From Euzebya sp. (lineage in GTDB: Bacteria > Actinomycetota > Nitriliruptoria > Euzebyales > Euzebyaceae), in contig NZ_CAXQBR010000010.1 in assembly GCF_964222135.1 (NCBI RefSeq), positions 1-64,000 of the forward strand: a DNA stretch of 64,000 nt, in the 5' to 3' direction. Every line of letters starts with the position of its first letter. The first letter of the stretch is position 1. The notes under the pieces are model-generated. The model did no database searches and was not told where the DNA came from. It saw nothing but the letters and a program-made list of their open reading frames with translations. Shown one piece after another: positions 1 to 64,000 of the stretch. The translations under genes and the position numbers were made by a program.

Positions 1-8
1 CGTGCCGC

Positions 9-38
9 CGGCCGCCACCGGAGCACCGGTGGCGGCCG
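9..38 (-). terminator. hairpin terminator after ahcY
   Basis: A perfect 13-bp inverted repeat (9-21 pairing with 26-38, loop AGCA) lies just downstream of the adenosylhomocysteinase stop. No T-run follows on the minus strand, as is usual for GC-rich actinomycete hairpins. Terminator function is inferred from strength and position. Confidence 0.6.
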
Positions 39-56
39 TCGGTCGATCAGGACCCG

Positions 57-1505
57 CTAGTAGCGGTAGTGCTCGGACTTGTACGGGCCGGCGACGTCGA
101 CGCCGATGTACTCCGCCTGGGACTTGGTCAGCTCGGTCAGCTTCACCCCGAGCGCGTCGAGGTGCAGGCGGGCGACCTTCTCATCGAGCTGCTTGGGCAG
201 CGTGTAGACGCCCAGCGGGTAGTCGTCGGCCTTGGTCCACAACTCGATCTGGGCCAGCACCTGGTTCGCGAAGCTGTTCGACATCACGAAGGAGGGGTGC
301 CCGGTCGCGTTGCCCAGGTTGAGCAGGCGGCCCTCGCTCAGGACGATGAGGCTCTTCCCGCCCGGGAAGGTCCACTCGTGCACCTGCGGCTTGATCTCGG
401 TCTTGGTGATCCCGGCGACCCTGCCCAGGCCGGCGATGTCGATCTCGTTGTCGAAGTGGCCGACGTTCCCGATGATCGCCTGGTGCTTCATCCGGGCCAT
501 GTGCTCGACGGTGATGATGTCCTTGTTGCCCGTCGCGGTGATGATGATGTCGGCGGTCTCCACCACGTCGTCGAGGGTGGTCACCTGGTAGCCGTCCATC
601 GCCGCCTGCAGCGCGCAGATCGGGTCGATCTCGGTGACGATCACCCGGGCGCCCTGGCCGCGGAGGGACTGGGCGGAGCCCTTGCCGACGTCGCCGTAGC
701 CGCACACCACGGCGGTCTTGCCGCCGATCAGGGTGTCGGTCGCACGGTTGATCCCGTCGATCAGGCTGTGGCGGGTGCCGTACTTGTTGTCGAACTTCGA
801 CTTGGTGACCGAGTCGTTCACGTTGATCGCGGGGAACCGCAGGGTGCCCTCGCGCTCGAACTCGTACAGGCGCATGACGCCGGTGGTGGTCTCCTCGGTC
901 ACGCCCTGGATCCCCTCGGCCATGCGGCTGAACCGCTGGCCGTCGGCCTCGAGGGACCGGCGGAGCAGGTCGAGGACGATGGCGTACTCCTCCGAGGTGT
1001 CCTCGTCGGGGGAGGGGACCGCGCCGTTCGCCTCGAACTCCGCGCCCTTGTGGACCAGCAGCGTCGCGTCCCCGCCGTCGTCGAGGATCATGTTCGGACC
1101 CTCGTCGAACGCGAGCATCTGCTCGGTGCACCACCAGTACTCCTCGAGGGTCTCGCCCTTCCAGGCGAAGACCGGGACGCCCTTCGGGTCCTCGGGGGTG
1201 CCGTCGCGTCCGACCACGACGGCCGCGGCGGCGCCGTCCTCGGTCGAGACGAGGGTGCACGAGCACCAGCGCACGTCGGCCCCGAGGGCGGTGAGCGTCT
1301 CGATCAGCACCGCCGTCTGGGTGGTCATGTGCAGCGACCCGCCGATGCGGGCGCCCGCGAGGGGTCGGGAGGGGCCGTACTCCTCCCGGATGGCCATCAG
1401 GCCGGGCATCTCGTGCTCGGCCAGGCGGATCTGGTGGCGGCCCGCCTGGGCCAGGGACAGGTCGGCGACCTTGTAGGTCAGGTCGCCGGTGCGATCAGGT
1501 TCCAC
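57..1505 (-). CDS. ahcY: adenosylhomocysteinase
   Basis: Cytosolic S-adenosylhomocysteine hydrolase, which splits SAH into adenosine and homocysteine and so relieves product inhibition of methyltransferases in the activated methyl cycle. The N-terminal motif [17 protein letters not shown], the NAD-binding motif CGYGDVGKG and the invariant C-terminus EHYRY are all present. Similarity to mycobacterial SahH runs the full length, about 482 residues. The start chosen is GTG at 1505 because GGAGGAA (1512-1518) sits 6 nt upstream. An in-frame ATG at 1520 overlaps that Shine-Dalgarno site and has none of its own. The roughly 200-nt upstream leader holds some hairpins but no riboswitch I can name. Function is certain; the exact start is less so. 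Confidence 0.96.
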
Positions 1506-1722
1506 GTCGTGTTCCTCCATCAGTTGGCGGCCGGTCCGCGGCCGCGCCGAAGCGGTGGTGATGGGCGAGAGCAGCGGACACCCGGTCGGATCGACCTCGT
1601 GCCTCCTCGCGAACCGTCGTCGTCCGCCGGCGTGGCCCGTCTGGGCCTCGCACTGCAACGCCGGCGTGCGCCCCAGGGTAGGGGCCGACCGCGCATCGGA
1701 CCACGCTGGCAGGTGGGCGCCG

Positions 1723-2397
1723 TCAGACCACGTAGTTGAAGATCGCCACGTAGTGGCAGACGGCCGCGGCGACGACCAGCAGGTGGAAGACCTCGTGGTA
1801 GCCGAACCAGGCCGGTGCGGGGTCGGGGCGCTGCAGGGCGTAGACCACGCCGCCGACGGTGTAGAGCACCCCGCCCAGGACGATCAGGGCGGTCCCCGCG
1901 AGGGGCAGGGCGACGGCGATCTTGATCATCGGGACCACCATCAGCCACCCGAGCGCGATGTAGCCGAGCGATCGCGCCCAGCGCGGCGCGGTGACCGGCG
2001 ACAGGGCCAGGCCCGCGCCGAACAGGGCGATGGCCCAGGCGGCGACCAGGCTCCACAGCCGCCACGCCCCGTCGAGGTGGTGGAAGGCGATCGGGGTGAA
2101 CGTGCCCGCGATGAACAGCACGATCATCGCGGTGTCGACGCGGCCCCACAGCATCCGCACCCGCCCGGTCCACGCGGGGACGTGGTAGCTGCCGGACACC
2201 GCGAACAGCCCGACGAACAGCACCCCGAAGATCCCGACGGCGAGTCGGCCCGCGCCCGACGCCGACCACACCAGCGCCACGGCCATGACCGCCGCGATCG
2301 GGGCCATCGCCAGGTGCAGGACCCCCCTGAGGCGTGGTCGTGCGGCCACGTACTCCGCGGTGTGGTGGTACGCCACGCCGGGTGGGAGGGGGGTCAT
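1723..2397 (-). CDS. hemolysin III / PAQR family membrane protein (TrhA-like)
   Basis: A 224-residue polytopic membrane protein with about seven hydrophobic segments. It has the hallmark histidines of the hemolysin III/PAQR family: SGSYHVPAW after the second helix and [16 protein letters not shown] near the C-terminus. These usually form a metal-binding site on the membrane face. Bacterial members are tied to membrane fluidity or lipid homeostasis (TrhA) rather than true haemolysis. The physiological role is not evident from context: the gene stands alone, divergent from purN and upstream of ahcY. A GAGAGG stretch about 8 nt before the ATG supports the start. Confidence 0.85.
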
Positions 2398-2563
2398 GCT
2401 CGGTACCTCTCGTCTGGCCGGTCCATCCGGCTGCCGCCGTCCCCCGCTGTCCGTCGATAGGGTGTGCGGCCCCGCACCGGGGGCACGGACCGATCGACGA
2501 GAGAGGGATCGCCAAGGTGGTGGCAAGGCGTCAGCCGTCCTTCTGGTCGAAGTTACCGTACCG

Positions 2564-2575
2564 TAGGTTCGTGCC
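2564..2575 (+). promoter_or_regulatory. putative leaderless promoter of purN
   Basis: TAGGTT at 2564-2569 is followed after 6 nt by the purN GTG. A transcript starting 6-7 nt after this -10 box would begin at or next to the start codon, and no Shine-Dalgarno site is seen. The -35 is not recognisable. Inferred from spacing only. Confidence 0.45.
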
Positions 2576-3193
2576 GTGAACCCTGCCCGGATCGTCGTGC
2601 TCGTAAGCGGATCGGGGTCGAACCTCCAGGCGCTGCTCGACCAACCCGACCTCCGCGAGCGGGTCGTCGCGGTCGCGAGCGACAACCCCGACGCGACCGG
2701 GCTGGCCAGGGCGGCCGACATCGGCATCGCCACCGCCGCGGTCGCGCTGCGGGACCACGCCGACCGGGCGACCTGGGAGGCGGCTCTGGCCGACGTCGTC
2801 GCCGACGCCGCCCCCGACCTCGTCGTCCTCGCCGGCTTCATGAAGATCCTCAGCGGCGCCTTCGTCAGCCGCTGGCCGACCGTGAACGTCCACCCCTCGC
2901 TGCTGCCCGCCTTCGCCGGCGCGCACGCCCCCGCCGACGCCGTCGCGTGGGGGGTCAAGCTGAGCGGCGTCACCGTCCACTACGTCGACGAGCAGGTCGA
3001 CCACGGCCCGATCATCGCCCAGGAGGCCGTCGCGGTCCTCCCCGGCGACACCGCCGAGTCGCTGCACGCCCGCATCCAGACCGTCGAGCACCGCCTGCTG
3101 CCAGCCGTGGTCCGCGCGATCTGCGAGGGCCGCGTCACCGTCGACGGCCGCCACGTCACCGTCCACGACCCGCCGGAGGACCCCTCGGCATGA
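2576..3193 (+). CDS. purN: phosphoribosylglycinamide formyltransferase
   Basis: GAR transformylase, the third step of purine synthesis, which moves a formyl group from 10-formyl-THF to glycinamide ribotide. The protein has 205 residues. Visible motifs are LVSGSGSNLQALLD (phosphate loop), VNVHPSLLPAF with the catalytic Asn and His, and VHYVDEQVDHGPII with the catalytic Asp. The GTG start at 2576 is probably leaderless. The stop overlaps the purH start (ATGA at 3190-3193), so the two purine genes are translationally coupled. folD, which makes the 10-formyl-THF cofactor, lies further along in the window at 13818 but in a separate unit. Confidence 0.95.
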   Translation: MNPARIVVLVSGSGSNLQALLDQPDLRERVVAVASDNPDATGLARAADIGIATAAVALRDHADRATWEAALADVVADAAPDLVVLAGFMKILSGAFVSRWPTVNVHPSLLPAFAGAHAPADAVAWGVKLSGVTVHYVDEQVDHGPIIAQEAVAVLPGDTAESLHARIQTVEHRLLPAVVRAICEGRVTVDGRHVTVHDPPEDPSA

Positions 3194-4728
3194 CCACGAC
3201 CGCCATCCGCAGAGCGCTGATCAGCACCTACGACAAGACCGGCCTCGAGGCGCTGGCCGGCGGGCTGGCCGACGCCGGCGTCGAGATCGTCTCCACCGGC
3301 TCGACCGCCGCGCGGATCCGCGCCGCCGGCGTCGCGGTGACCGAGGTGGCCGACGTCACCGGGTTCCCCGAGATGATGGGCGGGCGGGTCAAGACCCTCC
3401 ACCCGGCGGTGCACGCGGGCATCCTCGCCGACCGGGACGACGAGGCGCACGCGAAGGCGCTGGCCGACCACGCGATCACCGCCGTCGACCTGGTCGTCGT
3501 CAACCTCTACCCCTTCCGCGAGACGATCGCGGACCCGTCGGTCACCCCGGCCGCCGCCATCGAGATGATCGACATCGGCGGGCCGACGATGGTCCGCGCC
3601 GCCGCGAAGAACCACGCCCACGTGGGCGTGGTCACCTCCCCCGCGGACTACGACGCCGTGCTCGCCGAGGTGCGCGACGCGGGGGGCTTGACCGCCGCCA
3701 CCCGCCGGCGACTGGCCGCCCAGGCGTTCGCGCACACCGCCAGCTACGACGCCGACATCGCCGCCTGGTTCGCCAGGGAGCAGGCGTTCCCCGACCGCTT
3801 CGGGCCGGTCTTCGGGAAGGTCCAGGACCTCCGCTACGGGGAGAACCCCCACCAGGCCGCCGCCCACTACGTCGAGCGGGGCCAGGCCTGGGGGCTCGGG
3901 AGCGCCCGGGTGCTGGGCGGCAAGGAGCTCAGCTACAACAACCTGCTCGACACCGACGCCGCGCTCGGGATGGTCCTCGACTTCGACGAGCCCTGCGTCG
4001 CGATCATCAAGCACACCAACCCGGCCGGGCTGGCCCTGGGCGACTCCCTGGCCGACGCCTACCCGCGCGCCCTGGCCGGCGACCCCGTCAGCGCCTTCGG
4101 CGGGATCGTCGCGGCCAACCGGCCGATCGACGAGGCGACGGCACGCCAGATCGTCGAGGTGTTCACCGAGGTGGTCGTCGCCCCGGGCTTCGACGACGCC
4201 GCGCTCGAGGTCCTCCGCTCGAAGAAGAACCTGCGGATCGTCGCGATCGACCGTCCCGAGCAGCCGGCCGGCCACCGGGTCGTGCGCACGATCAGCGGCG
4301 GTCTGCTGGTCGCCGAGCCGGACTCGGCCCCCGAGGACCCCGATTCCTGGACCGTGCCGACGGCCGCGAAGCCGGACGAGGCGACGCTGGCCGAGCTGGC
4401 CTTCGCCTGGACCGCCTGCAAGCACGTCAAGTCCAACGCGATCACGCTGACGGCCGACCGCGCCGTGGTCGGCGTCGGTGCGGGGCAGATGTCGCGGGTC
4501 GACTCCGTCCGCCTGGCCGTCGAGCGCTCCGGCGGCCGCCACGTCGGCGCGGTGCTCGCCAGCGACGCGTTCTACACGTTCCGCGAAGGGCCCGACGCGG
4601 CGCTCGAGGCCGGCATCCGCGCGATCATCCAGCCGGGCGGGTCGATGCGCGACGACGAGACCGTCGCCGCCTGCGACGAGCGCGGCGTGCCGATGGTCCT
4701 GACCGGCCGCCGCCACTTCAGGCACTGA
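3190..4728 (+). CDS. purH: bifunctional AICAR formyltransferase / IMP cyclohydrolase
   Basis: Catalyses the last two steps to IMP. The N-terminal MGS-like cyclohydrolase domain (about residues 1-140) shows [15 protein letters not shown] and [10 protein letters not shown]. The C-terminal transformylase domain shows [31 protein letters not shown], the catalytic-type KHVKSNAI segment and [10 protein letters not shown]. Its 512 residues match the usual family length of about 520. It is coupled to purN by ATGA and in turn overlaps the next ORF by one base (TGATG), so all three are probably on one mRNA. Confidence 0.96.
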
Positions 4729-5180
4729 TGGAGGGCGCGGTCGCGCAGACCGGCTCGACGGGACGCCCGGCGGACGAGGTGGCGGCCGCCGAGGCGCTCG
4801 CCCGGCGCGCCCTCGGCCTCGACGCGGTGTGGTGCACCGCGGTCGGCGTCGGGGCGGTCGTCGGCGGAGGGTCGATCGGGCGCGCAGTCGACCTGCCCGC
4901 CGGCGTGGTCCGCCTCGCCGGCGCGGCCACGCTCGGGTGGGCGGCTGCGGTCGGCGTCTGGTCGGTCGCCGAGGGGTGGGAGGCCGGCACGCGGCGCGTC
5001 GCCGCGGCGAACGGCGCGGCCGTCGTCGCGCTGCTGGGCCACGCCGCCGTGCGGGGGACGCGGAGCGGGCGGGTCGGCATCGCGCTGGTCGCCGGGCAGG
5101 CCGCCGGGTTCGCCGCCGCCCAGGTGCGGGCGCTGGTCGTCGCCGGCGGTGCCGGTCCCGGGGGCGTGATCAGCCGCTGA
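4728..5180 (+). CDS. small hypothetical membrane protein
   Basis: A 150-residue Ala/Gly/Val-rich protein with about four hydrophobic stretches (for example [16 protein letters not shown] and [18 protein letters not shown]), suggesting a compact four-helix membrane protein. I do not recognise a family with confidence. The start ATG overlaps the purH stop, which argues for cotranscription and coupled translation. The apgM gene follows after 20 bp. No catalytic or binding motif is visible. Confidence 0.6.
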
Positions 5181-5200
5181 CCTGGGCAGGGTCGCGAGGG

Positions 5201-6418
5201 ATGGACCTGACCCGGTACGCACCGCTCCTGCAGGACAACGGATCGCGCCTGCTGCTCCTCGTCATCGACGGGGTCGGCGGCTACCCGGAGGTGGATCGCG
5301 GCTCGGAGCTCGAGTCCGCCGACACCCCGCACCTCGATCGGCTCGCCGCGGAGGGCAGCACCGGACTGCTCGAACCGGCCGGACCCGGGGTGACGGTGGG
5401 CTCCGGCCCCGGGCACCTCGCCCTCTTCGGCTACGACCCGTGGGCGCACGACCTCGGCCGCGGCGTCCTCGCCGCCGTCGGCGTCGGCTTCGACCTGCAG
5501 CCCGGCGACGTGGCCGCCCGCGGGAACCTCGCCACCCTGGACGCCGACGGGCTGGTCACCGACCGTCGGGCCGGGCGCATCGGCGACGCGCAGGCCGCCC
5601 CGCTGACCGAGCGCCTGGCAGGCCGGATCGACACCGTCGACGGCGTGGAGGTGCACCTCCGCCACATCTCCGAGCACCGCGTCCTCGTCGTCCTGCGGGG
5701 CGACGGGCTCGATCCCCGCGTGGCGGACATGGACCCCCAGGCCACCGGCACGGCCCCGCTGCCCGCACGGCCGCGGGACCCGGCCGCCGAGCGGACCGCC
5801 GAGGTCCTCGACGCCGTCGACGCCGCGCTGCGCGAGGCTCTGGCGGCCGAGGAGGGGGACGGCGGACCGGACGTGCTGCTGATGCGCGGGTTCGACGCGG
5901 TCCGCGAGATGCCGGACTTCACCGAGCGGACCGGGCTGCGGGCCGCCGCCGTGGCGTCCTACCCGATGTACCGCGGGGTGGCGAGCCTGGTCGGGATGGA
6001 CGTGCTCGGGCCGCCGCGCACGTTCGACGAGCAGATCGCGCTCGTCGAGCAGCACCGCGAGTCCTACGACTACCTCTTCGTCCACCACAAGTACGCCGAC
6101 GCCGCCGGCCACGACGGGGACCGGGAGCGGAAGGTCGCCGCGATCGAGGAGCTCGACGCGCAGGTCCCGGACCTGCTCGACGCCGCGCAGGCCGACGTCG
6201 TGGCGGTCACCGGGGACCACTCCTCCCCGGCCGCGCTCTCGGGCCACTCCTGGCACCCCGTGCCGGTGCTGCTGCACGGCGCCCACGTCGGCGTCGACGA
6301 CGCCCGCACCTTCGGCGAGCGCGCCTGTGCGACCGGCCTGATCGGGCGCCGCCCCACCGAGCACCTGCTGCCGCTCATGCTGGGCGCCGCCGGCCGGCTC
6401 GCGAAGTACGGCGCCTGA
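5201..6418 (+). CDS. apgM: 2,3-bisphosphoglycerate-independent phosphoglycerate mutase (archaeal type)
   Basis: A 405-residue alkaline-phosphatase-superfamily enzyme interconverting 2- and 3-phosphoglycerate. [14 protein letters not shown] carries the first metal Asp. [20 protein letters not shown] resembles the nucleophile (Ser/Thr) loop of ApgM, while [17 protein letters not shown] and [23 protein letters not shown] provide further metal ligands. Its length and motifs fit the short archaeal/actinobacterial iPGM clade rather than the 510-residue GpmI. The ATG at 5201 has only a close GAGGG as ribosome site. The gene ends immediately before the repeat-rich spacer at 6419. Confidence 0.88.
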
Positions 6419-6728
6419 CCATCCTCCCCCCTCCGTCGCCTGGCCGAGGGCGAATGGATTCGACACCGTCGTCTTGGCGTCCGTGGATGGATTCGACATC
6501 CAGAGGTCCCAGGGCTTCGCACCCACAGGGACGAGAGTGCACCCGTGAGCAGAGAGTGAACTCCTGAGTGCCGCCACCCTCCCCCGTGGGCCCGGCACGG
6601 TGTCGAATCCATCCCGCGGGGCGGTCCCACCCCTCCACCTGGGTGTCGAATCCATCCGCGGTGGACGTGGGACCAGAGCCGCGGGCGGGATCCGGCCGGC
6701 CGGGGAGGGGCGGCGATACGGTCGGGGG
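6419..6728. repeat. gene-free spacer with four ATGGATTCGACA repeats and a 17-bp tandem
   Basis: This 310-bp stretch has no credible gene. It holds four copies of a 14-bp word. Two are direct (6454-6467 ATGGATTCGACACC; 6487-6500 with one change) and two inverted (6599-6612 and 6642-6655). Between them sit two imperfect copies of a 17-bp unit (6534-6550 and 6553-6569; AGAGTGcACcCgTGAGc type). Copies 1 and 3 share the flank CCGT, while copies 2 and 4 share CCA. The arrangement could be a regulatory array for the kinase gene, a bidirectional structured element, or a small non-autonomous repeat. Confidence 0.8.
6717..6728 (+). promoter_or_regulatory. putative leaderless promoter of the kinase gene
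   Basis: TACGGT (6717-6722) is followed after 6 nt by the GTG at 6729. No clear -35 is visible. Its position just past the repeat cluster makes the repeats candidate upstream control sites. Confidence 0.4.
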
Positions 6729-8072
6729 GTGCCCACCACCTCGGTCGGATCCGGTGACGTCCTCGCGGACCGTCGCCTGGTCGAGCTGCTGGGCAGCGGG
6801 GGGGAGGGGGAGGTGTGGCTCGCGGTCCGGCCCGACGGGTCGCGCTGCGCCCTGAAGCTGGTCCGGCCCGAGGTCCTGCCGGCCGCCGATGAGGTCCGCC
6901 GCCGCGGTCGCTGGCTGGTCCGCATCGACCACCCCTCCCTCGTCCGGGTCAGCCGTGGGGGCCGGTTCACGGGGGGCCTGCTCGCCGGCTGGGGCTTCGT
7001 CGAGATGGACCTCGTCGAGGGTCCCTCCCTGCAGGCCGTCGGCCCGCTGCCCGACGCGCTCGAGCGGTTGGCCGGCGTCGCCGACGCGCTGGACCTGCTC
7101 CACGCAGGCGCGTGGTCCGACGGGGTGCCGCTCGTCCACCGCGACGTCAAGCCGGGCAACCTGATCGCCGCCGACGGCGGGCTGGTCCTGGTCGACCCGT
7201 CCACCATGCGGGGGCTCGACACCCGCGAACTGACCCGCGTCGGGACCCCCGCCTACACCGCCCCGGAGGTCGCCACCGGCCGGTTCGGTCCCCTGGTCGA
7301 CGTCTACTCCCTGGCCGCCACCGCGGCGGCGCTGCTGACCGGCGCCCGCGGCGCGGCGCTGTCGCGGATCATCGCCGACCCGTGGGGCCACGACCTCCCC
7401 GATGCGGTCTGCGCCGCTCTGGACCGCGATCCCGCCCGCCGGCCCGGCACCTGCGCGGCGGTGGTGGAGGGCCGTGTCGACGCCGTCCGCGACATCACCG
7501 ACCGGGACGTCACATCCGACCCGGCCGGCCCCGGGGCACCTGCCGGTGGACCGTCGTGGGCCGTGCCCGCCCTCGCCGTGATCTCCCTCGCCCCCGCCGT
7601 CGCCTGGGCGCTGCGCCAGTCCCGGCCCACGCTGGTCGCCGACGCCGCGGTGGTCGGGACCGCCGTGGCCGCCGTCGCGGTCCACCTGCTGGTGCAGCTG
7701 GCCGCCGGCCGGGCGGCCATGGGGCTGTTCGCGCCGCCGTGGGCCTGGGGCGACCTGATCGCCGGGCTCGGGTCGCCACGTCGGCGCCGAGCCCGGGGGC
7801 CGTGGCCGCCGGACCGTCGGACCACGTGGCTGGCCGACACCGTGGCCGGCACGATCCTGGCTGCCGTCGGCGGTGTCGCGGCCGTCGTCATCGCGGACCT
7901 ACCCCCGGCGGGCGTACCCGGCGTCGTCGCGGTCGCGCTCGCGCTGATCGCGTGGCTGCGACGGCTGGCCGGGATCGTGCGGAGGGTGGCGTGGGCACCG
8001 GTCTGGACGCTGACCCTGCCCCTCCGCCTCCTCGGCGGTCTGCCCCGCGCCGTGGTCGGCGGGGACCGCTGA
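6729..8072 (+). CDS. membrane-anchored Ser/Thr protein kinase with DPS in place of DFG
   Basis: An eukaryotic-like kinase of 447 residues. The glycine loop LLGSGGEGEVW (about 20-30), ATP-anchoring Lys in CALKLV (about 43), catalytic loop VHRDVKPGNL (about 136-145) and APE motif (about 178-180) are intact. The metal-binding DFG is DPS (LVLVDPSTMRG, about 156-158), which keeps Asp but loses Phe and Gly. The C-terminal half (from about 277) has three to four hydrophobic helices and no PASTA or other sensor domain. Activity is probable but its activation-loop control may be unusual. The GTG start follows a TACGGT box by 6 nt. The gene is not obviously in an operon. Confidence 0.85.
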   Translation: MPTTSVGSGDVLADRRLVELLGSGGEGEVWLAVRPDGSRCALKLVRPEVLPAADEVRRRGRWLVRIDHPSLVRVSRGGRFTGGLLAGWGFVEMDLVEGPSLQAVGPLPDALERLAGVADALDLLHAGAWSDGVPLVHRDVKPGNLIAADGGLVLVDPSTMRGLDTRELTRVGTPAYTAPEVATGRFGPLVDVYSLAATAAALLTGARGAALSRIIADPWGHDLPDAVCAALDRDPARRPGTCAAVVEGRVDAVRDITDRDVTSDPAGPGAPAGGPSWAVPALAVISLAPAVAWALRQSRPTLVADAAVVGTAVAAVAVHLLVQLAAGRAAMGLFAPPWAWGDLIAGLGSPRRRRARGPWPPDRRTTWLADTVAGTILAAVGGVAAVVIADLPPAGVPGVVAVALALIAWLRRLAGIVRRVAWAPVWTLTLPLRLLGGLPRAVVGGDR

Positions 8073-8150
8073 CCACACCGACGGCGAACCCGGGGGAACA
8101 CCTGTGAGGCGCACGGCGTTGACCCCCGGCGGCCGAGCGCCCATCGGCCC

Positions 8151-8189
8151 TTGACCTGAAGTCCACTTCAACTCCTACCGTCTGCGGGG
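8151..8189 (+). promoter_or_regulatory. MerR/SoxR-type operator-promoter of the ABC exporter operon
   Basis: TTGACC (8151-8156) and TACCGT (8176-8181) are separated by 19 bp instead of the usual 17. The spacer contains the perfect dyad TGAAGT-CC-ACTTCA (8157-8170). An over-long spacer filled by a dyad is the signature of promoters activated by DNA-distorting MerR-family regulators (MerR, SoxR, BmrR). Only 8 nt separate the -10 box from the ATG at 8190, so the transcript would be essentially leaderless. No MerR-family gene is in the window. Confidence 0.7.
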
Positions 8190-10052
8190 ATGCCCACGCC
8201 ACCCGACCACGCGCCCCTCCCCACCCGGTTGCGCCACCACCCCCTGGTGCGGCTGGTGGGTCGGCTGCGCCCGATCCGCTGGCAGGCGGCCGGCGCCTAC
8301 GGGGCGATGCTGGCGGCGAGCGGCATCGCGCTGGTCGTCCCCCTCGCGCTGCGCGACGTCGTCGACGCCGCCATCGGCCAGCGGGAGGGCGCGCTAGCGT
8401 TCCTCCCCGACGCGTTGGACGCCCGCGAGCGGCTGGTGTGGGGCGCGGGCGCCATCGTCGCGCTGGCGCTGCTCCGGGCGGTCGTGTCGTTCTGGCAGCG
8501 CTACGGGACCGCGTGGGTCGGCCGGACCATCGCGACGGACCTGCGCGGCGACCTGATGGCCCACCTCCTCGACGCCGAGATGGGCTTCCACGACTCCGCC
8601 AGCGTCGGCCAGCTCATGACCCGCGTCACCGACGACACCGAGCAGGTCCGGGCGTTCGCCGCCACCGGCGTGGCGGACCTCGCGAACATCCTCGCGCTGC
8701 TCGTCGGCACCTCCGCGCTGCTGTGGTCGGTCGACGGGACCCTCGCGCCGATCGCCCTCGGCGCCGTACCGATCGTCGCCGCGCTCGCGCTGTGGGGCGC
8801 CCGGCTGCTGGTGCCCCGGTTCAAGGCCGTCCAGCAGGCTCGCGGGGGCCTGTCAGCCCGGCTCCAGGAGGCGCTCACCCAGGTCCGCATCGTCCAGGCG
8901 TTCCGGGCCGAGCGGCGCACCTCCGCCGCCTACGACGCCGACAACGAGGTCGTCTTCGACCGCCGCATGTCCATGGCGCGGGTCTTCACCACCGCCTTCC
9001 CCGCGATGAGCGCGGTCATGGGGCTCGCGACGGCGCTCGTCCTCCTGGTCGGCGGCGGCCGGGTCGCGGACGGCCGGACCACGGTCGGCACGATCGCCGC
9101 GTTCTTCACCTACATCGTCCTGCTCGGCGAGCCGGTGCGGCGCCTCGGGTTCCTCCTGAACCTGGCCTCGCGGGCCAACGCCTCGGCGGCGAGGGTCTAC
9201 GAGCTGCTCGACCGCCCGACCGCGATCCCCGCCGGCGACGAGGTCGAGCCCGACGCCGGCTGGCAGGGGAGGGTCCGCTGGGAGGGGGTGTCCTTCGCCT
9301 TCGGCGACGCCCCGGTGCTGCGCGACGTCGACCTGACGATCGAGCCGGGCGAGCACGTCGCCGTCGTCGGCCGCTCGGGCAGCGGCAAGACCGCGCTCGT
9401 GTCGCTGCTGACCCGGCTGTACGACCCCGACGGGGGGCGGGTCACGATCGACGGGATCGACCTGGCCACCCTGTCCGGCGCGGCGCGGAGCCGCGCGGTC
9501 GCCGCCGTGGAGCAGGAGGCCTTCCTGTTCTCCGCCTCCGTCGCGGACAACATCCGGTTCTCGCGCCCGGACGCCGACGACGACGCCGTGCGCGCCGCCG
9601 GGCGCCTTGCGGGTGTGGAGGCGTTCGCCGTCGACCTCCCCGACGGGTGGGACACCGTGGTGGGGGAGCGGGGGGTCACACTGTCCGGCGGGCAGCGCCA
9701 GCGCGTGGCGCTCGCCCGCGCCCTGCTCGTCGGCGCGCCGGTCCTGGTGCTCGACGACGCGGTGTCGGCCGTCGACGCCCGCACCGAGCGGACCATCCGC
9801 GCCGCGCTGGCCGAGCGGTCTGCGGAGGGTCGGGGACCCACCACGATCAGCGTCGCCCAGCGCCTCTCGACCATCCTCGCGGCGGACCGGATCGTCGTGC
9901 TCGACCGCGGCAGGGTGGTCGAGCAGGGCACCCACGCCGAGCTGGTCGACGCCGAGGGCCCCTACGCCGCGATGTTCCGCGAGGCGCTCCACCTCGGCGT
10001 CCCCGTCGGCAGCGACGCCGAGGACGCCCCCCTCCTCGGCGGTCGGCCATGA
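8190..10052 (+). CDS. ABC exporter half-transporter, subunit with degenerate ATP site
   Basis: A 620-residue type IV ABC exporter half: six-helix transmembrane domain (about 20-330) followed by the nucleotide-binding domain. Walker A is GRSGSGKT and the signature LSGGQRQR is canonical. Walker B reads VLVLDDAVSAVD, with Asp where the catalytic Glu should be, and the H-loop is SVAQRLST, with Gln for the switch His. Both substitutions mark the non-hydrolysing half of heterodimeric exporters such as TM287/288 and BmrCD. The stop overlaps the start of the partner (ATGA at 10049-10052). The substrate is unknown; the MerR-type promoter suggests export of a drug or redox-active compound. Confidence 0.92.
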   Translation: MPTPPDHAPLPTRLRHHPLVRLVGRLRPIRWQAAGAYGAMLAASGIALVVPLALRDVVDAAIGQREGALAFLPDALDARERLVWGAGAIVALALLRAVVSFWQRYGTAWVGRTIATDLRGDLMAHLLDAEMGFHDSASVGQLMTRVTDDTEQVRAFAATGVADLANILALLVGTSALLWSVDGTLAPIALGAVPIVAALALWGARLLVPRFKAVQQARGGLSARLQEALTQVRIVQAFRAERRTSAAYDADNEVVFDRRMSMARVFTTAFPAMSAVMGLATALVLLVGGGRVADGRTTVGTIAAFFTYIVLLGEPVRRLGFLLNLASRANASAARVYELLDRPTAIPAGDEVEPDAGWQGRVRWEGVSFAFGDAPVLRDVDLTIEPGEHVAVVGRSGSGKTALVSLLTRLYDPDGGRVTIDGIDLATLSGAARSRAVAAVEQEAFLFSASVADNIRFSRPDADDDAVRAAGRLAGVEAFAVDLPDGWDTVVGERGVTLSGGQRQRVALARALLVGAPVLVLDDAVSAVDARTERTIRAALAERSAEGRGPTTISVAQRLSTILAADRIVVLDRGRVVEQGTHAELVDAEGPYAAMFREALHLGVPVGSDAEDAPLLGGRP

Positions 10053-11836
10053 CCGCGACCCCGCAAGCGGGCACCCCGTCCGCCGAGACCCGCCCCGTCC
10101 GCCCGATCCGGCGGGTCGTCGGCTGGCTGCGCCCGCACCGCAGGTCCCTGGCGTGGTCCGCGGTGCTGATGCTCGTGGTCACCGGGGCGGGGCTGGCCCG
10201 CCCCCAGCTCGTCGAGGTGGCGATCGACGACGGCATGCGCGGCGGCGACACCGCGGCGCTGCGCTGGGCGGTCGTGGCCTTCGCCGTCCTCGTGGTGGTC
10301 GAGAACGCCGCCGGCGGCCTGCAGCGCTACACGCTGATCCGCATCGGCGTCCGGGTCATCACCGACCTCCGGAACCGGCTGTTCGCCCACGTCCTCCGCC
10401 TGGGGCAGGGCTTCCACGACCGCAACCGGCCCGGCGACCTGATGTCGCGGATGACGAGCGACGCGGAGACCCTCAGCGACTTCATCACCTGGTCGGTGAT
10501 CACCACCGCCCAGTCGGTGCTCACCCTCGGCGGGATCGTGGTCATCCTCCTCCGCGAGGACGTCACGCTGACGCTGGCCGCGTTCACCGTCGTGCCGCTC
10601 ATGGCCGCCGCCACGTGGCGCTGGACCCGTGCGACACGCGCCCGCTACACCGCGGTCCGCGAGGCCGTCGGCGAGGTGTCCGCCCGCGCGGAGGAGTCCC
10701 TCTCCGGCATCCGCGTCGTCAAGGCCCTGCAGCAGGAGCGCGCCCAGCGGGCCCGCTTCGACGAGGCCAACGCCCTCCAGCGCGTCGAGGACCTCGGCAC
10801 CGACCGGGTGTCGGCAGCCTTCTACCCCGTCATCGACGTGCTGAGCGACCTCGCCGTCGCCGTCGTGCTCGGCATCGGCGGCCTGCGGGTGCTGTCCGGC
10901 GACCTCGACCCGGGGGCGCTGGTCGCGATCATCCTGTACGTGCAGCAGTTCTTCGAGCCGGTCCGCGACCTGACCACCCGCCTCGACAGCATCCAGGACG
11001 CCACGGCGGCTGGTCGGCGGATCCTCGAGGTGCTCGACACCGCCCCCTCGATCGTCGACCGGCCGGGGGCCGTCCCGCTGCCGGCCGTCCGCGGGCACCT
11101 CCGCTTCGAGGACGTCCGCTTCGCCTACGGCGACGGGCCGGAGGTGCTGCACGGCGTCGACCTCGACGTCCCGGCGGGCTCCACCGTCGCGCTGGTCGGC
11201 GAGACCGGGGCGGGCAAGACCTCCATCGCCCGGCTCCTCGGTCGCTTCTACGACGTCACGTCCGGCCGGGTCACGATCGACGGCCACGACGTCCGCGACG
11301 TCACCCTCGACAGCCTCCGCACCCACCTGGCGTGGGTCCCGCAGGAGGTCGGGCTGTTCCGCGGGACCATCCGGGACAACCTGCGGTGGGGTCGGCCGGA
11401 CGCCACGGACGCCGAGGTCGAGGCCGCTGCACGGGCGATCGGCGCCGACGAGATGTTCGCCGCGCTGCCCGACGGCTACGAGACGCGCCTCGACGAGGGC
11501 GGCGGTGGCCTGTCGGCCGGTGAGCGGCAGCTCGTCGCCTTCACCCGGGCGGTCCTGCCCGACCCGGCCGTCGTGGTCCTCGACGAGGCGACCGCCAACG
11601 TCGACGTCGCGACCGAGGCCCGCATGCAGGCGGGGTTGTCCGAGCTGCTCGACGGCCGCACCGCGGTCGTGATGGCGCACCGGCTGTCGACGATCGTGGG
11701 GGCTGACCAGATCGTCGTGGTGGACGCCGGGCGGATCGTCGAGCGCGGCACCCACGCCCAGCTGATCGCCGCCGGCGGGGCCTACGCGGACCTGTACACC
11801 GAGCAGCTCCGCGCCGAGGGCGTCCCCGCGGCCTGA
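10049..11836 (+). CDS. ABC exporter half-transporter, catalytic subunit
   Basis: A 595-residue partner of the preceding gene with the same transmembrane-NBD layout. Walker A is GETGAGKT, Walker B VVVLDEATANVD with the catalytic Glu, and the H-loop VMAHRLST with the switch His. The signature is LSAGERQ, weaker than LSGGQ. The canonical catalytic residues here together with the canonical signature of the first subunit would assemble one competent and one degenerate ATP site, as in asymmetric heterodimers. The ATGA overlap implies translational coupling and equal stoichiometry. A 6-bp-stem hairpin (11874-11888) follows the stop. Confidence 0.93.
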   Translation: MTATPQAGTPSAETRPVRPIRRVVGWLRPHRRSLAWSAVLMLVVTGAGLARPQLVEVAIDDGMRGGDTAALRWAVVAFAVLVVVENAAGGLQRYTLIRIGVRVITDLRNRLFAHVLRLGQGFHDRNRPGDLMSRMTSDAETLSDFITWSVITTAQSVLTLGGIVVILLREDVTLTLAAFTVVPLMAAATWRWTRATRARYTAVREAVGEVSARAEESLSGIRVVKALQQERAQRARFDEANALQRVEDLGTDRVSAAFYPVIDVLSDLAVAVVLGIGGLRVLSGDLDPGALVAIILYVQQFFEPVRDLTTRLDSIQDATAAGRRILEVLDTAPSIVDRPGAVPLPAVRGHLRFEDVRFAYGDGPEVLHGVDLDVPAGSTVALVGETGAGKTSIARLLGRFYDVTSGRVTIDGHDVRDVTLDSLRTHLAWVPQEVGLFRGTIRDNLRWGRPDATDAEVEAAARAIGADEMFAALPDGYETRLDEGGGGLSAGERQLVAFTRAVLPDPAVVVLDEATANVDVATEARMQAGLSELLDGRTAVVMAHRLSTIVGADQIVVVDAGRIVERGTHAQLIAAGGAYADLYTEQLRAEGVPAA

Positions 11837-11915
11837 GCGCCGGTGGGTCGGCGGGCGCGCGGCGGGGGAGGACGGCGGAGGATCCGCCACCGCCCGACCG
11901 AGAGGACCGAGACCG

Positions 11916-12392
11916 ATGTGGAGATCGTTGCTGCTGGGCGTCGTCGCCGGGTTGCGGTCGCAGACGCCGACCGCCGTGCTGACCTGGGCGTGGCGCAGCG
12001 ACCGGCTGCCGCACGGCCGACGCGGTCCTGCCGTGCTGCTCGACCGCCCGGCGCTCGTGCCGCTGGCCGTGACGGCGGCGCTCGGGGAGCTGGTCGTCGA
12101 CAAGCTGCCCGCCACCCCGAGCCGCCTGGACCCCGGTCCGCTCGGCGGCCGCCTGGTGCTCGGCGCGGTCGCCGGCTGGGCGATCGCCGACGCCCACGGC
12201 CGGTCGGGGGCGGCCGGGGCGGCCGCGGGTGCGGCGGGCGCCGGACTCGGCAGCTGGGGAGGGGCGCGCTACCGCAGCGCGGCCACGGACCGGACCGACG
12301 TCGCCGACGCGGTCTGGGCCCTGGCCGAGGACGCCGCGGCCATCGGGCTCGGCCTGCTGGCCGTCCGCGGGCGCCCGCCGGGGCTGGGCTGA
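11916..12392 (+). CDS. DUF4126-like membrane protein
   Basis: A 158-residue membrane protein starting MWRSLLLGVVAGLRSQTP, the GLR-x-TP signature of the DUF4126 family of small integral membrane proteins of unknown function. It has several Gly/Ala-rich hydrophobic segments and a short soluble part. A GAGAGG element lies about 9 nt before the ATG. It follows the exporter operon after 79 bp and converges on the MFS gene. Family assignment is from motif recognition only, and no function is known. Confidence 0.65.
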   Translation: MWRSLLLGVVAGLRSQTPTAVLTWAWRSDRLPHGRRGPAVLLDRPALVPLAVTAALGELVVDKLPATPSRLDPGPLGGRLVLGAVAGWAIADAHGRSGAAGAAAGAAGAGLGSWGGARYRSAATDRTDVADAVWALAEDAAAIGLGLLAVRGRPPGLG

Positions 12393-12411
12393 CCCGTCCC
12401 CGGGAGGGCGA

Positions 12412-13704
12412 TCAGACCTGCGGCACCTCGGCGAGCTGCGGCTCCTCGACCGGCTCGACCGGGCGGAGGGGCCGGAACAACCGGCCGCGCTCCGCCCACA
12501 GCACGAGGGCGAGGGCCAGCAGGCCGTAGCCGAAGAACCCGATCGCGAGCGGTCGGACCGTGCCGTCGAACGCGGCGTCCAGCAGCGAGCCCAGCAGGGC
12601 GCCGACCGCGATCTGCACCGACCCGATCACCGACGACGCCGTCCCGGCGACCGCACCCATCGGGTCCATGGCGATGGTGTTGAAGTTGGGGATCACCAGC
12701 GCGTGGCAGCCGAGCAGCGGCGCCATCGCGAGCAGGTACGCCCACAGCGGCGGGGTGCCGCCCGTCGCGAGCGCCACGCCGGCGAACACCGCGCTGCACG
12801 CCACGTAGCCGAGCAGCAGGACGTGGGAGAGCCGCCGGGCCCCGACCGCCTCCACGATCCGGGCGTTGACGAGCATCCCGACGCCCATCACCGCGGCCAA
12901 CCCGCCGAAGATGACCGGGAACGATCCGGCTGCGTCGAAGACGTCGCCGATGATGATCTCCGAGCTGCCCAGGTACGACGTGAACGACCCGTACAACGCG
13001 GTCATGGCGAGGGTGTAGGCACGCGTCTGGCGGTTGGCGACCACGAACCGGCCGGCGCTGAGGATGCGGCGTGGAGACAGCTCCAGGCGGTGCTCGGGCG
13101 CGAGGGTCTCGGGCAGCCGCAGCGCCCAGACCGCCATCACCAGGAGCGCCGCGACGCAGAAGCCGAAGATCCAGCGCCACGTGGTCACCGCGACGATGGC
13201 CGCCCCGATCGTCGGGGCGGCGATCGGCACGAGGATGAACACGGCCATGATGAAGGACATCGCGCGGGACATGCGCTCGCCCTCGAAGGAGTCCCGCACG
13301 ACCGCGAGGGTCACCACCCGCGGGCCGGCCGACCCGAGGCCCCACACGAACCGGCTGAGCAGCAGCAGTGGCAGGCTCGGGGCGAAGGCCCCCGCGAGCG
13401 CGCCGACGAGGTAGACGGCGAAGCCCACGTACAGCGTCGGCTTGCGCCCGAACCGGTCCGCGAGCGGCCCGTAGGCGAGCTGGCCGAGCGCCAGGCCGAG
13501 GAAGTAGGTCGTGACGATGCCCGACACCTCGGTCGCGTCGGCCGGCAGGTCGAACGCCTGCCGGATGTCGGCGAACGCCGGCAGCATCAGGTCGATGCCC
13601 AGCGCCGCGAGCGCCATCCCCATCGCGAGGAGGGCGATCAGCTCGGCCCTGCCCGGGCCGCGCCGCTCGGCCGGGGAGGTCGTCGGAGCCGTGGAGGTGG
13701 ACAT
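12412..13704 (-). CDS. MFS multidrug efflux transporter, Bcr/CflA family
   Basis: A 430-residue protein with 12 predicted helices. The cytoplasmic loop 2-3 motif GPLADRFGRKP is the MFS motif A, and GIDLMLPAF in helix 1 and RFVWGLGSAGPRVV in helix 4 fit the drug:H+ antiporter (DHA1) Bcr/CflA subfamily. It probably exports small toxic compounds using the proton gradient. The ATG at 13704 lies 7 nt after TACCGT (13712-13717 on the minus strand), so it is probably leaderless. The gene is divergent from folD. Confidence 0.85.
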   Translation of the reverse strand: MSTSTAPTTSPAERRGPGRAELIALLAMGMALAALGIDLMLPAFADIRQAFDLPADATEVSGIVTTYFLGLALGQLAYGPLADRFGRKPTLYVGFAVYLVGALAGAFAPSLPLLLLSRFVWGLGSAGPRVVTLAVVRDSFEGERMSRAMSFIMAVFILVPIAAPTIGAAIVAVTTWRWIFGFCVAALLVMAVWALRLPETLAPEHRLELSPRRILSAGRFVVANRQTRAYTLAMTALYGSFTSYLGSSEIIIGDVFDAAGSFPVIFGGLAAVMGVGMLVNARIVEAVGARRLSHVLLLGYVACSAVFAGVALATGGTPPLWAYLLAMAPLLGCHALVIPNFNTIAMDPMGAVAGTASSVIGSVQIAVGALLGSLLDAAFDGTVRPLAIGFFGYGLLALALVLWAERGRLFRPLRPVEPVEEPQLAEVPQV

Positions 13705-13717
13705 CCGCACCACGGTA
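13705..13717 (-). promoter_or_regulatory. putative leaderless promoter of the MFS gene
   Basis: On the minus strand TACCGT is followed by 7 nt and then the ATG. No -35 consensus is evident. The spacing matches several other genes in this window. Confidence 0.45.
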
Positions 13718-13817
13718 GGCGCCGGGGAGGGATCCGCCGCCCCACGGGGAGGGGAGGGGCGGGTGAGGGGTGGGTCGGGCCTGCCCGGCGGAGGGGCCCG
13801 TGCCATGATGCGCGACC

Positions 13818-14678
13818 ATGACGGCAGAACTGATCGACGGCAAGGCGGTCGCGGCCGCGGAGCGTGACCGGATCGCCGGCGAGGTGGCCCGGCTCGCGGA
13901 GCGGGGCGTCGTGCCCGGCCTGGCGGCGGTGCTGGTCGGCGACGACCCGGCGAGCCACGTCTACGTGGGCATGAAGGAGAAGGACTGCGCCGCCGTCGGG
14001 ATGACGTCGGTCGGCGCCAGGCTGCCGGCCGACGTCGACCAGGCGACCCTGTTCGCCGAGATCGACCGGCTCAACGCCGACCCGCAGGTCCACGGGATCA
14101 TCGTGCAGATGCCGCTGCCCGACCACCTCGACGAGATCGCCGCCCAGGACCGGATCGATCCCGCGAAGGACGTCGATGGCCTGCACCCGGCCAGCCAGGG
14201 CCAGCTCATGCGGGGCGTGCCGACGTTCGTGCCGGCCACGCCGCTCGGCTGCCAGGTCCTGCTCGAGCGCCACGGGGTCGAGCTCTCCGGCGCCGAGGTC
14301 GTGATCGTCGGCCGCTCGACCCTCGTCGGCCGTCCGCTCGCCATGCTGCTGTCCCGCAAGGGCGTCGACGCGACCGTGACGATGTGCCACTCGCGGACGC
14401 GTGATCTCGGGGACCACACCCGCCGGGCCGACGTGGTCGTCATGGCCGCCGGCCAGCCGCGCATGCTGACCGCCGACATGGTCCGGCCCGGCGCGACCGT
14501 CATCGACGTCGGGATCACCCGCGACGACGACGGGAAGCTGGTCGGCGACGTCGACTTCGATGCGGTCGCGGAGGTCGCCGGCCTGATCACCCCCGTCCCC
14601 GGTGGGGTCGGCCCGATGACCCGGGCGATGCTGCTCGAGAACACCTTGCGGGCGGCGACGGCGGCGGCGGAGGGCTGA
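13818..14678 (+). CDS. folD: bifunctional methylenetetrahydrofolate dehydrogenase / methenyl-THF cyclohydrolase
   Basis: FolD interconverts 5,10-methylene-, methenyl- and 10-formyl-THF. The 286-residue protein shows [12 protein letters not shown] with the catalytic Lys, [22 protein letters not shown], the NADP-binding loop [12 protein letters not shown] and [14 protein letters not shown]. Length and motifs are canonical. It supplies the formyl donor for PurN and PurH encoded upstream. The methyltransferase gene starts 3 nt after its stop, suggesting one transcript. Confidence 0.96.
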
Positions 14679-14681
14679 GCC

Positions 14682-15557
14682 GTGCCGGCCGACGAGGGCT
14701 GGCGCTACGTCCACGGCCACGCCGAGCCCGTCCTGCGGTCACACCGCTGGCGCGACGCGGCGAACTCCGCGGGCTACCTGCTCGACCACCTCCGCGACGG
14801 CCTCCGCGAGGCCGCGGGGCGGTGGGAGGGGCGCATCCTCGACGTCGGGTGCGGGCCCGCGACGATCACCGCCGACCTCGGCCGGCGGTTCCCCGCCTCG
14901 ACGGTCCACGGCATCGACCCCGCCGAGGCCGTGATCGCCCAGGTCGCCGACCTGCCGCCGAACGTCACGGTCGCGGTCGGCGACCTGTTCGACCAGGACC
15001 CCGCCGACGGCACCTACGACGTCGTGCACGCGCACCAGGTGCTCCAGCACCTGCCCGACCCCGTCGCCGCGCTCGTCCACATGCGGCGGCTGTGCGCGCC
15101 CGGCGGGATCGTGGCGGTGCGCGACGTCGACTACGCCGCGATGACCTGGGCTCCGGCGGTGCCCGAGCTCGACACCTGGCTCGCGGCCTACCGCACCGCC
15201 CACCGCGCGGCCGGCGCGGAACCCGACGCCGGGCGGCACCTCCTCGGCTGGGCGCTCGAGGCCGGGTTCGAGGGCGTCACGCCCTCCGCGTCGGTGTGGT
15301 GCTTCGCCACCCCCGAGGACCGGCGGTGGTGGGCCGGGCTGTGGGCGGATCGGGTCACCGCGCCGGAGTCGCGACTGGCCCAGCAGCTCCGCGCGGACGG
15401 GACGGGCGAGGACGACCTCACCGCGATCGCGACCGCCTGGCGGGACTGGGCGGAGCGGCCGGACGCGTGGTTCGCCGTGCTGCACGGCGAGCTCATCGCC
15501 CGGGCCACCTCAGATCTGAGCTCCCGCTCCGCCGGTGCACCCACGGCTCAGATCTGA
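14682..15557 (+). CDS. class I SAM-dependent methyltransferase
   Basis: A 291-residue methyltransferase. Motif I is ILDVGCGPATI (about 48-58), the acidic end of beta-2 is GIDPAEAV, and motif IV/post-I segments include YDVVHAHQVLQHLPDP, typical of UbiE/menaquinone-type or small-molecule O/C/N-methyltransferases. The substrate cannot be deduced. The GTG start at 14682 is 3 nt from the folD stop. The last 17 codons and the stop lie in a duplicated palindromic sequence (CTCAGATCTGAG twice), so the C-terminus may be an add-on from repeat insertion. Confidence 0.85.
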   Translation: MPADEGWRYVHGHAEPVLRSHRWRDAANSAGYLLDHLRDGLREAAGRWEGRILDVGCGPATITADLGRRFPASTVHGIDPAEAVIAQVADLPPNVTVAVGDLFDQDPADGTYDVVHAHQVLQHLPDPVAALVHMRRLCAPGGIVAVRDVDYAAMTWAPAVPELDTWLAAYRTAHRAAGAEPDAGRHLLGWALEAGFEGVTPSASVWCFATPEDRRWWAGLWADRVTAPESRLAQQLRADGTGEDDLTAIATAWRDWAERPDAWFAVLHGELIARATSDLSSRSAGAPTAQI

Positions 15558-15570
15558 GCCCCGGCTCCGC
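15509..15570. repeat. duplicated palindrome at a convergent gene end
   Basis: The 12-bp palindrome CTCAGATCTGAG occurs at 15509-15520 and 15547-15558. Each copy begins a 24-bp near-identical direct repeat (two mismatches) with a 38-bp period. The second copy supplies the TGA stop of the methyltransferase, and the whole sits between convergent genes. A bidirectional terminator is the simplest reading. Confidence 0.65.
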
Positions 15571-15581
15571 TGCCCGCCCCC

Positions 15582-16667
15582 TCAGCCCTCGACGGCCTCG
15601 GCGTCCAGCACCTCGCGCAGCGCGTAGGGCCGGCGCAGTCCGATGCCGTGCAGCCGCACCGGTCGGATCCGGCGCAGCTTGAAGTGGCCGTCGAGGACGT
15701 CGTGGAGCTCGTCGGACGCGAGCACGCTGTTCCGCCGGGCGAGGTCGGTCAGGCGGGCCGCCTCGTTCACCGGCGCGCCGTAGTAGTCGCCGCCGCGGAA
15801 CAGCGCCTCCCCCGACGCCATGCCGCCCTTGATCGGCGCGTACGCGAGCGGGGCGTCCTCGTCCTCGATCGGGGTCGTCAGCACGTACAGGGCCCGGCCG
15901 AGCGCGACCGGGTCGAGCGACACGAACATCGCGGCGTCCCCGAGGAACTTGACCAGCTGCACCTCCGGGATGCCCTCGACCGTGGCCTGGCACAGGTGCT
16001 CGAACGCGCTCAGCAGGTCGTCCAGGCCGGTCGGGTCGACGCGCGCGGCGAGCGACGTGTAGCCGACGACGTCGACGAAGCCGACCGCCACCGGGATGGT
16101 CTCGGCGTCGTCTCTCAGGGCCTGGACGATCAGGTCGGAGGTGAGCAGGTGGAGGATGACGCGCCGGTAGCTCTGCCCGACCAGCTCGGCGGACACCTCG
16201 AGCAGGGGCCCGGCGACCTCCACCAGCCGGATCGCGAGGTCGATGGGGTCGTCGACCTCCTCGCGGGCGGCGCGGAGGAACACCTCCTCCGCGGTGTCGA
16301 GGGTCCGCAGCGCCATCGTGCGCAGGACCGGCACGTCGCCGCGGATCTGGTCGAGGACCATCTCGTCGGGGACGAACTGCAGCAGCCGGCCGATCAGGGA
16401 CAGGTGGCGGATCTCCGCCTCGGAGTAGCGGGTGCCGTCGGCCACGCCGCTGACGCGCTCGAGGACGGCGGCCACCTCGGGGTCGAGCCCGGCCCGCGCG
16501 GCCGCCTCGTCGCGGGTGTGGACCCGCGGGCCGCCGAGCAGGTGGTCCACGAGCGACAGGGTGATCCGGTCGCCGTCGACGGCGGCGGTCGCCTCCTCGA
16601 TCCCCATCCCCAACCGGAACAGGCGCCGGATCGCGTGCGCGCGCCCGGGATCGGAGTCGACTGCCAC
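15582..16667 (-). CDS. class III adenylate/guanylate cyclase with N-terminal regulatory domain
   Basis: A 361-residue soluble protein. The C-terminal half is a class III cyclase catalytic domain: VGFVDVVGYTSLAARVD (first metal Asp), VKFLGDAAMF (substrate Lys and second Asp) and GAPVNEAARLTDLA (Asn and Arg of the transition-state site). All catalytic residues appear present, so an active cAMP-forming homodimer is likely. The N-terminal helical part (about 1-190) resembles the adenylate cyclase regulatory domain known from mycobacterial Rv1264. The GTG start lies 7 nt after CACACT with no Shine-Dalgarno site, so it may be leaderless. No cAMP receptor gene is seen nearby. Confidence 0.85.
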   Translation of the reverse strand: MAVDSDPGRAHAIRRLFRLGMGIEEATAAVDGDRITLSLVDHLLGGPRVHTRDEAAARAGLDPEVAAVLERVSGVADGTRYSEAEIRHLSLIGRLLQFVPDEMVLDQIRGDVPVLRTMALRTLDTAEEVFLRAAREEVDDPIDLAIRLVEVAGPLLEVSAELVGQSYRRVILHLLTSDLIVQALRDDAETIPVAVGFVDVVGYTSLAARVDPTGLDDLLSAFEHLCQATVEGIPEVQLVKFLGDAAMFVSLDPVALGRALYVLTTPIEDEDAPLAYAPIKGGMASGEALFRGGDYYGAPVNEAARLTDLARRNSVLASDELHDVLDGHFKLRRIRPVRLHGIGLRRPYALREVLDAEAVEG

Positions 16668-16700
16668 GCCCGGTAGTGTGCCCGCGGTGGGGGCCGGCGG

Positions 16701-16706
16701 TACAGT
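16701..16706 (+). promoter_or_regulatory. putative -10 box for the 97-residue ORF
   Basis: TACAGT at 16701-16706 would start a transcript about 30 nt before the ATG at 16744, which is preceded by a weak GGGGAT. Divergent from the cyclase start. Confidence 0.3.
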
Positions 16707-16743
16707 CCGCCACCAGGATCGCGACCGACATCGGGGATGCCAG

Positions 16744-17037
16744 ATGGCCAGAGAACGTGTCAACGCGCCCTCCGCAGCCGGTCGGCGGCGCCAGCGCGTC
16801 GGCGGTCCGCCGAGCGCCGCGGTCGAGCGGATCCGCGCCCGCGCCACGTCGGGAGCCGGCGAGATCGACCTCAGCGATGAGGACCTGCAGGCCCTCGCCG
16901 ACGCCGGGGTCGACCCGGACGAGGTGCGAGCCCTCGCGCGCGGGTCGAGCGACGTGGACGAGGTCTCGGTGTTCGACCGGGACACCGCCCACGACGACCT
17001 CGAGGCCCTCGCGTCCGACGAGGACTACCCGGGCTGA
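16744..17037 (+). CDS. small acidic hypothetical protein
   Basis: A 97-residue soluble protein: a basic N-terminus (MARERVNAPSAAGRRRQR) followed by an acidic stretch rich in Asp/Glu (for example EIDLSDEDLQALADAG and DEDYPG at the end). I do not recognise a family. Codon pattern and third-position GC look coding, and it sits between two convergent or divergent regulatory genes. The acidic part could be a partner-binding segment, but that is a guess. The gene converges on the LytT-type regulator. Confidence 0.55.
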   Translation: MARERVNAPSAAGRRRQRVGGPPSAAVERIRARATSGAGEIDLSDEDLQALADAGVDPDEVRALARGSSDVDEVSVFDRDTAHDDLEALASDEDYPG

Positions 17038-17049
17038 CCCGACGCCCGG

Positions 17050-17859
17050 TCAGGTCATCCCGAGCGCGCGGCGCAGCGGACCGACCTGGCGGCGGGACAC
17101 CTCGACGCGGCTGCGCTCCGGGTCGTCCATCACCAGCACGACCGAGCCCTTGTAGTCCCCGACCATCTCCGCGACGTGCGCCAGGTTCACCAGGTGCGAG
17201 CGGTGCGCGCGGAAGAACGACGGGCCCAGACGCTCCTCGAGGTCGGTCAGGCTCCAGCTGACGAGGTACCGGTCCGTCGGCAGCTTCAGGTAGCTGTAGC
17301 CGCGCGTCGCGGTCGCGTAGACGACGTCCCCGGCGTTGACCAGGACCGTCCGGTCGCCCTGCTGGACCGGGATCCTCGCGGAGGTCACGACACCCGGCGT
17401 GCGCTCCTCCGCCGGGCGGTCCTCGACGTCCGCGTCCGCGCCGCGCCGGTCGGCCAGCGCCCGGTCGATCGCGGTGATCAGCCGGTCCCGGTCGATCGGC
17501 TTCATCAGGTAGTCCGTCGCCTGCAGCTCGAAGGCGTCGACGGCGTGGTCGGCGTAGGCGGTCGTGAAGATCACCGCCGGCCCCGGGTCCTGCGCGCGGA
17601 TCTGGCGGGCGACGTCGAGCCCGCTGCCGCCCGGCAGGTGGATGTCGAGGAGCACCAGGTCGTAGGGGATCGACCCGAGCAGCCCGAGGGCCTCCGCGGC
17701 GTTGGTCGCCTCGCCGAGGACGGTGACCCGGTCCTCGAGGCCGTTGAGCAGGAACCGGAGCTCCTCCCGGGCGGGCGCCTCGTCGTCGACGATCAGGCAG
17801 CGGGCCGGCCCGTCGCGCCGGAGCGGCGTGACGTCGGTCGGGGTGTGCGGCTCGGGCAT
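17050..17859 (-). CDS. LytR/AlgR-type response regulator with LytTR DNA-binding domain
   Basis: A 269-residue regulator. The receiver domain (about 18-140) has the acidic pair IVDDEAPAREE, phosphoacceptor Asp in LVLLDIHLPGGSG, the Thr in FTTAYADHA and the Lys in YLMKPIDRD. The C-terminal LytTR domain (about 165-265) shows VVYATATRGYSYL and FFRAHRSHLVNLAHV. It is the cognate partner of the LytS-type kinase immediately upstream and is cotranscribed with a DUF485/SSS symporter. A symporter-kinase-regulator order suggests control of carboxylate uptake by the substrate, as in the BtsSR/YpdAB-type systems. A CCGCAT-GCT-ATGCGG hairpin (17901-17915) lies in the gap before it. Confidence 0.92.
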   Translation of the reverse strand: MPEPHTPTDVTPLRRDGPARCLIVDDEAPAREELRFLLNGLEDRVTVLGEATNAAEALGLLGSIPYDLVLLDIHLPGGSGLDVARQIRAQDPGPAVIFTTAYADHAVDAFELQATDYLMKPIDRDRLITAIDRALADRRGADADVEDRPAEERTPGVVTSARIPVQQGDRTVLVNAGDVVYATATRGYSYLKLPTDRYLVSWSLTDLEERLGPSFFRAHRSHLVNLAHVAEMVGDYKGSVVLVMDDPERSRVEVSRRQVGPLRRALGMT

Positions 17860-17919
17860 CGGCTCTCGCGTCCTCTTCGGAACGGTCCTCTGGACGCGCG
17901 CCGCATGCTATGCGGGATG

Positions 17920-19221
17920 TCAGGTGAGGGGCATGCGGAGCTCGACGACGGTTCCCTCGCCGGGCGATGACTCCACGCGCAGGCTGTGGCGCTCGCCGAA
18001 CAGCTGCGACAGCCGTGCCGAGATGTTGCGCAGCGCGATGCCGCTGCCCTCGTCGGCGACCGGGTGCAGGTGATCGCCCGGGGGGTCGAAGAGGTGGTCG
18101 ACGACCTCGGGTGGCATCCCCACGCCGTCGTCGGCCACCACCACCGTCGTGGTGCGGCTCAGCGGGTCGGCCTTGGCGCGGAGGGTCACGGTGCCGCCGT
18201 CGACGGCCTGGGCCAGGCCGTGCTTCACCGCGTTCTCGACCAGCGGCTGGATGATCAGCACCGGCACCCGTGCGGTGAGCACCTGCGGGTCGATGTCGTA
18301 GTCGACGCCGAGCCGGTCGCCGTAGCGCGCCTGCTCGAGCGTCAGGTAGGTCCGCACGAAGAAGTACTCCTGGCCGAACTCGGCGAACTGGCCCTGCTGC
18401 TGGATCGAGTAGCGGAAGAAGTCGCTCAACCGCAGCAGCAGCCCGCGCGCGGTCTCGGGGTCGGTCCGGGCCTTCGACGCGATCGTGTTGAGGATGTTGA
18501 ACAGGAAGTGGGGGTTGATCTGGGCGCGGAGCGCGTCGAGCTTCGCGTTGGCGGCCAGCTCGCGCTCGCGGTCGACGTCGGCCAGCTCGAGCTGCAGGCT
18601 GAGGACGCCGGCCAACGCCTCGACCAGCTCGGGCAGGGGAGGGTCCTCCCGCACCCGGTAGGCCTTCAGGGTGCCGACGACCTCGCCGGACACCCGCAGC
18701 GGCACGACGACCGCGGAGGCGAACGGCGTGTCGGGCTGCAGGTCGGCGGGATCGGTCACCACGACGGTGCTGGCCGTGTCGAGCGCGCGACGGGTCGCGG
18801 TGGTCTGCAGCGGGGTGCCCGACCCGTGCTGCTCGGCCCCCCGGCCGGTGTAGGCCAGGATCTCGCTGCGGTCGGTCAGCGCCACCGCGTCGGCGTCGAG
18901 GATCGGGCGGAGCAGCCGGACGGTCTTGGCCGCCGACTCGGCTGTCAGCCCGGCGCGGAGCGGCTCGGCCGTCGCCACCACGCGACGGCGCGCGCTCCGC
19001 CGGGTGCGGCCCTCGGCCCCGCCGAGGAACCGCGTGGCCCCCGGTCCCCGCAGGGCGGAGGGGTAGCCGAGGGTCAGGATCGACGTGACGACCACGCCGA
19101 TCAGGATCGTCGGCACCGTGCCGAGGGAGGGGGTGAGCAGCACCTGGGTCCCGACCGTGATGATCCCCCACACCGCGAGGTTGACCAGGACCAGCGACCA
19201 GGGCCCACCGAGGTCCCGCAC
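17920..19221 (-). CDS. LytS-family sensor histidine kinase
   Basis: A 433-residue kinase. Two N-terminal membrane helices (about 7-50) are followed by a GAF-like domain (about 80-205), then the LytS/YehU-type histidine kinase domain with the phosphoacceptor in AQINPHFLFNILNTIASKAR. The ATPase domain shows VENAVKHG (N box), VADDGVGMPP (G1) and GSGIALRNI. The GTG start at 19221 is 3 nt after the symporter stop, with a G-rich ribosome site inside the symporter end. The short membrane anchor leaves little external sensing surface, so sensing may occur through the GAF domain or by contact with the adjacent symporter; this is inference. Confidence 0.9.
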   Translation of the reverse strand: MRDLGGPWSLVLVNLAVWGIITVGTQVLLTPSLGTVPTILIGVVVTSILTLGYPSALRGPGATRFLGGAEGRTRRSARRRVVATAEPLRAGLTAESAAKTVRLLRPILDADAVALTDRSEILAYTGRGAEQHGSGTPLQTTATRRALDTASTVVVTDPADLQPDTPFASAVVVPLRVSGEVVGTLKAYRVREDPPLPELVEALAGVLSLQLELADVDRERELAANAKLDALRAQINPHFLFNILNTIASKARTDPETARGLLLRLSDFFRYSIQQQGQFAEFGQEYFFVRTYLTLEQARYGDRLGVDYDIDPQVLTARVPVLIIQPLVENAVKHGLAQAVDGGTVTLRAKADPLSRTTTVVVADDGVGMPPEVVDHLFDPPGDHLHPVADEGSGIALRNISARLSQLFGERHSLRVESSPGEGTVVELRMPLT

Positions 19222-19223
19222 CG

Positions 19224-20897
19224 CTACAGCCCCCGGATGGTCAGCTCGGCCAGGGCCTCGGCCCGGCGGTCCGCACCGGTCCCGTGCATGCGCACCAGCG
19301 CGTCGTCGGTCCCCGGCGGCGGGGTGGTCCGCAGCGACACAACGACGGTGACGACGAGGTTGACCGTCGCCGCGAGCGGGGTGGGGGTCAGCAGCAGCGC
19401 GGCGAGGCCGTGCGCCTCCGCCTCGATCCCGATGCCGACGCCGATGAGGGTCAGGGCCAGCGCCGTCGCGGTCAGCATCCCCGCGCAGAGGCCGGCGGCG
19501 GTCACCCGCGGCCACCAGATCGCGAGGATCAGCGCCGGCGTCAGCGCCGACCCGGCGATGGCCAGCGCCCAGGTCACCATCTGGGCGATGAGGGACGAGA
19601 ACCGCCCGTCGACGATCTGCGGGCCGATGGCCAGCGCGACGACGGTCGCGACCAGCGCGACGGCGATGATCGTCATCCGTCCCGCGATCAGCGCCTGCCG
19701 CGTGGTGGCGCGGCGGTTGACGTGCTGCTCGTACAGGTCGTGGCCGACCGACGCCGCGGCCGCGAGCAGCAGGCCGGCCATCGTCGACATCACCGCGACG
19801 AGCGCCCCCAGCGTGACGACCCCCAGCCCGACCGTGCCGCCGTACAGCCGCCCCAGGACCAGGAGGGACTGCTCGGGCACCGCGAGGACGCCGTCGACCA
19901 TCAGGTCCGCCAGCCACGGGCGGCCCTCGGCGGCGCCGTCGAGGATGGTCCGCGCCGCGATGCCGAGCATGACCGCGAGGATGTAGAAGCTGCTCGCGAA
20001 CACGAGCACCCACTTGGCGGTCGTGCGCGCCGACCGTCCGGTCGGGGCCGTGAAGAACCGGTTCAGGACGTGCGGCAGGCCGGAGGTGCCGAGCACCAGC
20101 GTCAGCACCAGGGCGAGCTGGCCCGGGGCGTCGCTCCGCCCGCCGGGCTGGCCGAACGTCGCGGGCTCGTCCGGGTGCATGAGGTTGGTGGTGGGGCGGA
20201 CGACCAGGTCGCCGCCCTCGCGGACGACCTGGGACAGCGGCTCGTCGACCAGATCGCCGATCGCGTCGGGGTACCGGAACCCCGCCTGCGTCACCACGCC
20301 CGTCAGCCAGAGGAGGATCACGAGCAGGATGATGAACTGCACCGCCTGGGTCCACGTCGTCCCGCGCATCCCGCCGGCGACGACCAGCGCGGTGATCACG
20401 GCCGTGTTGACCACCACCCCGGTGCCGTAGGGGTCGAGGCCCGGGATCGTGACGCCGGTGAGCAGCTGCCACGTCAACCCGGTCCCCACGACCTGGGGCA
20501 GGACGTACGCGCCGATCACGATCATCACGACCGCCACCGCGGTCAGGCGCACCACGTGGGACTCCATGCGGCGGCCGAGGAAGTCCGGCACGCTGAACCC
20601 CCCGAACCGGCGGAGGGGCGCGGCGACGAACAGCACGATCGGCACGAACCCGGCGGTGAAGCCCGCGGCGTACCAGGCGCCGTCCAGGCCGCTCGCGTAG
20701 ACCGCGGCGGCGACGCCGAGGAACGACGCCGCGGAGATGTAGTCGCCGCAGATCGCCGACGCGTTCGTGAGCACGCCGACGCGCTGGCCGGCCAGGTAGT
20801 AGTCGATGGTGGAGGCCCGGCGGGGGCGCAGGACCAGCGCGACCCCGGTCCCCAGCGCGGCGAGGGCGACCAGCACCAGCAGGGCGCTCGACGTCAC
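19224..20897 (-). CDS. sodium/solute symporter (SSS family), acetate/carboxylate type
   Basis: A 557-residue transporter with about 13 helices. STIDYYLAGQRVGVLTNASAICGDYISAASFLG and VPDFLGRR correspond to the start and helix 2-3 region of the SSS family, and GMRGTTWTQAVQFIILL and TSGLPHVLNRFFT are typical of the ActP/MctC-like carboxylate branch. Its start overlaps the DUF485 small subunit (ATGA at 20894-20897) and it is followed immediately by the LytS gene. It probably imports acetate, pyruvate or a similar monocarboxylate with Na+ or H+; the exact substrate cannot be read from sequence. Confidence 0.88.
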   Translation of the reverse strand: MTSSALLVLVALAALGTGVALVLRPRRASTIDYYLAGQRVGVLTNASAICGDYISAASFLGVAAAVYASGLDGAWYAAGFTAGFVPIVLFVAAPLRRFGGFSVPDFLGRRMESHVVRLTAVAVVMIVIGAYVLPQVVGTGLTWQLLTGVTIPGLDPYGTGVVVNTAVITALVVAGGMRGTTWTQAVQFIILLVILLWLTGVVTQAGFRYPDAIGDLVDEPLSQVVREGGDLVVRPTTNLMHPDEPATFGQPGGRSDAPGQLALVLTLVLGTSGLPHVLNRFFTAPTGRSARTTAKWVLVFASSFYILAVMLGIAARTILDGAAEGRPWLADLMVDGVLAVPEQSLLVLGRLYGGTVGLGVVTLGALVAVMSTMAGLLLAAAASVGHDLYEQHVNRRATTRQALIAGRMTIIAVALVATVVALAIGPQIVDGRFSSLIAQMVTWALAIAGSALTPALILAIWWPRVTAAGLCAGMLTATALALTLIGVGIGIEAEAHGLAALLLTPTPLAATVNLVVTVVVSLRTTPPPGTDDALVRMHGTGADRRAEALAELTIRGL

Positions 20898-21256
20898 GGC
20901 CCCGCCACCTCGTCGTCGACGTCGGTGTCGAGGAGCTCCCTGCCGCCGAGCATCCGCCGCTCGACCTGGTCGGCGACGCGGGCCGACAGCATGCCGATCG
21001 CGATGATCGCGGCGTACAGGCCGACGACGGCGGCGGCGAACGCCGGGCTGACGCCGCCGACCAGCTCACCGCGCGTCCACCAGCCGGCGAGCCCGTTCAG
21101 CAGGGGCACGGTGACGACGACGACGAGGAACAGCAGCATGTAGGCGACCGCCACGCGCCGCAGCGTGCGGAACGCCGCCACGACCTCCGCCGGGGTGTCC
21201 TCGGGCTCGAGCGCGTGCAGGACCGCGGGATCGGCGCTGAGGTGGTCCGGCTCCAC
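20894..21256 (-). CDS. DUF485-like small membrane subunit of the symporter
   Basis: A 120-residue protein with two membrane helices (VAYMLLFLVVVVTVPLLNGL and FAAAVVGLYAAIIAIGML), the layout of DUF485/YjcH-type proteins encoded with ActP-like symporters. The GTG start at 21256 is 6 nt after TACGAT (21263-21268 on the minus strand), so this first gene of the symporter-LytST operon is probably leaderless. Three 15-bp direct repeats lie just upstream of that -10 box. ATGA overlap couples it to the symporter. Confidence 0.75.
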   Translation of the reverse strand: MEPDHLSADPAVLHALEPEDTPAEVVAAFRTLRRVAVAYMLLFLVVVVTVPLLNGLAGWWTRGELVGGVSPAFAAAVVGLYAAIIAIGMLSARVADQVERRMLGGRELLDTDVDDEVAGP

Positions 21257-21268
21257 CGGCGGATCGTA
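21257..21268 (-). promoter_or_regulatory. putative leaderless promoter of the symporter-LytST operon
   Basis: On the minus strand TACGAT is followed by 6 nt and the GTG at 21256. The expected -35 region is occupied by the 15-bp repeat array at 21275-21319. Confidence 0.5.
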
Positions 21269-21274
21269 CCGCCG

Positions 21275-21319
21275 CCGACCCAGCCCGATCCGACCCAGCC
21301 CGACCCGACCCAGCCCGGG
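21275..21319 (-). repeat. three tandem 15-bp repeats upstream of the symporter operon
   Basis: Three adjacent 15-bp copies, GTCGGGCTGGGTCGG on the minus strand with one or two changes. They end 6 bp upstream of the TACGAT -10 box, so they cover roughly -19 to -63. The position suggests binding sites for an activator. They lie in the 82-bp gap before the 134-residue membrane protein gene. Confidence 0.7.
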
Positions 21320-21338
21320 CCGCCGGGGCGACCGCTGC

Positions 21339-21743
21339 TCAGGCGTCGCCGACGAGGTGCACCACCCCGCGGATCGCCAGGCTGGCGCCCGCCGCGCAGA
21401 CGAAGATGCCGAGGCCCGGCTGCCAGCCCTCGACCCCGAGGCCCGACACGCGCAGCACCTGCCAGGCCGGCAGGACCACGGCCGCGCCCCCGGCGATGAT
21501 GCCCTGCACGGTCGCCGCGGTGCGCGAGGGGACGAGGGCCCCGGCCAGGCCGAGGAAGCCCAGGTAGAACGTCCACAGGCCCGCGGTCTGGATGCCGTTC
21601 ACCGTCGCGATGCCGCTGAGGGTGATCCAGGGCAGGAACGAGCCGACGAGGATCAAGGCCGAGCCGCCGAGGAGCCACTTCTGGCCGCGCCCCGCCTGCG
21701 GCCAGCGGGTCCGGGTGGCGATCGGCTCGCTGGAGGTGCTCAT
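21339..21743 (-). CDS. small hypothetical membrane protein
   Basis: A 134-residue protein with four hydrophobic stretches (for example WLLGGSALILVGSFLPWITL and LWTFYLGFLGLAGALVP) after a short basic N-terminus. I do not recognise a named family. The ATG at 21743 follows TAGCGT (21752-21757, minus strand) by 8 nt, so it is probably leaderless and has its own promoter. It is upstream of the symporter-LytST operon and could be cotranscribed with it, although the intervening repeats and promoter suggest partial independence. Confidence 0.65.
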   Translation of the reverse strand: MSTSSEPIATRTRWPQAGRGQKWLLGGSALILVGSFLPWITLSGIATVNGIQTAGLWTFYLGFLGLAGALVPSRTAATVQGIIAGGAAVVLPAWQVLRVSGLGVEGWQPGLGIFVCAAGASLAIRGVVHLVGDA

Positions 21744-21757
21744 CGGCGGCCACGCTA
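21744..21757 (-). promoter_or_regulatory. putative leaderless promoter of the 134-residue membrane protein gene
   Basis: TAGCGT on the minus strand lies 8 nt before the ATG. The divergent spacer to 22019 also holds the dyad ACGCCG-TT-CGGCGT (21870-21883), a candidate operator for the symporter genes on either side. Confidence 0.45.
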
Positions 21758-22019
21758 CGGAGCGGACACCGAGCGGTTCTAGTGCGGACACGTCGGGCGG
21801 CGGCGAGCGGTCGGTGAACGGTCGTGGCGCGCCCGCGAGCGGTCACCGGGTGGCGTCACCGCCCAGCGGACGCCGTTCGGCGTGACGCGAGCACCGCCGG
21901 TCAGCCGAACGGCACCGGTGGTGCAGTTGCCCCTTCATGGCCCATCGGACGGGGTGTGGCATGCGGGCATCGAGCGCCCGCAGCCGCGGGACGCGATGCA
22001 CATGGGAGGCAGTGCACAG

Positions 22020-22298
22020 ATGGACGAAGCGAGCCGCCAGGCGTACTGGCGACGCAACCTACGGCTGATGGTCATCCTGCTGTCGATCTGGTTCGTGGTG
22101 TCGTACGGCGCCGGGATCCTGTTGGTCGACCAGCTGAACGAGATCGTCATCAACGACTTCCCCCTGGGCTTCTGGTTCGCCCAGCAGGGGTCCATCGTCA
22201 CGTTCGTGATCCTCATCGGCGTCTACGCGTGGAAGATGGACAAGCTCGACGACGAGTACGGCGTGGCCGAGCGCGATGAGGCGGGGAACCGCATATGA
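22020..22298 (+). CDS. DUF4212 sodium/solute symporter small subunit
   Basis: A 92-residue protein beginning MDEASRQAYWRRNLRLM, with two membrane helices (IWFVVSYGAGILLVDQL and QGSIVTFVILIGVYAWKMD). This matches the putative sodium:solute symporter small subunit family (DUF4212). A strong GGGAGG lies 9 nt before the ATG at 22020, which is why the longer upstream reading is not used. The stop overlaps the large-subunit start (ATGA at 22295-22298). Together they should form a two-component symporter. Confidence 0.88.
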   Translation: MDEASRQAYWRRNLRLMVILLSIWFVVSYGAGILLVDQLNEIVINDFPLGFWFAQQGSIVTFVILIGVYAWKMDKLDDEYGVAERDEAGNRI

Positions 22299-23974
22299 GC
22301 GACATCAGGCTCTGGACACTCATCTTCGTCGTCGGCACCTTCGGGCTGTACGTCTGGATCGCCTGGCGCAGCCGGGTCAGCGACACGAAGGGCTTCTACG
22401 TCGCCGGGCACGGCGTGCCGGCGATCGCGAACGGCGCGGCCATCGGCGCGGACTGGATGAGCGCCGCGTCGTTCATCTCGATGGCGGGCATCATCAGCTT
22501 CTCGGGCTACGACGGCTCGGTGTACCTGATGGGCTGGACCGGCGGCTACGTGCTGCTCGCCCTGCTCATCGCCCCGTACCTGCGCAAGTTCGGCAAGTAC
22601 ACGGTCCCGGACTTCGTCGGAGACCGCTACTCGGAGACCGCGCGGGCGGTGGCCGTGGTCTGCGCGATCTTCATCTCCTTCACCTACGTCGCGGGGCAGA
22701 TGCGCGGCGTCGGCGTGGTCTTCAGCCGGTTCCTCGGCGTCGGCATCACCGGCGGCGTGATCATCGGCATGGCGATCGTGCTGTTCTACGCGGTGCTCGG
22801 CGGCATGAAGGGCATCACCTGGACCCAGGTCGCCCAGTACACGGTGCTGATCATCGCCTACATGATCCCGGCGTTCGCGATCGCCCAGACCCTGACCGGG
22901 ATCCCGATCCCGCACATCGGGTTCGGCGAGGTCGTCGCGGAGCTCGACACCATCCAGGCCGAGCTCGGCTTCGCCGAGTACTCCTCGACCTTCGTCGGCG
23001 GCTCGATGCTGAACATGCTGTTCTTCACCGCCGCGCTGATGTGCGGGACGGCGGGCCTGCCGCACGTGATCGTGCGCTTCTACACGACCAAGTCGGTGCG
23101 AGCCGCCCGGTTCAGCGCCTTCTGGGCGCTCCTCTTCCTCGCGATCCGGTACACGACCGCCCCGGCGATCGCGGCCTTCGCGAAGCTGAACGCCGTCGAG
23201 TCGGTGTCGAACGTCGCCGTCGACGACCTGCCCGCCTGGGTCAACAACTGGCAGCAGGCCGAGCTGATCACCGTCGACGACCTGAACGGCGACGGCGTGG
23301 TCCAGTACACGCCGGACGCCGACACCAACGAGATCGTCATCGACCGCGACATCATGGTCCTGGCGAACCCCGAGATCGCGGGCCTGCCCGCGCCGGTCGT
23401 CGGGCTGGTCGCCGCAGGTGGCCTGGCCGCCGCCCTGTCCACGGCGTCGGGGCTGTTGCTGGTGATCTCCTCGTCGGTGGCCCACGACGTCTACTACAAG
23501 CGGATCAACCCGCAGGCGTCGGAGTCACGTCGGCTCGCCGTGGGTCGCTGGACGATGGCGGCCGCCGTCATCGTGGCCGGCTACTTCGGCGTCAACCCGC
23601 CCGGCTTCGTCGCCGAGGTCGTCGCGTTCGCCTTCGGGCTCGCCGCGGCGTCGTTCTTCCCGGCGATCACGCTCGGGATCTTCTGGAAGCGCACCAACGC
23701 GAAGGGTGCGGTCGCCGGCATGCTCAGCGGCCTGATCCTCACCGCCGGCTACATGCTCTACACGATCCCGATCTACGGCGGTCAGGAGTTCATCGCCGGC
23801 ATCAGCCCGCAGGCGATCGGCACCGTCGGCATGATCGTGAACTTCGCGGTGACCATCGTGGTCTCCCTGATGACGGCGCCGCCGCCGGAGTCGATGCAGG
23901 AGCTGATCGAGGAGGTCCGCCTCCCCGGCAAGTCCCGCGCCGAGATCGAGGGGGACATCGCCCCCGCCCACTGA
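22295..23974 (+). CDS. sodium/solute symporter large subunit (VC_2705 type)
   Basis: A 559-residue SSS transporter paired with DUF4212. Diagnostic stretches are GFYVAGHGVPAIANGAAIGADWMSAASF in helices 1-2 (read in part), YTVPDFVGDRYSET, GGMKGITWTQVAQY and CGTAGLPHVIVRFYT. An extramembrane loop at about residues 327-350 contains DLNGDGVVQYTPDAD, an EF-hand/dockerin-like acidic loop that could bind Ca2+. A strong hairpin follows the gene and acs comes next, so acetate or a similar carboxylate is the likely substrate. It is the second symporter of this block, divergent from the LytST-linked one. Confidence 0.9.
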   Translation: MSDIRLWTLIFVVGTFGLYVWIAWRSRVSDTKGFYVAGHGVPAIANGAAIGADWMSAASFISMAGIISFSGYDGSVYLMGWTGGYVLLALLIAPYLRKFGKYTVPDFVGDRYSETARAVAVVCAIFISFTYVAGQMRGVGVVFSRFLGVGITGGVIIGMAIVLFYAVLGGMKGITWTQVAQYTVLIIAYMIPAFAIAQTLTGIPIPHIGFGEVVAELDTIQAELGFAEYSSTFVGGSMLNMLFFTAALMCGTAGLPHVIVRFYTTKSVRAARFSAFWALLFLAIRYTTAPAIAAFAKLNAVESVSNVAVDDLPAWVNNWQQAELITVDDLNGDGVVQYTPDADTNEIVIDRDIMVLANPEIAGLPAPVVGLVAAGGLAAALSTASGLLLVISSSVAHDVYYKRINPQASESRRLAVGRWTMAAAVIVAGYFGVNPPGFVAEVVAFAFGLAAASFFPAITLGIFWKRTNAKGAVAGMLSGLILTAGYMLYTIPIYGGQEFIAGISPQAIGTVGMIVNFAVTIVVSLMTAPPPESMQELIEEVRLPGKSRAEIEGDIAPAH

Positions 23975-24002
23975 CGTCATCCGCCGGTCACCGACCGGCC
24001 AG

Positions 24003-24033
24003 GCTCGGGCGCTCGACAGTCGAGCGCCCGAGC
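24003..24033 (+). terminator. hairpin between symporter and acs
   Basis: A perfect 13-bp stem (GCTCGGGCGCTCG at 24003-24015 with 24021-24033) and loop ACAGT. No T-run follows. It may terminate or attenuate transcription before acs, 46 bp further on, or stabilise the upstream message. Confidence 0.6.
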
Positions 24034-24079
24034 GCTAGACCAGCACAGACGCCGCGATGCCTGGGAGGGCAGCCATCAG

Positions 24080-26044
24080 ATGAGCCAGAACCCCGCACTC
24101 GAGAACCTGTCGTCCGAGACGAGGACGTTCCCACCGCCCGAGGACTTCGCCGCCCAGGCGAACGCGTCGGACGGGTCGATCTACGACGAGGCCGACGCCG
24201 ACGTGGAGGGGTGGTGGGCCGGCCACGCCGAGCAGCTGCGCTGGACGTCGCGCTGGGACACCGTCCTCGAGTGGGACCCGCCCCACGCGAAGTGGTTCGC
24301 CGGCGGGACCCTGAACGTCGCCGACAACTGCCTCGACCGCCACGTCGAGGCCGGCGCCGGCGACAAGATCGCGTACCACTGGGAGGGCGAGCCGGTCGGT
24401 GAGTCGCGCGACATCACCTACGCCGAGCTGAAGGACGAGGTCTGCCGCGTCGCCAACGCCCTGAAGGCGCGGGGGATCGGCAAGGGCGACCGCGTCGCCA
24501 TCTACCTGCCGATGATCCCCGAGCTGCCGGTCGTGATGCTGGCCTGCGCCCGCATCGGCGCGATCCACTCCGTGGTGTTCGCCGGGTTCAGCAGCCAGTC
24601 CCTCGCCGACCGCATCGACGACGCCGACGCGACGATGGTGATCACCGCCGACGGCGCCAACCGGCGCGGCAACCAGATCCCCCTCAAGGAGGCGGTGGAC
24701 GACGCCCTCGCCAAGGCCGCCACCGCCGACGCGGTCGAGACGGTCCTCGTCGTGCGCCGCACCGGCGTGGACGTCGAGATGGTCGAGGGCCGGGACGTCT
24801 GGTACCACGACGAGATCGACGGGCAGTCCACCGACTGCCCGGCCGAGGAGATGGACGCCGAGGACGTCCTCTACATCCTCTACACCTCCGGCACGACCGG
24901 GAAGCCGAAGGGGATCGTCCACACCACCGGCGGCTACCTGACCCAGACGACCGCCACCCACCGCCTCACCTTCGACCTGAAGCCGGACACCGACGTCTAC
25001 TGGTGCGCGGCCGACATCGGCTGGGTCACCGGGCACAGCTACATCGTCTACGCACCCCTCGCCAACGGCTGCACGTCGGTGATGTACGAGGGCACCCCCG
25101 ACTTCCCGGACAAGGACCGGTTCTGGGCGATCATCGCCAAGTACGGCGTGACGATCCTCTACACCGCGCCGACGGCGATCCGCGCGTTCATGAAGTGGGG
25201 GACGGAGTACCCCGAGCGCCACGACCTGTCGAGCCTGCGGGTCCTCGGCACGGTGGGCGAGCCGATCAACCCCGAGGCGTGGATGTGGTACCACCGCCAC
25301 ATCGGCAGCGAGTCCGCGCCGATCGTGGACACCTGGTGGCAGACCGAGACCGGCGGGCACATGATCACGCCGCTGCCGGGCATCACCGCCACCAAGCCCG
25401 GCTCGGCGATGCGGGCGTTCCCCGGCATCAAGGCCGTCGTCGTCGACGACACCGGGCAGCCGGTGCAGCCGGGGGAGGGCGGCTACCTGACCATCCAGCA
25501 CCCGTGGCCGTCGATGCTCCGGACCATCTGGGGCGACGACCAGCGCTACCAGGACACCTACTGGTCGCGCTTCGGGACCGACGTCTACTTCGCCGGGGAC
25601 GGCGCGAAGCTCGACGACGACGGGGCGATCTGGCTGCTCGGCCGCGTGGACGACGTCATGAACGTCAGCGGCCACCGCCTGTCGACGACGGAGATCGAGT
25701 CGGCGCTCGTGTCCCACGAGTACGTCGCCGAGGCGGCGGTGGTCGGCCGCGCCGACGAGGACACCGGCCAGCAGCCGACCGCGTTCGTGACGTTACGCGG
25801 CGACCGCGAGGGATCAGCGGACCTCGAGGCCGAGCTGCGGGAGCACGTCGCCAACCAGATCGGCAAGATCGCCCGCCCGGCGGAGGTGTACTTCACCCCG
25901 GACCTGCCGAAGACCCGCTCGGGGAAGATCATGCGCCGGCTGCTGAAGCAGATCGCCGAGGGCACCGAGCTCGGGGACGCCACCACCCTGGCGAACCCCG
26001 ACATCGTCCGGGCCCTCCAGGACGCCGCCTCGTCGCGCGGCTGA
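24080..26044 (+). CDS. acs: acetyl-CoA synthetase
   Basis: AMP-forming acetate:CoA ligase of 654 residues. Core motifs are YTSGTTGKPKGIVHTTGGY (P-loop), DTWWQTETGGHM (A5) and the hinge/acetylation loop PKTRSGKIMRRLL with the catalytic Lys that is usually acetylated to switch the enzyme off. GGGAGGG lies about 10 nt before the ATG at 24080. Its place after two symporter systems and a LytST pair makes acetate scavenging the coherent reading. A perfect 11-bp stem hairpin follows the stop. Confidence 0.96.
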   Translation: MSQNPALENLSSETRTFPPPEDFAAQANASDGSIYDEADADVEGWWAGHAEQLRWTSRWDTVLEWDPPHAKWFAGGTLNVADNCLDRHVEAGAGDKIAYHWEGEPVGESRDITYAELKDEVCRVANALKARGIGKGDRVAIYLPMIPELPVVMLACARIGAIHSVVFAGFSSQSLADRIDDADATMVITADGANRRGNQIPLKEAVDDALAKAATADAVETVLVVRRTGVDVEMVEGRDVWYHDEIDGQSTDCPAEEMDAEDVLYILYTSGTTGKPKGIVHTTGGYLTQTTATHRLTFDLKPDTDVYWCAADIGWVTGHSYIVYAPLANGCTSVMYEGTPDFPDKDRFWAIIAKYGVTILYTAPTAIRAFMKWGTEYPERHDLSSLRVLGTVGEPINPEAWMWYHRHIGSESAPIVDTWWQTETGGHMITPLPGITATKPGSAMRAFPGIKAVVVDDTGQPVQPGEGGYLTIQHPWPSMLRTIWGDDQRYQDTYWSRFGTDVYFAGDGAKLDDDGAIWLLGRVDDVMNVSGHRLSTTEIESALVSHEYVAEAAVVGRADEDTGQQPTAFVTLRGDREGSADLEAELREHVANQIGKIARPAEVYFTPDLPKTRSGKIMRRLLKQIAEGTELGDATTLANPDIVRALQDAASSRG

Positions 26045-26071
26045 GCGGAGGACACGGCCCCGCTCGACACA

Positions 26072-26103
26072 CGTCCCCCCGGCCCGCACGGACCGGGGGG
26101 ACG
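26072..26103. terminator. bidirectional terminator between acs and the subtilase
   Basis: Perfect 11-bp stem (26072-26082 with 26093-26103, C6/G6 core) and a 10-nt loop between convergent genes. It probably serves both strands. Confidence 0.75.
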
Positions 26104-26129
26104 CGTCGTCGCCGGACGCGGGCGGGCTG

Positions 26130-27749
26130 TCAGTCCCAGGACCGCCCGTCCCAGCTGTTGCCGACCCAGCTGCGACCGACCCAGGAGCGGCCGTCCCAGC
26201 TGACCGACACCCAGGAGCGGCCGACCCAGCTGCGGCCGACCCAGCTGCGACCGACCCAGCTGCGGCCGACCCAGGACCGCCCGTCCCAGCTGTCGCCGAC
26301 CCAGCTGCGACCCACCCAGCTCCGACCGCCCCAGGCGTTCGGCGTCCAGCCGGTCCCGGTCCACGCGGTGCCGTTCCACATGCCGTCCTGCCATGACGTG
26401 CCCGCCGTCGCGGCGGCCGCCCAGGCGGCGGCGTCGAAGGGCTGGCCGTGGATGTCGAACTCGCCGACGAGCATCTGCTCGCCGTCCGGGTCCACGAGGT
26501 GGTGGGTGCCGCGGGAGCCCTCGAGCGTCCCGGTGCCGGTGCTCGCGGGCAGGCCCTGGACGTGGGCGGGCACGCTGCCCCTCGCGGCGCGGACCGCCGC
26601 GTCGACGGTCAGCATCCCGGCGCCCGCGCCGGGGTCGGCGGCGCCGCCGAGAGGTCGCGCGGTACCGGTCAGGATCGCCTTGACCTGGTCCGGGGTCAGC
26701 GACGGGTTCGCCTCGATGAGCAGGGCCGCGGCGCCGCCGGCGATGGCCGCGGCCTGGGACGTGCCGTGCCCGCGGAACAGCCCGCCCGGGCGGGACGCCG
26801 CCGGGTAGGTCTCGGCCAGGTACGAGCCGGGCACCTCGGCGGACACGATGCCGATGCCGGGGGCGACCACGTCGGGGTGGCGACCGGCATCACCGGGGGC
26901 GGAGAAGTCCGCCAGGACGTCGTCGCCGACGCCGTGGGTGCCGCGGGTGTCGGCTGCCCCGACCGCGATGACCCAGGGGTCCCGCGCCGGGTTGGCGAGG
27001 TCGGGGACCGCCTCGCCGTCGTTGCCGGCCGAGGCGACCACGACGATGCCGTTGCGCCACGCGGTCTCGACGGCGTGCGCCAGCGGGTCGACCGCCGGGT
27101 CCTGGACCCCGTCGGTCCCGTAGGCCAGGACGAGCACCCGGATGTCGAGCTCCTCGCGGTGCAGGACCACCCAGTCGATGGCCGCGATGACCTGGGACAC
27201 GTCGACGGCGCCGTTCGACGCGCCGGCCTTGACCGAGACGAGGGTCGCGTCGGGCGCTATGCCGCGGGCGTCGGGGCGGTCGGAGGTGATCAGCCCGGCG
27301 AGGTGGGTGCCGTGGCCGTAGGCGTCGATCGAGCGGACCTCGTCGAAGGGGGCGTCGAGCGAGACGTCCGGGCCGTGGACCACGTCGGTCAACCCGTCCA
27401 CCGGCGCCACGCCGGTGTCGATGAGGGCCACGCCGACGCCCTCGCCGGTCAGCTGGTTGCGGACCTGGTGGGAGCGGATGGCCTTCGCGATGTCAGCGGT
27501 CGTGGCGGTCGTGGACTCCTGGGCGATCCACGCCTCCTCCTCGGCCTCGGCCTCGACGGACTCGATCGCCTCGACGACCTCCTCGTCCAGGGCGACGGCG
27601 GGCACGCCGGTGGGGGCGGGCAGGGCGTCAGCCGGGACCGGGGGGGCGCTCGCCGGCTGGGCGAGCGCGGATGTGGGCAGGGCCAGCGCCACCGACAGGG
27701 CGGTGACGACGACGGCTCGTGAGGTTCGCATGGCCACAAGGTGACGCAT
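26130..27749 (-). CDS. secreted subtilisin-like serine protease (S8) with C-terminal SWVGR repeats
   Basis: A 539-residue preproprotein. A signal peptide (MRTSRAVVVTALSVALALP, then an Ala-Gln-type cleavage region) precedes a short pro-segment. The S8 domain has all catalytic residues: Asp in ALIDTGVAPV, His in GHGTHLAGL, oxyanion Asn in ASAGNDG and Ser in GHGTSQAAAIAGG. The last 90 or so residues are about 18 tandem pentapeptides of the form S/A-W-x-G-x, ending in perfect SWVGR units. Trp-rich repeats of this kind occur at the ends of actinobacterial subtilases and probably act in surface attachment. The start could be 27749 or ATG 27731; neither has a clear ribosome site. Confidence 0.9.
   Translation of the reverse strand: MRHLVAMRTSRAVVVTALSVALALPTSALAQPASAPPVPADALPAPTGVPAVALDEEVVEAIESVEAEAEEEAWIAQESTTATTADIAKAIRSHQVRNQLTGEGVGVALIDTGVAPVDGLTDVVHGPDVSLDAPFDEVRSIDAYGHGTHLAGLITSDRPDARGIAPDATLVSVKAGASNGAVDVSQVIAAIDWVVLHREELDIRVLVLAYGTDGVQDPAVDPLAHAVETAWRNGIVVVASAGNDGEAVPDLANPARDPWVIAVGAADTRGTHGVGDDVLADFSAPGDAGRHPDVVAPGIGIVSAEVPGSYLAETYPAASRPGGLFRGHGTSQAAAIAGGAAALLIEANPSLTPDQVKAILTGTARPLGGAADPGAGAGMLTVDAAVRAARGSVPAHVQGLPASTGTGTLEGSRGTHHLVDPDGEQMLVGEFDIHGQPFDAAAWAAAATAGTSWQDGMWNGTAWTGTGWTPNAWGGRSWVGRSWVGDSWDGRSWVGRSWVGRSWVGRSWVGRSWVSVSWDGRSWVGRSWVGNSWDGRSWD
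26136..26400 (-). repeat. 15-bp coding repeats of the subtilase tail
   Basis: Minisatellite-like array encoding the Trp-Gly pentapeptides; the DNA period is 15 bp (CGACCCAGCTGCGGC-type units on the plus strand). The repeats are part of the gene, not a separate element. Such arrays readily change copy number by slippage. Confidence 0.85.
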
Positions 27750-27818
27750 GCCGAGCGCTGCGTCACCATCGAGACAAGCCGTTCAGCAGAAACCACTCGG
27801 AGTGACTAGCGGGTCGGC

Positions 27819-28451
27819 CTAGTCCGTGGGGGTCAGGTCGAGGGTGCGCCAATCGGCGGTGAAGAGGCGCCGGCTGAGGACCACCGCGATCACGCTGGCC
27901 GACGTCGCCACGGCACCCAGGACGAGGTACATGACCACGACCTGGACCAGGACGGCGTCGAGGGGGTCCACCCCGGCCAGGATGAGACCGACCATCGCGC
28001 CGGGGAGGAAGACCAGCCCGACCGTGCGGGTCTTCTCCACCTGGGGGGTCAGCGCGTCGCGCAGGACGACCCGGACCAGGGGCTCGACCGCCTGGCGCGG
28101 GGGCAGGCCGAGGGCGAGCGCGGCCTCGACCTGGCCGCGCTGCTCGGCGAACCGGTCGGTCAGGGCCCGTGCGGCGACGACGGACGCGGTCATCGAGTTG
28201 CCGACGGCCATGCCCGCGAGGGGCACGAGCGTGCGCCCCTCGACGGGGAAGACGCCGAGGCCGAACAGCACCGCCAGGGAGAGCCCCGCCGTCGCGGCGA
28301 ACCCGGCGGCGGCGGCGAGCAGGATCGACGGGGCGTCGGGGAACCGCCGCCGCACCGTCCACGCCGCGTACGCCGTCATCCCGGCGATCCACAGCCAGCT
28401 CCACACCAACGACGCGGCGACGCCCAGCGGTCCGACGTCGCCCTGCTCCAC
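27819..28451 (-). CDS. UPF0014/FetB-like permease, N-terminally short
   Basis: A 210-residue membrane protein carrying the conserved core of the UPF0014/FetB family: LVPLAGMAVGNSMTAS, ALALGLPPRQAVEP, and EKTRTVGLVFLPGAMVGLILAGVDPLDA. E. coli FetB has about 259 residues; the first two helices (about 50 residues) are missing here. The GTG at 28451 is 7 nt after TAGCGT (28459-28464, minus strand), so the short form has its own promoter, and nothing upstream encodes the missing part before trpS. No FetA-type ATPase gene is adjacent. It is either a naturally short variant or a decayed gene. Confidence 0.75.
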   Translation of the reverse strand: MEQGDVGPLGVAASLVWSWLWIAGMTAYAAWTVRRRFPDAPSILLAAAAGFAATAGLSLAVLFGLGVFPVEGRTLVPLAGMAVGNSMTASVVAARALTDRFAEQRGQVEAALALGLPPRQAVEPLVRVVLRDALTPQVEKTRTVGLVFLPGAMVGLILAGVDPLDAVLVQVVVMYLVLGAVATSASVIAVVLSRRLFTADWRTLDLTPTD

Positions 28452-28464
28452 GCGGGTCACGCTA
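28452..28464 (-). promoter_or_regulatory. putative leaderless promoter of the FetB-like gene
   Basis: TAGCGT followed by 7 nt and GTG on the minus strand, divergent from the trpS promoter. Confidence 0.45.
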
Positions 28465-28492
28465 GCCGCCGGGCCGGGCGTGGGGGCACCGG

Positions 28493-28498
28493 TACCAT
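28493..28498 (+). promoter_or_regulatory. putative -10 box of the trpS operon
   Basis: TACCAT at 28493-28498 would give a leader of about 30 nt carrying the AGGAG site before the trpS GTG. No -35 is obvious. Confidence 0.4.
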
Positions 28499-28536
28499 TC
28501 ACCCGCCCTGCCCGTCCGCGACCAGGAGCCTCGACC

Positions 28537-29520
28537 GTGCCCCGCGTCTTCAGTGGAATCCAGCCGACCGGTGACCCGCACCTGGGCAACTGGATCGGGG
28601 CGATCTCGCGCTGGGCCGCTGCCCAGGAGCCCGGGCACGTCTTCTGCATCGTCGACCTCCACGCGATCACGATCCCGAAGGACCCGGCGGAGCTGCGCGC
28701 GAAGACCCTCGACCTGGCCGCCTGGCTGCTGGCGGCCGGCATCGACCCCGAGGTCTCGACGCTGTTCGTGCAGTCCCACGTGCGCGAGCACACCGAGCTG
28801 ACCTGGATCCTCTCGTGCAGCGCCCAGATGGGCGAGCTGAACCGGATGACCCAGTTCAAGCAGAAGTCCGCCGGCCGGGAGTCGGTCAGCGTCGGCCTGT
28901 ACACCTACCCGGTCCTGCAGGCCGCCGACATCCTCGCCTACCAGGCCGACGAGGTGCCCGTCGGCGAGGACCAGGTCCAGCACATCGAGCTGACCCGCGA
29001 CATCGCCCACCGGTTCAACACCCGCTTCGGCGAGACGTTCACCCTCCCGAAGGCGACGATCCCGACCGCCGGCGCGCGCATCATGGACCTCCAGGTCCCC
29101 GACGCCAAGATGTCGAAGTCCGCCGAGACCGACGCCGGCGTCATCCTGCTCGCCGAGACGCCGGCCCGGACGGCGAAGAAGATCATGCGCGCGATCACCG
29201 ACTCCGGCTCCGAGGTCGTCGCGGGACCCGACAAGCCCGGGGTCACCAACCTCCTCGACCTGCTCAGCGCGGTCACCGGCCGCGAGGTCCCCGCGCTCGA
29301 GGAGGAGTTCGCGGGCCGCATGTACGGCGACTTCAAGAAGGCGGTCGCCGAGGCCGTCAACGACTACCTGCAACCCGCCCGGGACCGCTACGCCGAGCTG
29401 TCGGCCGACCCGGGCGAGGTCCAGCGGCTGCTCGCCATCGGCGCGGACCGCGCCCGCGAGGTCGCGGCGACGACGATGGCCGCCGTCCGCGAGAGGGTCG
29501 GCTTCCTGCCGAGCGCATGA
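28537..29520 (+). CDS. trpS: tryptophanyl-tRNA synthetase
   Basis: Class I aminoacyl-tRNA synthetase charging tRNA-Trp; 327 residues, the usual bacterial TrpRS length. It has SGIQPTGDPHLGNWIGA (HIGH-type motif), ADEVPVGEDQVQHIELTRDI and DAKMSKSAET (KMSKS loop). The GTG start at 28537 is set by AGGAG 8 nt upstream. Its stop overlaps the next start (ATGA at 29517-29520), making it the first gene of a four-gene coupled operon with a diguanylate cyclase, an ABC-F protein and oligoribonuclease. Confidence 0.96.
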   Translation: MPRVFSGIQPTGDPHLGNWIGAISRWAAAQEPGHVFCIVDLHAITIPKDPAELRAKTLDLAAWLLAAGIDPEVSTLFVQSHVREHTELTWILSCSAQMGELNRMTQFKQKSAGRESVSVGLYTYPVLQAADILAYQADEVPVGEDQVQHIELTRDIAHRFNTRFGETFTLPKATIPTAGARIMDLQVPDAKMSKSAETDAGVILLAETPARTAKKIMRAITDSGSEVVAGPDKPGVTNLLDLLSAVTGREVPALEEEFAGRMYGDFKKAVAEAVNDYLQPARDRYAELSADPGEVQRLLAIGADRAREVAATTMAAVRERVGFLPSA

Positions 29521-31418
29521 ACGCCGAGGGGGGCCGCCGGACCGTCGCGCTGGTCGTCGACTGCATCACCGACTACCAACTCGAGCTGATCGCGGGTGCG
29601 CGCGCGGCGCTCGACGAGGCCGGCGTGGGGCTGATGGTCTGCGTGGTCCACCGCCGGGACGACGCCCGCGCCGGGCTGACGCGACGCCAGATCGCGGCAG
29701 GCCGCTTCGACGGCGTGATCCTGACGACGCTGGCCGTCGGCGGTGTCGTCCAGGAGCTGCTGACGACCATCGCCGAGGTGGGGATCCCGCTCATCACCGT
29801 CGGCTGGACGTCGCCGGGCGTGCCGTGGGTGCGCGGCGACAGCGCCCGCGCGGTCGGGGTGCTCGTCAGGCGCCTCATCGAGGAGCGGCGTCCCCAGAAC
29901 GTCCTCTTCCTCCGCGGACTCGAGGGCAACGAGGAGTCCGACGCGCGCGAGGCCGCCGCCGCGGAGGTCGTGGCCGCCCACCCGGCGATCGCATGGACCG
30001 TCGCCACCGGCTCCTACGAGCGCGAGGACGCGTACCTGGCCGTCCGCGAGGTGCTCGCCAACCGGCCGATGGTCGACCTCGTCGTGGCGGCGAACGACGC
30101 CATGGCGCTCGGCGCGATGGACGCCCTGGTCGACGCCGGCCGCGCCGTCCCCGACCAGGTCAGGGTCGCCGGCGTCGACGACCAGCCGGCGGCGCGGACC
30201 GCGGTGCCGCCCCTGACCACGGTCAGCCAGCGCATCCCGGCGCAGGGTCGCTGGGCGGCGGAGTGGATCGTCGCCGCCGTCGAGGGGCGGGCCGGCGACG
30301 CGGCGCCGGAGGAGGTCCTCGAGGCCGACCTCGTGTGGCGGGAGAGCACCGGCCACGTGAGCGACGTCGAGGCCGCACCTCGCCAGCGCGCGGCCGCGGA
30401 GGCCGAGCTGCAGCACATCGTGACGATGAACCGGGTCTTCGCCGCCTGCGCCGATCTGGACGAGCTGGCCGCGGCCCTGGTCGACCACCTGCCCCGCCTC
30501 GGCGTCCGCCGGTGCTTCCTCGCCCTCCCCGACGAGCTCGTCGCGGACCCGTCGGGCCACCTGCGCCTGGTCCTGGCCTACGTCGACGGCGCCCCCATCG
30601 GCCCGCAGGCGCTGTCGCCGTTCTCGGGGGAGGACCTGCTGCCGCCGGAGCTCGCCGGTGAGCTGGAGCGCGGCACCCTGACGCTCCAGGGCCTGAGCCT
30701 CGGCCGCGTGGCCTACGGCCACCTGCTCTACGAGCAGGTCAACGGCCAGCGGATCACGGGCGAGGTCCTCCGCAACGACATCTCCGCGAGCATCTCGGCG
30801 ATCATCCGCCACCGCCTGACGCGGCAGCGCGAGCAGGAGCTCCGCGACCTGGTCGCCCAGCGCACCCGGGAGCTCGAGGAGGTCAACGCCGAGCTGCAGC
30901 GGCTGCTGCTCGTGGACGGGCTCACGGGGTTGACCAACCGGTCGGGCTTCGACGCGGCGTGCGAGCGGGAGTGGCGTCACCACCTCGACACCCGCGACCC
31001 GCTGGGCCTGCTGATGGTCGACGTGGACCACTTCAAGTCCTTCAACGACGTCCACGGCCACCTCGAGGGCGACGAGTGCCTGCGCGCCATCGGCGGCGCG
31101 CTGGCGGAGTGCGCGACCCGGCCGCGCGACGTCGCCTCGCGGTACGGCGGTGAGGAGTTCGCGCTGCTGCTGCCCGAGACCGGGCGCGAGGGCTGCGAGC
31201 AGGTCGCCGAGCGGGTCCACCAGCGGATGGCCGAGCTGGCCCGGCCCCACCGGGGCACCGGCGGCGTGGTGACCGTGTCGGTCGGGATCGCCGTGGCCAC
31301 GGGCGAGCTCGAGGACGTCGAGTCGCTCGTCGACATCGCCGACCAGGCGCTGTACGCCGCGAAGGCGGCCGGCCGCGGCTGCACCGCCCTCGCCGGGTCG
31401 CAGCGGGGCGCGCGATGA
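29517..31418 (+). CDS. diguanylate cyclase with LacI-type periplasmic-binding-like sensor
   Basis: A 633-residue fusion. Residues about 8-285 are a type-I periplasmic-binding-protein fold as in LacI/GalR effector domains (VALVVDCITDYQLELIAGA at the start, VVAANDAMALGAMDAL and RVAGVDDQPAARTAVPPLTTV). There is no DNA-binding HTH and no signal peptide, so it is cytoplasmic. A middle region (about 300-455) and a coiled coil (REQELRDLVAQRTRELEEVN) lead to a GGDEF domain with DGLTGLTNRSGFD, active site GGEEF (about 544-548) and an intact inhibitory I-site RPRD five residues before it. It should make c-di-GMP in response to a small ligand. Coupled by ATGA to both neighbours. Confidence 0.9.
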   Translation: MNAEGGRRTVALVVDCITDYQLELIAGARAALDEAGVGLMVCVVHRRDDARAGLTRRQIAAGRFDGVILTTLAVGGVVQELLTTIAEVGIPLITVGWTSPGVPWVRGDSARAVGVLVRRLIEERRPQNVLFLRGLEGNEESDAREAAAAEVVAAHPAIAWTVATGSYEREDAYLAVREVLANRPMVDLVVAANDAMALGAMDALVDAGRAVPDQVRVAGVDDQPAARTAVPPLTTVSQRIPAQGRWAAEWIVAAVEGRAGDAAPEEVLEADLVWRESTGHVSDVEAAPRQRAAAEAELQHIVTMNRVFAACADLDELAAALVDHLPRLGVRRCFLALPDELVADPSGHLRLVLAYVDGAPIGPQALSPFSGEDLLPPELAGELERGTLTLQGLSLGRVAYGHLLYEQVNGQRITGEVLRNDISASISAIIRHRLTRQREQELRDLVAQRTRELEEVNAELQRLLLVDGLTGLTNRSGFDAACEREWRHHLDTRDPLGLLMVDVDHFKSFNDVHGHLEGDECLRAIGGALAECATRPRDVASRYGGEEFALLLPETGREGCEQVAERVHQRMAELARPHRGTGGVVTVSVGIAVATGELEDVESLVDIADQALYAAKAAGRGCTALAGSQRGAR

Positions 31419-33193
31419 GCGCCGCGCCCGCCCGCAACATCGTCAGCCTCGAGGCCGTCCGCAAGCAGTACGCCGAGAAGGTGCCGCTCGACGGGGTGAG
31501 CCTGGGGCTCGACGACGGCGACCGCGCCGGCGTGATCGGCATCAACGGGAGCGGCAAGTCGACCCTCCTCAAGATCATCGCCCGGGTGGAGGAGCCCGAC
31601 GCCGGCCGGGTGGTCCACCGCGGCGGCCTGCGGATGCGCTACCTCCACCAGGACCCGGTGCTGCCACCCGACGTGACCCCGCTCGAGGCGGCCGGGGGCT
31701 CCCGGGAGGCCGAGGCCTACCTCGACAAGCTCGGGCTCGGCGGGGTCGACCAGCCGCTGGGGACGCTGAGCGGTGGCCAGCGCCGCCGGGTCGCCCTCGC
31801 CGAGGTCCTGGCCGACGACCCCGACCTGCTGGTCCTCGACGAGCCGACCAACCACCTCGACCCGGACGTGATCGAGTGGCTCGAGGGCCTGCTGCTCACC
31901 CGCAGCGGCACGCTGCTGTTCGTCACCCACGACAGGTACCTGCTCGGTCGGATCGCCACCCGGATCATCGAGGTCGCCGACGGGCAGACCTTCACCCACC
32001 ACGGCTCCTACGACGACTACCTGGAGGCGCGGGCCACGCGGGTCGAGCAGGCGCAGGCCGAGGCCCGCAAGCGCGCGAACCTGGCGCGGATCGAGCTCGA
32101 GTGGCTGCGGCGCGGCCCGAAGGCCCGGACGTCCAAGGCGAAGCACCGGGTGGACAGCGCCACCGAGCTCGTGGCCGCGGCGTCGGTGCGGGTCGACGAG
32201 CGCGAGCTGTCGATCGACTTCCCGTCGCGCCGGCTCGGGTCGACGATCGCCAACGCGACGAACGCCGGCAAGCGCTACGGCGACCGGTGGGTCCTCCGTG
32301 GCGTCGACCTGAAGGTCGCCCCGGGGGCGCGGTGGGGGATCGTCGGACCGAACGGATCGGGCAAGTCGACCCTCCTCGGCCTGCTGGCGGGGCGGATAGA
32401 CCCCGACAGCGGGTCGGTGCGGATCGGGGAGACCGTCCACGTCGGCTGGTACGGCCAGGACCCGACCAGGCTGGCGCCGCGGACGCGGGTGATCGACGCG
32501 GTCAAGGAGGTCGCCGAGCAGGCCTCCACGATCGACGGCCTGACCGTCAGCGCCGCGGACCTGCTCGAGCGGTTCCTCTTCACCAAGCCCGCCCAGCGGG
32601 CCTACGTCGAGGAGCTGAGCGGCGGCGAGCGCCGACGGCTCGAGCTGCTGCGCGTCCTCGCCGACGCCCCGAACCTGCTGTTCCTCGACGAGCCGACGAA
32701 CGACCTCGACCTCGACACGCTGACCGTGCTCGAGTCCTACCTGGACGCCTGGCCGGGCGCCCTCGTCGTGGCGAGCCCCGACCGGCACTTCCTCGACCGG
32801 GTGTGCGACGACCTGTACGCGATCCTGCCCGACGGCACCCTGCGCCACCAGCCCGGCGGGTGGACGGCGTACCGGGAGTCCCAGCGCGAGGCAGCGCGGG
32901 CGGAGCGGGCAGCCCGCGAGGCGACCCGGGCGGACCGTCCCGCCGACGACGGCCGCGCGCGCCGACCGGCCAAGCTGACCTACAACGACCAGCGGGAGTA
33001 CGAGCGCCTGGAGGCGCGGATCCCCGAGCTCGAGTCCGCCCGCGACGACCTGCAGGCCCGCCTGGTCGAGGTCGCCGACGACTACGCCGCCGCCCAGGCG
33101 CTGGCTGGCGACCTCGACGCGGTCATGGCCGAGCTCGAGGATGCGGAGACGCGCTGGCTGGAGCTTGCCGAGATCGCTGAGGGAGACACATGA
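31415..33193 (+). CDS. ABC-F family ATPase (Uup/EttA-like)
   Basis: A 592-residue soluble protein with two ABC domains and no membrane helices: Walker A GINGSGKST and GPNGSGKST, signatures LSGGQRRR and LSGGERRR, Walker B LLVLDEPTNHLD and LLFLDEPTNDLD. The interdomain linker (about 205-265) is charged and helical, and the C-terminus is a coiled coil (YERLEARIPELESARDDLQ), the Uup-like layout. Such proteins bind the ribosomal E site or act in ribosome quality control. In the second domain the switch region reads VVASPDRHFLDRV, with Pro where His is expected. ATGA overlaps link it to the cyclase and to orn. Confidence 0.9.
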   Translation: MSAAPARNIVSLEAVRKQYAEKVPLDGVSLGLDDGDRAGVIGINGSGKSTLLKIIARVEEPDAGRVVHRGGLRMRYLHQDPVLPPDVTPLEAAGGSREAEAYLDKLGLGGVDQPLGTLSGGQRRRVALAEVLADDPDLLVLDEPTNHLDPDVIEWLEGLLLTRSGTLLFVTHDRYLLGRIATRIIEVADGQTFTHHGSYDDYLEARATRVEQAQAEARKRANLARIELEWLRRGPKARTSKAKHRVDSATELVAAASVRVDERELSIDFPSRRLGSTIANATNAGKRYGDRWVLRGVDLKVAPGARWGIVGPNGSGKSTLLGLLAGRIDPDSGSVRIGETVHVGWYGQDPTRLAPRTRVIDAVKEVAEQASTIDGLTVSAADLLERFLFTKPAQRAYVEELSGGERRRLELLRVLADAPNLLFLDEPTNDLDLDTLTVLESYLDAWPGALVVASPDRHFLDRVCDDLYAILPDGTLRHQPGGWTAYRESQREAARAERAAREATRADRPADDGRARRPAKLTYNDQREYERLEARIPELESARDDLQARLVEVADDYAAAQALAGDLDAVMAELEDAETRWLELAEIAEGDT

Positions 33194-33747
33194 CCACGTC
33201 CGAGCTGTCCCAACCCCTCGTCTGGGTCGACCTCGAGATGACCGGGCTCGACCCGGACGCCGAGGTGATCGTCGAGATCGCCGCCATCGTCACCGACGGG
33301 GCGCTCGAGACGGTCATCGAGGGTCCGGACCTGGTCATCGGCGCCGACGAGGACGTGCTCGGCCGGATGCGCCCCCGGGTGAAGGAGATGCACCGCCGGT
33401 CGGGGTTGATGCCGGAGATCCGGGCCAGCGAGCTGACCGTCGCCGAGGCCGAGGCGCAGGTCCTCGAGTTCGTCACCGCCCACGTCCCGCTCGCCCGCAC
33501 CGCGCCGCTGGCCGGCAACTCCGTCCACGCCGACCGGGCGTTCCTCAAGCGGTACATGCCCGACCTCGAGGCGCACGTCCACTACCGCAACGTCGACGTG
33601 TCGACCATCAAGGAGCTCGCCCGCCGCTGGTACCCCGACGTGCTCGAGGCCGCGCCGGCGAAGGACGGTGGCCACCGCGCCCTCGCCGACATCCGCGGGT
33701 CCATCGACGAGCTGCGCTACTACCGCAGCACCGTGTTCAGGGGCTAG
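33190..33747 (+). CDS. orn: oligoribonuclease
   Basis: A DEDDh 3'-5' exonuclease of 185 residues that degrades 2-5-nt RNAs and the c-di-GMP breakdown product pGpG. The acidic and His residues are visible in VWVDLEMTGLD (Asp, Glu), GNSVHADRAFL (Asp) and GGHRALADIRGSI (His, Asp). Coupled by ATGA to the ABC-F gene. Its operon partner two genes upstream makes c-di-GMP, so synthesis and the last degradation step are encoded on one mRNA. A strong hairpin terminator follows. Confidence 0.95.
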   Translation: MTTSELSQPLVWVDLEMTGLDPDAEVIVEIAAIVTDGALETVIEGPDLVIGADEDVLGRMRPRVKEMHRRSGLMPEIRASELTVAEAEAQVLEFVTAHVPLARTAPLAGNSVHADRAFLKRYMPDLEAHVHYRNVDVSTIKELARRWYPDVLEAAPAKDGGHRALADIRGSIDELRYYRSTVFRG

Positions 33748-33762
33748 CGGGGCGGACGCGGC

Positions 33763-33792
33763 GACGCCCCGGCCGCAGGGGGCCGGGGCGTC
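33763..33792 (+). terminator. terminator of the trpS-orn operon
   Basis: Perfect 12-bp stem (GACGCCCCGGCC at 33763-33774 with 33781-33792), loop GCAGGG, 16 nt after the orn stop. Confidence 0.8.
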
Positions 33793-33804
33793 AGCGTCGT
33801 TGCG

Positions 33805-34015
33805 GTGGGTGCGCCAGCCGCTCGTGGAGGCGGCGGGGCTACCCAGCCGGGTGGCGGGAGCTCGCCGTGGGTGCGCCGGCCGCTCGTGGGGGCGGCGGGG
33901 CTACCCAGCCGGGTGGCGGGAGCTCGCCGTGGGTGCGTCGGCCGCTCCTGGAGGCGGCGGGGCTACCCAGTCGGTGAGAGGGGCCGGGACGGGAGCTCGC
34001 GGTGGGTGCGTGCGG
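33805..34015 (+). repeat. 62-bp tandem repeat array
   Basis: Unit 1 is 33805-33866 and unit 2 33867-33928, nearly identical. Unit 3 is 33929-34001, diverged with an 11-nt insertion, and a partial fourth unit runs from 34002 into the yceI end. Units 1 and 2 can each fold a hairpin GCTACCC-AGCC-GGGTGGC (first at 33838-33855, with one G-T pair). There are no spacers of the CRISPR kind and no coding pattern. It may be a copy-variable intergenic repeat between convergent genes. Confidence 0.8.
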
Positions 34016-34594
34016 CTACTCGGTCTCCTGCAGGGCGGCCTGGACCTCGAGCTCGATGGTGAGCTCCTTGCCGACCAGGACGCCGCCGGCCTCGAGCGGT
34101 GCGTTCCAGGTCATCTCCCACTCGGTGCGGTCGATCTTCGTCGTGCCGGTGAACGCGGCGACGGTCTGGCCGAACGGGTTCTTGAAGGTGCCCAGGTACT
34201 CCACGTCGAGGGTGACCGGTCGGGTGATCCCGCGGATGGTGAGGTCGCCGGTGACGCGGCCGGAGGGGTCGACCTGGGTGGAGGTGAACGTCAGCTGCGG
34301 GTGGGTCTCGACGTCGAGGAAGTCGGGGCTGCGCAGGTGGCCGTCGCGCTGCTCGTCCCGCGTGTCGATGGAGGCCGCGTCGATCGACACCTCGACCGAC
34401 GACGCCGCCGGCTCCTCTGCCACGACGATGGTGCCGGAGAAGCTGTTGAAGCCGCCGCGGACCTTCGAGACCATCAGGTGGCGGGCGACGGCCTGGACCG
34501 TCGAGTGGGACTGGTCGATCACGTAGGTGCCGGCCGCGGGGAACGGGTTGCCGCCGACCTGGCGGTCGAGGGCGGTGGTCGTGGTGTCGCTCAT
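34016..34594 (-). CDS. YceI family protein
   Basis: A 192-residue lipocalin-like YceI protein, a family that binds polyisoprenoids or related hydrophobic molecules. TYVIDQSHSTVQAVARHLMVSKVRGGFNSFSG (read in part) is the classic N-terminal signature, and DVETHPQLTFTST and DLTIRGITRPVTLDVEYLG are equally typical. There is no signal peptide, so this is a cytosolic actinobacterial form. The upstream AT-rich dyad at 34655-34675 suggests control by a MarR- or TetR-type repressor not encoded here. Its actual ligand and role are unknown. Confidence 0.9.
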   Translation of the reverse strand: MSDTTTTALDRQVGGNPFPAAGTYVIDQSHSTVQAVARHLMVSKVRGGFNSFSGTIVVAEEPAASSVEVSIDAASIDTRDEQRDGHLRSPDFLDVETHPQLTFTSTQVDPSGRVTGDLTIRGITRPVTLDVEYLGTFKNPFGQTVAAFTGTTKIDRTEWEMTWNAPLEAGGVLVGKELTIELEVQAALQETE

Positions 34595-34654
34595 GGGTGG
34601 TCGTCCTCCTGCACCGTCGTGGTGCGCTGTCGGGGGTGGGAACTGCTGTGGTCT

Positions 34655-34675
34655 GAACTCTAACAGTTAGGATTC
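34655..34675. promoter_or_regulatory. 21-bp dyad operator in the yceI-sdhC divergent region
   Basis: GAACTCTAAC-A-GTTAGGATTC: a perfect CTAAC/GTTAG core extended to 8 of 10 paired positions. It is strikingly AT-rich for this sequence. Similar dyads serve MarR-family repressors upstream of yceI genes. Binding protein unknown. Confidence 0.55.
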
Positions 34676-34725
34676 AAACTTCCTACCCATGATGCCGTGA
34701 ATGGGGAGTGGGAACAGTGCGCTGA

Positions 34726-34731
34726 TAGCAT
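34726..34731 (+). promoter_or_regulatory. possible -10 box of the sdh operon
   Basis: TAGCAT at 34726-34731 would start transcription about 65 nt before sdhC. No good -35 match; weak evidence. Confidence 0.3.
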
Positions 34732-34803
34732 CCGCCACTGTCCGGCCGGACCCCCCGCGCGGGTGTCCAGCGCGGCTCGGAGCACGACGAGGAGCGAGAG
34801 TCC

Positions 34804-35682
34804 ATGAGCACGGCGACACCGTCACGCAGCGGCATCGACCCGCTGGACAAGGCCCCCGAGCCCGAGATCCGCCGGTCCCGCCTGTGGATCGCGGAGCTGT
34901 ACCGCTCGGCGGTCGGCAAGAAGTACGTGATGGCCCTCACCGGCATCGCCGGGCTGATCTTCATCGTCATCCACGCGGTCGGGAACCTCCACGTCTACGA
35001 GGGTGCGCTCGAGCTCAGCGAGTACGGGGAGGCGCTCCGCGCCATCGGCGGGTCGCTGGTCCCGCGCACCGTGCTGCTGTGGGTCGGGCGCATCGGGCTG
35101 ATCGCCGCGCTGGTCCTGCACGTCCACGCCGCGTACGTGCTGACCTGGCGCAACCGGCGGATGCGGCCGGTCAAGTACGGCTCCGCCCGCCACTACATCG
35201 CCGCGGACTACGCCTCGCGGACGATGATCTGGACCGGGACCCTCCTGCTGGCCTTCATCCTGTTCCACCTCGCCGACCTGACCTGGGGCTTCGCGAACCC
35301 CGAGTTCGTCCGCGGCGCGGTCACGAACAACCTGGTGGGCAGCCTGTCCCGCTGGTGGACCTCGATCTTCTACATCGTGTCGATGCTCGCCCTGGGCCTG
35401 CACATCTACCACGGCACGTGGAGCCTGTTCCAGAGCCTCGGGTTGAACAACAAGCGCTTCAACGCGTGGCGCCGCCACCTGGCCGTCGGCCTGACCGTCC
35501 TGGTCGTCGGGATCAACCTGACCTTCCCGCTCGGCACGCTGTTCGGGGTCATCGACTGCGACGAGCAGTGCGAGGACGTCACCGAGGCCTTCGAGTCCGG
35601 GGAGGGCCTGGAGGCGCTCGAGGCCGAGGGTGCCGCCGAGGGCGCAGCCGCTGCGGGCGCCACCGCCGAATCCGCCGAGTAG
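34804..35682 (+). CDS. sdhC: succinate dehydrogenase cytochrome b subunit
   Basis: A 292-residue membrane anchor of the b558/B-type family: five helices with likely haem-ligand histidines in [32 protein letters not shown] and LHIYHGTW. A single long SdhC without an SdhD gene means a trimeric, probably di-haem complex that passes electrons to menaquinone. The last 40 residues form an acidic, Ala/Glu-rich tail ([16 protein letters not shown]) not needed for the family fold. The start is supported by a GGAGCGAG stretch. sdhA follows after 23 bp. Confidence 0.93.
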
Positions 35683-35705
35683 CCGGAACACGAGAGGAAC
35701 CCCTG

Positions 35706-37628
35706 ATGTCCATCCTCGACGCGAAGGTCCCCGACGGCCCGCTGGCCGACAAGTGGGAGAACCACAAGTTCTCCATGAAGCTGGTCAACCCCGCGAACAA
35801 GCGGAAGTACCAGATCATCGTCGTCGGGACGGGCCTGGCGGGCGCGTCGGCCGCCGCGACGTTCGGCGAGCTCGGCTACAACGTCAAGGCGTTCACGTTC
35901 CACGACTCGCCCCGGCGCGCCCACTCGATCGCCGCGCAGGGCGGCATCAACGCCGCGAAGAACTACCACGGCGACGGCGACAGCGTCTACCGGCTGTTCT
36001 ACGACACGATCAAGGGCGGGGACTACCGGGGCCGTGAGGCCAACACCTACCGGCTCGCCGAGCTGAGCAACAACATCATCGACCAGGCCGTCGCCCAGGG
36101 CGTCCCGTTCGCCCGCGAGTACGGGGGGCTGCTCGACAACCGGTCCTTCGGCGGCGCGCAGGTCTCGCGGACCTTCTACGCGCGGGGCCAGACCGGCCAG
36201 CAGCTGCTCCTCGGCGCCTACCAGGCCCTCGCCCGCCAGATCCACGCCGGCACCGTCGAGATGCACATCCGCACCGAGATGCTCGACGTCGTGATCAAGG
36301 ACGGCCAGGCCGTGGGCATCGTCACCCGCGACCTGCTGACCGGCGAGGTCCGCAGCCACTCCGCCCACGCGGTCGTGCTGGCGACCGGCGGGTACTCGAA
36401 CGCCTTCTACCTGTCCACCAACGCGATGGCGTCCAACGTCACCGCCGCCTGGCGAGCGCACAAGAAGGGCGCGTTCTTCGCCAACCCCTGCTACACCCAG
36501 ATCCACCCGACCTGCATCCCGTCGAGCGACGAGTTCCAGTCCAAGCTCACGCTGATGAGCGAGTCGCTCCGCAACGACGGCCGCATCTGGGTGCCGAAGG
36601 ACCCCGACGACACCTCCAAGCCGGCGGGGGACATCCCGGAGTCCGATCGCGACTACTACCTCGAGCGCAAGTACCCCTCCTTCGGGAACCTCGTGCCCCG
36701 CGACGTGGCCAGCCGGAACGCGAAGACCGTGGTCGACTCCGAGCGCGGCATCGGCCCGCTCAAGAACGGCGTGTACCTGGACTTCTCCGACGCCATCGGG
36801 CGGCTCGGCGAGGACAAGATCGCCGAGCGCTACGGGAACCTGTTCGACATGTACGAGCGCATCACCGGCGAGAACCCCTACCGCCAGCCGATGCGGATCT
36901 TCCCCGCCCCCCACTACACGATGGGTGGGCTGTGGGTCGACTACGAGCTCCAGACCACGGTCCCCGGCCTGTTCGCCCTCGGCGAGGCCAACTTCAGCGA
37001 TCACGGCGCCAACCGGCTCGGCGCCTCGGCGCTGATGCAGGGCCTGTCCGACGGCTACTTCGTGATCCCCTACACCATCGGCAACTACCTGGCCCCCAAG
37101 CTGGGGGAGTCCGTCGTCCCCGTCGACGACCCGGTGTTCGTCGAGGCCGAGCAGGGCGTCCGCGACCAGATCCGCCACTACCTCGACGTCAAGGGCACCC
37201 GCACCGTCGACTGGTTCCACCGCGAGCTCGGCAAGATCCTGTGGGACCACTGCGGGATGGAGCGCAGCCGGGCGGGGCTCGAGAAGGCCCTCAGCGAGAT
37301 CCCGGCCCTCCGCGAGGAGTTCGAGACCGACGTCCGCGTGCTCGGCTCGGCCGAGACGATGAACCAGTCGATCGAGAAGGTCGGCCGGGTCGCCGACTTC
37401 TTCGAGCTCGGCGAGCTGATGTGCGCCGACGCGCTGATGCGCGAGGAGTCCTGCGGCGGCCACTTCCGCGTCGAGCACCAGACCGAGGACGGCGAGGCGC
37501 TGCGGAACGACGAGGACTTCGCCTTCGTCGGGGCCTGGGAGTACACCGGCGACAGCGGGGCGGCGACCCTCCACGAGGAGGACCTCGTCTTCGAGAACGT
37601 CAAGCTGACCACCCGTAGCTACAAGTAA
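35706..37628 (+). CDS. sdhA: succinate dehydrogenase flavoprotein subunit
   Basis: A 640-residue catalytic subunit. The FAD-binding loop is [19 protein letters not shown] and the covalent-flavin His lies in [13 protein letters not shown]. Active-site stretches HPTCIPSS and [13 protein letters not shown] and the C-terminal [15 protein letters not shown] are present. It oxidises succinate to fumarate at the membrane face and passes electrons to SdhB. GAGAGGAA precedes the ATG. The length fits the B-type (Bacillus/actinobacterial) SdhA. It joins the TCA cycle to succinyl-CoA made by the methylmalonyl-CoA mutase encoded at 45580. Confidence 0.96.
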
Positions 37629-37636
37629 GAGGAGCC

Positions 37637-38377
37637 ATGAAGCTCACCCTGAACGTCTGGCGCCAGGAGTCCCCCGACGCGGCCGGCCGCTTCGAGACCT
37701 ACCAGCTGGCCGACGTCAGCGAGGACATGTCGTTCCTCGAGATGCTCGACGTCCTCAACCAGCAGCTCATCGAGCGCGGCGAGGAGCCGGTCCACTTCGA
37801 CCACGACTGCCGCGAGGGCATCTGCGGCTCGTGCGGGCTGATGATCGACGGCCAGGCCCACGGCCCCCAGCGGTCGACGGCGACCTGCCAGCTGCACATG
37901 CGCCACTACGCCGACGGCGACACGATCACGATCGAGCCGTGGCGCGCCCAGGGCTTCCCCGTCATCAAGGACCTGGTCGTCAACCGCTCGGCGTTCGACC
38001 GGATCATCGAGGCCGGCGGCTACATCTCCATCCCGACCGGCTCGGCGCAGGACGCCAACCTCATCCCGGTGGAGAAGGACGTCGCCGACGAGGCCTTCGA
38101 CGCCGCGGCGTGCATCGGCTGCGGGGCCTGCGTGGCCGCCTGCCCGAACGGCGCCGCCCAGCTGTTCACGTCCTCGAAGATCCACCAGCTGAACATGCTC
38201 CCGCAGGGCCAGGCCGAGCGGCACACCCGCACGCGCGACATGGTGGACACGATGGAGGCCTACTTCGGCTCCTGCACCAACATCGGGGAGTGCTCGGTCG
38301 CCTGCCCGAAGGACATCTCCCTCGACCACATCGCGGCCATGAACCGCGACTACCTCAAGGCCAAGTTCAGGGGGTAG
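37637..38377 (+). CDS. sdhB: succinate dehydrogenase iron-sulfur subunit
   Basis: A 246-residue electron-transfer subunit. The plant-type [2Fe-2S] ligands are in [12 protein letters not shown] with a later Cys (TATCQLH). The bacterial-type clusters are in [12 protein letters not shown] and [20 protein letters not shown] precedes the ATG. The stop lies 11 bp inside the convergent CvnD-type GTPase gene, so the two 3' ends overlap. Confidence 0.96.
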
Positions 38378-39002
38378 TGGCGGCGCTCGGGATCCGGCGG
38401 GCCCTCGCCATCGCGTGGCGGACGACCGAGGCGAGGGCGACCTTGACCTGGGCGCGGTCCCGGGCGTCGGTCAGCAGCACGGGGGTGTCGTCGGCGACCT
38501 GGAGGGCGGCCCGCACGGCCTCGGGGGTGTGCAGGACCTGGCCGTCGAAGCAGTTGATGGCGACGACGAAGGGCAGGTCGCGCTCCTCGAAGTAGCTGAC
38601 CGCGCCGAAGCAGTCGGCCAGGCGGCGTGTGTCGACCAGCACCACCGCGCCGACCGCCCCGACCGTCAGGTCGTCCCACATGAAGCTGAACCGCTCCTGG
38701 CCCGGCGTGCCGAAGAGGTAGAGGTACAGGTCGTTCCCGAGCGAGATGCGGCCGAAGTCCATCGCGACGGTCGTCGTGGTCTTCGCGTCGCCGAGCAGCG
38801 ACGTGTCGTCCACGCCGATGCTCGCCTCGGTCATCGGCACCTCGGTCGTGAACGGCGTGATCTCGGTGACGGAGGTGACCAGCGTCGTCTTGCCGACGCC
38901 GAACCCGCCGGCGATGACGATCTTGACGGACGTGGGACCACGTCGCGCCGTCGGCCCGGGGCGCGTCGCGGCCCCGGGGGCGTCAGAGCGATTCGATTCC
39001 AT
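38367..39002 (-). CDS. cvnD: CvnD-type small GTPase (conservon ATP/GTP-binding protein)
   Basis: A 211-residue Ras-like/MglA-like GTPase: P-loop [12 protein letters not shown] (G1), switch region FGTPGQERF (G3) and AINCFDG (G4, weak NKxD equivalent). It is the output GTPase of the conservon, normally regulated by the roadblock protein and the kinase-like CvnA. ATG 39002 is preferred to the adjacent TTG because GAGGA lies 8 nt before it. It overlaps the CvnC gene by 20 bp and converges with sdhB. Confidence 0.92.
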
Positions 39003-39330
39003 CAAGCACTTCCTCGAGGAGAGCCAGGTCGTGGCGGACGTCGACGGTCCGCCGGTCGCTGCCGTGCACCTGCAGGGTCCCGTCGGCGAGCAGGTCGGCC
39101 AGCAGCACGCGGATGACGCCGATCGGCAGGTCGAGCGCCGCGCTCAGGTCGACCAGCGACTGCGGCGCGGCGGCGCAGCGCTCGATGATCCTGGCCTGCT
39201 CCGGGGACAGGCCCGGCGGGGCGCCGGCGGCGACGCCGGACACCATCGCATCGAGCGACAGGTCGGCGTCCGCACGCGTCCGGCCCTGCACCAGGGCGTA
39301 GGCCCGCAGCCGTCGTGGTGGTCGTGACAT
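38983..39330 (-). CDS. cvnC: DUF742 protein (CvnC)
   Basis: A 115-residue DUF742 protein with a winged-helix-like core (SLVDLSAALDLPIGVIRVLLADLLADG) and the short N-terminal RLRAYALVQGRT found in conservon CvnC proteins. It lies between the roadblock and GTPase genes as in other conservons. Its exact biochemical role is not settled; it is assumed to be an adaptor or DNA-binding-like partner in the GTPase switch. Confidence 0.9.
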   Translation of the reverse strand: MSRPPRRLRAYALVQGRTRADADLSLDAMVSGVAAGAPPGLSPEQARIIERCAAAPQSLVDLSAALDLPIGVIRVLLADLLADGTLQVHGSDRRTVDVRHDLALLEEVLDGIESL

Positions 39331-39343
39331 GGGCGAGGACCCC

Positions 39344-39757
39344 TCAGCGCGGCAGCTGCGCGCGCATGCTCTCGATCAGCTGGGGGCTGAGCGCGCCGCC
39401 GACCTGCTGGCCCAGCGTCGCCATCTCGTGGCCGATCAGCCCGATGTCGCTGCCGGCGGCGGTCAGCACCGCCAGCACCGCGCCCTCGCGCAGCGACGTC
39501 AGGACGATGTAGCCGTTCTCGTAGGCCACCATGACCTGCCGGAGGGCACCGCCGTCGAACACCCGGGACGCGCCGCGGGTGATCGACGCGAGCGACGACG
39601 CGACGGCTGCGACGCGGTCCGCCGTGGCGCGGTCCAGCCCCTCGGACGCGGCGATGAGCAGCCCGTCCACGCTCACCACGATTGATTCGATCACCCCCGG
39701 CGTCCGGTCGGTGAACGAGGTCAGGAGCCAGTTGACGTCGGTCCCGGTGTGCATCAT
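39344..39757 (-). CDS. cvnB: roadblock/LC7 domain protein (CvnB)
   Basis: A 137-residue roadblock/LC7 protein (VNWLLTSFTDRTPGVIESIVVSVDGLLIAAS, read in part, then DRVAAVASSLASITRG). In conservons and in MglA/MglB systems such proteins act on the partner GTPase as exchange or activating factors. The start abuts the CvnA stop directly (39757/39758). There are two tandem ATG codons at 39757 and 39754. Confidence 0.92.
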   Translation of the reverse strand: MMHTGTDVNWLLTSFTDRTPGVIESIVVSVDGLLIAASEGLDRATADRVAAVASSLASITRGASRVFDGGALRQVMVAYENGYIVLTSLREGAVLAVLTAAGSDIGLIGHEMATLGQQVGGALSPQLIESMRAQLPR

Positions 39758-42232
39758 TCAGCTCTCTCGTGTGGGGAAGGGGGTGGACCAGCCCGAACCG
39801 GCGCCCGGCCGCGTCGGACCGCTCCGCGGCGGCGTCGGCCGGGGCTGCTCGGCCACCGGCGGGGCGGGGGCGGGTTCCGGGACCGCCGGTCGGGCCGCCG
39901 ACGAGGCGGGTGCCGGCGCGGTGGGCGCCTGCGGAGCGGCCGGCGCGCCGGCGACCGGGGTGTCGGGCTCGTCACCGGAGAGCCCGGCCATCAGGGCGCT
40001 GATGGCGAGGGGGTCGAGGTCCACGGTGCGCCCGCCGGACGCCGCGGAGAAGCTGCAGGACGGCGTTGCCTCCTGCGCCTCCCGGCGGGGGAGGCCGGCG
40101 CGGTGCGGCAGGTCCGCGACGGGCGCGGGCTCGACGTCGTCGGGCAGGTCGGGCGGGGTCGCGATGTCCGCGTCGAGCAGCTGGCCGAGGGCCGACAGGG
40201 CGTCGCCGGAGGACTCGAGCGCCGGCGAGCGCGTGGGGGACGGCAGGGCCCGGTCGCGCACCTCGCGCGCAGGCGCCACCTCCCTCGCGGGGAGGCTTGG
40301 GATGCCCGGCACCTCGTCCTCGGTGACGACCGCCGGTGCCGCGGCGGCGGACGCGGCCTGCCCCTCGAACAGCGCGCGCGGGACGAGCACCTCCACGACC
40401 AGGCCCTCGCCGTCGTCCCCGCGGTCCACGTCCACGGCGATGCCGAGGCGGGTCGCGAGGAGGCCGACGACGTACAGGCCGAGCCGACGGGACTCGGCGG
40501 CCTCGAGCAGCGGCGGTTCGGCGAGCCGCCGGCGGGCGTCGGCCATGTCCGCCTCGGCCATGCCGAGTCCCCGGTCGGCCACGCGGACGAGGACGCCGTC
40601 GTCCACGGCGTGGGCGGTCACGGTGACCCTCGTGGTGGGCGGGGAGAACTGCGTGGCGTTCTCGATCAGCTCGGCGAGCAGGTGGCTGAGCGGCGTGGCG
40701 GCGTACCCGACGACCTCGTCGTAGAGGCTCACGCGGACGTCCACCCGGGCGTACTGCTCGATCTCCGCGGCGGCGGTCCGGACGACGTCGACCAGCGGCA
40801 CCGGCGTGGTCTCCTGGCCCCCGGGGAGGCGACCGGAGCTGAGGAGGAGCAGGTTCTCCGCGTTGCGGCGCATGCGGGTCGCGAGGTGGTCCAGGCGGAA
40901 CAGCTGGGCCAGTTGGTCGGGGTCCTCCTCACGGTCCTCGAGGTGGTCGAGCAGGGCGAGCTGTCGCTCGACGAGCGCCTGCTCGCGCCGCGCGACGTCC
41001 TCGATGGTCCGGGTGACGCCAGCGCGCGTGGCCGCCTGGTCGGCGGCGACCCGCGTCGCCTCCTCCGTCGAGGCCTGGATCGCACGGGCCAGGTCACCCA
41101 GCTCGTCGGTGCGGCCCACCAGCTCGACCGAGGCCTCGTCGGAGAAGGCGACGACCTCCGGCTGCCGGCCGTGCGCGATCACCTCCACGGACTCGGGCAG
41201 GGTCGTGCGGACGGTGTCGGCGACGGTGGTCAGCTGCCGCAGGGGGAGGAGGACCTTGCGCTGCAGCACCAGCAGGACCAACCCGACCAGCGCCAGCACC
41301 ACCAGCGCCAGGCTGCCGAGGGACGCGGCGTCGGCGACCGCGCCGGTCCGCACGGCCGCGGCCTCGTCGACCGCGCTGGCAGACCAGCGGAGCTCGAGGT
41401 TGCGCAGCGCCTCGGCGTTCGCCGCGGTCACGTCGGCCGCGGACCGCCCGTCCCCGGTGCCCTCGACGAGGTCCTCCGCGGAGGGGATCTGGTCGACGAT
41501 CGCGGCGAGCTCGGCCTGCTCCGCCGTGTCGAGCAGCCCGGCGGCCACCCGGGCCCAGCTGCGCTGCTCGGTCACCGCGACGGTCAGCAGCTCGGCGGCG
41601 ACGTCGTCGTCGATCGCGTCGGCCGTCGTCAGGACGGCCACGTCACCGGCCCGGAACGCGGCGTCCTTCAGGTGGCTGATCGCACTCGACGCGCGGAGGC
41701 GGTCGGTGACCGCCGGCTCGTCGATCGCCTCGGTCACCGCGACGTCGACGGCGAGCAGCGCCTCCACGGGACCCTCGAACGAGCCGATGATCGACCGGGC
41801 GTCCGCCCGGCCACCGGACATGTTGAAGCGGAGGGGACCCAGCGCCGCCAGGCTGTCCTGCGCCTCTGCGTGGGCGGCCAGCACCTGCGGTGCGGTCGTG
41901 GCCAGGTCCAGGGCACCGATCGTCGCGTCGACGTTCGCCTGCGAGCCGTCCACGCGCTCGCGGGCGGCGATGAGCGCCTCGGTCTCGACGCCGACCCGCT
42001 CGCCGGCGGCCCAGCCGGCGACGGTCTCGAAGCTGCGGGTCCGCTCCAGCTGGAGGCTGTGGAGCAGGTCGCGCTCGGCCTGGGACGCGCGGGTCAGGGC
42101 CTCGATGTCAGCGGTCCGGCTCACCACGCCCAGCGCGTCGACCAGCCGCAGGCCCGCCACCACGACGAGGATCGCGGCGGGCACGGCGAGGAGCGCCACC
42201 AAGCGCGTGCGGATGCTGGTACGTGCGAGCAT
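39758..42232 (-). CDS. cvnA: conservon sensor kinase CvnA (NIT-HAMP-histidine-kinase-like)
   Basis: An 824-residue membrane receptor. A first helix (about 10-30) precedes an extracytoplasmic helical region of NIT type (ERDLLHSLQLERTRSFETVAG), then a second helix (about 310-330), a HAMP linker and a kinase-like core (LDHLATRMRRNAENLLLLS with the conserved His, LIENATQFSPP and VADRGLGM). The last 200 residues are a disordered Pro/Ala-rich tail. CvnA proteins sit at the head of the CvnA-D module, which signals through the GTPase rather than a response regulator. No response regulator is adjacent. Confidence 0.92.
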   Translation of the reverse strand: MLARTSIRTRLVALLAVPAAILVVVAGLRLVDALGVVSRTADIEALTRASQAERDLLHSLQLERTRSFETVAGWAAGERVGVETEALIAARERVDGSQANVDATIGALDLATTAPQVLAAHAEAQDSLAALGPLRFNMSGGRADARSIIGSFEGPVEALLAVDVAVTEAIDEPAVTDRLRASSAISHLKDAAFRAGDVAVLTTADAIDDDVAAELLTVAVTEQRSWARVAAGLLDTAEQAELAAIVDQIPSAEDLVEGTGDGRSAADVTAANAEALRNLELRWSASAVDEAAAVRTGAVADAASLGSLALVVLALVGLVLLVLQRKVLLPLRQLTTVADTVRTTLPESVEVIAHGRQPEVVAFSDEASVELVGRTDELGDLARAIQASTEEATRVAADQAATRAGVTRTIEDVARREQALVERQLALLDHLEDREEDPDQLAQLFRLDHLATRMRRNAENLLLLSSGRLPGGQETTPVPLVDVVRTAAAEIEQYARVDVRVSLYDEVVGYAATPLSHLLAELIENATQFSPPTTRVTVTAHAVDDGVLVRVADRGLGMAEADMADARRRLAEPPLLEAAESRRLGLYVVGLLATRLGIAVDVDRGDDGEGLVVEVLVPRALFEGQAASAAAAPAVVTEDEVPGIPSLPAREVAPAREVRDRALPSPTRSPALESSGDALSALGQLLDADIATPPDLPDDVEPAPVADLPHRAGLPRREAQEATPSCSFSAASGGRTVDLDPLAISALMAGLSGDEPDTPVAGAPAAPQAPTAPAPASSAARPAVPEPAPAPPVAEQPRPTPPRSGPTRPGAGSGWSTPFPTRES

Positions 42233-42298
42233 TCACCTGGTCCGATCGGGGGTCGCGTGACGGGCGCCCGGAGGCGCTCGGGGACCTGATCGGCTCGC

Positions 42299-44536
42299 TC
42301 AGCCCCCACCTTGAGGATCGGTCCCCGCCGATCCGACGGACATCTCCTCGAGCGCGCGGGGCAGCTCCTCGATGCGGTCCTTCGGCACGAACGGCACGCC
42401 GAGGTCGCGGCGGTGCCGCTCGAGCTCGGGCGGCGCCATCACCGACCAGAAGACGAACGCCTGGAAGGGCCGGTGCCGCCGGACCTGCTCGACGACCTGC
42501 GGGCCGGACACCGCCGGCATCATCACGTCGCAGAGCACCAGGTCGGGTTCGTCCCGGAGGATCCGGTCGATGGCCGTCGCCCCGTCGTGGGCCGTCCCGA
42601 TCACGCGCAGCGGTCCGCCGCTCGCCTCGATGATGCGCTCGGCCAGCAGCACCATCGCCGGATCGTCGTCGACGATGAAGACCGTCCGCACGTCCCCGTC
42701 GCGCGCCACCGTGACCGGAGGGGGGGCCGCTGCCAGCGGCAGCTCGCGACGCTTGCGGTGCCGCTTGTCGGCCAGCATCGTCTGGTCGGCGCGCGCCAGC
42801 AGCTCGAGGTCGACGCCCTCGTCGGGTCCGGCGACCGCCCACCCCACGCTCGCACCCAGCCCGACGCGACCCACCGCCGTCGTGTAGGGCTCCCCCAAGA
42901 GGTCCTGGATCCGGTCGCCGATGCCGGCGAGCTCGGACTCCGCCGCGCCGGGGTCGAGATCCTCGCACAGCACCACGAACTCGTCGCCGCCCACCCGCGC
43001 CGCGGTGTCGGCGGCCCGCAGCACCGTCCGGAGGCGCAGGGCGACCTGGACCAGCACCTCGTCGCCGGCGGCGTGCCCCAGGTCGTCGTTCACGGCCTTG
43101 AACCCGTCGAGGTCGACCATCAGCAGCCCGGTGGCGCTCCGGTGGCGCTCCGCGGTGCGGCGCGCCCGACCCATCCGGTCGATCAGCAGGGTCCGGTTCG
43201 CGAGCCCGGTCAGGCTGTCGTAGAGCGCGCGGTGGCGGAGCTGGGTCGCCTCGGCGGCTGCGGCGTGGTCGGCCTCCACCTCGTCGGTCACGTCCCGGGT
43301 GGTCACGACCATGTGGGCGTCGTCGGTCGCGTCGAGCTGCGGCAGGGTCCTGATGGTGAGCGCGTGCCAGTGCCGGCTGCCATCGGCGCGGATCAGGCCG
43401 TACACCTCGTCCTCGATCGCCTCCCCCCGCTGGGCGCGCACCAGCGGCATCTCCTCGGGATCCAGCAGGCGACCGTCGCGGGACAGGATCTGGGCGTCCA
43501 TCTCCTCGGCCGTCCGACCCACGCCCGGCTCGCCGGTCCACCCGAGCAGCGCCCGACCCGCCGGGTTGATGCTGATCGTCCGCAGGTCGGCGTCGACCAG
43601 CATGACCCCCTCGGCCAGCGCGTCGAGGATCGACGCCGCCTGCTGCTGGCGGGCCAGGGCGACGCGGTGGCCCCGCCGCGCCTGCTCGGCCTTCAGGTAC
43701 GCGGCGGCGACCACCAGCCCGATCATCACCAGCAGGGCCTGGGCCGACCGCAGCTGGCCGAGGTCGGCGTCCGCGATGCGCAACCCGACCCCGGCGGTGA
43801 GCCCGACGAACGCCGGGATGGCTGCTGACTGCACCAGCGTGGTCTGCATGGCCGCGATCGGGGGGATCGCCAGGCACACGAGGAAGGTGCTCGGCACCTC
43901 GGCGTCGACGGCCAGGAGCCCGATGGTCCCGCCCGCGACCGCCGCAGCCACCGCCAGACGGCTGCGGCCGCTGCGGTCGCCGCCGACGTCGCCGAACGCG
44001 AGGCCGATGGCGAGCGGCAGGACGGTGGTCAGGCCGACGATCGCGGCGACGAACTGGCCGGCCACACCGGTCGTCGTCCCGGCGACGGCGCTCCCGAGCC
44101 CCTCGGCTGCCAGCGGGACGACGAGCATGGACAGACCGGGGACGATCAGCAGGCGGGGGTCCTCCGGCGGGGTCGTGACCCGGCGGTGCGCCGGGAGGGC
44201 GGCCAGGCCGTAGACCGCCAGCGCCACCGCGACGCCGAGGGCCCTCGCCGGCGAGGGAGCGGCGCCCGCGACGAGGAGCTCGACGACGCCGCCGGTCGCC
44301 GCCACCAGCGGCAGCGACCACCAACCGCAGATGATCACGGCCGCGCTGGCCACCGCCGGGCCGACCGACCACAGCGGCATCCCGTCGACGGTCACGAGCG
44401 CCGACACGAGCCGCCCGACGACGACCGCGAGCACGATCAGGACCCCCACCGACACCGTGGGGGAGGTCGCGCGACGCGACAGCGTCTCCATCCGCCTCTC
44501 CGATCGGCCTGCGGCCCCGCCAGGTGAGCCGGTCAT
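42299..44536 (-). CDS. membrane PAS-GGDEF diguanylate cyclase with C-terminal receiver domain
   Basis: A 745-residue protein. The N-terminal third is a multi-helix membrane sensor (about 25-285, MASE-like), followed by a PAS domain (about 300-425) and a GGDEF domain (YDSLTGLANRTLLIDRM, ARVGGDEFVVL) with an intact I-site RAAD five residues upstream. A REC domain ends the protein (about 620-745; VFIVDDDPAM, VLCDVMMPAVSG). No EAL domain is present. The receiver at the C-terminus, after the cyclase, is an unusual order. The start at 44536 lies 12 nt after TAGGGT; ATG 44491 is an alternative. The gene is upstream of the conservon on the same strand. Confidence 0.88.
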   Translation of the reverse strand: MTGSPGGAAGRSERRMETLSRRATSPTVSVGVLIVLAVVVGRLVSALVTVDGMPLWSVGPAVASAAVIICGWWSLPLVAATGGVVELLVAGAAPSPARALGVAVALAVYGLAALPAHRRVTTPPEDPRLLIVPGLSMLVVPLAAEGLGSAVAGTTTGVAGQFVAAIVGLTTVLPLAIGLAFGDVGGDRSGRSRLAVAAAVAGGTIGLLAVDAEVPSTFLVCLAIPPIAAMQTTLVQSAAIPAFVGLTAGVGLRIADADLGQLRSAQALLVMIGLVVAAAYLKAEQARRGHRVALARQQQAASILDALAEGVMLVDADLRTISINPAGRALLGWTGEPGVGRTAEEMDAQILSRDGRLLDPEEMPLVRAQRGEAIEDEVYGLIRADGSRHWHALTIRTLPQLDATDDAHMVVTTRDVTDEVEADHAAAAEATQLRHRALYDSLTGLANRTLLIDRMGRARRTAERHRSATGLLMVDLDGFKAVNDDLGHAAGDEVLVQVALRLRTVLRAADTAARVGGDEFVVLCEDLDPGAAESELAGIGDRIQDLLGEPYTTAVGRVGLGASVGWAVAGPDEGVDLELLARADQTMLADKRHRKRRELPLAAAPPPVTVARDGDVRTVFIVDDDPAMVLLAERIIEASGGPLRVIGTAHDGATAIDRILRDEPDLVLCDVMMPAVSGPQVVEQVRRHRPFQAFVFWSVMAPPELERHRRDLGVPFVPKDRIEELPRALEEMSVGSAGTDPQGGG

Positions 44537-44600
44537 CGAATCGTGCGGACCCTACCCGGAGTCGCCGCGGTTCAGGCCAGCGGGCTCAGGTCAGGGCGGC

Positions 44601-45590
44601 TCAGGTCAGGTAGCCGTCCAGCAGGCGGCGCGCCGCCGCGGTCGGCGTGGTCGTCCGGGCGCGCACCTCCCCCAACGCGTCGTCCATCGCCGCGGCGGCC
44701 CGCGGGTCGGACCGGAAGGCGCGGAGCAACCCGTCGGTGACCTCGTCCTGCAGCCACCCGACGTCCTGCTGGGCGCGGAGCGGCTCCAGCTGGCCGGTGT
44801 CGCGCAGGTGGTCGGCGTGGGCGCGGACGGCCGCGGCCACGTCGCCGATGCCCTCGGCGCGGAGCGCAGAGGTCAGCAGGACCCGGGGCTCCCAGCCGCG
44901 GTGGCGGCGGCGGAGCAGCGCCAGCCCCTGCCGCGCGTCCGCTGCCGCCGCTCGCGCGGCCGGCAGCAGGTCCCCGTCCCCCTTGGTCACGACGATGAGG
45001 TCGGCGAGCTCCATGACCCCCCGCTTGATGCCCTGCAGGTCGTCCCCGGCGGCGGGGGGCAGCAGCAGCGCCATCGTGTCGACGATCCCCGCCACGGCCG
45101 TCTCGGACTGCCCGACGCCCACGGTCTCCACCAGCACGTGGTCGAACCCGGCGGCCTCGCACAGGAGCAGCACCTCCCGGGTGCGCCGCGCCACGCCGCC
45201 GAGGGCCCGCCCGTCCAACCCGACCGAGGAGGGGGAGGGGCGGATGAACGCCCCGGGCCGGGCGGCCAGCTCCGGCATCCGGGTCTTGTCCCCGAGGATC
45301 GACCCGCCGGACTGCGTGGACGACGGGTCGACGGCGAGGACCGCGACGCGCTGGTCGAGGTCGTCGACGAGGTGGAGCCCGTAGGCCTGGACGAACGTCG
45401 ACTTGCCCGCGCCCGGCGGGCCGCTGACGCCGAGCCGGACCGCGGTGCCCGTGTGGTCGAGCAGCGCGTCGAGCAGCGCCGCCGCCTCCTCCCGGTGGTC
45501 GTCGCGGGTCGACTCGACCAGCGTGATCGCCCGCGACAGGGCCCGGCGGTCGCCGGCGACGATCCCGGCGGCGAGGTCGTCAGCCGGCAC
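44601..45590 (-). CDS. meaB: methylmalonyl-CoA mutase-associated GTPase
   Basis: A 329-residue G3E-family GTPase that protects and reloads the B12 cofactor of methylmalonyl-CoA mutase. Motifs: [15 protein letters not shown] (P-loop), [32 protein letters not shown] (switch) and [14 protein letters not shown] (NKxD equivalent). The GTG at 45590 overlaps the mutase end by 11 bp; a longer upstream reading would only cover mutase sequence in another frame. Length matches MeaB/ArgK. Confidence 0.95.
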
Positions 45591-47706
45591 GCCTGCGCCG
45601 CAGGATGGCCAGCACGTCGCGGGCCGCGGTGGTGATGTTCGTCCCGGGACCGAAGATCGCCGCCACGCCCGCGTCGCGGAGCGCCTGGTGGTCACCCGGC
45701 GGGATCACGCCGCCGCAGACGACCTCGATGTCGTCCGCCCCCTGCTCGGCGAGCTGGGCGAGCAGCTGGGGCACCAGCGTCTTGTGCCCCGCGGCCTGGG
45801 AGGAGACGCCGACGACGTGCACGTCGTTGTCGACCGCGTCGCGCGCCGCCTCGGCGGGGGTCTGGAACAGCGGGCCGACGTCGACGTCGAAGCCCAGGTC
45901 CGCGAACGCCGTCGCGATCACCTTCGCGCCGCGGTCGTGGCCGTCCTGGCCCATCTTGACCACCAGCATCCGCGGGCGGCGTCCCTCCTCCTCGGCGAAG
46001 GCCTCCACCTCCGCGACGACCGCGGCGTACCCCTCGTCCCCCTCGTAGGCGGCGCCGTAGACCCCGCTGATCGACCGGATCGTGGCCTGGTGGCGGCCGA
46101 ACGCGGCCTCCATCGCGTCGCTCATCTCCCCGACGGTGGCGCGTGCCCGGGCGGCGGCGACGCACAGCTCGAGGAGGTTCGCGTCACCCCTCGCCCCCTC
46201 CTCCAGCGCCGTGAGCGCCGCACGGCAGGCGTCGTCGTCGCGCTCGGCGCGGACCCGCTCCAGGCGGGCGACCTGGGACTCGCGGACCTTGGTGTTGTCG
46301 ATGTCCAGCACGTCGACGTGGTCGACGTCCTCGGGGACGTAGCGGTTGACGCCGACGACGACGTCCTCGCCGCGGTCCACCCGGGCCTGCCGGCGGGCGG
46401 CGGCCTCCTCGATCCGCAGCTTCGGCATCCCGGACTCGACGGCCTTCGTCATGCCGCCGAGCTCCTCCACCTCGGCGATCAGCTCTCGCGCCCGGTCGGC
46501 CAGCGCGGCGGTGAGCGACTCGACGTACCAGCTGCCGCCGAGCGGGTCGATCACGTTCGGGATCCCCGTCTCCTCCGCCAGGATGAGCTGGGTGTTGCGT
46601 GCGATGCGGGCGCTGAAGTCCGTCGGCAGGCCGAGCGCCTCGTCGAAGGCGTTCGTGTGGAGGGACTGGGTGCCGCCGAGGACCGCCGCCATCGCCTCGA
46701 CGGTCGTGCGCACGACGTTGTTGTAGGGGTCCTGCTCGGTGAGGGACACCCCCGAGGTCTGGCAGTGCGTCCGCAGCATCGACGACTTGGGGTCCTGGGG
46801 GTCGAACTGCGCCATCAGCTCGGCCCACAGCAGCCGGGCGGCCCGCAGCTTCGCGACCTCCATGAAGACGTTCATGCCGATCGCGAAGAAGAAGGAGAGG
46901 CGCGGGGCGAACGCGTCGACGTCGAGGCCCGCGGCGATCGCGGCGCGGACGTACTCCACGCCGTCGGCGAGCGTGAACGCGAGCTCGAGGTCCGCCGTCG
47001 CCCCCGCCTCCTGCATGTGGTAGCCGGAGATCGAGATCGTGTTGAACCGCGGCATCTCGCGGCTGGCGTAGCCGATGATGTCGCTGACGATCCGCATGGA
47101 CGGGCCCGGCGGGTAGATGTAGGTGTTGCGGACCATGAACTCCTTGAGGATGTCGTTCTGGATGGTCCCGCTGAGCTTGGCGTGCTCGACCCCCTGCTCC
47201 TCACCGGCGACGATGTAGCAGGCCAGGATCGGCAGCACCGCGCCGTTCATCGTCATCGACACGCTCATCGTGTCGAGGGGGATCTGGTCGAAGAGGATCC
47301 GCATGTCCTCGACGGAGTCGATCGCCACCCCGGCCTTGCCGACGTCCCCCTCCACCCGCGGGTGGTCGGAGTCGTACCCACGGTGCGTCGCGAGGTCGAA
47401 GGCGACGCTGAGGCCCCGCTGCCCGGCCGCGAGCGCCCGCCGGTAGAAGGCGTTGGACTCCTCGGCGGTGGAGAAGCCGGCGTACTGCCGGATGGTCCAC
47501 GGCCGGTTCGCGTACATCGTCGCGTACGGGCCGCGGGTGAACGGCGCGAACCCGGGCAGGCCGGTGTCGGGCAGGTCGGCGACGTCGGCCGCGGTGTACA
47601 GCGGCTTCACGTCGATGCCCTCGGGCGTCCGCCAGCGCTTCTCGCCCGGCGGCGTGCCCCCGAACTCCTTCGTCGCCCTCGACTCCCAGGCAGACAGGTC
47701 ATCCAT
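45580..47706 (-). CDS. scpA: methylmalonyl-CoA mutase, catalytic subunit
   Basis: A 708-residue B12-dependent mutase interconverting methylmalonyl-CoA and succinyl-CoA. Its sequence follows the Propionibacterium large subunit closely: [16 protein letters not shown] with the active-site Tyr, [12 protein letters not shown] (Arg), [10 protein letters not shown] (His) and the cobalamin-binding loop [15 protein letters not shown] (about 570-590). The N-terminal extension is short, and no small subunit gene is adjacent, so it probably acts as a homodimer or with a subunit elsewhere. The ATG at 47706 is 7 nt after TAGCCT (47714-47719), so leaderless. It feeds succinyl-CoA toward SDH. Confidence 0.95.
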
Positions 47707-47719
47707 GCCGCTCAGGCTA
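47707..47719 (-). promoter_or_regulatory. putative leaderless promoter of methylmalonyl-CoA mutase
   Basis: On the minus strand TAGCCT is followed by 7 nt and the ATG. Upstream lie two 20-bp direct repeats and a hairpin (47746-47803). Confidence 0.45.
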
Positions 47720-47745
47720 GGGGAGGGCGGGTCGCGTGGGGGAAT

Positions 47746-47803
47746 CGGCGATGTTCGGCGCGATCGGGGCCTACGTCGCCTGACGGCGACGTTCGGCGCG
47801 ATC
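47746..47803 (-). repeat. two 20-bp direct repeats and a hairpin upstream of the mutase
   Basis: CGGCGATGTTCGGCGCGATC (47746-47765) and a copy with one mismatch (47784-47803), 38 bp apart. Between and into the second copy runs the perfect hairpin ACGTCGCC-TGAC-GGCGACGT (47773-47792). The hairpin may terminate the sulfotransferase transcript and the repeats may be operator sites for the mutase. Confidence 0.65.
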
Positions 47804-47820
47804 CTGGCGGGAGGTGCGCC

Positions 47821-48681
47821 TCAGCGGTGCAGCCAGCGGCGCAGCGTCGGGTCGAGGGCCTGGGCGACCCGCGCCTCGTAGGCCGCCAGGTCCGACGGGG
47901 CCAGCGCCGCGGCGCCCTCGCCCGACCGGCCGGCGCGGAAGAACGCGCCGCGATCCGCTAGGACGCCGAGCGAGTCGGGCGCGAGGTCCTCGGCGCGGGA
48001 CCGCATCGCGGCGAACGACGTGGCGCGGACGACCGCGTCGATGTCGGCGGCCGGCGCCAGGTCGAGGGCGGCTGCCAGCCGACGCACCTCGGCAGCAGGG
48101 TCCGCGGCGAGGTCGGCGTAGTGCACCAGCACCACCCCCGGGTCGTCACGCCGGCGCCAGGCGTCGGCGAGGTGGTGGAGGACGCCGGGCAGGCTGTCGA
48201 GCGCCTCGACCGGGTCCGGATCGGCGTGCACCCATCTGGACAGCCAGGTGGCGAGGGGTTCGTCGCTCGCCGCGCGGGGTGCGGCGCCGGTCAGCTCGGC
48301 CAGCCGGACCCGGTCGATGTTGCGGCGCTGGTGGTACAGCGACACCGCCGCGTCGAGGGGGTGGCGCGCGACGACCACCCGGTGGATCCGCGGGTCGTCC
48401 GGCAAGCCGTCCAGCGGTGTGTGGGACTTCACCACCCGACGGTGCGGTTGGGCGGCCAGGCGGTCGGCGACGGAGTCGATCGGCTCGACCAGGTGGTCCA
48501 CCCAGGGGCTGAGCGCGTCCAGGCGGTCGGGCAGCGCCGGCCCGTGGACCATCGTCAGGAGGACGGCCTGGACCCAGGTCGTGCCGTGCTTGGACCGGGA
48601 GGAGACGATGACGTCGCCGGGGCGGAGGGGGACCGACGCCCAGCGGGCGCTGTCCTCGTCGGCGGACCGGTACCGGCGCAC
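47821..48681 (-). CDS. PAPS-dependent sulfotransferase
   Basis: A 286-residue sulfotransferase domain protein. VIVSSRSKHGTTWVQAVL is the 5'-phosphosulfate loop (KxGTTW type) and RVVVARHPLDAAVSLYHQRR the 3'-phosphate loop with the conserved Arg and Ser. A likely catalytic His lies in KSHTPLDGLP. It would transfer sulfate from PAPS to a hydroxyl or amine of a small molecule or lipid. The GTG start is 9 nt after the stop of the alpha-oxoamine synthase gene, so both are on one transcript. Confidence 0.88.
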   Translation of the reverse strand: MRRYRSADEDSARWASVPLRPGDVIVSSRSKHGTTWVQAVLLTMVHGPALPDRLDALSPWVDHLVEPIDSVADRLAAQPHRRVVKSHTPLDGLPDDPRIHRVVVARHPLDAAVSLYHQRRNIDRVRLAELTGAAPRAASDEPLATWLSRWVHADPDPVEALDSLPGVLHHLADAWRRRDDPGVVLVHYADLAADPAAEVRRLAAALDLAPAADIDAVVRATSFAAMRSRAEDLAPDSLGVLADRGAFFRAGRSGEGAAALAPSDLAAYEARVAQALDPTLRRWLHR

Positions 48682-48690
48682 CGGAGGCGG

Positions 48691-49980
48691 CTAGGACCGG
48701 CGCGCGGCCTCGGCGCCCCCATCGACCCCGGCCTCCGCGTCGGTCAGGTCGATGACCCGACCGCCCCCGACGTCGGCGACGGCGGCCGCGAGGGTCTCGA
48801 GCAGGCGGTCGATCTGGTCGTCGGACTGCGCCAAGGTGTTGGTGAAGCGGATGCCCGCGCGACCCATCGGCACGACGGGGAACGACGACAGGTTGACCCA
48901 GAACCCGGCCTCCACCATGCGCCGGCCGACCTCTCGCCCGCGGTCGAACGAGCCGGTCTCGACGAACCAGATCGGGGTGCGGTCGGTGGACGTCAGGACC
49001 AGCCCGTGGGCTCGTGCGCGGTCGATGACCAGGTCGATCTGGGCCTCGATGCGGGCGCGGAGCTCCTCGTGCGCGTCGCTCAGCAGCAGGTCGGCGGCGG
49101 CCACCGCGGCGGCGAGGTCGGCCGTCTGGATCGGTCCGCCGAACATCAGCGGCCCGCCGCGGAACGCGACCTGCTGGGCGATCACCGGGTCGGCGGCCAC
49201 GATCGCGCCGCCCGTGGCCCCGAAGGCCTTCGCGAACGACAGGGCCAGGACCAGCCGGGGGTGCAGCGCCCGGTCCTCGACCGCGACCCCGCGCCCGTGC
49301 CGGCCCGCCCAGGCGAAGCCGTGCGCATCGTCGATGTAGGCGTGGAGCTGGGGGTGGTCGTCGAGCAGGTCGATGACCTCCGCGTTCGGTCCACGGTCGC
49401 CGAACATCGAGTAGACCCCGTCGGCGACGTACCAGATCTTCTGGTGGGAGGGGGAGAGATCGGCCACCGCCTCCTCCAGGTCGGCGAGGTCGGCGTGCTC
49501 GACGGTGCGGATCGGCACGCGGCGGGCGGCGAGGACCGATGCCGCGAGGCGGAGGGAGGAGTGGGCCTGCCGGTCGATCAGGATCGCGTCCTCGTCGGCG
49601 ATGATCGACGGCAGGGCGGAGAGGTGCCCGAGGGTCGTCGTGCCGGTCGCGATCCCGTGGGCGCCGTCGAAGATCCGCCCCAGCCGGTCCTCGAGCTGCG
49701 GGTAGTAGGGGAGGGAGGCGTACAGCCGGGAGGAGGAGAAGTGGACGCCGAACTCCTCGATCCCCTCGATCGCCGCCCGCTTCAGCTCCTCCCGACCCCA
49801 CAGGCCCAGGTAGGAGCACGACCCGAAGTTCGCGAGCCGCCGACCCCGGATGGTGATCGTCCCGTCGTCGCCCACGGCCTCCACGGTCTGGGACAGCAAC
49901 CCGTCGCGGGTGGCGGCCATGGCGTCGCGCTGCAGCTGCGCGGCGACGGTGTCACGGGTGCCGGGTCCGGTGGGGGGCAT
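48691..49980 (-). CDS. divergent alpha-oxoamine synthase (BioF/Kbl/SPT-like PLP enzyme)
   Basis: A 429-residue fold-type I PLP enzyme of the alpha-oxoamine synthase family, which condenses an amino acid with an acyl-CoA and releases CO2. NFGSCSYLGL (about 51-60), the PLP-ring Asp and His in YIDDAHGFAWAGRHGRG (about 215-231) and the Schiff-base Lys251 in LSFAKAFGATGG are clear. The usual HxxLE segment is replaced by SSSRLYASLPYYPQLED, so it belongs to a side clade, not typical BioF or Kbl. AGGAG precedes the ATG at 49980. The adjacent sulfotransferase suggests a sulfated or sulfonate-containing sphingoid-like product; this is inference. Confidence 0.85.
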   Translation of the reverse strand: MPPTGPGTRDTVAAQLQRDAMAATRDGLLSQTVEAVGDDGTITIRGRRLANFGSCSYLGLWGREELKRAAIEGIEEFGVHFSSSRLYASLPYYPQLEDRLGRIFDGAHGIATGTTTLGHLSALPSIIADEDAILIDRQAHSSLRLAASVLAARRVPIRTVEHADLADLEEAVADLSPSHQKIWYVADGVYSMFGDRGPNAEVIDLLDDHPQLHAYIDDAHGFAWAGRHGRGVAVEDRALHPRLVLALSFAKAFGATGGAIVAADPVIAQQVAFRGGPLMFGGPIQTADLAAAVAAADLLLSDAHEELRARIEAQIDLVIDRARAHGLVLTSTDRTPIWFVETGSFDRGREVGRRMVEAGFWVNLSSFPVVPMGRAGIRFTNTLAQSDDQIDRLLETLAAAVADVGGGRVIDLTDAEAGVDGGAEAARRS

Positions 49981-50106
49981 GGCAGATCACTCCTGCGGCG
50001 GGGGTCGGGCCGTGGTGCGTCGGCGTGACGCCAGGGACACCCTGCGTCGTCGTGGGGGTTCGGAGCGTGCCACACCGGTCCCTCCCCACATCGGAGGCGG
50101 TCCCAG

Positions 50107-50232
50107 GTGGCGTGGCGGACCGACCCACCGGTCCGCGTCGGCAGCGAGATGGACCCCACCGCCGCGTTCCTCGGCCGGCGGCTCTCCTACACCTACGAGG
50201 TGGTGGAGAAGGAGCTGCTCGAGGGTCGATGA
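50107..50232 (+). CDS. 41-residue small protein
   Basis: A short ORF starting GTG at 50107 with GGAGG 9 nt upstream. It begins MAWRTDPPVRVGSEMDPTAA and ends LGRRLSYTYEVVEKELLEGR, an amphipathic helix-like segment. It lies in an otherwise empty 310-bp divergent spacer between the oxoamine synthase and hydrolase genes. No family is recognised. Coding is supported by the ribosome site and a plausible protein composition only. Confidence 0.4.
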   Translation: MAWRTDPPVRVGSEMDPTAAFLGRRLSYTYEVVEKELLEGR

Positions 50233-50290
50233 TCTCCGGCGGCCCGGTCCGTCGGGACCGGTGGGAGACGTCGATGGCGAGGAGGCAGCG

Positions 50291-51100
50291 GTGGCGGGTC
50301 GGGGCACCGAACCGGTGGAGGGGGTGGTCACGTCCGCGGACGGGACCGCGATCGCGTGGCAGCGGATCGGATCGGGACGGCCGCTGGTCCTGGTGGAGCC
50401 CGCCGGCGGGTACCGGGACTTCGGATCGCTGCTGCCGCTCGCGAGGGCGCTGGCCGGCGACCGCACCGCGTACCGCTACGACCGGCGTGGCCGCGGCCTG
50501 AGCGGGAACACGCCGCCCTACGCGGTCGAGCGCGAGATCGAGGACCTCGCCGCCGTCGCCGATGCGGCCAGGACCGCGGCGGGGGGCGCCGTGCCGGTGG
50601 TGTACGGCACCTCCTCCGGCGCTCTGCTCGCGATGCACGCCGTGGCCGCGGGCGTGGCGATCGACCGCCTGGTGCTGTTCGAGCCCCCGCTCGACCCCGA
50701 TGACGACCGACCGGCGGAGACGCCCTTCACCGCGGAGATCCGCCGTCTGGTGGCCGAGGGGCGGCGGAGCGCCGCGGCGGATGCGTTCCTCGCCGGCGTC
50801 GGGGTGCCCGAGGAGCTGGTGGAGGGGATGGGACCGGCGAAGGCGCAGCTCGACGCGGTGGCGGACACGCTCGTGCACGACTGCGTGATCTCAGACGCCA
50901 CGCGTTCGCCGCTGTTCGCGGACGTCCGGGTGCCGACGCTCGTGCTCGACTCCGAGGGGAGCTCGGAGGACCTGACCGGGTGGGCCGCGTCGGTCGCCGC
51001 CGCGCTGCCGGACGCGGTGCACCGCAGCCTCTCCGGCGGGTGGCACGGGGTCGCCGAGGCCGACCTCGCGGCGGCGGTCGTGGCGTTCGTCGGAGGTTGA
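50291..51100 (+). CDS. alpha/beta hydrolase
   Basis: A 269-residue alpha/beta-hydrolase-fold enzyme. The nucleophile elbow is VVYGTSSGALLAM (G-x-S-x-G), the oxyanion region EPAGGYRDFGSLLPLA, a likely acid Asp in PTLVLDSEG and the catalytic His in GGWHGVAEAD. The start is GTG 50291 with GAGGAGG about 6 nt upstream. Substrate unknown: family members are esterases, lactonases or C-C hydrolases. Downstream is the DUF222 gene. Confidence 0.82.
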   Translation: MAGRGTEPVEGVVTSADGTAIAWQRIGSGRPLVLVEPAGGYRDFGSLLPLARALAGDRTAYRYDRRGRGLSGNTPPYAVEREIEDLAAVADAARTAAGGAVPVVYGTSSGALLAMHAVAAGVAIDRLVLFEPPLDPDDDRPAETPFTAEIRRLVAEGRRSAAADAFLAGVGVPEELVEGMGPAKAQLDAVADTLVHDCVISDATRSPLFADVRVPTLVLDSEGSSEDLTGWAASVAAALPDAVHRSLSGGWHGVAEADLAAAVVAFVGG

Positions 51101-51211
51101 TCGGTCGGGCGTCGCGGCCCTGTGGATCACCCGGGTTCCGGGACCGGGACTGTCACACCCTCGTGGTTCGATGTGGTCGTACAGGTGTTCGACTTGAACG
51201 AGGTGATCGAT

Positions 51212-52525
51212 GTGACACAGATCGAGGGGCGGGAACCGCCGCCCCAGGGTGGTGACGGCGGGGCCCCGCCGTCGCTGACCACCGGGGTGGACATGTTGGC
51301 CGCTCTCGCCGCGGCGGCCGAGGCCCGCCACGCGGCGGAGGTCGCGCTGGTGGACGCGGTCGCGGCCGCGGACCGTGCCGGGGTGGCGGAGCCGCTGGAG
51401 GGGTTGCCGATGGACCTCCTCCTGGCCGTGGAGTACGGCTGGACCGCGGCGGAGCGGCGGATGCTGCTCGATGCCGGCGAGGTGCTCGCGGCGATGCCGG
51501 CGACGCGCGCGCTGTTCGCCGCGGGGCGGCTGTCCTGGTCCCAGGTCCGCGACGTGGTCGGGCGGGTCCGCCGGCTGGGCCGCGAGGGCCGGGAGGTGGT
51601 CGACGAACGCCTGGCCGTCAGCATCGACCTCGTCGACCGGATGGACCCCGACCAGGTCGGCTGGGCGGTCCAGGACGCGGTCGACGACGTGCTGGCCGCT
51701 CGGGTGAAGGAGTCAGCGGAGGATGCCGCCGACCGCGACACCTTCCTCGCCATCCAGCTCGGCCTCGACGGTCGGGGTCGCCTGTACGGCGAGCTGTCGG
51801 CCGCCGACACCGCCACCGTCGTCGGCGGGCTGGACCGCACCGCGAGCCGGGCCGATGCCGACGGCGACCGTGACGCCGGCGACGACGGCCACGACGCCGG
51901 GGGTGAGGGGCACGGCGGAGCCAGGCGCTGTCGTCGGTCCCGCGCCACCCGTCGTGGCCGTGCGCTCGTCGACCTGTGCGCGGGTGCCCTGGACGGCCGG
52001 ACGACGACCGGGCGGCGGGTCCCCGCCAAGCCGCTGCTCATCGTCCACGTCCCCCTGGACCGGATCGAGCAGACCGCGACGGGGCTGCTCGACCTCGCGG
52101 TCGCCGGACCGCTGCCGACCGTGTCGGCGCGCACGGTCGAGGCGCTGGCAGCTGACGCCGACGTCCAGGCGGTCGTCTTCGACGGGGCACGGCCGCTGGC
52201 GGTCACGGCCAGGGTGCGGGCGGACGACATCCCCACGGACACGCGGACCGCTGTCGCCGCGCGTGACCTGGGGTCGCGGGAACCGGGCCGCCGCACCCCG
52301 GCCGGCTTGGGCCATGTGCACCACCTCGACGTCGAGCGCGGGCACGACCCGGACAACCTGGTCACGATCAGCAGCCGCTGGCACCTGCGGGTCGTGCACC
52401 GCCACGGCTGGCACGGCCACCTCGATCCCACCGGCGGCGGTGTGGCCTGGACCAGACGCGGCCGCACGATCCGCACCGTCCCCCACCACACCCGGCTCCG
52501 GCCACGACCGGAGCACGACGAGTAG
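51212..52525 (+). CDS. DUF222/HNH-endonuclease-like protein
   Basis: A 437-residue member of the DUF222 (13E12-like) family, common and multicopy in actinomycetes. The DUF222 core spans about 10-330 (AAEARHAAEVALVDAVAAADRAG, MDPDQVGWAVQDAVDDV). The C-terminal HNH-type motif is GHVHHLDVERGHDPDNLV plus RWHLRVVHRHGW, with His-Asn-His retained but the usual structural cysteines missing. The start GTG at 51212 is set by GAGGTGAT 5 nt upstream, an unusually complete anti-Shine-Dalgarno match. Function is unproven; nuclease activity is inferred from the fold. Confidence 0.82.
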   Translation: MTQIEGREPPPQGGDGGAPPSLTTGVDMLAALAAAAEARHAAEVALVDAVAAADRAGVAEPLEGLPMDLLLAVEYGWTAAERRMLLDAGEVLAAMPATRALFAAGRLSWSQVRDVVGRVRRLGREGREVVDERLAVSIDLVDRMDPDQVGWAVQDAVDDVLAARVKESAEDAADRDTFLAIQLGLDGRGRLYGELSAADTATVVGGLDRTASRADADGDRDAGDDGHDAGGEGHGGARRCRRSRATRRGRALVDLCAGALDGRTTTGRRVPAKPLLIVHVPLDRIEQTATGLLDLAVAGPLPTVSARTVEALAADADVQAVVFDGARPLAVTARVRADDIPTDTRTAVAARDLGSREPGRRTPAGLGHVHHLDVERGHDPDNLVTISSRWHLRVVHRHGWHGHLDPTGGGVAWTRRGRTIRTVPHHTRLRPRPEHDE

Positions 52526-52716
52526 CACACCCCCGGGACCCGGGACGTGGGCACAGACCTGCCCGCGCCAGCCGGTGATCTGCCGAGGCGCCGCCCCGAC
52601 GGGATCATCAGACCGTGAGACCGACCGCTAGCCCGCTCGAGCGGGTGCGTCGGCGTGCACGCACACCGGGCCGCGGTGCTGGCCGCCCACCACCTGCCGG
52701 TCCTGGACGGACACCT

Positions 52717-52733
52717 GACCACCACAGGTGGTC
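52717..52733 (-). terminator. small hairpin in the DUF222/pseudogene convergent gap
   Basis: GACCACC-ACA-GGTGGTC, a perfect 7-bp stem, 17 bp downstream of the frameshifted minus-strand gene. Weak terminator candidate. The rest of 52526-52749 shows nothing else I can identify. Confidence 0.35.
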
Positions 52734-52749
52734 GGCGGTGCCGGAACCC

Positions 52750-53437
52750 CTACTCGGGGACGCGGGTCGCCACCCCGTCGAACCGGTCCGCCACGACCCC
52801 GAGGACCGGCGAGGCGAGCAGCGCGGCGACGAGCGGGGTCGCGCCGGCGACGAAGGTCCAGTGGTAGTCGACTTCGGTGTGCACCAGCCAGGCCCGGTCC
52901 GCCGGCCACCAGATCGCCGCGGGCAGCGCACCGTCCTCGATCGATCGGAGGTCGTCCAGCGACCCCTCCGCGAGCAGGTGACCCCGCTTCGCGGTCGGGA
53001 GGCGGGCGGCCCCGCGGAACGGCGCGACCTCCCCGTGGCCGAACCCGTCCCAGATCGCGACGTACACCTGATCAGGGGACCCCGTGGCCGAGCCGAGCAC
53101 GCCGAGCAGCGCGTCGAGGACGTCAGGGTCCACCATCCCGACCGATGGCTCGAGGAGCCCCGGCACCGCGATGGGGACTCCGCGGTCGTGGAGGTCGTCG
53201 CGGTGGACGACCCCGGCCACCGCCGCCGCCCCCTGCGCGTTCGACCGACTCCGTCCAGGGGACCGCCTCGGAGCCACCGCCGGCGCGATGCCAGGGGTGC
53301 AGCACCCGGCACACGGCCTCGAACGTCGACGGGACGAACTCGCCGACCAGCTTCGGCCAGGCCCACGGTGTCAGCGCCGACAGCCACCAGTCGGCGACCG
53401 ACCCGTCCGACACGGGCCTCAGACCCATCCCGGCCAC
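52750..53437 (-). pseudogene. hypothetical protein gene with a frameshift
   Basis: Two reading frames together give one plausible 228-residue protein. The N-terminal part, read from GTG 53437, has GSVADWWLSALTPWAWPKLV and ends around AVPWTESVERAG. The C-terminal part, in the next frame, has DQVYVAIWDGFGHGEV and AIWWPADRAWLVHTEVDYHW. The frames join if one C is removed from the five-C run at 53229-53233, and the corrected length is an exact multiple of three. The layout resembles a common actinobacterial hypothetical family ending in a WPADR-W-D-HW block. Either a real null mutation or a sequencing error. Confidence 0.7.
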
Positions 53438-53440
53438 CCC

Positions 53441-55108
53441 TCAGCCACGCGGCCGCACGTAGTGCCCGACGTCGGCGGGGCAGGCCCCTCCACCGGCGGT
53501 GGTCGTCCGGCGGGCGTCGACCTCGTAGGTCCAGTTGCGGTCCTGCAGCGACCCGAGCGTGTAGTAGGGGTAGCCGCCGTAGTACTCGGCTCTCGACTGC
53601 TCGGCCCACGCCCGGGCCTCGGGGTCCGCGCACGTGTGGAAGTTGACCATGTACCCGCCCTCGAACAACCGGAGCATCGAGTAGCCGGCCGGGTACTCCT
53701 TCGTCGACGCGCCCTCGTAGAACGGCAACGGCCCGGTCGAGAGCGGCGACCGCGTGGCGTTGGTGCGGTGCGTGTGGCCCTGGTACACGCCGACGACGGA
53801 CTCGCCCGCCCCGGCGAGGATCTCGCGGAACGCCGCCGATCCCTCCACGTCGCTCACCCCCGCGATCGCCGGCGGCAGCCCGACGAGCTGGTTCTCCTCC
53901 CCGGCCGGGTGGTGGACCAGGACGAACGCCGGCTCGTCCGCGGCGACCAGGGACGCCTCCAGGAACTCGAGCTGCTCGGTCGGCAGGGTCCCGGTGTTCG
54001 TGGGATCGGTCGAGGAGTCCAGCCCGACGAAGCGCCACCTGGTCGTCGGGCTGTCCGCCACCACCGTGAACCGCGACGTGGCCGATCCGGGCGCCCAGGA
54101 GTCGGCGAACGTGGCGTGGAAGGTGTCGCGGAAGCCCTCGAACCCCTCGACCGGGGTGCCCGACCCGTACCCCTCCCCCTGGTGGGCCCGGTCGTGGTTC
54201 CCGCGCGTCACCCAGTACGCCGGCGGGTCGCCGGCCGACACGAGGAAGTCGCCCGCGGCGGTCCGCCGGCAGCTGCCGAGCGTCCCGAACGCGTCGAGGG
54301 AGGCGCGGACCTCCTCGAGCGCGGCCGGCTCCGCCTCGTTCGTCAGGTCCCCGTTGACCATCAGGAACCCGGCCCCCCGCCCGATGGCCTCGGCGATCGC
54401 GGCGTTGCCGGTGATCCGCCAGTACGGGTTGTCGGGGTCCACGCGCAGGCCCGCGGGGAAGCCGTCGGGGAAGACGGGGTCGGGCAGGTCGCCGGTGACG
54501 ATGCCGCTGATCAGCTCGCCGAAGTGCATGTCGTTGAACCACGCGACGCGCAGGACCTCCGCGCCCGGCGGGGGGACGAGCGTCGTGAACGTCCCCAGGT
54601 TCGAGAGGTCGAGGCCGCTCAGGTCCTCACCCGTCACCAGCAGGCGGAGGGGGTGCAGGTCGGCCGGGTCGAACGTCGTCGCCAGGGCGGGCACGCCGGC
54701 GGACTCCGCGCGGAACCAGTAGCGGGTCCCCGGGGTCAGACCCGTGAGCTCGACGTGGTGGTACGGCGTCGGGTCGTGGGCGGCGACCTCCTCCCAGGAC
54801 GACGGCGCCGGCGACGTGCCCAGCAGCACCCGTCCCGGCGCGGCCACCGGGGCTGGCCGGCCGTAGGGGTCCAGGTCCGTCGGGTCGCCCGTGTACCACG
54901 TGAGCGTCGCGGTGGTGTCGGTCACGGTGACCAGCTCGAGGTGCATCGGCACGGCCGTCCCCGCCTGGCTGAAGCCGGCGAGGCCGGGACCGGACCGCAC
55001 GGCGGCGCGGGCTGGTGCCCGCCCCCACCCGGCCGTGGGGGCGGCGACCGTCGCGCCGACCAGGCCGGCGTAGGCGAGGGCCTGGCGGCGGGTGAGGGGG
55101 ACGCCCAC
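53441..55108 (-). CDS. Tat-exported metallophosphoesterase with FnIII-like domain
   Basis: A 555-residue exported protein. The N-terminus PLTRRQALAYAGLVGA is a twin-arginine signal. A purple-acid-phosphatase-like FnIII segment follows (about 55-140; ATLTWYTGDP, ELTGLTPGTRYWFRA). The calcineurin-like phosphoesterase domain has its metal ligands in WFNDMHFGE, LMVNGDLTNEA, VTRGNHDRAH, LVHHPAG and VYQGHTHRTN. It probably hydrolyses phosphate esters outside the cell. GTG 55108 has AGGAG 7 nt upstream. The frameshifted gene follows 3 bp after its stop. Confidence 0.9.
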   Translation of the reverse strand: MGVPLTRRQALAYAGLVGATVAAPTAGWGRAPARAAVRSGPGLAGFSQAGTAVPMHLELVTVTDTTATLTWYTGDPTDLDPYGRPAPVAAPGRVLLGTSPAPSSWEEVAAHDPTPYHHVELTGLTPGTRYWFRAESAGVPALATTFDPADLHPLRLLVTGEDLSGLDLSNLGTFTTLVPPPGAEVLRVAWFNDMHFGELISGIVTGDLPDPVFPDGFPAGLRVDPDNPYWRITGNAAIAEAIGRGAGFLMVNGDLTNEAEPAALEEVRASLDAFGTLGSCRRTAAGDFLVSAGDPPAYWVTRGNHDRAHQGEGYGSGTPVEGFEGFRDTFHATFADSWAPGSATSRFTVVADSPTTRWRFVGLDSSTDPTNTGTLPTEQLEFLEASLVAADEPAFVLVHHPAGEENQLVGLPPAIAGVSDVEGSAAFREILAGAGESVVGVYQGHTHRTNATRSPLSTGPLPFYEGASTKEYPAGYSMLRLFEGGYMVNFHTCADPEARAWAEQSRAEYYGGYPYYTLGSLQDRNWTYEVDARRTTTAGGGACPADVGHYVRPRG

Positions 55109-55176
55109 GGGTCTGCTCCTGGTCGTGACTGCGACGTCCGCACGCTACCGGCGGCTGGTGGACCGCCGGTACCCCC

Positions 55177-55189
55177 TACGCTCGGATGG
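55177..55189 (+). promoter_or_regulatory. putative leaderless promoter of the ion-channel gene
   Basis: TACGCT (55177-55182), 7 nt, then GTG at 55190. No Shine-Dalgarno site. Confidence 0.45.
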
Positions 55190-55992
55190 GTGGCAGACCA
55201 CGACGACGACCCCCGCCCAGATGACCCCCGCCCAGTCCCGGACCCACCCGCGCACGGACCCGTCGACGACGGCGAGCTCGGGAGCGGCAGCCTCGCGGAG
55301 GTCGAGGGGGTGGGCCCCGCGGGGGACCGGCGGGCCGCGCGCCTCGAGCGCCTCCTCGACATCCCGATGGCCGTGCTCGCCGGGGTGTGGGCGCTGATCG
55401 TGGCCTACGAGCTGGTGGCCCCCCTCGACGACCTCAGCTGGATCCGCACCGCCAGCAACGTGATCTGGGGGATCTTCGCGGTCGAGCTCGTCGTGAAGCT
55501 GGCGGTCGCCAGCAGCGCGGCGCGGTTCCTCCGCCGCAACTGGCCGGCGGTGCTGTTCCTGGTCCTCCCGGCACTGCGGGTGGTCCGGGCCTTCCAGGCG
55601 CTCCGCGTCGTCCGCCTGCTCCCGGCCGCGCGGGTGATCGGCTCGTCCTACCGGGCGGTCGGCACCGCGCGCGGGCTGCTGCGGGGTCGGCTGCAGTTCC
55701 TCGTCGCGCTCACGGCCGTCGTCGTGTTCGGCGGCGGGCAGCTCATCTACGTCCTCGAGCGCGGGCGGGCCGACGGGGTGTCATCGCTCGGCGACGCGCT
55801 GTGGTTCGCCGCCAACGCCGCCGTCACCTCGACGCTGGTCTTCGACCCCGTGTCCCTGGCCGGCCGCCTCCTCGCCCTCGTGCTGTCCGCGTACGCCGTC
55901 GTGGTCTTCGCTCCCTGGCCGCGACCCTGGGGGCGTTCTTCGTGGAGTCCCGGCAGGAGCGCGCCGCGTCCGAGGGCGACGTCGCGGGCTGA
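55190..55992 (+). pseudogene. voltage-gated-like ion channel gene with a frameshift near 55910
   Basis: A six-helix channel of the voltage-gated cation superfamily. The S4 segment has arginines every third residue (LRVVRAFQALRVVRLLPAAR). The pore region reads SLGDALWFAANAAVTSTLVFDP, with no TVGYGD potassium filter. After AYAVVVF the frame is lost, and the expected end (SLAATLGAFFVESRQERA, stop at 55990-55992) continues in another frame. Restoring one base, as in TTCGGCTCC for TTCGCTCC at about 55909-55912, yields a 267-residue protein ending in the usual post-S6 coil. Unrepaired, translation would run on in the first frame past the next start. Mutation or sequencing error cannot be separated here. 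Confidence 0.75.
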
Positions 55993-56057
55993 CGCGGCCA
56001 CCCCCGCCCTGACCCCGGCCGGAGGGGCCCTCGCCGGCCCTCGCACGAGGTGGAAGG

Positions 56058-56786
56058 ATGGACGCGATCCCCATGAGCACCACCCCCGCCGACGCCGCCC
56101 CCTCCGCCCGCATCCTCGTCGTCGAGGACGACAAGACGGTGGCCGAGGTCGTCTCCCGCTACCTGACCCGCGAGGGCTACGACGTCGACCACGTCGGCGA
56201 CGGCGCGGTCGCGCTCGCCAGGGTGCAGCAGGCCACCCCGGACCTGATCGTCCTCGACCTGATGCTGCCCGGCATCGACGGCCGGGAGGTCTGCCGGCGG
56301 GTGCGGGCGGTCAGCGACGTCCCGATCATCATGCTCACCGCGCTCGGCGAGACCGCGGACCGCATCGCCGGGCTCGAGATCGGCGCCGACGACTACCTGG
56401 CGAAGCCGTTCAGCCCCCGCGAGCTGGTCGCCCGGGTGAAGAACGTCCTCAAGCGGTCCCGGGGGTCCGATGCGGGTCCCGCCGCACCCGAGGCGCTCGA
56501 GGTCGGCGGGATCTCGCTCAACCGCAAGTCCCGGGAGGTCGTCGTGGACGGCCGGTCCGTCGACCTCACCCAGCGGGAGTTCGACCTGCTGGCCTTCCTC
56601 ATGGAGCACCCGAAGGAGGTGTTCCGCCGCGAGGTCCTCCTCGAGCACGTGTGGGGCTACACCTTCGGGGACACGTCCACGGTGACCGTCCACGTCCGGC
56701 GCCTCCGCGAGAAGATCGAACCGGACCCCTCCAACCCGACGTTCGTGCAGACCGTCTGGGGCGTCGGCTACAAGTTCGGCGTGTGA
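56058..56786 (+). CDS. OmpR-family response regulator
   Basis: A 242-residue regulator: receiver domain (about 18-135; VVEDDKTV, phosphoacceptor Asp in IVLDLMLPGIDG, Lys in YLAKPFSPRE) and OmpR/PhoB winged helix (about 150-240; VDLTQREFDLLAFLMEHP, TVTVHVRRLREKIEPDP, VWGVGYKF). The stop overlaps the kinase start. GAGG lies about 7 nt before the first ATG (56058); ATG 56073 is an alternative. It is the cognate partner of the next gene. Confidence 0.95.
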   Translation: MDAIPMSTTPADAAPSARILVVEDDKTVAEVVSRYLTREGYDVDHVGDGAVALARVQQATPDLIVLDLMLPGIDGREVCRRVRAVSDVPIIMLTALGETADRIAGLEIGADDYLAKPFSPRELVARVKNVLKRSRGSDAGPAAPEALEVGGISLNRKSREVVVDGRSVDLTQREFDLLAFLMEHPKEVFRREVLLEHVWGYTFGDTSTVTVHVRRLREKIEPDPSNPTFVQTVWGVGYKFGV

Positions 56787-58132
56787 CGACGATCCGGCGC
56801 GCCGCCGTCGCCGGCCTGGTCGGCCTGGCGGTGGTCGTGGTGATCGCGTCGCTGCTGGGCCTGCCCGGCGACGACGTGCTCTCCGTCGTCCTGATCGCGG
56901 GCGGGGCGGCCCTCGCCACCGGCCTGCTCGGCGCGGGCGCCCTGCGGGTGCTGCGCGGCCGGTCCTTCACCGCCCAGGTGGTCGTCGTGGCCCTCACCTC
57001 GACGTCGGCGGTCACCGCCGGGGCGCTGGCGGGCGGCAACGCGATGTTCTTCGACGCCCACGACCTGCAGGTGCTCGCGATCGTGGTCTCGGTCGGCGCG
57101 GTCGTCAGCGTCGTCACCGCCCTGCTGCTCGGCGAGCGGGTCGGCGCGGCCAGCCGCTCCTTGGGCGAGGTCGCGCGGCAGCTCGGCGACCTCGACCACA
57201 TGCCGGACGTGAGCGACTCCGACATGCCCGAGCAGCTGATCGCCGAGTTCAGCCGCATCGCCGACCAGCTGTCCCGCACCCGCGCGGAGCTCGAGGCGTC
57301 CCGCCAGCGCGAGCGCGCGACCGAGGCGGCCCGCCGGGAGCTGGTCAGCTGGGTGTCCCACGACCTCCGCACCCCGCTCGCGGGCATCAAGGCGGTGACC
57401 GAGCTGCTCGAGGACGAGATCGTCACCGACCCCGACGAGGTCCGCGACTACTACGCGACGCTGCGGCGCGAGACCGACAAGCTGGCGGCGCTGGTCGACG
57501 ACCTGTTCGAGCTGAGCAAGATCGAGGCCGGCGCCCTCGCGATCGAGCCGACCGAGGTGAACCTCGGCGACCTGGTCAGCGACACCCTCGCGGGGGTGCT
57601 GCCGGTGGCGGAGCGCCGCGGCATCCGCGTGTACGGGCGGGTCGGCGATCCCGCGGCGTCGATCGTGGCCGGGCTGCCGGAGATCTCACGGGTCCTGCGC
57701 AACCTCGTGTCGAACGCGGTCCGCGAGTCCGTCGACGGCGGCGCGGTGCTGGTGGAGGCGCGGGTCGACGTCGGGGAGGACGACCGCCGCGTCGGGGTCC
57801 TGTCGGTGCAGGACACCTGCGGGGGGATCCCCCAGCACGTGATCGACCGGGTGTTCGAGACGTCGTTCCGGGGTGAGTCCGCCCGCACGCCCCGCTCCGA
57901 GGGCGGTGCGGGCCTGGGCCTGGCCATCGCCCGCGGGTTCGTGGAGGCGCACGGCGGCCGGATCTCGGTCGAGAACATCGCCGAGGGGTGCCGCTTCCGC
58001 GTCGAGCTCCCCGCCGAGCCCGCTCCGCCCGCGGACGCCGAGGCGGCTCCCGCGGCGGGGACGCCGATCAGCGCCGCCGTGCCGGACCGGTCGGCCGCAT
58101 CGTCCCAGGGGTCAGGATCACCCCGGGGTTGA
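56783..58132 (+). CDS. two-component sensor histidine kinase
   Basis: A 449-residue membrane kinase with three to four N-terminal helices (about 5-110), a HAMP-like linker, a HisKA domain with WVSHDLRTPLAGIKAVTELL (phosphoacceptor His) and an ATPase domain with NLVSNAVRES (N box), VQDTCGGIPQHV (G1) and GGAGLGLAIARGFVEAHGG (G2). The GTG at 56783 overlaps the regulator stop by 4 nt. The 3' end runs 65 bp into the convergent FAD-oxidase gene, so its last 20 or so residues are poorly constrained. Confidence 0.93.
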   Translation: MTTIRRAAVAGLVGLAVVVVIASLLGLPGDDVLSVVLIAGGAALATGLLGAGALRVLRGRSFTAQVVVVALTSTSAVTAGALAGGNAMFFDAHDLQVLAIVVSVGAVVSVVTALLLGERVGAASRSLGEVARQLGDLDHMPDVSDSDMPEQLIAEFSRIADQLSRTRAELEASRQRERATEAARRELVSWVSHDLRTPLAGIKAVTELLEDEIVTDPDEVRDYYATLRRETDKLAALVDDLFELSKIEAGALAIEPTEVNLGDLVSDTLAGVLPVAERRGIRVYGRVGDPAASIVAGLPEISRVLRNLVSNAVRESVDGGAVLVEARVDVGEDDRRVGVLSVQDTCGGIPQHVIDRVFETSFRGESARTPRSEGGAGLGLAIARGFVEAHGGRISVENIAEGCRFRVELPAEPAPPADAEAAPAAGTPISAAVPDRSAASSQGSGSPRG

Positions 58133-59435
58133 GGATCCCGTCGGGGTCGAGCGCCTGCTTGATCGCCGTCATCACCGCGATCTCAGCGGCGCTGCGGGTC
58201 AGCCCCAGGTGGGGGGCCTTGGCGATCCCGACCCCGTGCTCGGAGGCGATGCTGCCGCCGACGTCGGCGACGGCGCCCAACACCTGCCCTTCGACCTCTG
58301 GAGCGGCGTCGACGACGTTGACGTGGATGGTCCCCTCGGCGAGGTGGCCGAAGAGGATCGCGTCGGGCACCACGTCGGCGAGCTGGGCGGCGACCGCGCC
58401 CAGCCGCGCCGGGGGGATCGTGCAGTCCATCTTGGTCGCCACGCCCAGGGTGGCGATCGCCTCGGTGTGGGACTCGCGGTAGCGCCACAGCCGGCGGGCG
58501 TCCGCGTCGTCCAGGGAGACCGTGCCCGGGCGCTCGCCGATGACGGCCGCCAGCGCCTCGTCGTCCAGGTCGCCGAGCAGCTCGAGCAGCACCAGCCACG
58601 GCGGGTCGTCCGGCAGGGGAGGGGGCAGGCCGACGACCCGGCCGACCAGCGCGACGCCGCGGGCCTGCATGACCTCCGCGGCGTGCAGTCCGCCGAGCCG
58701 CCTGGCGGCCGCGGTGACCGCGAGGGCGTCGTCGGGGCCGGTGCAGCCGACCAGCACGACCGTGCGCCGGCGCGGCCGGTCGACCAGGTGGAGGGCGACG
58801 GCGGTGATGACCGCGAGGGTCCCCTCGCTGCCGGCGAGCAGGCGGGGCCAGTCGTAGCCGGTGTTGTCCTTCACCAGCCCGGGGAGGCGGCGGATCACGT
58901 GGCCGTCGGCGGTGACCGCCTCGAGGCCGAGCACCCGCTGGCGCATCGTGCCGTTCGCGACGACGTGGACGCCCCCGGCGTTGGTCGCCACCATCCCGCC
59001 GATCGTGGCGGAGTCCCGCGCCGCCAGGTCCACCCCGACCGACAGGCCCGCCCTGGCGACGGCCCCCTCGACGGCGGCCAGCGTCGCCCCGGCCCCCACC
59101 ACGACCGAGGGGGTGTCGACGTCGACCTCGCCGATGTGGTCGAGGCGCCGCAGGCTGAGCAGCACCTCACCGCCGCGTGGCACCCCGCCGCCGACCAGGC
59201 CGGTGTTGCCGCCCTGCGGGACGACGGGTGTGCGGTGGGCGGCGCAGAGGGCGACGACCGCCTGCACCTCGACGGCGTCGGCCGGCCGGACCACCGCCAG
59301 GGCCTCGCCGCTGAACCGCCGGGTCCAGTCGGTCTCGTAGCCCGCCCGGTCCGCCGGCGCGGTCAGCACGTGGGAGTCGCCCACGGCGCGCCGCAACCCC
59401 TCCAGAAGCGTCCCGCCGGGAGGCGGGCTAGGCAT
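58068..59435 (-). CDS. FAD-linked oxidase (GlcD / D-2-hydroxyacid dehydrogenase type)
   Basis: A 455-residue FAD-binding-4 (PCMH) flavoprotein. The FAD site shows VPQGGNTGLVGGGVPRGGEV and DSATIGGMVATNAGGVHV, and the C-terminal FAD-oxidase domain ends with HGVGIAKAPHLG and ALDPDGILNPG. These match glycolate oxidase GlcD, D-lactate and D-2-hydroxyglutarate dehydrogenases; the exact 2-hydroxyacid is uncertain. Its ATG overlaps the end of the acetyltransferase gene by 8 bp. Confidence 0.9.
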   Translation of the reverse strand: MPSPPPGGTLLEGLRRAVGDSHVLTAPADRAGYETDWTRRFSGEALAVVRPADAVEVQAVVALCAAHRTPVVPQGGNTGLVGGGVPRGGEVLLSLRRLDHIGEVDVDTPSVVVGAGATLAAVEGAVARAGLSVGVDLAARDSATIGGMVATNAGGVHVVANGTMRQRVLGLEAVTADGHVIRRLPGLVKDNTGYDWPRLLAGSEGTLAVITAVALHLVDRPRRRTVVLVGCTGPDDALAVTAAARRLGGLHAAEVMQARGVALVGRVVGLPPPLPDDPPWLVLLELLGDLDDEALAAVIGERPGTVSLDDADARRLWRYRESHTEAIATLGVATKMDCTIPPARLGAVAAQLADVVPDAILFGHLAEGTIHVNVVDAAPEVEGQVLGAVADVGGSIASEHGVGIAKAPHLGLTRSAAEIAVMTAIKQALDPDGILNPGVILTPGTMRPTGPARRR

Positions 59436-60486
59436 CGTGGTGGGAGGCGAGGCTGACGCTCCAGTGCCGGCCGGGGACGACCGCGCCCTCCCCGGGCGCG
59501 CTGGCGAGCGCGATGTGGCCGGAGGTGTCGTCGAGGATCGCGGGCAGGCGGTGCATGCCGGCGCGGCGGGCCCACTCGGCCGGCTCGCTGCCGTCGGTGG
59601 CCAGCAGGGTCGCGGCGATGCACTCGGGGTGGTCGGCCAGCGCGGCGCCGAGGATCCCCTCGGCGGCGGCGGCGTCGACGGCCTGGTGGTGCAGCACCTG
59701 GAGGAACGTGGCGCCCATGGTCGACAGCGGGCGGGCCGCGAGCATCGCGGTGGTCCGCCCGCCGACGCGGCGCGCGTACAGGTCGTAGTCGTGCACGGGG
59801 TGGTCGACGATGCGCCACCGCCACCACATCCGGTCCGCGAGGACGCCGTCGACGTCGGTCGACCGGGCGAGGTCGTCGAGGTCGTCGGGCAGGGCGTCGA
59901 CGCGCTCGCCCTCCGGTGCGGGCGGGGGTCCGAACGCGACCCGGGTGAGGGTCGCCGCGAGCGGCCGCGGGACGCCGCGCAGGTCGGCGAAGTCCTCGCC
60001 GACGGGCCGGAACCACCGCTGGGCGCGGTCCCGCCGCATCACGCCGGCGCCCTCGAGAGCGGCGATGGCCGCCGGGGTGGGCAGGGCGATGAGGAGGTCG
60101 AGGTCGCGCCCGAGGACCTCCTGCTGGCGGCGGGCCAGGCTGCCGTAGAGCCCCCGCCCCCGGTAGCCCCGCGCGGTGACGAGGTGCGCGATCCGGCCGA
60201 TCCGGACCACCCGTCCCTCCACCAGCCCGAGGCCCGGGTACAGACCGGCGTGGGCGACGATGCGGCCGTCGTCCTCCCACACGAAGTTGTGCGGCGGGCC
60301 GTAGGGGTTGTCCCAGTACAGCCAGTCGTGGGCGGCCGGGTCGGCCAGCGCCGGCGGCGCGTGGGCGGTGGGGGAGTCCTCCCGCCCCGCGCGCTCGGCA
60401 GCCAGCAGGGCGCACACGGCGTAGCGGTCGGTGACCACGGCGGGCCGCAGGCGCAGGCCCCGGGACTTGCGGTCGTCGGTCGGCAT
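59428..60486 (-). CDS. GNAT N-acetyltransferase
   Basis: A 352-residue acetyltransferase. The acetyl-CoA loop is VTARGYRGRGLYGSLARRQQE (about 105-125, R/Q-x-x-G-x-G/A), preceded by RIGRIAHLV, and the second half looks like a further GNAT-like or sterol-carrier domain as in Eis proteins. Substrate unknown. ATG 60486 is favoured over 60507 because GGGAG lies 5 nt upstream of it. The stop overlaps the FAD-oxidase start. Confidence 0.8.
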   Translation of the reverse strand: MPTDDRKSRGLRLRPAVVTDRYAVCALLAAERAGREDSPTAHAPPALADPAAHDWLYWDNPYGPPHNFVWEDDGRIVAHAGLYPGLGLVEGRVVRIGRIAHLVTARGYRGRGLYGSLARRQQEVLGRDLDLLIALPTPAAIAALEGAGVMRRDRAQRWFRPVGEDFADLRGVPRPLAATLTRVAFGPPPAPEGERVDALPDDLDDLARSTDVDGVLADRMWWRWRIVDHPVHDYDLYARRVGGRTTAMLAARPLSTMGATFLQVLHHQAVDAAAAEGILGAALADHPECIAATLLATDGSEPAEWARRAGMHRLPAILDDTSGHIALASAPGEGAVVPGRHWSVSLASHHDA

Positions 60487-60523
60487 CCCCGCTCCCGAGT
60501 CTGCCATGGCTGTCCCGCCCCGA

Positions 60524-61327
60524 TCAGGGCTTGCGGGCGACCATGATCAGGTTCGCACCCAGGCGCGACAGCCACGACAGCGGCAGGTGGGTCTCCGCGG
60601 CGTGGCTGATGCGCATCGACGCGCGCGGGGGGAGGAGGGGCCGCTTGGCGACCTGCAGGGGACCGACGCCGTGGCCGAGCAGGCCGACCTCGACCAGGCC
60701 GGCCCGGGCGGCGTAGCCCCGCAGCTTCGCCGCGGAGATGTACTGGCGCGGGTAGCCGGTCGGGGGCGGTCCGAGCACGCCCATCGCCACGCCGATCGGG
60801 TCGAGCGCGAACGCCAGCCGGTAGGGGTTCGGGCTGGTGACGACCACGTGCCCGCCGGGTCGCGTGACGCGGGCGAACTCCTCCACCGCCTCGCCGGGAT
60901 CGGTGAGGTACTCGATCGCGCCGAGACCGGTCACCCAGTCGAACGTGTCCGCGTCGTAGGGCAGCGCCCGCATGTCGGCGGTGCGGATGTCCGCGGTCTC
61001 ACCGGCCTCGGCGAACGTCTGCCGGGTTGCCTCGACCATGCCCTCGGACAGGTCGACCGCGCTGACCTCGTAGCCGCGGCGTCGGACCTCGAGCGCCATC
61101 TGCCCGGCGCCGCACCCGACGTCGAGGGCCCTGCCGGGCGCGTCCCCGACCGGGCCGACCTGGTCGATCGCCTCGAGGCAGCGCTGCATGCGCCGCTGGA
61201 TGACGTGGTCGTGGAACGTCTGGCCGGAGTAGATGGTCTGCCACTGCCCGACGCGGCTGTCGTAGTTCTCGCGGACGCGAGCGACGTGGGCGTCGGGGTC
61301 TGCGCTGTGGTCGCGGATGCTCGTCAC
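60524..61327 (-). CDS. class I SAM-dependent methyltransferase
   Basis: A 267-residue methyltransferase. Motif I is ALDVGCGAGQMALEV, then SAVDLSEGMVEATRQ, YDADTFDWVTGLGAIEYLTDPGEAV (motif IV region) and RPGGHVVVTSPN, the UbiE/Coq5-like type. GTG 61327 lies 7 nt after TAGCGT, and this -10 box overlaps the TAG stop of the upstream membrane protein gene. A second GTG at 61336 is possible but less well placed. The substrate is unknown; proximity to a flippase-like protein hints at a lipid or envelope glycan. Confidence 0.85.
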   Translation of the reverse strand: MTSIRDHSADPDAHVARVRENYDSRVGQWQTIYSGQTFHDHVIQRRMQRCLEAIDQVGPVGDAPGRALDVGCGAGQMALEVRRRGYEVSAVDLSEGMVEATRQTFAEAGETADIRTADMRALPYDADTFDWVTGLGAIEYLTDPGEAVEEFARVTRPGGHVVVTSPNPYRLAFALDPIGVAMGVLGPPPTGYPRQYISAAKLRGYAARAGLVEVGLLGHGVGPLQVAKRPLLPPRASMRISHAAETHLPLSWLSRLGANLIMVARKP

Positions 61328-61334
61328 GGCCGTC

Positions 61335-61340
61335 ACGCTA
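61335..61340 (-). promoter_or_regulatory. -10 box overlapping the upstream stop codon
   Basis: TAGCGT on the minus strand, 7 nt before GTG 61327. Its TAG is also the stop of the flippase-like gene, so terminal codon and promoter are superimposed. Confidence 0.4.
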
Positions 61341-62357
61341 CCCAGCCGGACCCGATCGAGCCGTGTCCGGCCGACCGCCCCGCACGGGGTCGCTGGTGCG
61401 CGGATCCGCCGACGGGGGCCAGCGGAGCCGCGCGAGGCCGGCGAAGACCAGCTCCGCAGCCAGCTCGAGCAGCCGGGTCATCGCGACCAGCATCAGCACC
61501 GGACCGGTCCCGAGGACGGGGGCCAGCACGACGGCGGTCACGCCCTCCCGCGGTCCCAGGCCGCCGGGGGCGAAGACCGCCAGCGCGCCGATGAGGTGGC
61601 CGAGGGCGAAGGCCCCGACGACACGGCCCAGCTCCGTCGGGTCGCCGCCCACGCCGACGTACAGGGCGACGAAGCCGGCCAGCCGGAGGGTGAAGTTCGC
61701 GGTGTAGACGAGGGTGAGCCGGGCGGTGTCGCGGTGGGTCACCTCCACGTCGGATGCTCGCGCGAGCGTCCCGACGCGCCGGAGGACCGGCAGGCGGCTC
61801 AGCCGCACGGTCAGGCCGAGGAACGCCTGGGGCGCCACCAGCGCGAGCGCGATCACGAGGCCGGGGGCCACGCCGAGCCACGCCGCCCAGCCGAGACCCG
61901 TCCCCGACAGCCACCACGGGATGGTGGCGACGGCCACGAGGCCGTTCAGGCAGGAGTACCAGACCACCTCGAGCAGCGTGGTGATCGCGCCGGCAGTAGG
62001 TCGCAGTCCGTGGCGGCGGGCGACGACGGCGCGGGACGCGACCTGGGCCATGCCCATCGCGTAGCGGGTCAACTGGCTCGACACCCAGACCCACCGCCCG
62101 CGCGGGCGGTCGAGGTGGCCGCCGCCCATCGCGACGAGTGCCAGCCAGGCGCGGACGAGCGTCTCGTTGGCGACCACGGAGGTCAGGACCGCCACGGCGA
62201 TCGCCCAGGCGGCCGGCAGCCCGGTGTCGGCGGCGTCGACGGCCCCGAACCGGTCCCGCAGGACGAGGACGACGACCACGAGGACACCGATCGAGACGCC
62301 CCAGCGGAGCGCCACGACCACCGGTCGCGGCAGCCGGGGCAGTCGTGGGCGGCGCAC
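61338..62357 (-). CDS. lysylphosphatidylglycerol synthase TM / UPF0104 family membrane protein
   Basis: A 339-residue protein with about eight helices and the UPF0104/AglD signature FAPGGLGPREGVTAVVL near the end, plus SSQLTRYAMGMAQVASRAVV (usual R-x-N/G loop). Relatives are the flippase-like domains of MprF and archaeal AglD, tied to lipid or polyprenyl-linked sugar movement. The start is GTG 62357, 7 nt after TACGAT (62365-62370), so probably leaderless. A longer reading to 62390 would include that box. Confidence 0.85.
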   Translation of the reverse strand: MRRPRLPRLPRPVVVALRWGVSIGVLVVVVLVLRDRFGAVDAADTGLPAAWAIAVAVLTSVVANETLVRAWLALVAMGGGHLDRPRGRWVWVSSQLTRYAMGMAQVASRAVVARRHGLRPTAGAITTLLEVVWYSCLNGLVAVATIPWWLSGTGLGWAAWLGVAPGLVIALALVAPQAFLGLTVRLSRLPVLRRVGTLARASDVEVTHRDTARLTLVYTANFTLRLAGFVALYVGVGGDPTELGRVVGAFALGHLIGALAVFAPGGLGPREGVTAVVLAPVLGTGPVLMLVAMTRLLELAAELVFAGLARLRWPPSADPRTSDPVRGGRPDTARSGPAG

Positions 62358-62370
62358 CCGACCAATCGTA
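62358..62370 (-). promoter_or_regulatory. putative leaderless promoter of the flippase-like gene
   Basis: TACGAT, 7 nt, GTG on the minus strand. Confidence 0.45.
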
Positions 62371-62406
62371 GGCGCCGGACCCGCCCCCACCCGCGCGATC
62401 GCGCCG

Positions 62407-63165
62407 TCAGCTCGTGCTGCCCAGCACCTGGTCGATGACGTCGAGCAGGGCCTCGGCGACGACCTCCGGCTCCCGCAGGGCGAGGAAGTGGTTGTGGGCC
62501 CGGAGGTCGAGGATCGGCCACCCCTCGACCATCGCGGTCGCGGCCGTCGGGGCGTAGCCGTCGCCCAGCAGGACCGCCGCCCGCCGGTGGGGCGGGGTGT
62601 CGACCGGCGGGATCGTCTCGCGCCAGTACTCCGCCGGCAGGGTCCGGATGCCGTCGAGCAGCCGGCGGCGGCGGGCGCCGTCGGGCACGAGCGCGGCCAG
62701 CTGCTCGTCGGTCCAGTCGGGGACGCGCTCGCCTGCGGTCAGCAGGGCGTCGAGCTCGCGGGCCACCTCCGGGTCCTCGCCGCCGAGCTGGGCCAGGCGG
62801 CTCGCGCCGTCCGGGGGGAGGCCGGCGTCGGCGAACACGACGCCCTCCACGGTGTGGCCGGCGGCGTCGAGGGCGGCGACGAGGTGGTCCGCCAGCTGGC
62901 CGGCGCCGCTGTGGAGGACCAGGACGAGGGGGGACTGCCCGGCCTCGGCGTCGCCGACGGCTCGGACGACGGACGCGACGTGCGCCGGCCAGAACGGGCC
63001 GATCCAGGTGTCGTCCAACCGCGGCACGAGGACGTGGCAGGCGGCGGCCCGCAGGACCTCGGCGACCGGCGCCCACGTGTCCGGTCCGACGATCGGCGAG
63101 TGCACCAGGATCAGGCGCACCTCGGCGGCTGCGCCGGGGTGTGCCAGGTCGGGACGGGCGCTCAC
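62407..63165 (-). CDS. alpha/beta hydrolase
   Basis: A 252-residue hydrolase-fold protein: LILVHSPIVGPDTWAPVAEVL, a nucleophile elbow LVLHSGAGQLADHL (H-S-G-A-G) and a candidate catalytic His in DLRAHNHFLALREPEVVAEAL. The family is often annotated as an esterase or EstC-like alpha/beta hydrolase; the substrate is unknown. GTG 63165 follows TATCGT (63174-63179) by 8 nt, so the mRNA is probably leaderless. Confidence 0.78.
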   Translation of the reverse strand: MSARPDLAHPGAAAEVRLILVHSPIVGPDTWAPVAEVLRAAACHVLVPRLDDTWIGPFWPAHVASVVRAVGDAEAGQSPLVLVLHSGAGQLADHLVAALDAAGHTVEGVVFADAGLPPDGASRLAQLGGEDPEVARELDALLTAGERVPDWTDEQLAALVPDGARRRRLLDGIRTLPAEYWRETIPPVDTPPHRRAAVLLGDGYAPTAATAMVEGWPILDLRAHNHFLALREPEVVAEALLDVIDQVLGSTS

Positions 63166-63179
63166 GCGGGCCGACGATA
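63166..63179 (-). promoter_or_regulatory. putative leaderless promoter of the hydrolase
   Basis: TATCGT, 8 nt, GTG on the minus strand. It has the best -10 match (TATNNT) in the set. Confidence 0.5.
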
Positions 63180-63208
63180 GCGGGCGTCCCCCGTCGGCAC
63201 CCGGGACC

Positions 63209-63865
63209 TCAGCCCTGTCGGCGCAGGACCGCCCACGTGGCGGTGCCGTGCTGGCTCGACACGCCGCCCCAGCGTCCCGGCAGGGCGGCGGCGACCTGCT
63301 CAGCCGTCAGGTGGATCGGCGTGCCCGGTCCGCGTGACGACAGCCACACCAGCGCACCGCCGGGCCGGAGCACCCGGTCGAGCTCGGTGGGGAAGAGCAG
63401 CATGTTCATCAGCACCGCCGTCGCCACAGAGTGGTCGTCGAGGGGCAGGGCGGCCGCATCGGCCTGCAGCCGGGGGACGCCGTCGGCGGGTGACGCCGCC
63501 AGCATCCCCGAGCTGAGCTCGACGGCGGCCAGCGACGGCGCGCGCTCGGCGATCGTCGCGGACCCCCACCCGTCACCGGCGCCGAGCTCGAGCCACGGGC
63601 CGTCGGCGGGCAGCGGCCCACCGCGGTCGAGGGCGTCGGCCAGCGCCTCCAGACGGCCGGGGCCGTGGCGGGTGTGCCACTCGCCCGCGAGGCCGTCGAA
63701 GGTGCGCATCACCTGGCCGGGCAGCCCTCCGGACCAGGCCCCCACCTCCGCGGCGGCGGCGTGGGTGACCGCGCGCATCGGGTGGGACTCGGCGGCCGCG
63801 ACGACGTCGGGGTCGACGGGCTGGGGGTCGATCGGGGGCAGGTGGGTCAACGAGGCGAGCGGCAC
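63209..63865 (-). CDS. SAM-dependent methyltransferase-like protein
   Basis: A 218-residue class I methyltransferase-like protein: WLELGAGDGWGSATIAERAP (motif I), AAVELSSGMLAASP, and MLLFPTELDRVLRPGGALVWLSSRGPGTP (motif VI region). The motifs are intact. GTG 63865 is 6 nt after CACACT, a weak leaderless candidate. The substrate is unknown. Confidence 0.78.
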   Translation of the reverse strand: MPLASLTHLPPIDPQPVDPDVVAAAESHPMRAVTHAAAAEVGAWSGGLPGQVMRTFDGLAGEWHTRHGPGRLEALADALDRGGPLPADGPWLELGAGDGWGSATIAERAPSLAAVELSSGMLAASPADGVPRLQADAAALPLDDHSVATAVLMNMLLFPTELDRVLRPGGALVWLSSRGPGTPIHLTAEQVAAALPGRWGGVSSQHGTATWAVLRRQG

Positions 63866-63912
63866 CCCCCGAGTGTGCCGCCCCGGCCGGCCCGAGCCCG
63901 CACAGCCGGGCG

Positions 63913-64000
63913 CTACACCAGCCCGGTGCGCCGCCAGAGGGCCATGGCCGGTCCGGCCAGCAGCCCGAGCTCGGCGAAGATGCCCATCGGCCTGCGGGCC
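63913..64000 (-). CDS. 3' end of a gene cut by the window edge
   Basis: The last 28 codons before a TAG at 63913-63915 read ...GIFAELGLLAGPAMALWRRTGLV, hydrophobic with a basic end, consistent with the C-terminus of a membrane-associated protein. The frame stays open to the window end. No function can be assigned from this fragment. Confidence 0.5.
   Translation of the reverse strand, partial: ARRPMGIFAELGLLAGPAMALWRRTGLV

Follow-up and report, generated by a model that had tools for sequence, protein, structure and literature searches.

Among described systems, a PLP-dependent synthase of the alpha-oxoamine synthase (AOS) family encoded beside a sensor histidine kinase is the arrangement of CqsA/CqsS and LqsA/LqsS, and CqsA-type signalling has been described from Vibrionaceae, Legionellaceae, Burkholderiaceae, Oxalobacteraceae, and Chlorobiaceae (PMC5289986). 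A second point of reference is Alb29 from the albogrisin pathway of Streptomyces albogriseolus (PDB 8XHA, 8XHD, 8XHK, 8I7U), an enzyme of natural-product formation that uses L-glutamate (PMC11906848); a third is provided by serine palmitoyltransferase (SPT) and the sulfonolipid cysteate acyltransferases (PDB 28EH, 7U7H). Here we analyzed an AOS gene that is followed by a gene for a PAPS-dependent sulfotransferase (ST) within a window of 64,000 nucleotides (the whole stretch of DNA considered) from Euzebya sp. We see about an even chance that this AOS is an acyl-aminoketone synthase of a probable signalling family with a CqsA/CqsS-like arrangement, its gene being accessory in this genome and standing in a pair with that of a stand-alone sulfotransferase.

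The gene pair and its setting

The AOS gene (48691..49980, minus strand; 429 aa, ATG start), assigned to a PRK07505/Alb29-like clade, is preceded by a ribosome-binding site, AGGAG, read from the sequence at 49990..49994 (minus strand). A 9-bp spacer devoid of a purine-rich Shine-Dalgarno motif (48682..48690, minus strand) leads from its stop codon to the start of the ST gene (47821..48681, minus strand; 286 aa), whose GTG start is backed by homologues with N-termini at the same place. Both open reading frames were thus confirmed as originally predicted, on the minus strand and 9 bp apart.

The AOS protein matches PF00155 with 78.8 bits (Pfam) and contains the complete residue set of the superfamily, namely the PLP lysine, the PLP aspartate, the stacking histidine, the second histidine, and the carboxylate arginine. 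In an alignment of 68 relatives, K251, H140, D217, H220, and R378 are invariant, as is D218. Lys251, the PLP Schiff-base lysine, is encoded at 49228..49230, the DDAH site (residues 217–220), with the PLP-binding Asp217 and His220, at 49321..49332, and the PLP-stacking His140, equivalent to His159 of SPT (catalytic residue roles according to PMC6148460), at 49561..49563, all on the minus strand. The claim that Lys251 and the DDAH site are kept holds for the window enzyme. The HxxLE element had been described as lost, which applies to its histidine only: the corresponding YPQLE (residues 93–97; 49690..49704, minus strand) has Tyr93 in its place but retains Leu96-Glu97. Since a tyrosine occupies this position in 61 of the 68 relatives and Glu97 is kept in 62, the H-to-Y exchange is a mark of the clade rather than an oddity of the window enzyme. 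The window genome encodes no other AOS; one additional, weak match was rejected as GlyA.

The ST protein belongs to the PAPS sulfotransferase family by its PF00685 match (89.1 bits, cut-off 22; Pfam). Its predicted 5'-phosphosulfate-binding loop, SKHGTTW (48574..48594), was aligned to sulfotransferase structures, and the catalytic-histidine motif KSHTP (48415..48429) as well as the 3'-phosphate-binding motif ARHPLDAAVSLYH (48331..48369; all minus strand) were assigned by sequence and structure alignment. PAPS supply is provided for by two APS kinase genes in the genome. Judged by their sequences, both enzymes look intact, and the idea of a PLP enzyme that would join an amino acid to an acyl chain, encoded next to an intact-looking PAPS sulfotransferase in a genome with APS kinase, is supported.

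The pair is located just upstream of a block of mutase, MeaB, and GGDEF/response-regulator genes (42299..47706, minus strand), which lies outside the pair and is conserved in the genus members compared, where AOS and ST are missing from this place. Because the block is kept in all three genus relatives (3/3) and the genes upstream of it differ, being unrelated other genes, the pair occupies a variable slot. Base composition lends no support to a foreign origin, as GC and GC3 of both genes resemble those of their neighbours. Between the ST and mutase genes, an 8-bp perfect inverted repeat with a 4-nt loop (ACGTCGCC TGAC GGCGACGT; 47773..47792, no strand assigned) folds as a hairpin with a z-score of only -1.36; it is a weak candidate for the possible end of an AOS-ST transcript. 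The same gap contains two near-identical 17-bp direct repeats, CGCGCCGAAC(A/G)TCGCCG, at 47746-47762 and 47784-47800, for which 0.04 matches are expected by chance and which possibly represent an operator. Adjoining the GGDEF/response-regulator gene, positions 38367-42232 encode a membrane histidine kinase, a roadblock-like protein, a small DUF742-like protein, and a GTPase, a set that is partly conserved in the genus and that we take to be conservon-like.

Distribution of the synthase and of the pair

The AOS was missing from the three other genus members searched and, in searches covering 30 genomes of the order and 66 of the class, from all others of these two groups. Among 396 genomes sampled across the phylum, three possess it, the window genome included. 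A scan of genome and viral contigs with a three-sequence alignment retrieved 80 bacterial loci from many phyla and one on a viral contig; these 81 loci are a pattern-based draw rather than an exhaustive survey. Scans of the same contigs with single sequences gave no match, the patterns being too exact, and a plasmid search with the AOS gave none at 1e-30. On the viral contig (L095, IMG/VR), which may be bacterial rather than viral, an AOS of the clade ends 3 bp before the gene of a 955-aa histidine kinase.

A profile built from the window ST and three close relatives, which a very distant ST could escape, found no ST in any of the other AOS loci (0/81). Conversely, no AOS was found near those ST homologues whose surroundings were read. 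These homologues (54–64% identity) occur in the class and beyond as single genes in differing, unrelated contexts, and a fixed partner of ST was rejected on this basis. In a genus member, a second ST homologue is encoded directly after flagellar hook-associated genes (L014:7597-8430). In another actinobacterium, two tandem sulfotransferase genes directly follow a gene that appears ketosynthase III-like by eye (L121:4583-6471). AOS and ST thus differ in their distributions among genomes, and their adjacency, seen in one genome only, is not conserved. Co-occurrence in other genomes had been set beforehand as the test of a functional pair, and here the original prediction failed.

These distributions, together with the variability of the slot within the genus, would be in line with AOS and ST being chance neighbours, two accessory genes acting on unrelated substrates. 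The 9-bp gap on the same strand, typical of co-transcribed, functionally linked genes and leaving no promoter-sized interval, speaks against it. On balance, we regard a chance neighbourhood as somewhat unlikely, yet as an explanation to be taken seriously.

Genes beside relatives of the synthase

Our preferred reading, a synthase of a probable signalling family, draws on the surroundings of the relatives. A sensor histidine kinase gene lies within 1 kb of the AOS gene in 40 of the 81 loci, compared with about 2.4 expected from the kinase density in distal parts of the same loci; in 25 of the 40, it is found downstream of the AOS gene, on the same strand and at a distance of no more than 300 bp. 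As relatedness of the loci inflates the count of 40, we placed them on a tree, in which well-supported branches force at least seven changes of the kinase-adjacency state. The kinase domains were confirmed with Pfam in examples, and their sensor parts differ. On the tree, the window AOS groups with those of Acidimicrobiia, a group in which 16 of 18 have the kinase. We found no earlier report of AOS genes beside histidine kinases in this sense, of PRK07505, or of an AOS with a sulfotransferase in open-access full texts, which are an incomplete literature. The recurrent link between the clade and histidine kinases is a finding worth following.

The kinases adjoining Acidimicrobiia AOS genes have in common a sensor domain in the membrane, about 325 residues long (L019:6539-7495 and its counterparts; alignment A3), to which domains in GGDEF-EAL proteins of the window genome (L098:2329-4989) and of a relative are weakly similar. 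In Bacteroidota, pairs of small DUF7793-type proteins are encoded between an AOS fusion and a histidine kinase (L046:10346-11149, L062:10457-11281, L067:10376-11217).

Unlike these 40 relatives, the window AOS has no sensor histidine kinase next to it, and no kinase of the relatives' type was found in its genome. A partner encoded elsewhere in the genome was considered as well but found no support, the GGDEF-EAL protein being the only one with a weakly similar sensor part.

Other features of the clade bear on the nature of the product. C-terminal extensions of more than 250 aa are present in 27 of its AOS proteins, and a GNAT domain (PF13480) was detected in the extension of 8 of 11 scanned. 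An acyl-AMP ligase gene is found close to the AOS gene in two loci and a fatty acid desaturase gene in one. The fusions (L029, L031, L045, L054, L060, L063, L068, L088, and others) are encoded by ORFs of about 800 aa, the part fused C-terminally to the AOS measuring some 400 aa and having PF13480 at its end, and L029 and L063 are the loci with the acyl-AMP ligase gene. Such a fusion could be a one-protein route to N-acylated aminoketones, comparable to SPT plus an N-acyltransferase. Taken together, the kinases, GNAT extensions, acyl-AMP ligases, and the desaturase near AOS relatives point to an aminoketone built from a fatty acyl chain and in some cases N-acylated, and to a neighbouring kinase that often senses or at least regulates it.

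The following mechanism may be envisaged. An amino acid would form an external aldimine on Lys251-bound PLP, and AOS would condense it with an acyl thioester, with loss of CO2 and release of an alpha-aminoketone, as deduced from the chemistry of the family. In the relatives, repeated adjacency suggests that this aminoketone, or a compound derived from it, probably serves as a signal for the sensor histidine kinase encoded next door. In the window, AOS and ST form a likely two-gene transcription unit that occupies the variable slot without a kinase. Here, ST may sulfate the AOS product, either on the amine or, after reduction, on a hydroxyl, the 9-bp gap being the ground for this assumption; alternatively, ST may act on something else. 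Sulfation is the weakest step of the proposed mechanism. The AOS product would carry an amine, but a hydroxyl would require either a reduction or a hydroxy amino acid as substrate; a reductase gene is absent from beside the pair.

Several observations speak against the signal reading. Adjacency could mean that the synthase is regulated by the kinase rather than that its product is sensed, and the GNAT extensions, acyl-AMP ligases, and desaturase fit the making of lipids as well. Moreover, about half of the AOS loci have no adjacent kinase, the window genome has none of the relatives' type, and ST accompanies AOS in a single genome. Of the proposed 'sulfated sphingoid-like lipid or signal', the signal half unexpectedly gained backing from the kinases beside relatives, whereas sulfation is tied to a pairing seen once; the window organism may make a signal or a lipid that carries sulfate.

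In its boldest form, the signalling idea would have AOS enzymes outside the CqsA branch produce acyl-aminoketone signals across phyla, read by kinases and capped in this organism with sulfate by the co-transcribed ST to yield a sulfated autoinducer; we consider this improbable as a whole. A second AOS clade encoded time and again next to sensor kinases of various kinds, in Actinomycetota, Bacteroidota, Myxococcota, Cyanobacteriota, and further groups, would mean that ketone or aminoketone signals made by PLP enzymes are far more widespread than the described CqsA-type signalling. Each AOS-kinase pair offers an enzyme together with its candidate receptor, and the window provides a concrete pair of enzymes with a product amenable to mass spectrometry.

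Alternatively, AOS and ST might be dedicated to the biosynthesis of a sphingoid-like lipid bearing sulfate, with the base formed by AOS and sulfated by ST. The tight spacing on one strand, the intact appearance of both enzymes, the availability of PAPS, and the presence of lipid-forming families among the closest AOS relatives would accord with such a unit. It is disfavored by the lack of the pair in the other loci and by the absence of a ketone reductase or N-acyltransferase gene beside it. Furthermore, the window AOS missed the curated cut-offs of the SPT models (500–670 bits) with scores of 141, 126, and 93 bits, the first two of which pair with cut-offs of 500 and 640. Such a lipid unit therefore appears unlikely to us.

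Family assignment and comparison with known systems

Returning to the synthase itself, its best NCBIfam model is PRK07505 (NF005697), a subfamily carried at NCBI under the name 'hypothetical protein'. Among named families, it ranked first for the window enzyme as well as for the tested relatives, with scores ranging from 216 to 271 bits; the window AOS, with 216 bits, stays below the curated cut-off of 342 and is a divergent relative of PRK07505, but by this cut-off not a member. In profile comparisons with solved enzymes, Alb29 scored 250 bits, SPT 202, and BioF 191, and CqsA was among the weakest matches (about 95 bits). An AlphaFold model of the protein (mean pLDDT 91.7) gave a consistent picture: a fold search placed Alb29 first (VIA Z 48.5, rmsd 1.8 Å over 386 residues), and the first 50 solved entries listed were all AOS enzymes, in keeping with an AOS fold. 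A PLP enzyme of a divergent clade, condensing an amino acid with an acyl thioester, is thereby supported as the predicted function. The clade is widespread and mostly unstudied, with Alb29 as its nearest solved enzyme; the notion of an uncharacterised clade was accurate as to divergence and sparse study, but overlooked this characterized relative.

As to the amino acid used, a study of ThAOS tied the position of its V79 to amino acid size, AONS and SPT having a serine there. In our own alignment, this position corresponds to Ser83 of the window AOS, which suggests a predicted substrate larger than glycine.

The closeness to Alb29 raises the question of whether the enzyme makes a natural product outside signalling, from an L-glutamate-type amino acid and an acyl-CoA, that is tailored by sulfation. 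Alb29 being the nearest solved relative by both profile and fold, and likewise missing the HxxLE histidine, argues in this direction. Nevertheless, the identity is about 26%, Alb29 has been reported with a leucine where the window AOS has Ser83, and no biosynthetic genes other than AOS and ST were recognized around the pair, so that we hold a product of this type to be quite unlikely. A drifted housekeeping enzyme, whether a BioF making 8-amino-7-oxononanoate or a KBL making 2-amino-3-ketobutyrate, is hardly credible despite this being the sole AOS of the genome, as the curated cut-offs were missed widely (158 versus 426 bits for BioF, TIGR00858; 145 and 121 bits for the KBL models with cut-offs of 460 or 493), no tdh neighbour is present, the rest of the genus lives without this AOS, and no BioB exceeded the cut-off in a family search of the window genome, which makes biotin synthesis an unlikely task and agrees with the original view that the enzyme is not confined to either reaction.

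We thus return to the signalling synthase with a stand-alone sulfotransferase and its relation to described systems. As in CqsA/CqsS and LqsA/LqsS of alpha-hydroxyketone quorum sensing, the synthase gene adjoins that of a sensor histidine kinase in many AOS relatives; the window AOS, however, belongs to another family (58 bits with the CqsA/LqsA autoinducer synthase model NF005526, below its curated cut-off of 428) and its gene has no kinase partner. With Alb29, it shares AOS chemistry and the replaced HxxLE histidine, and differs from it at the substrate-size position and in overall sequence. ST has the binding and catalytic motifs of cytosolic-type PAPS sulfotransferases (PF00685); its relatives are stand-alone genes in Actinomycetota. 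SPT and the sulfonolipid cysteate acyltransferases have the same fold and type of reaction as the window AOS, which lies outside the SPT families by their cut-offs. In the sulfonolipid routes, sulfur enters with cysteate, whereas in the window it would be introduced, if at all, as sulfate by a PAPS-dependent sulfotransferase.
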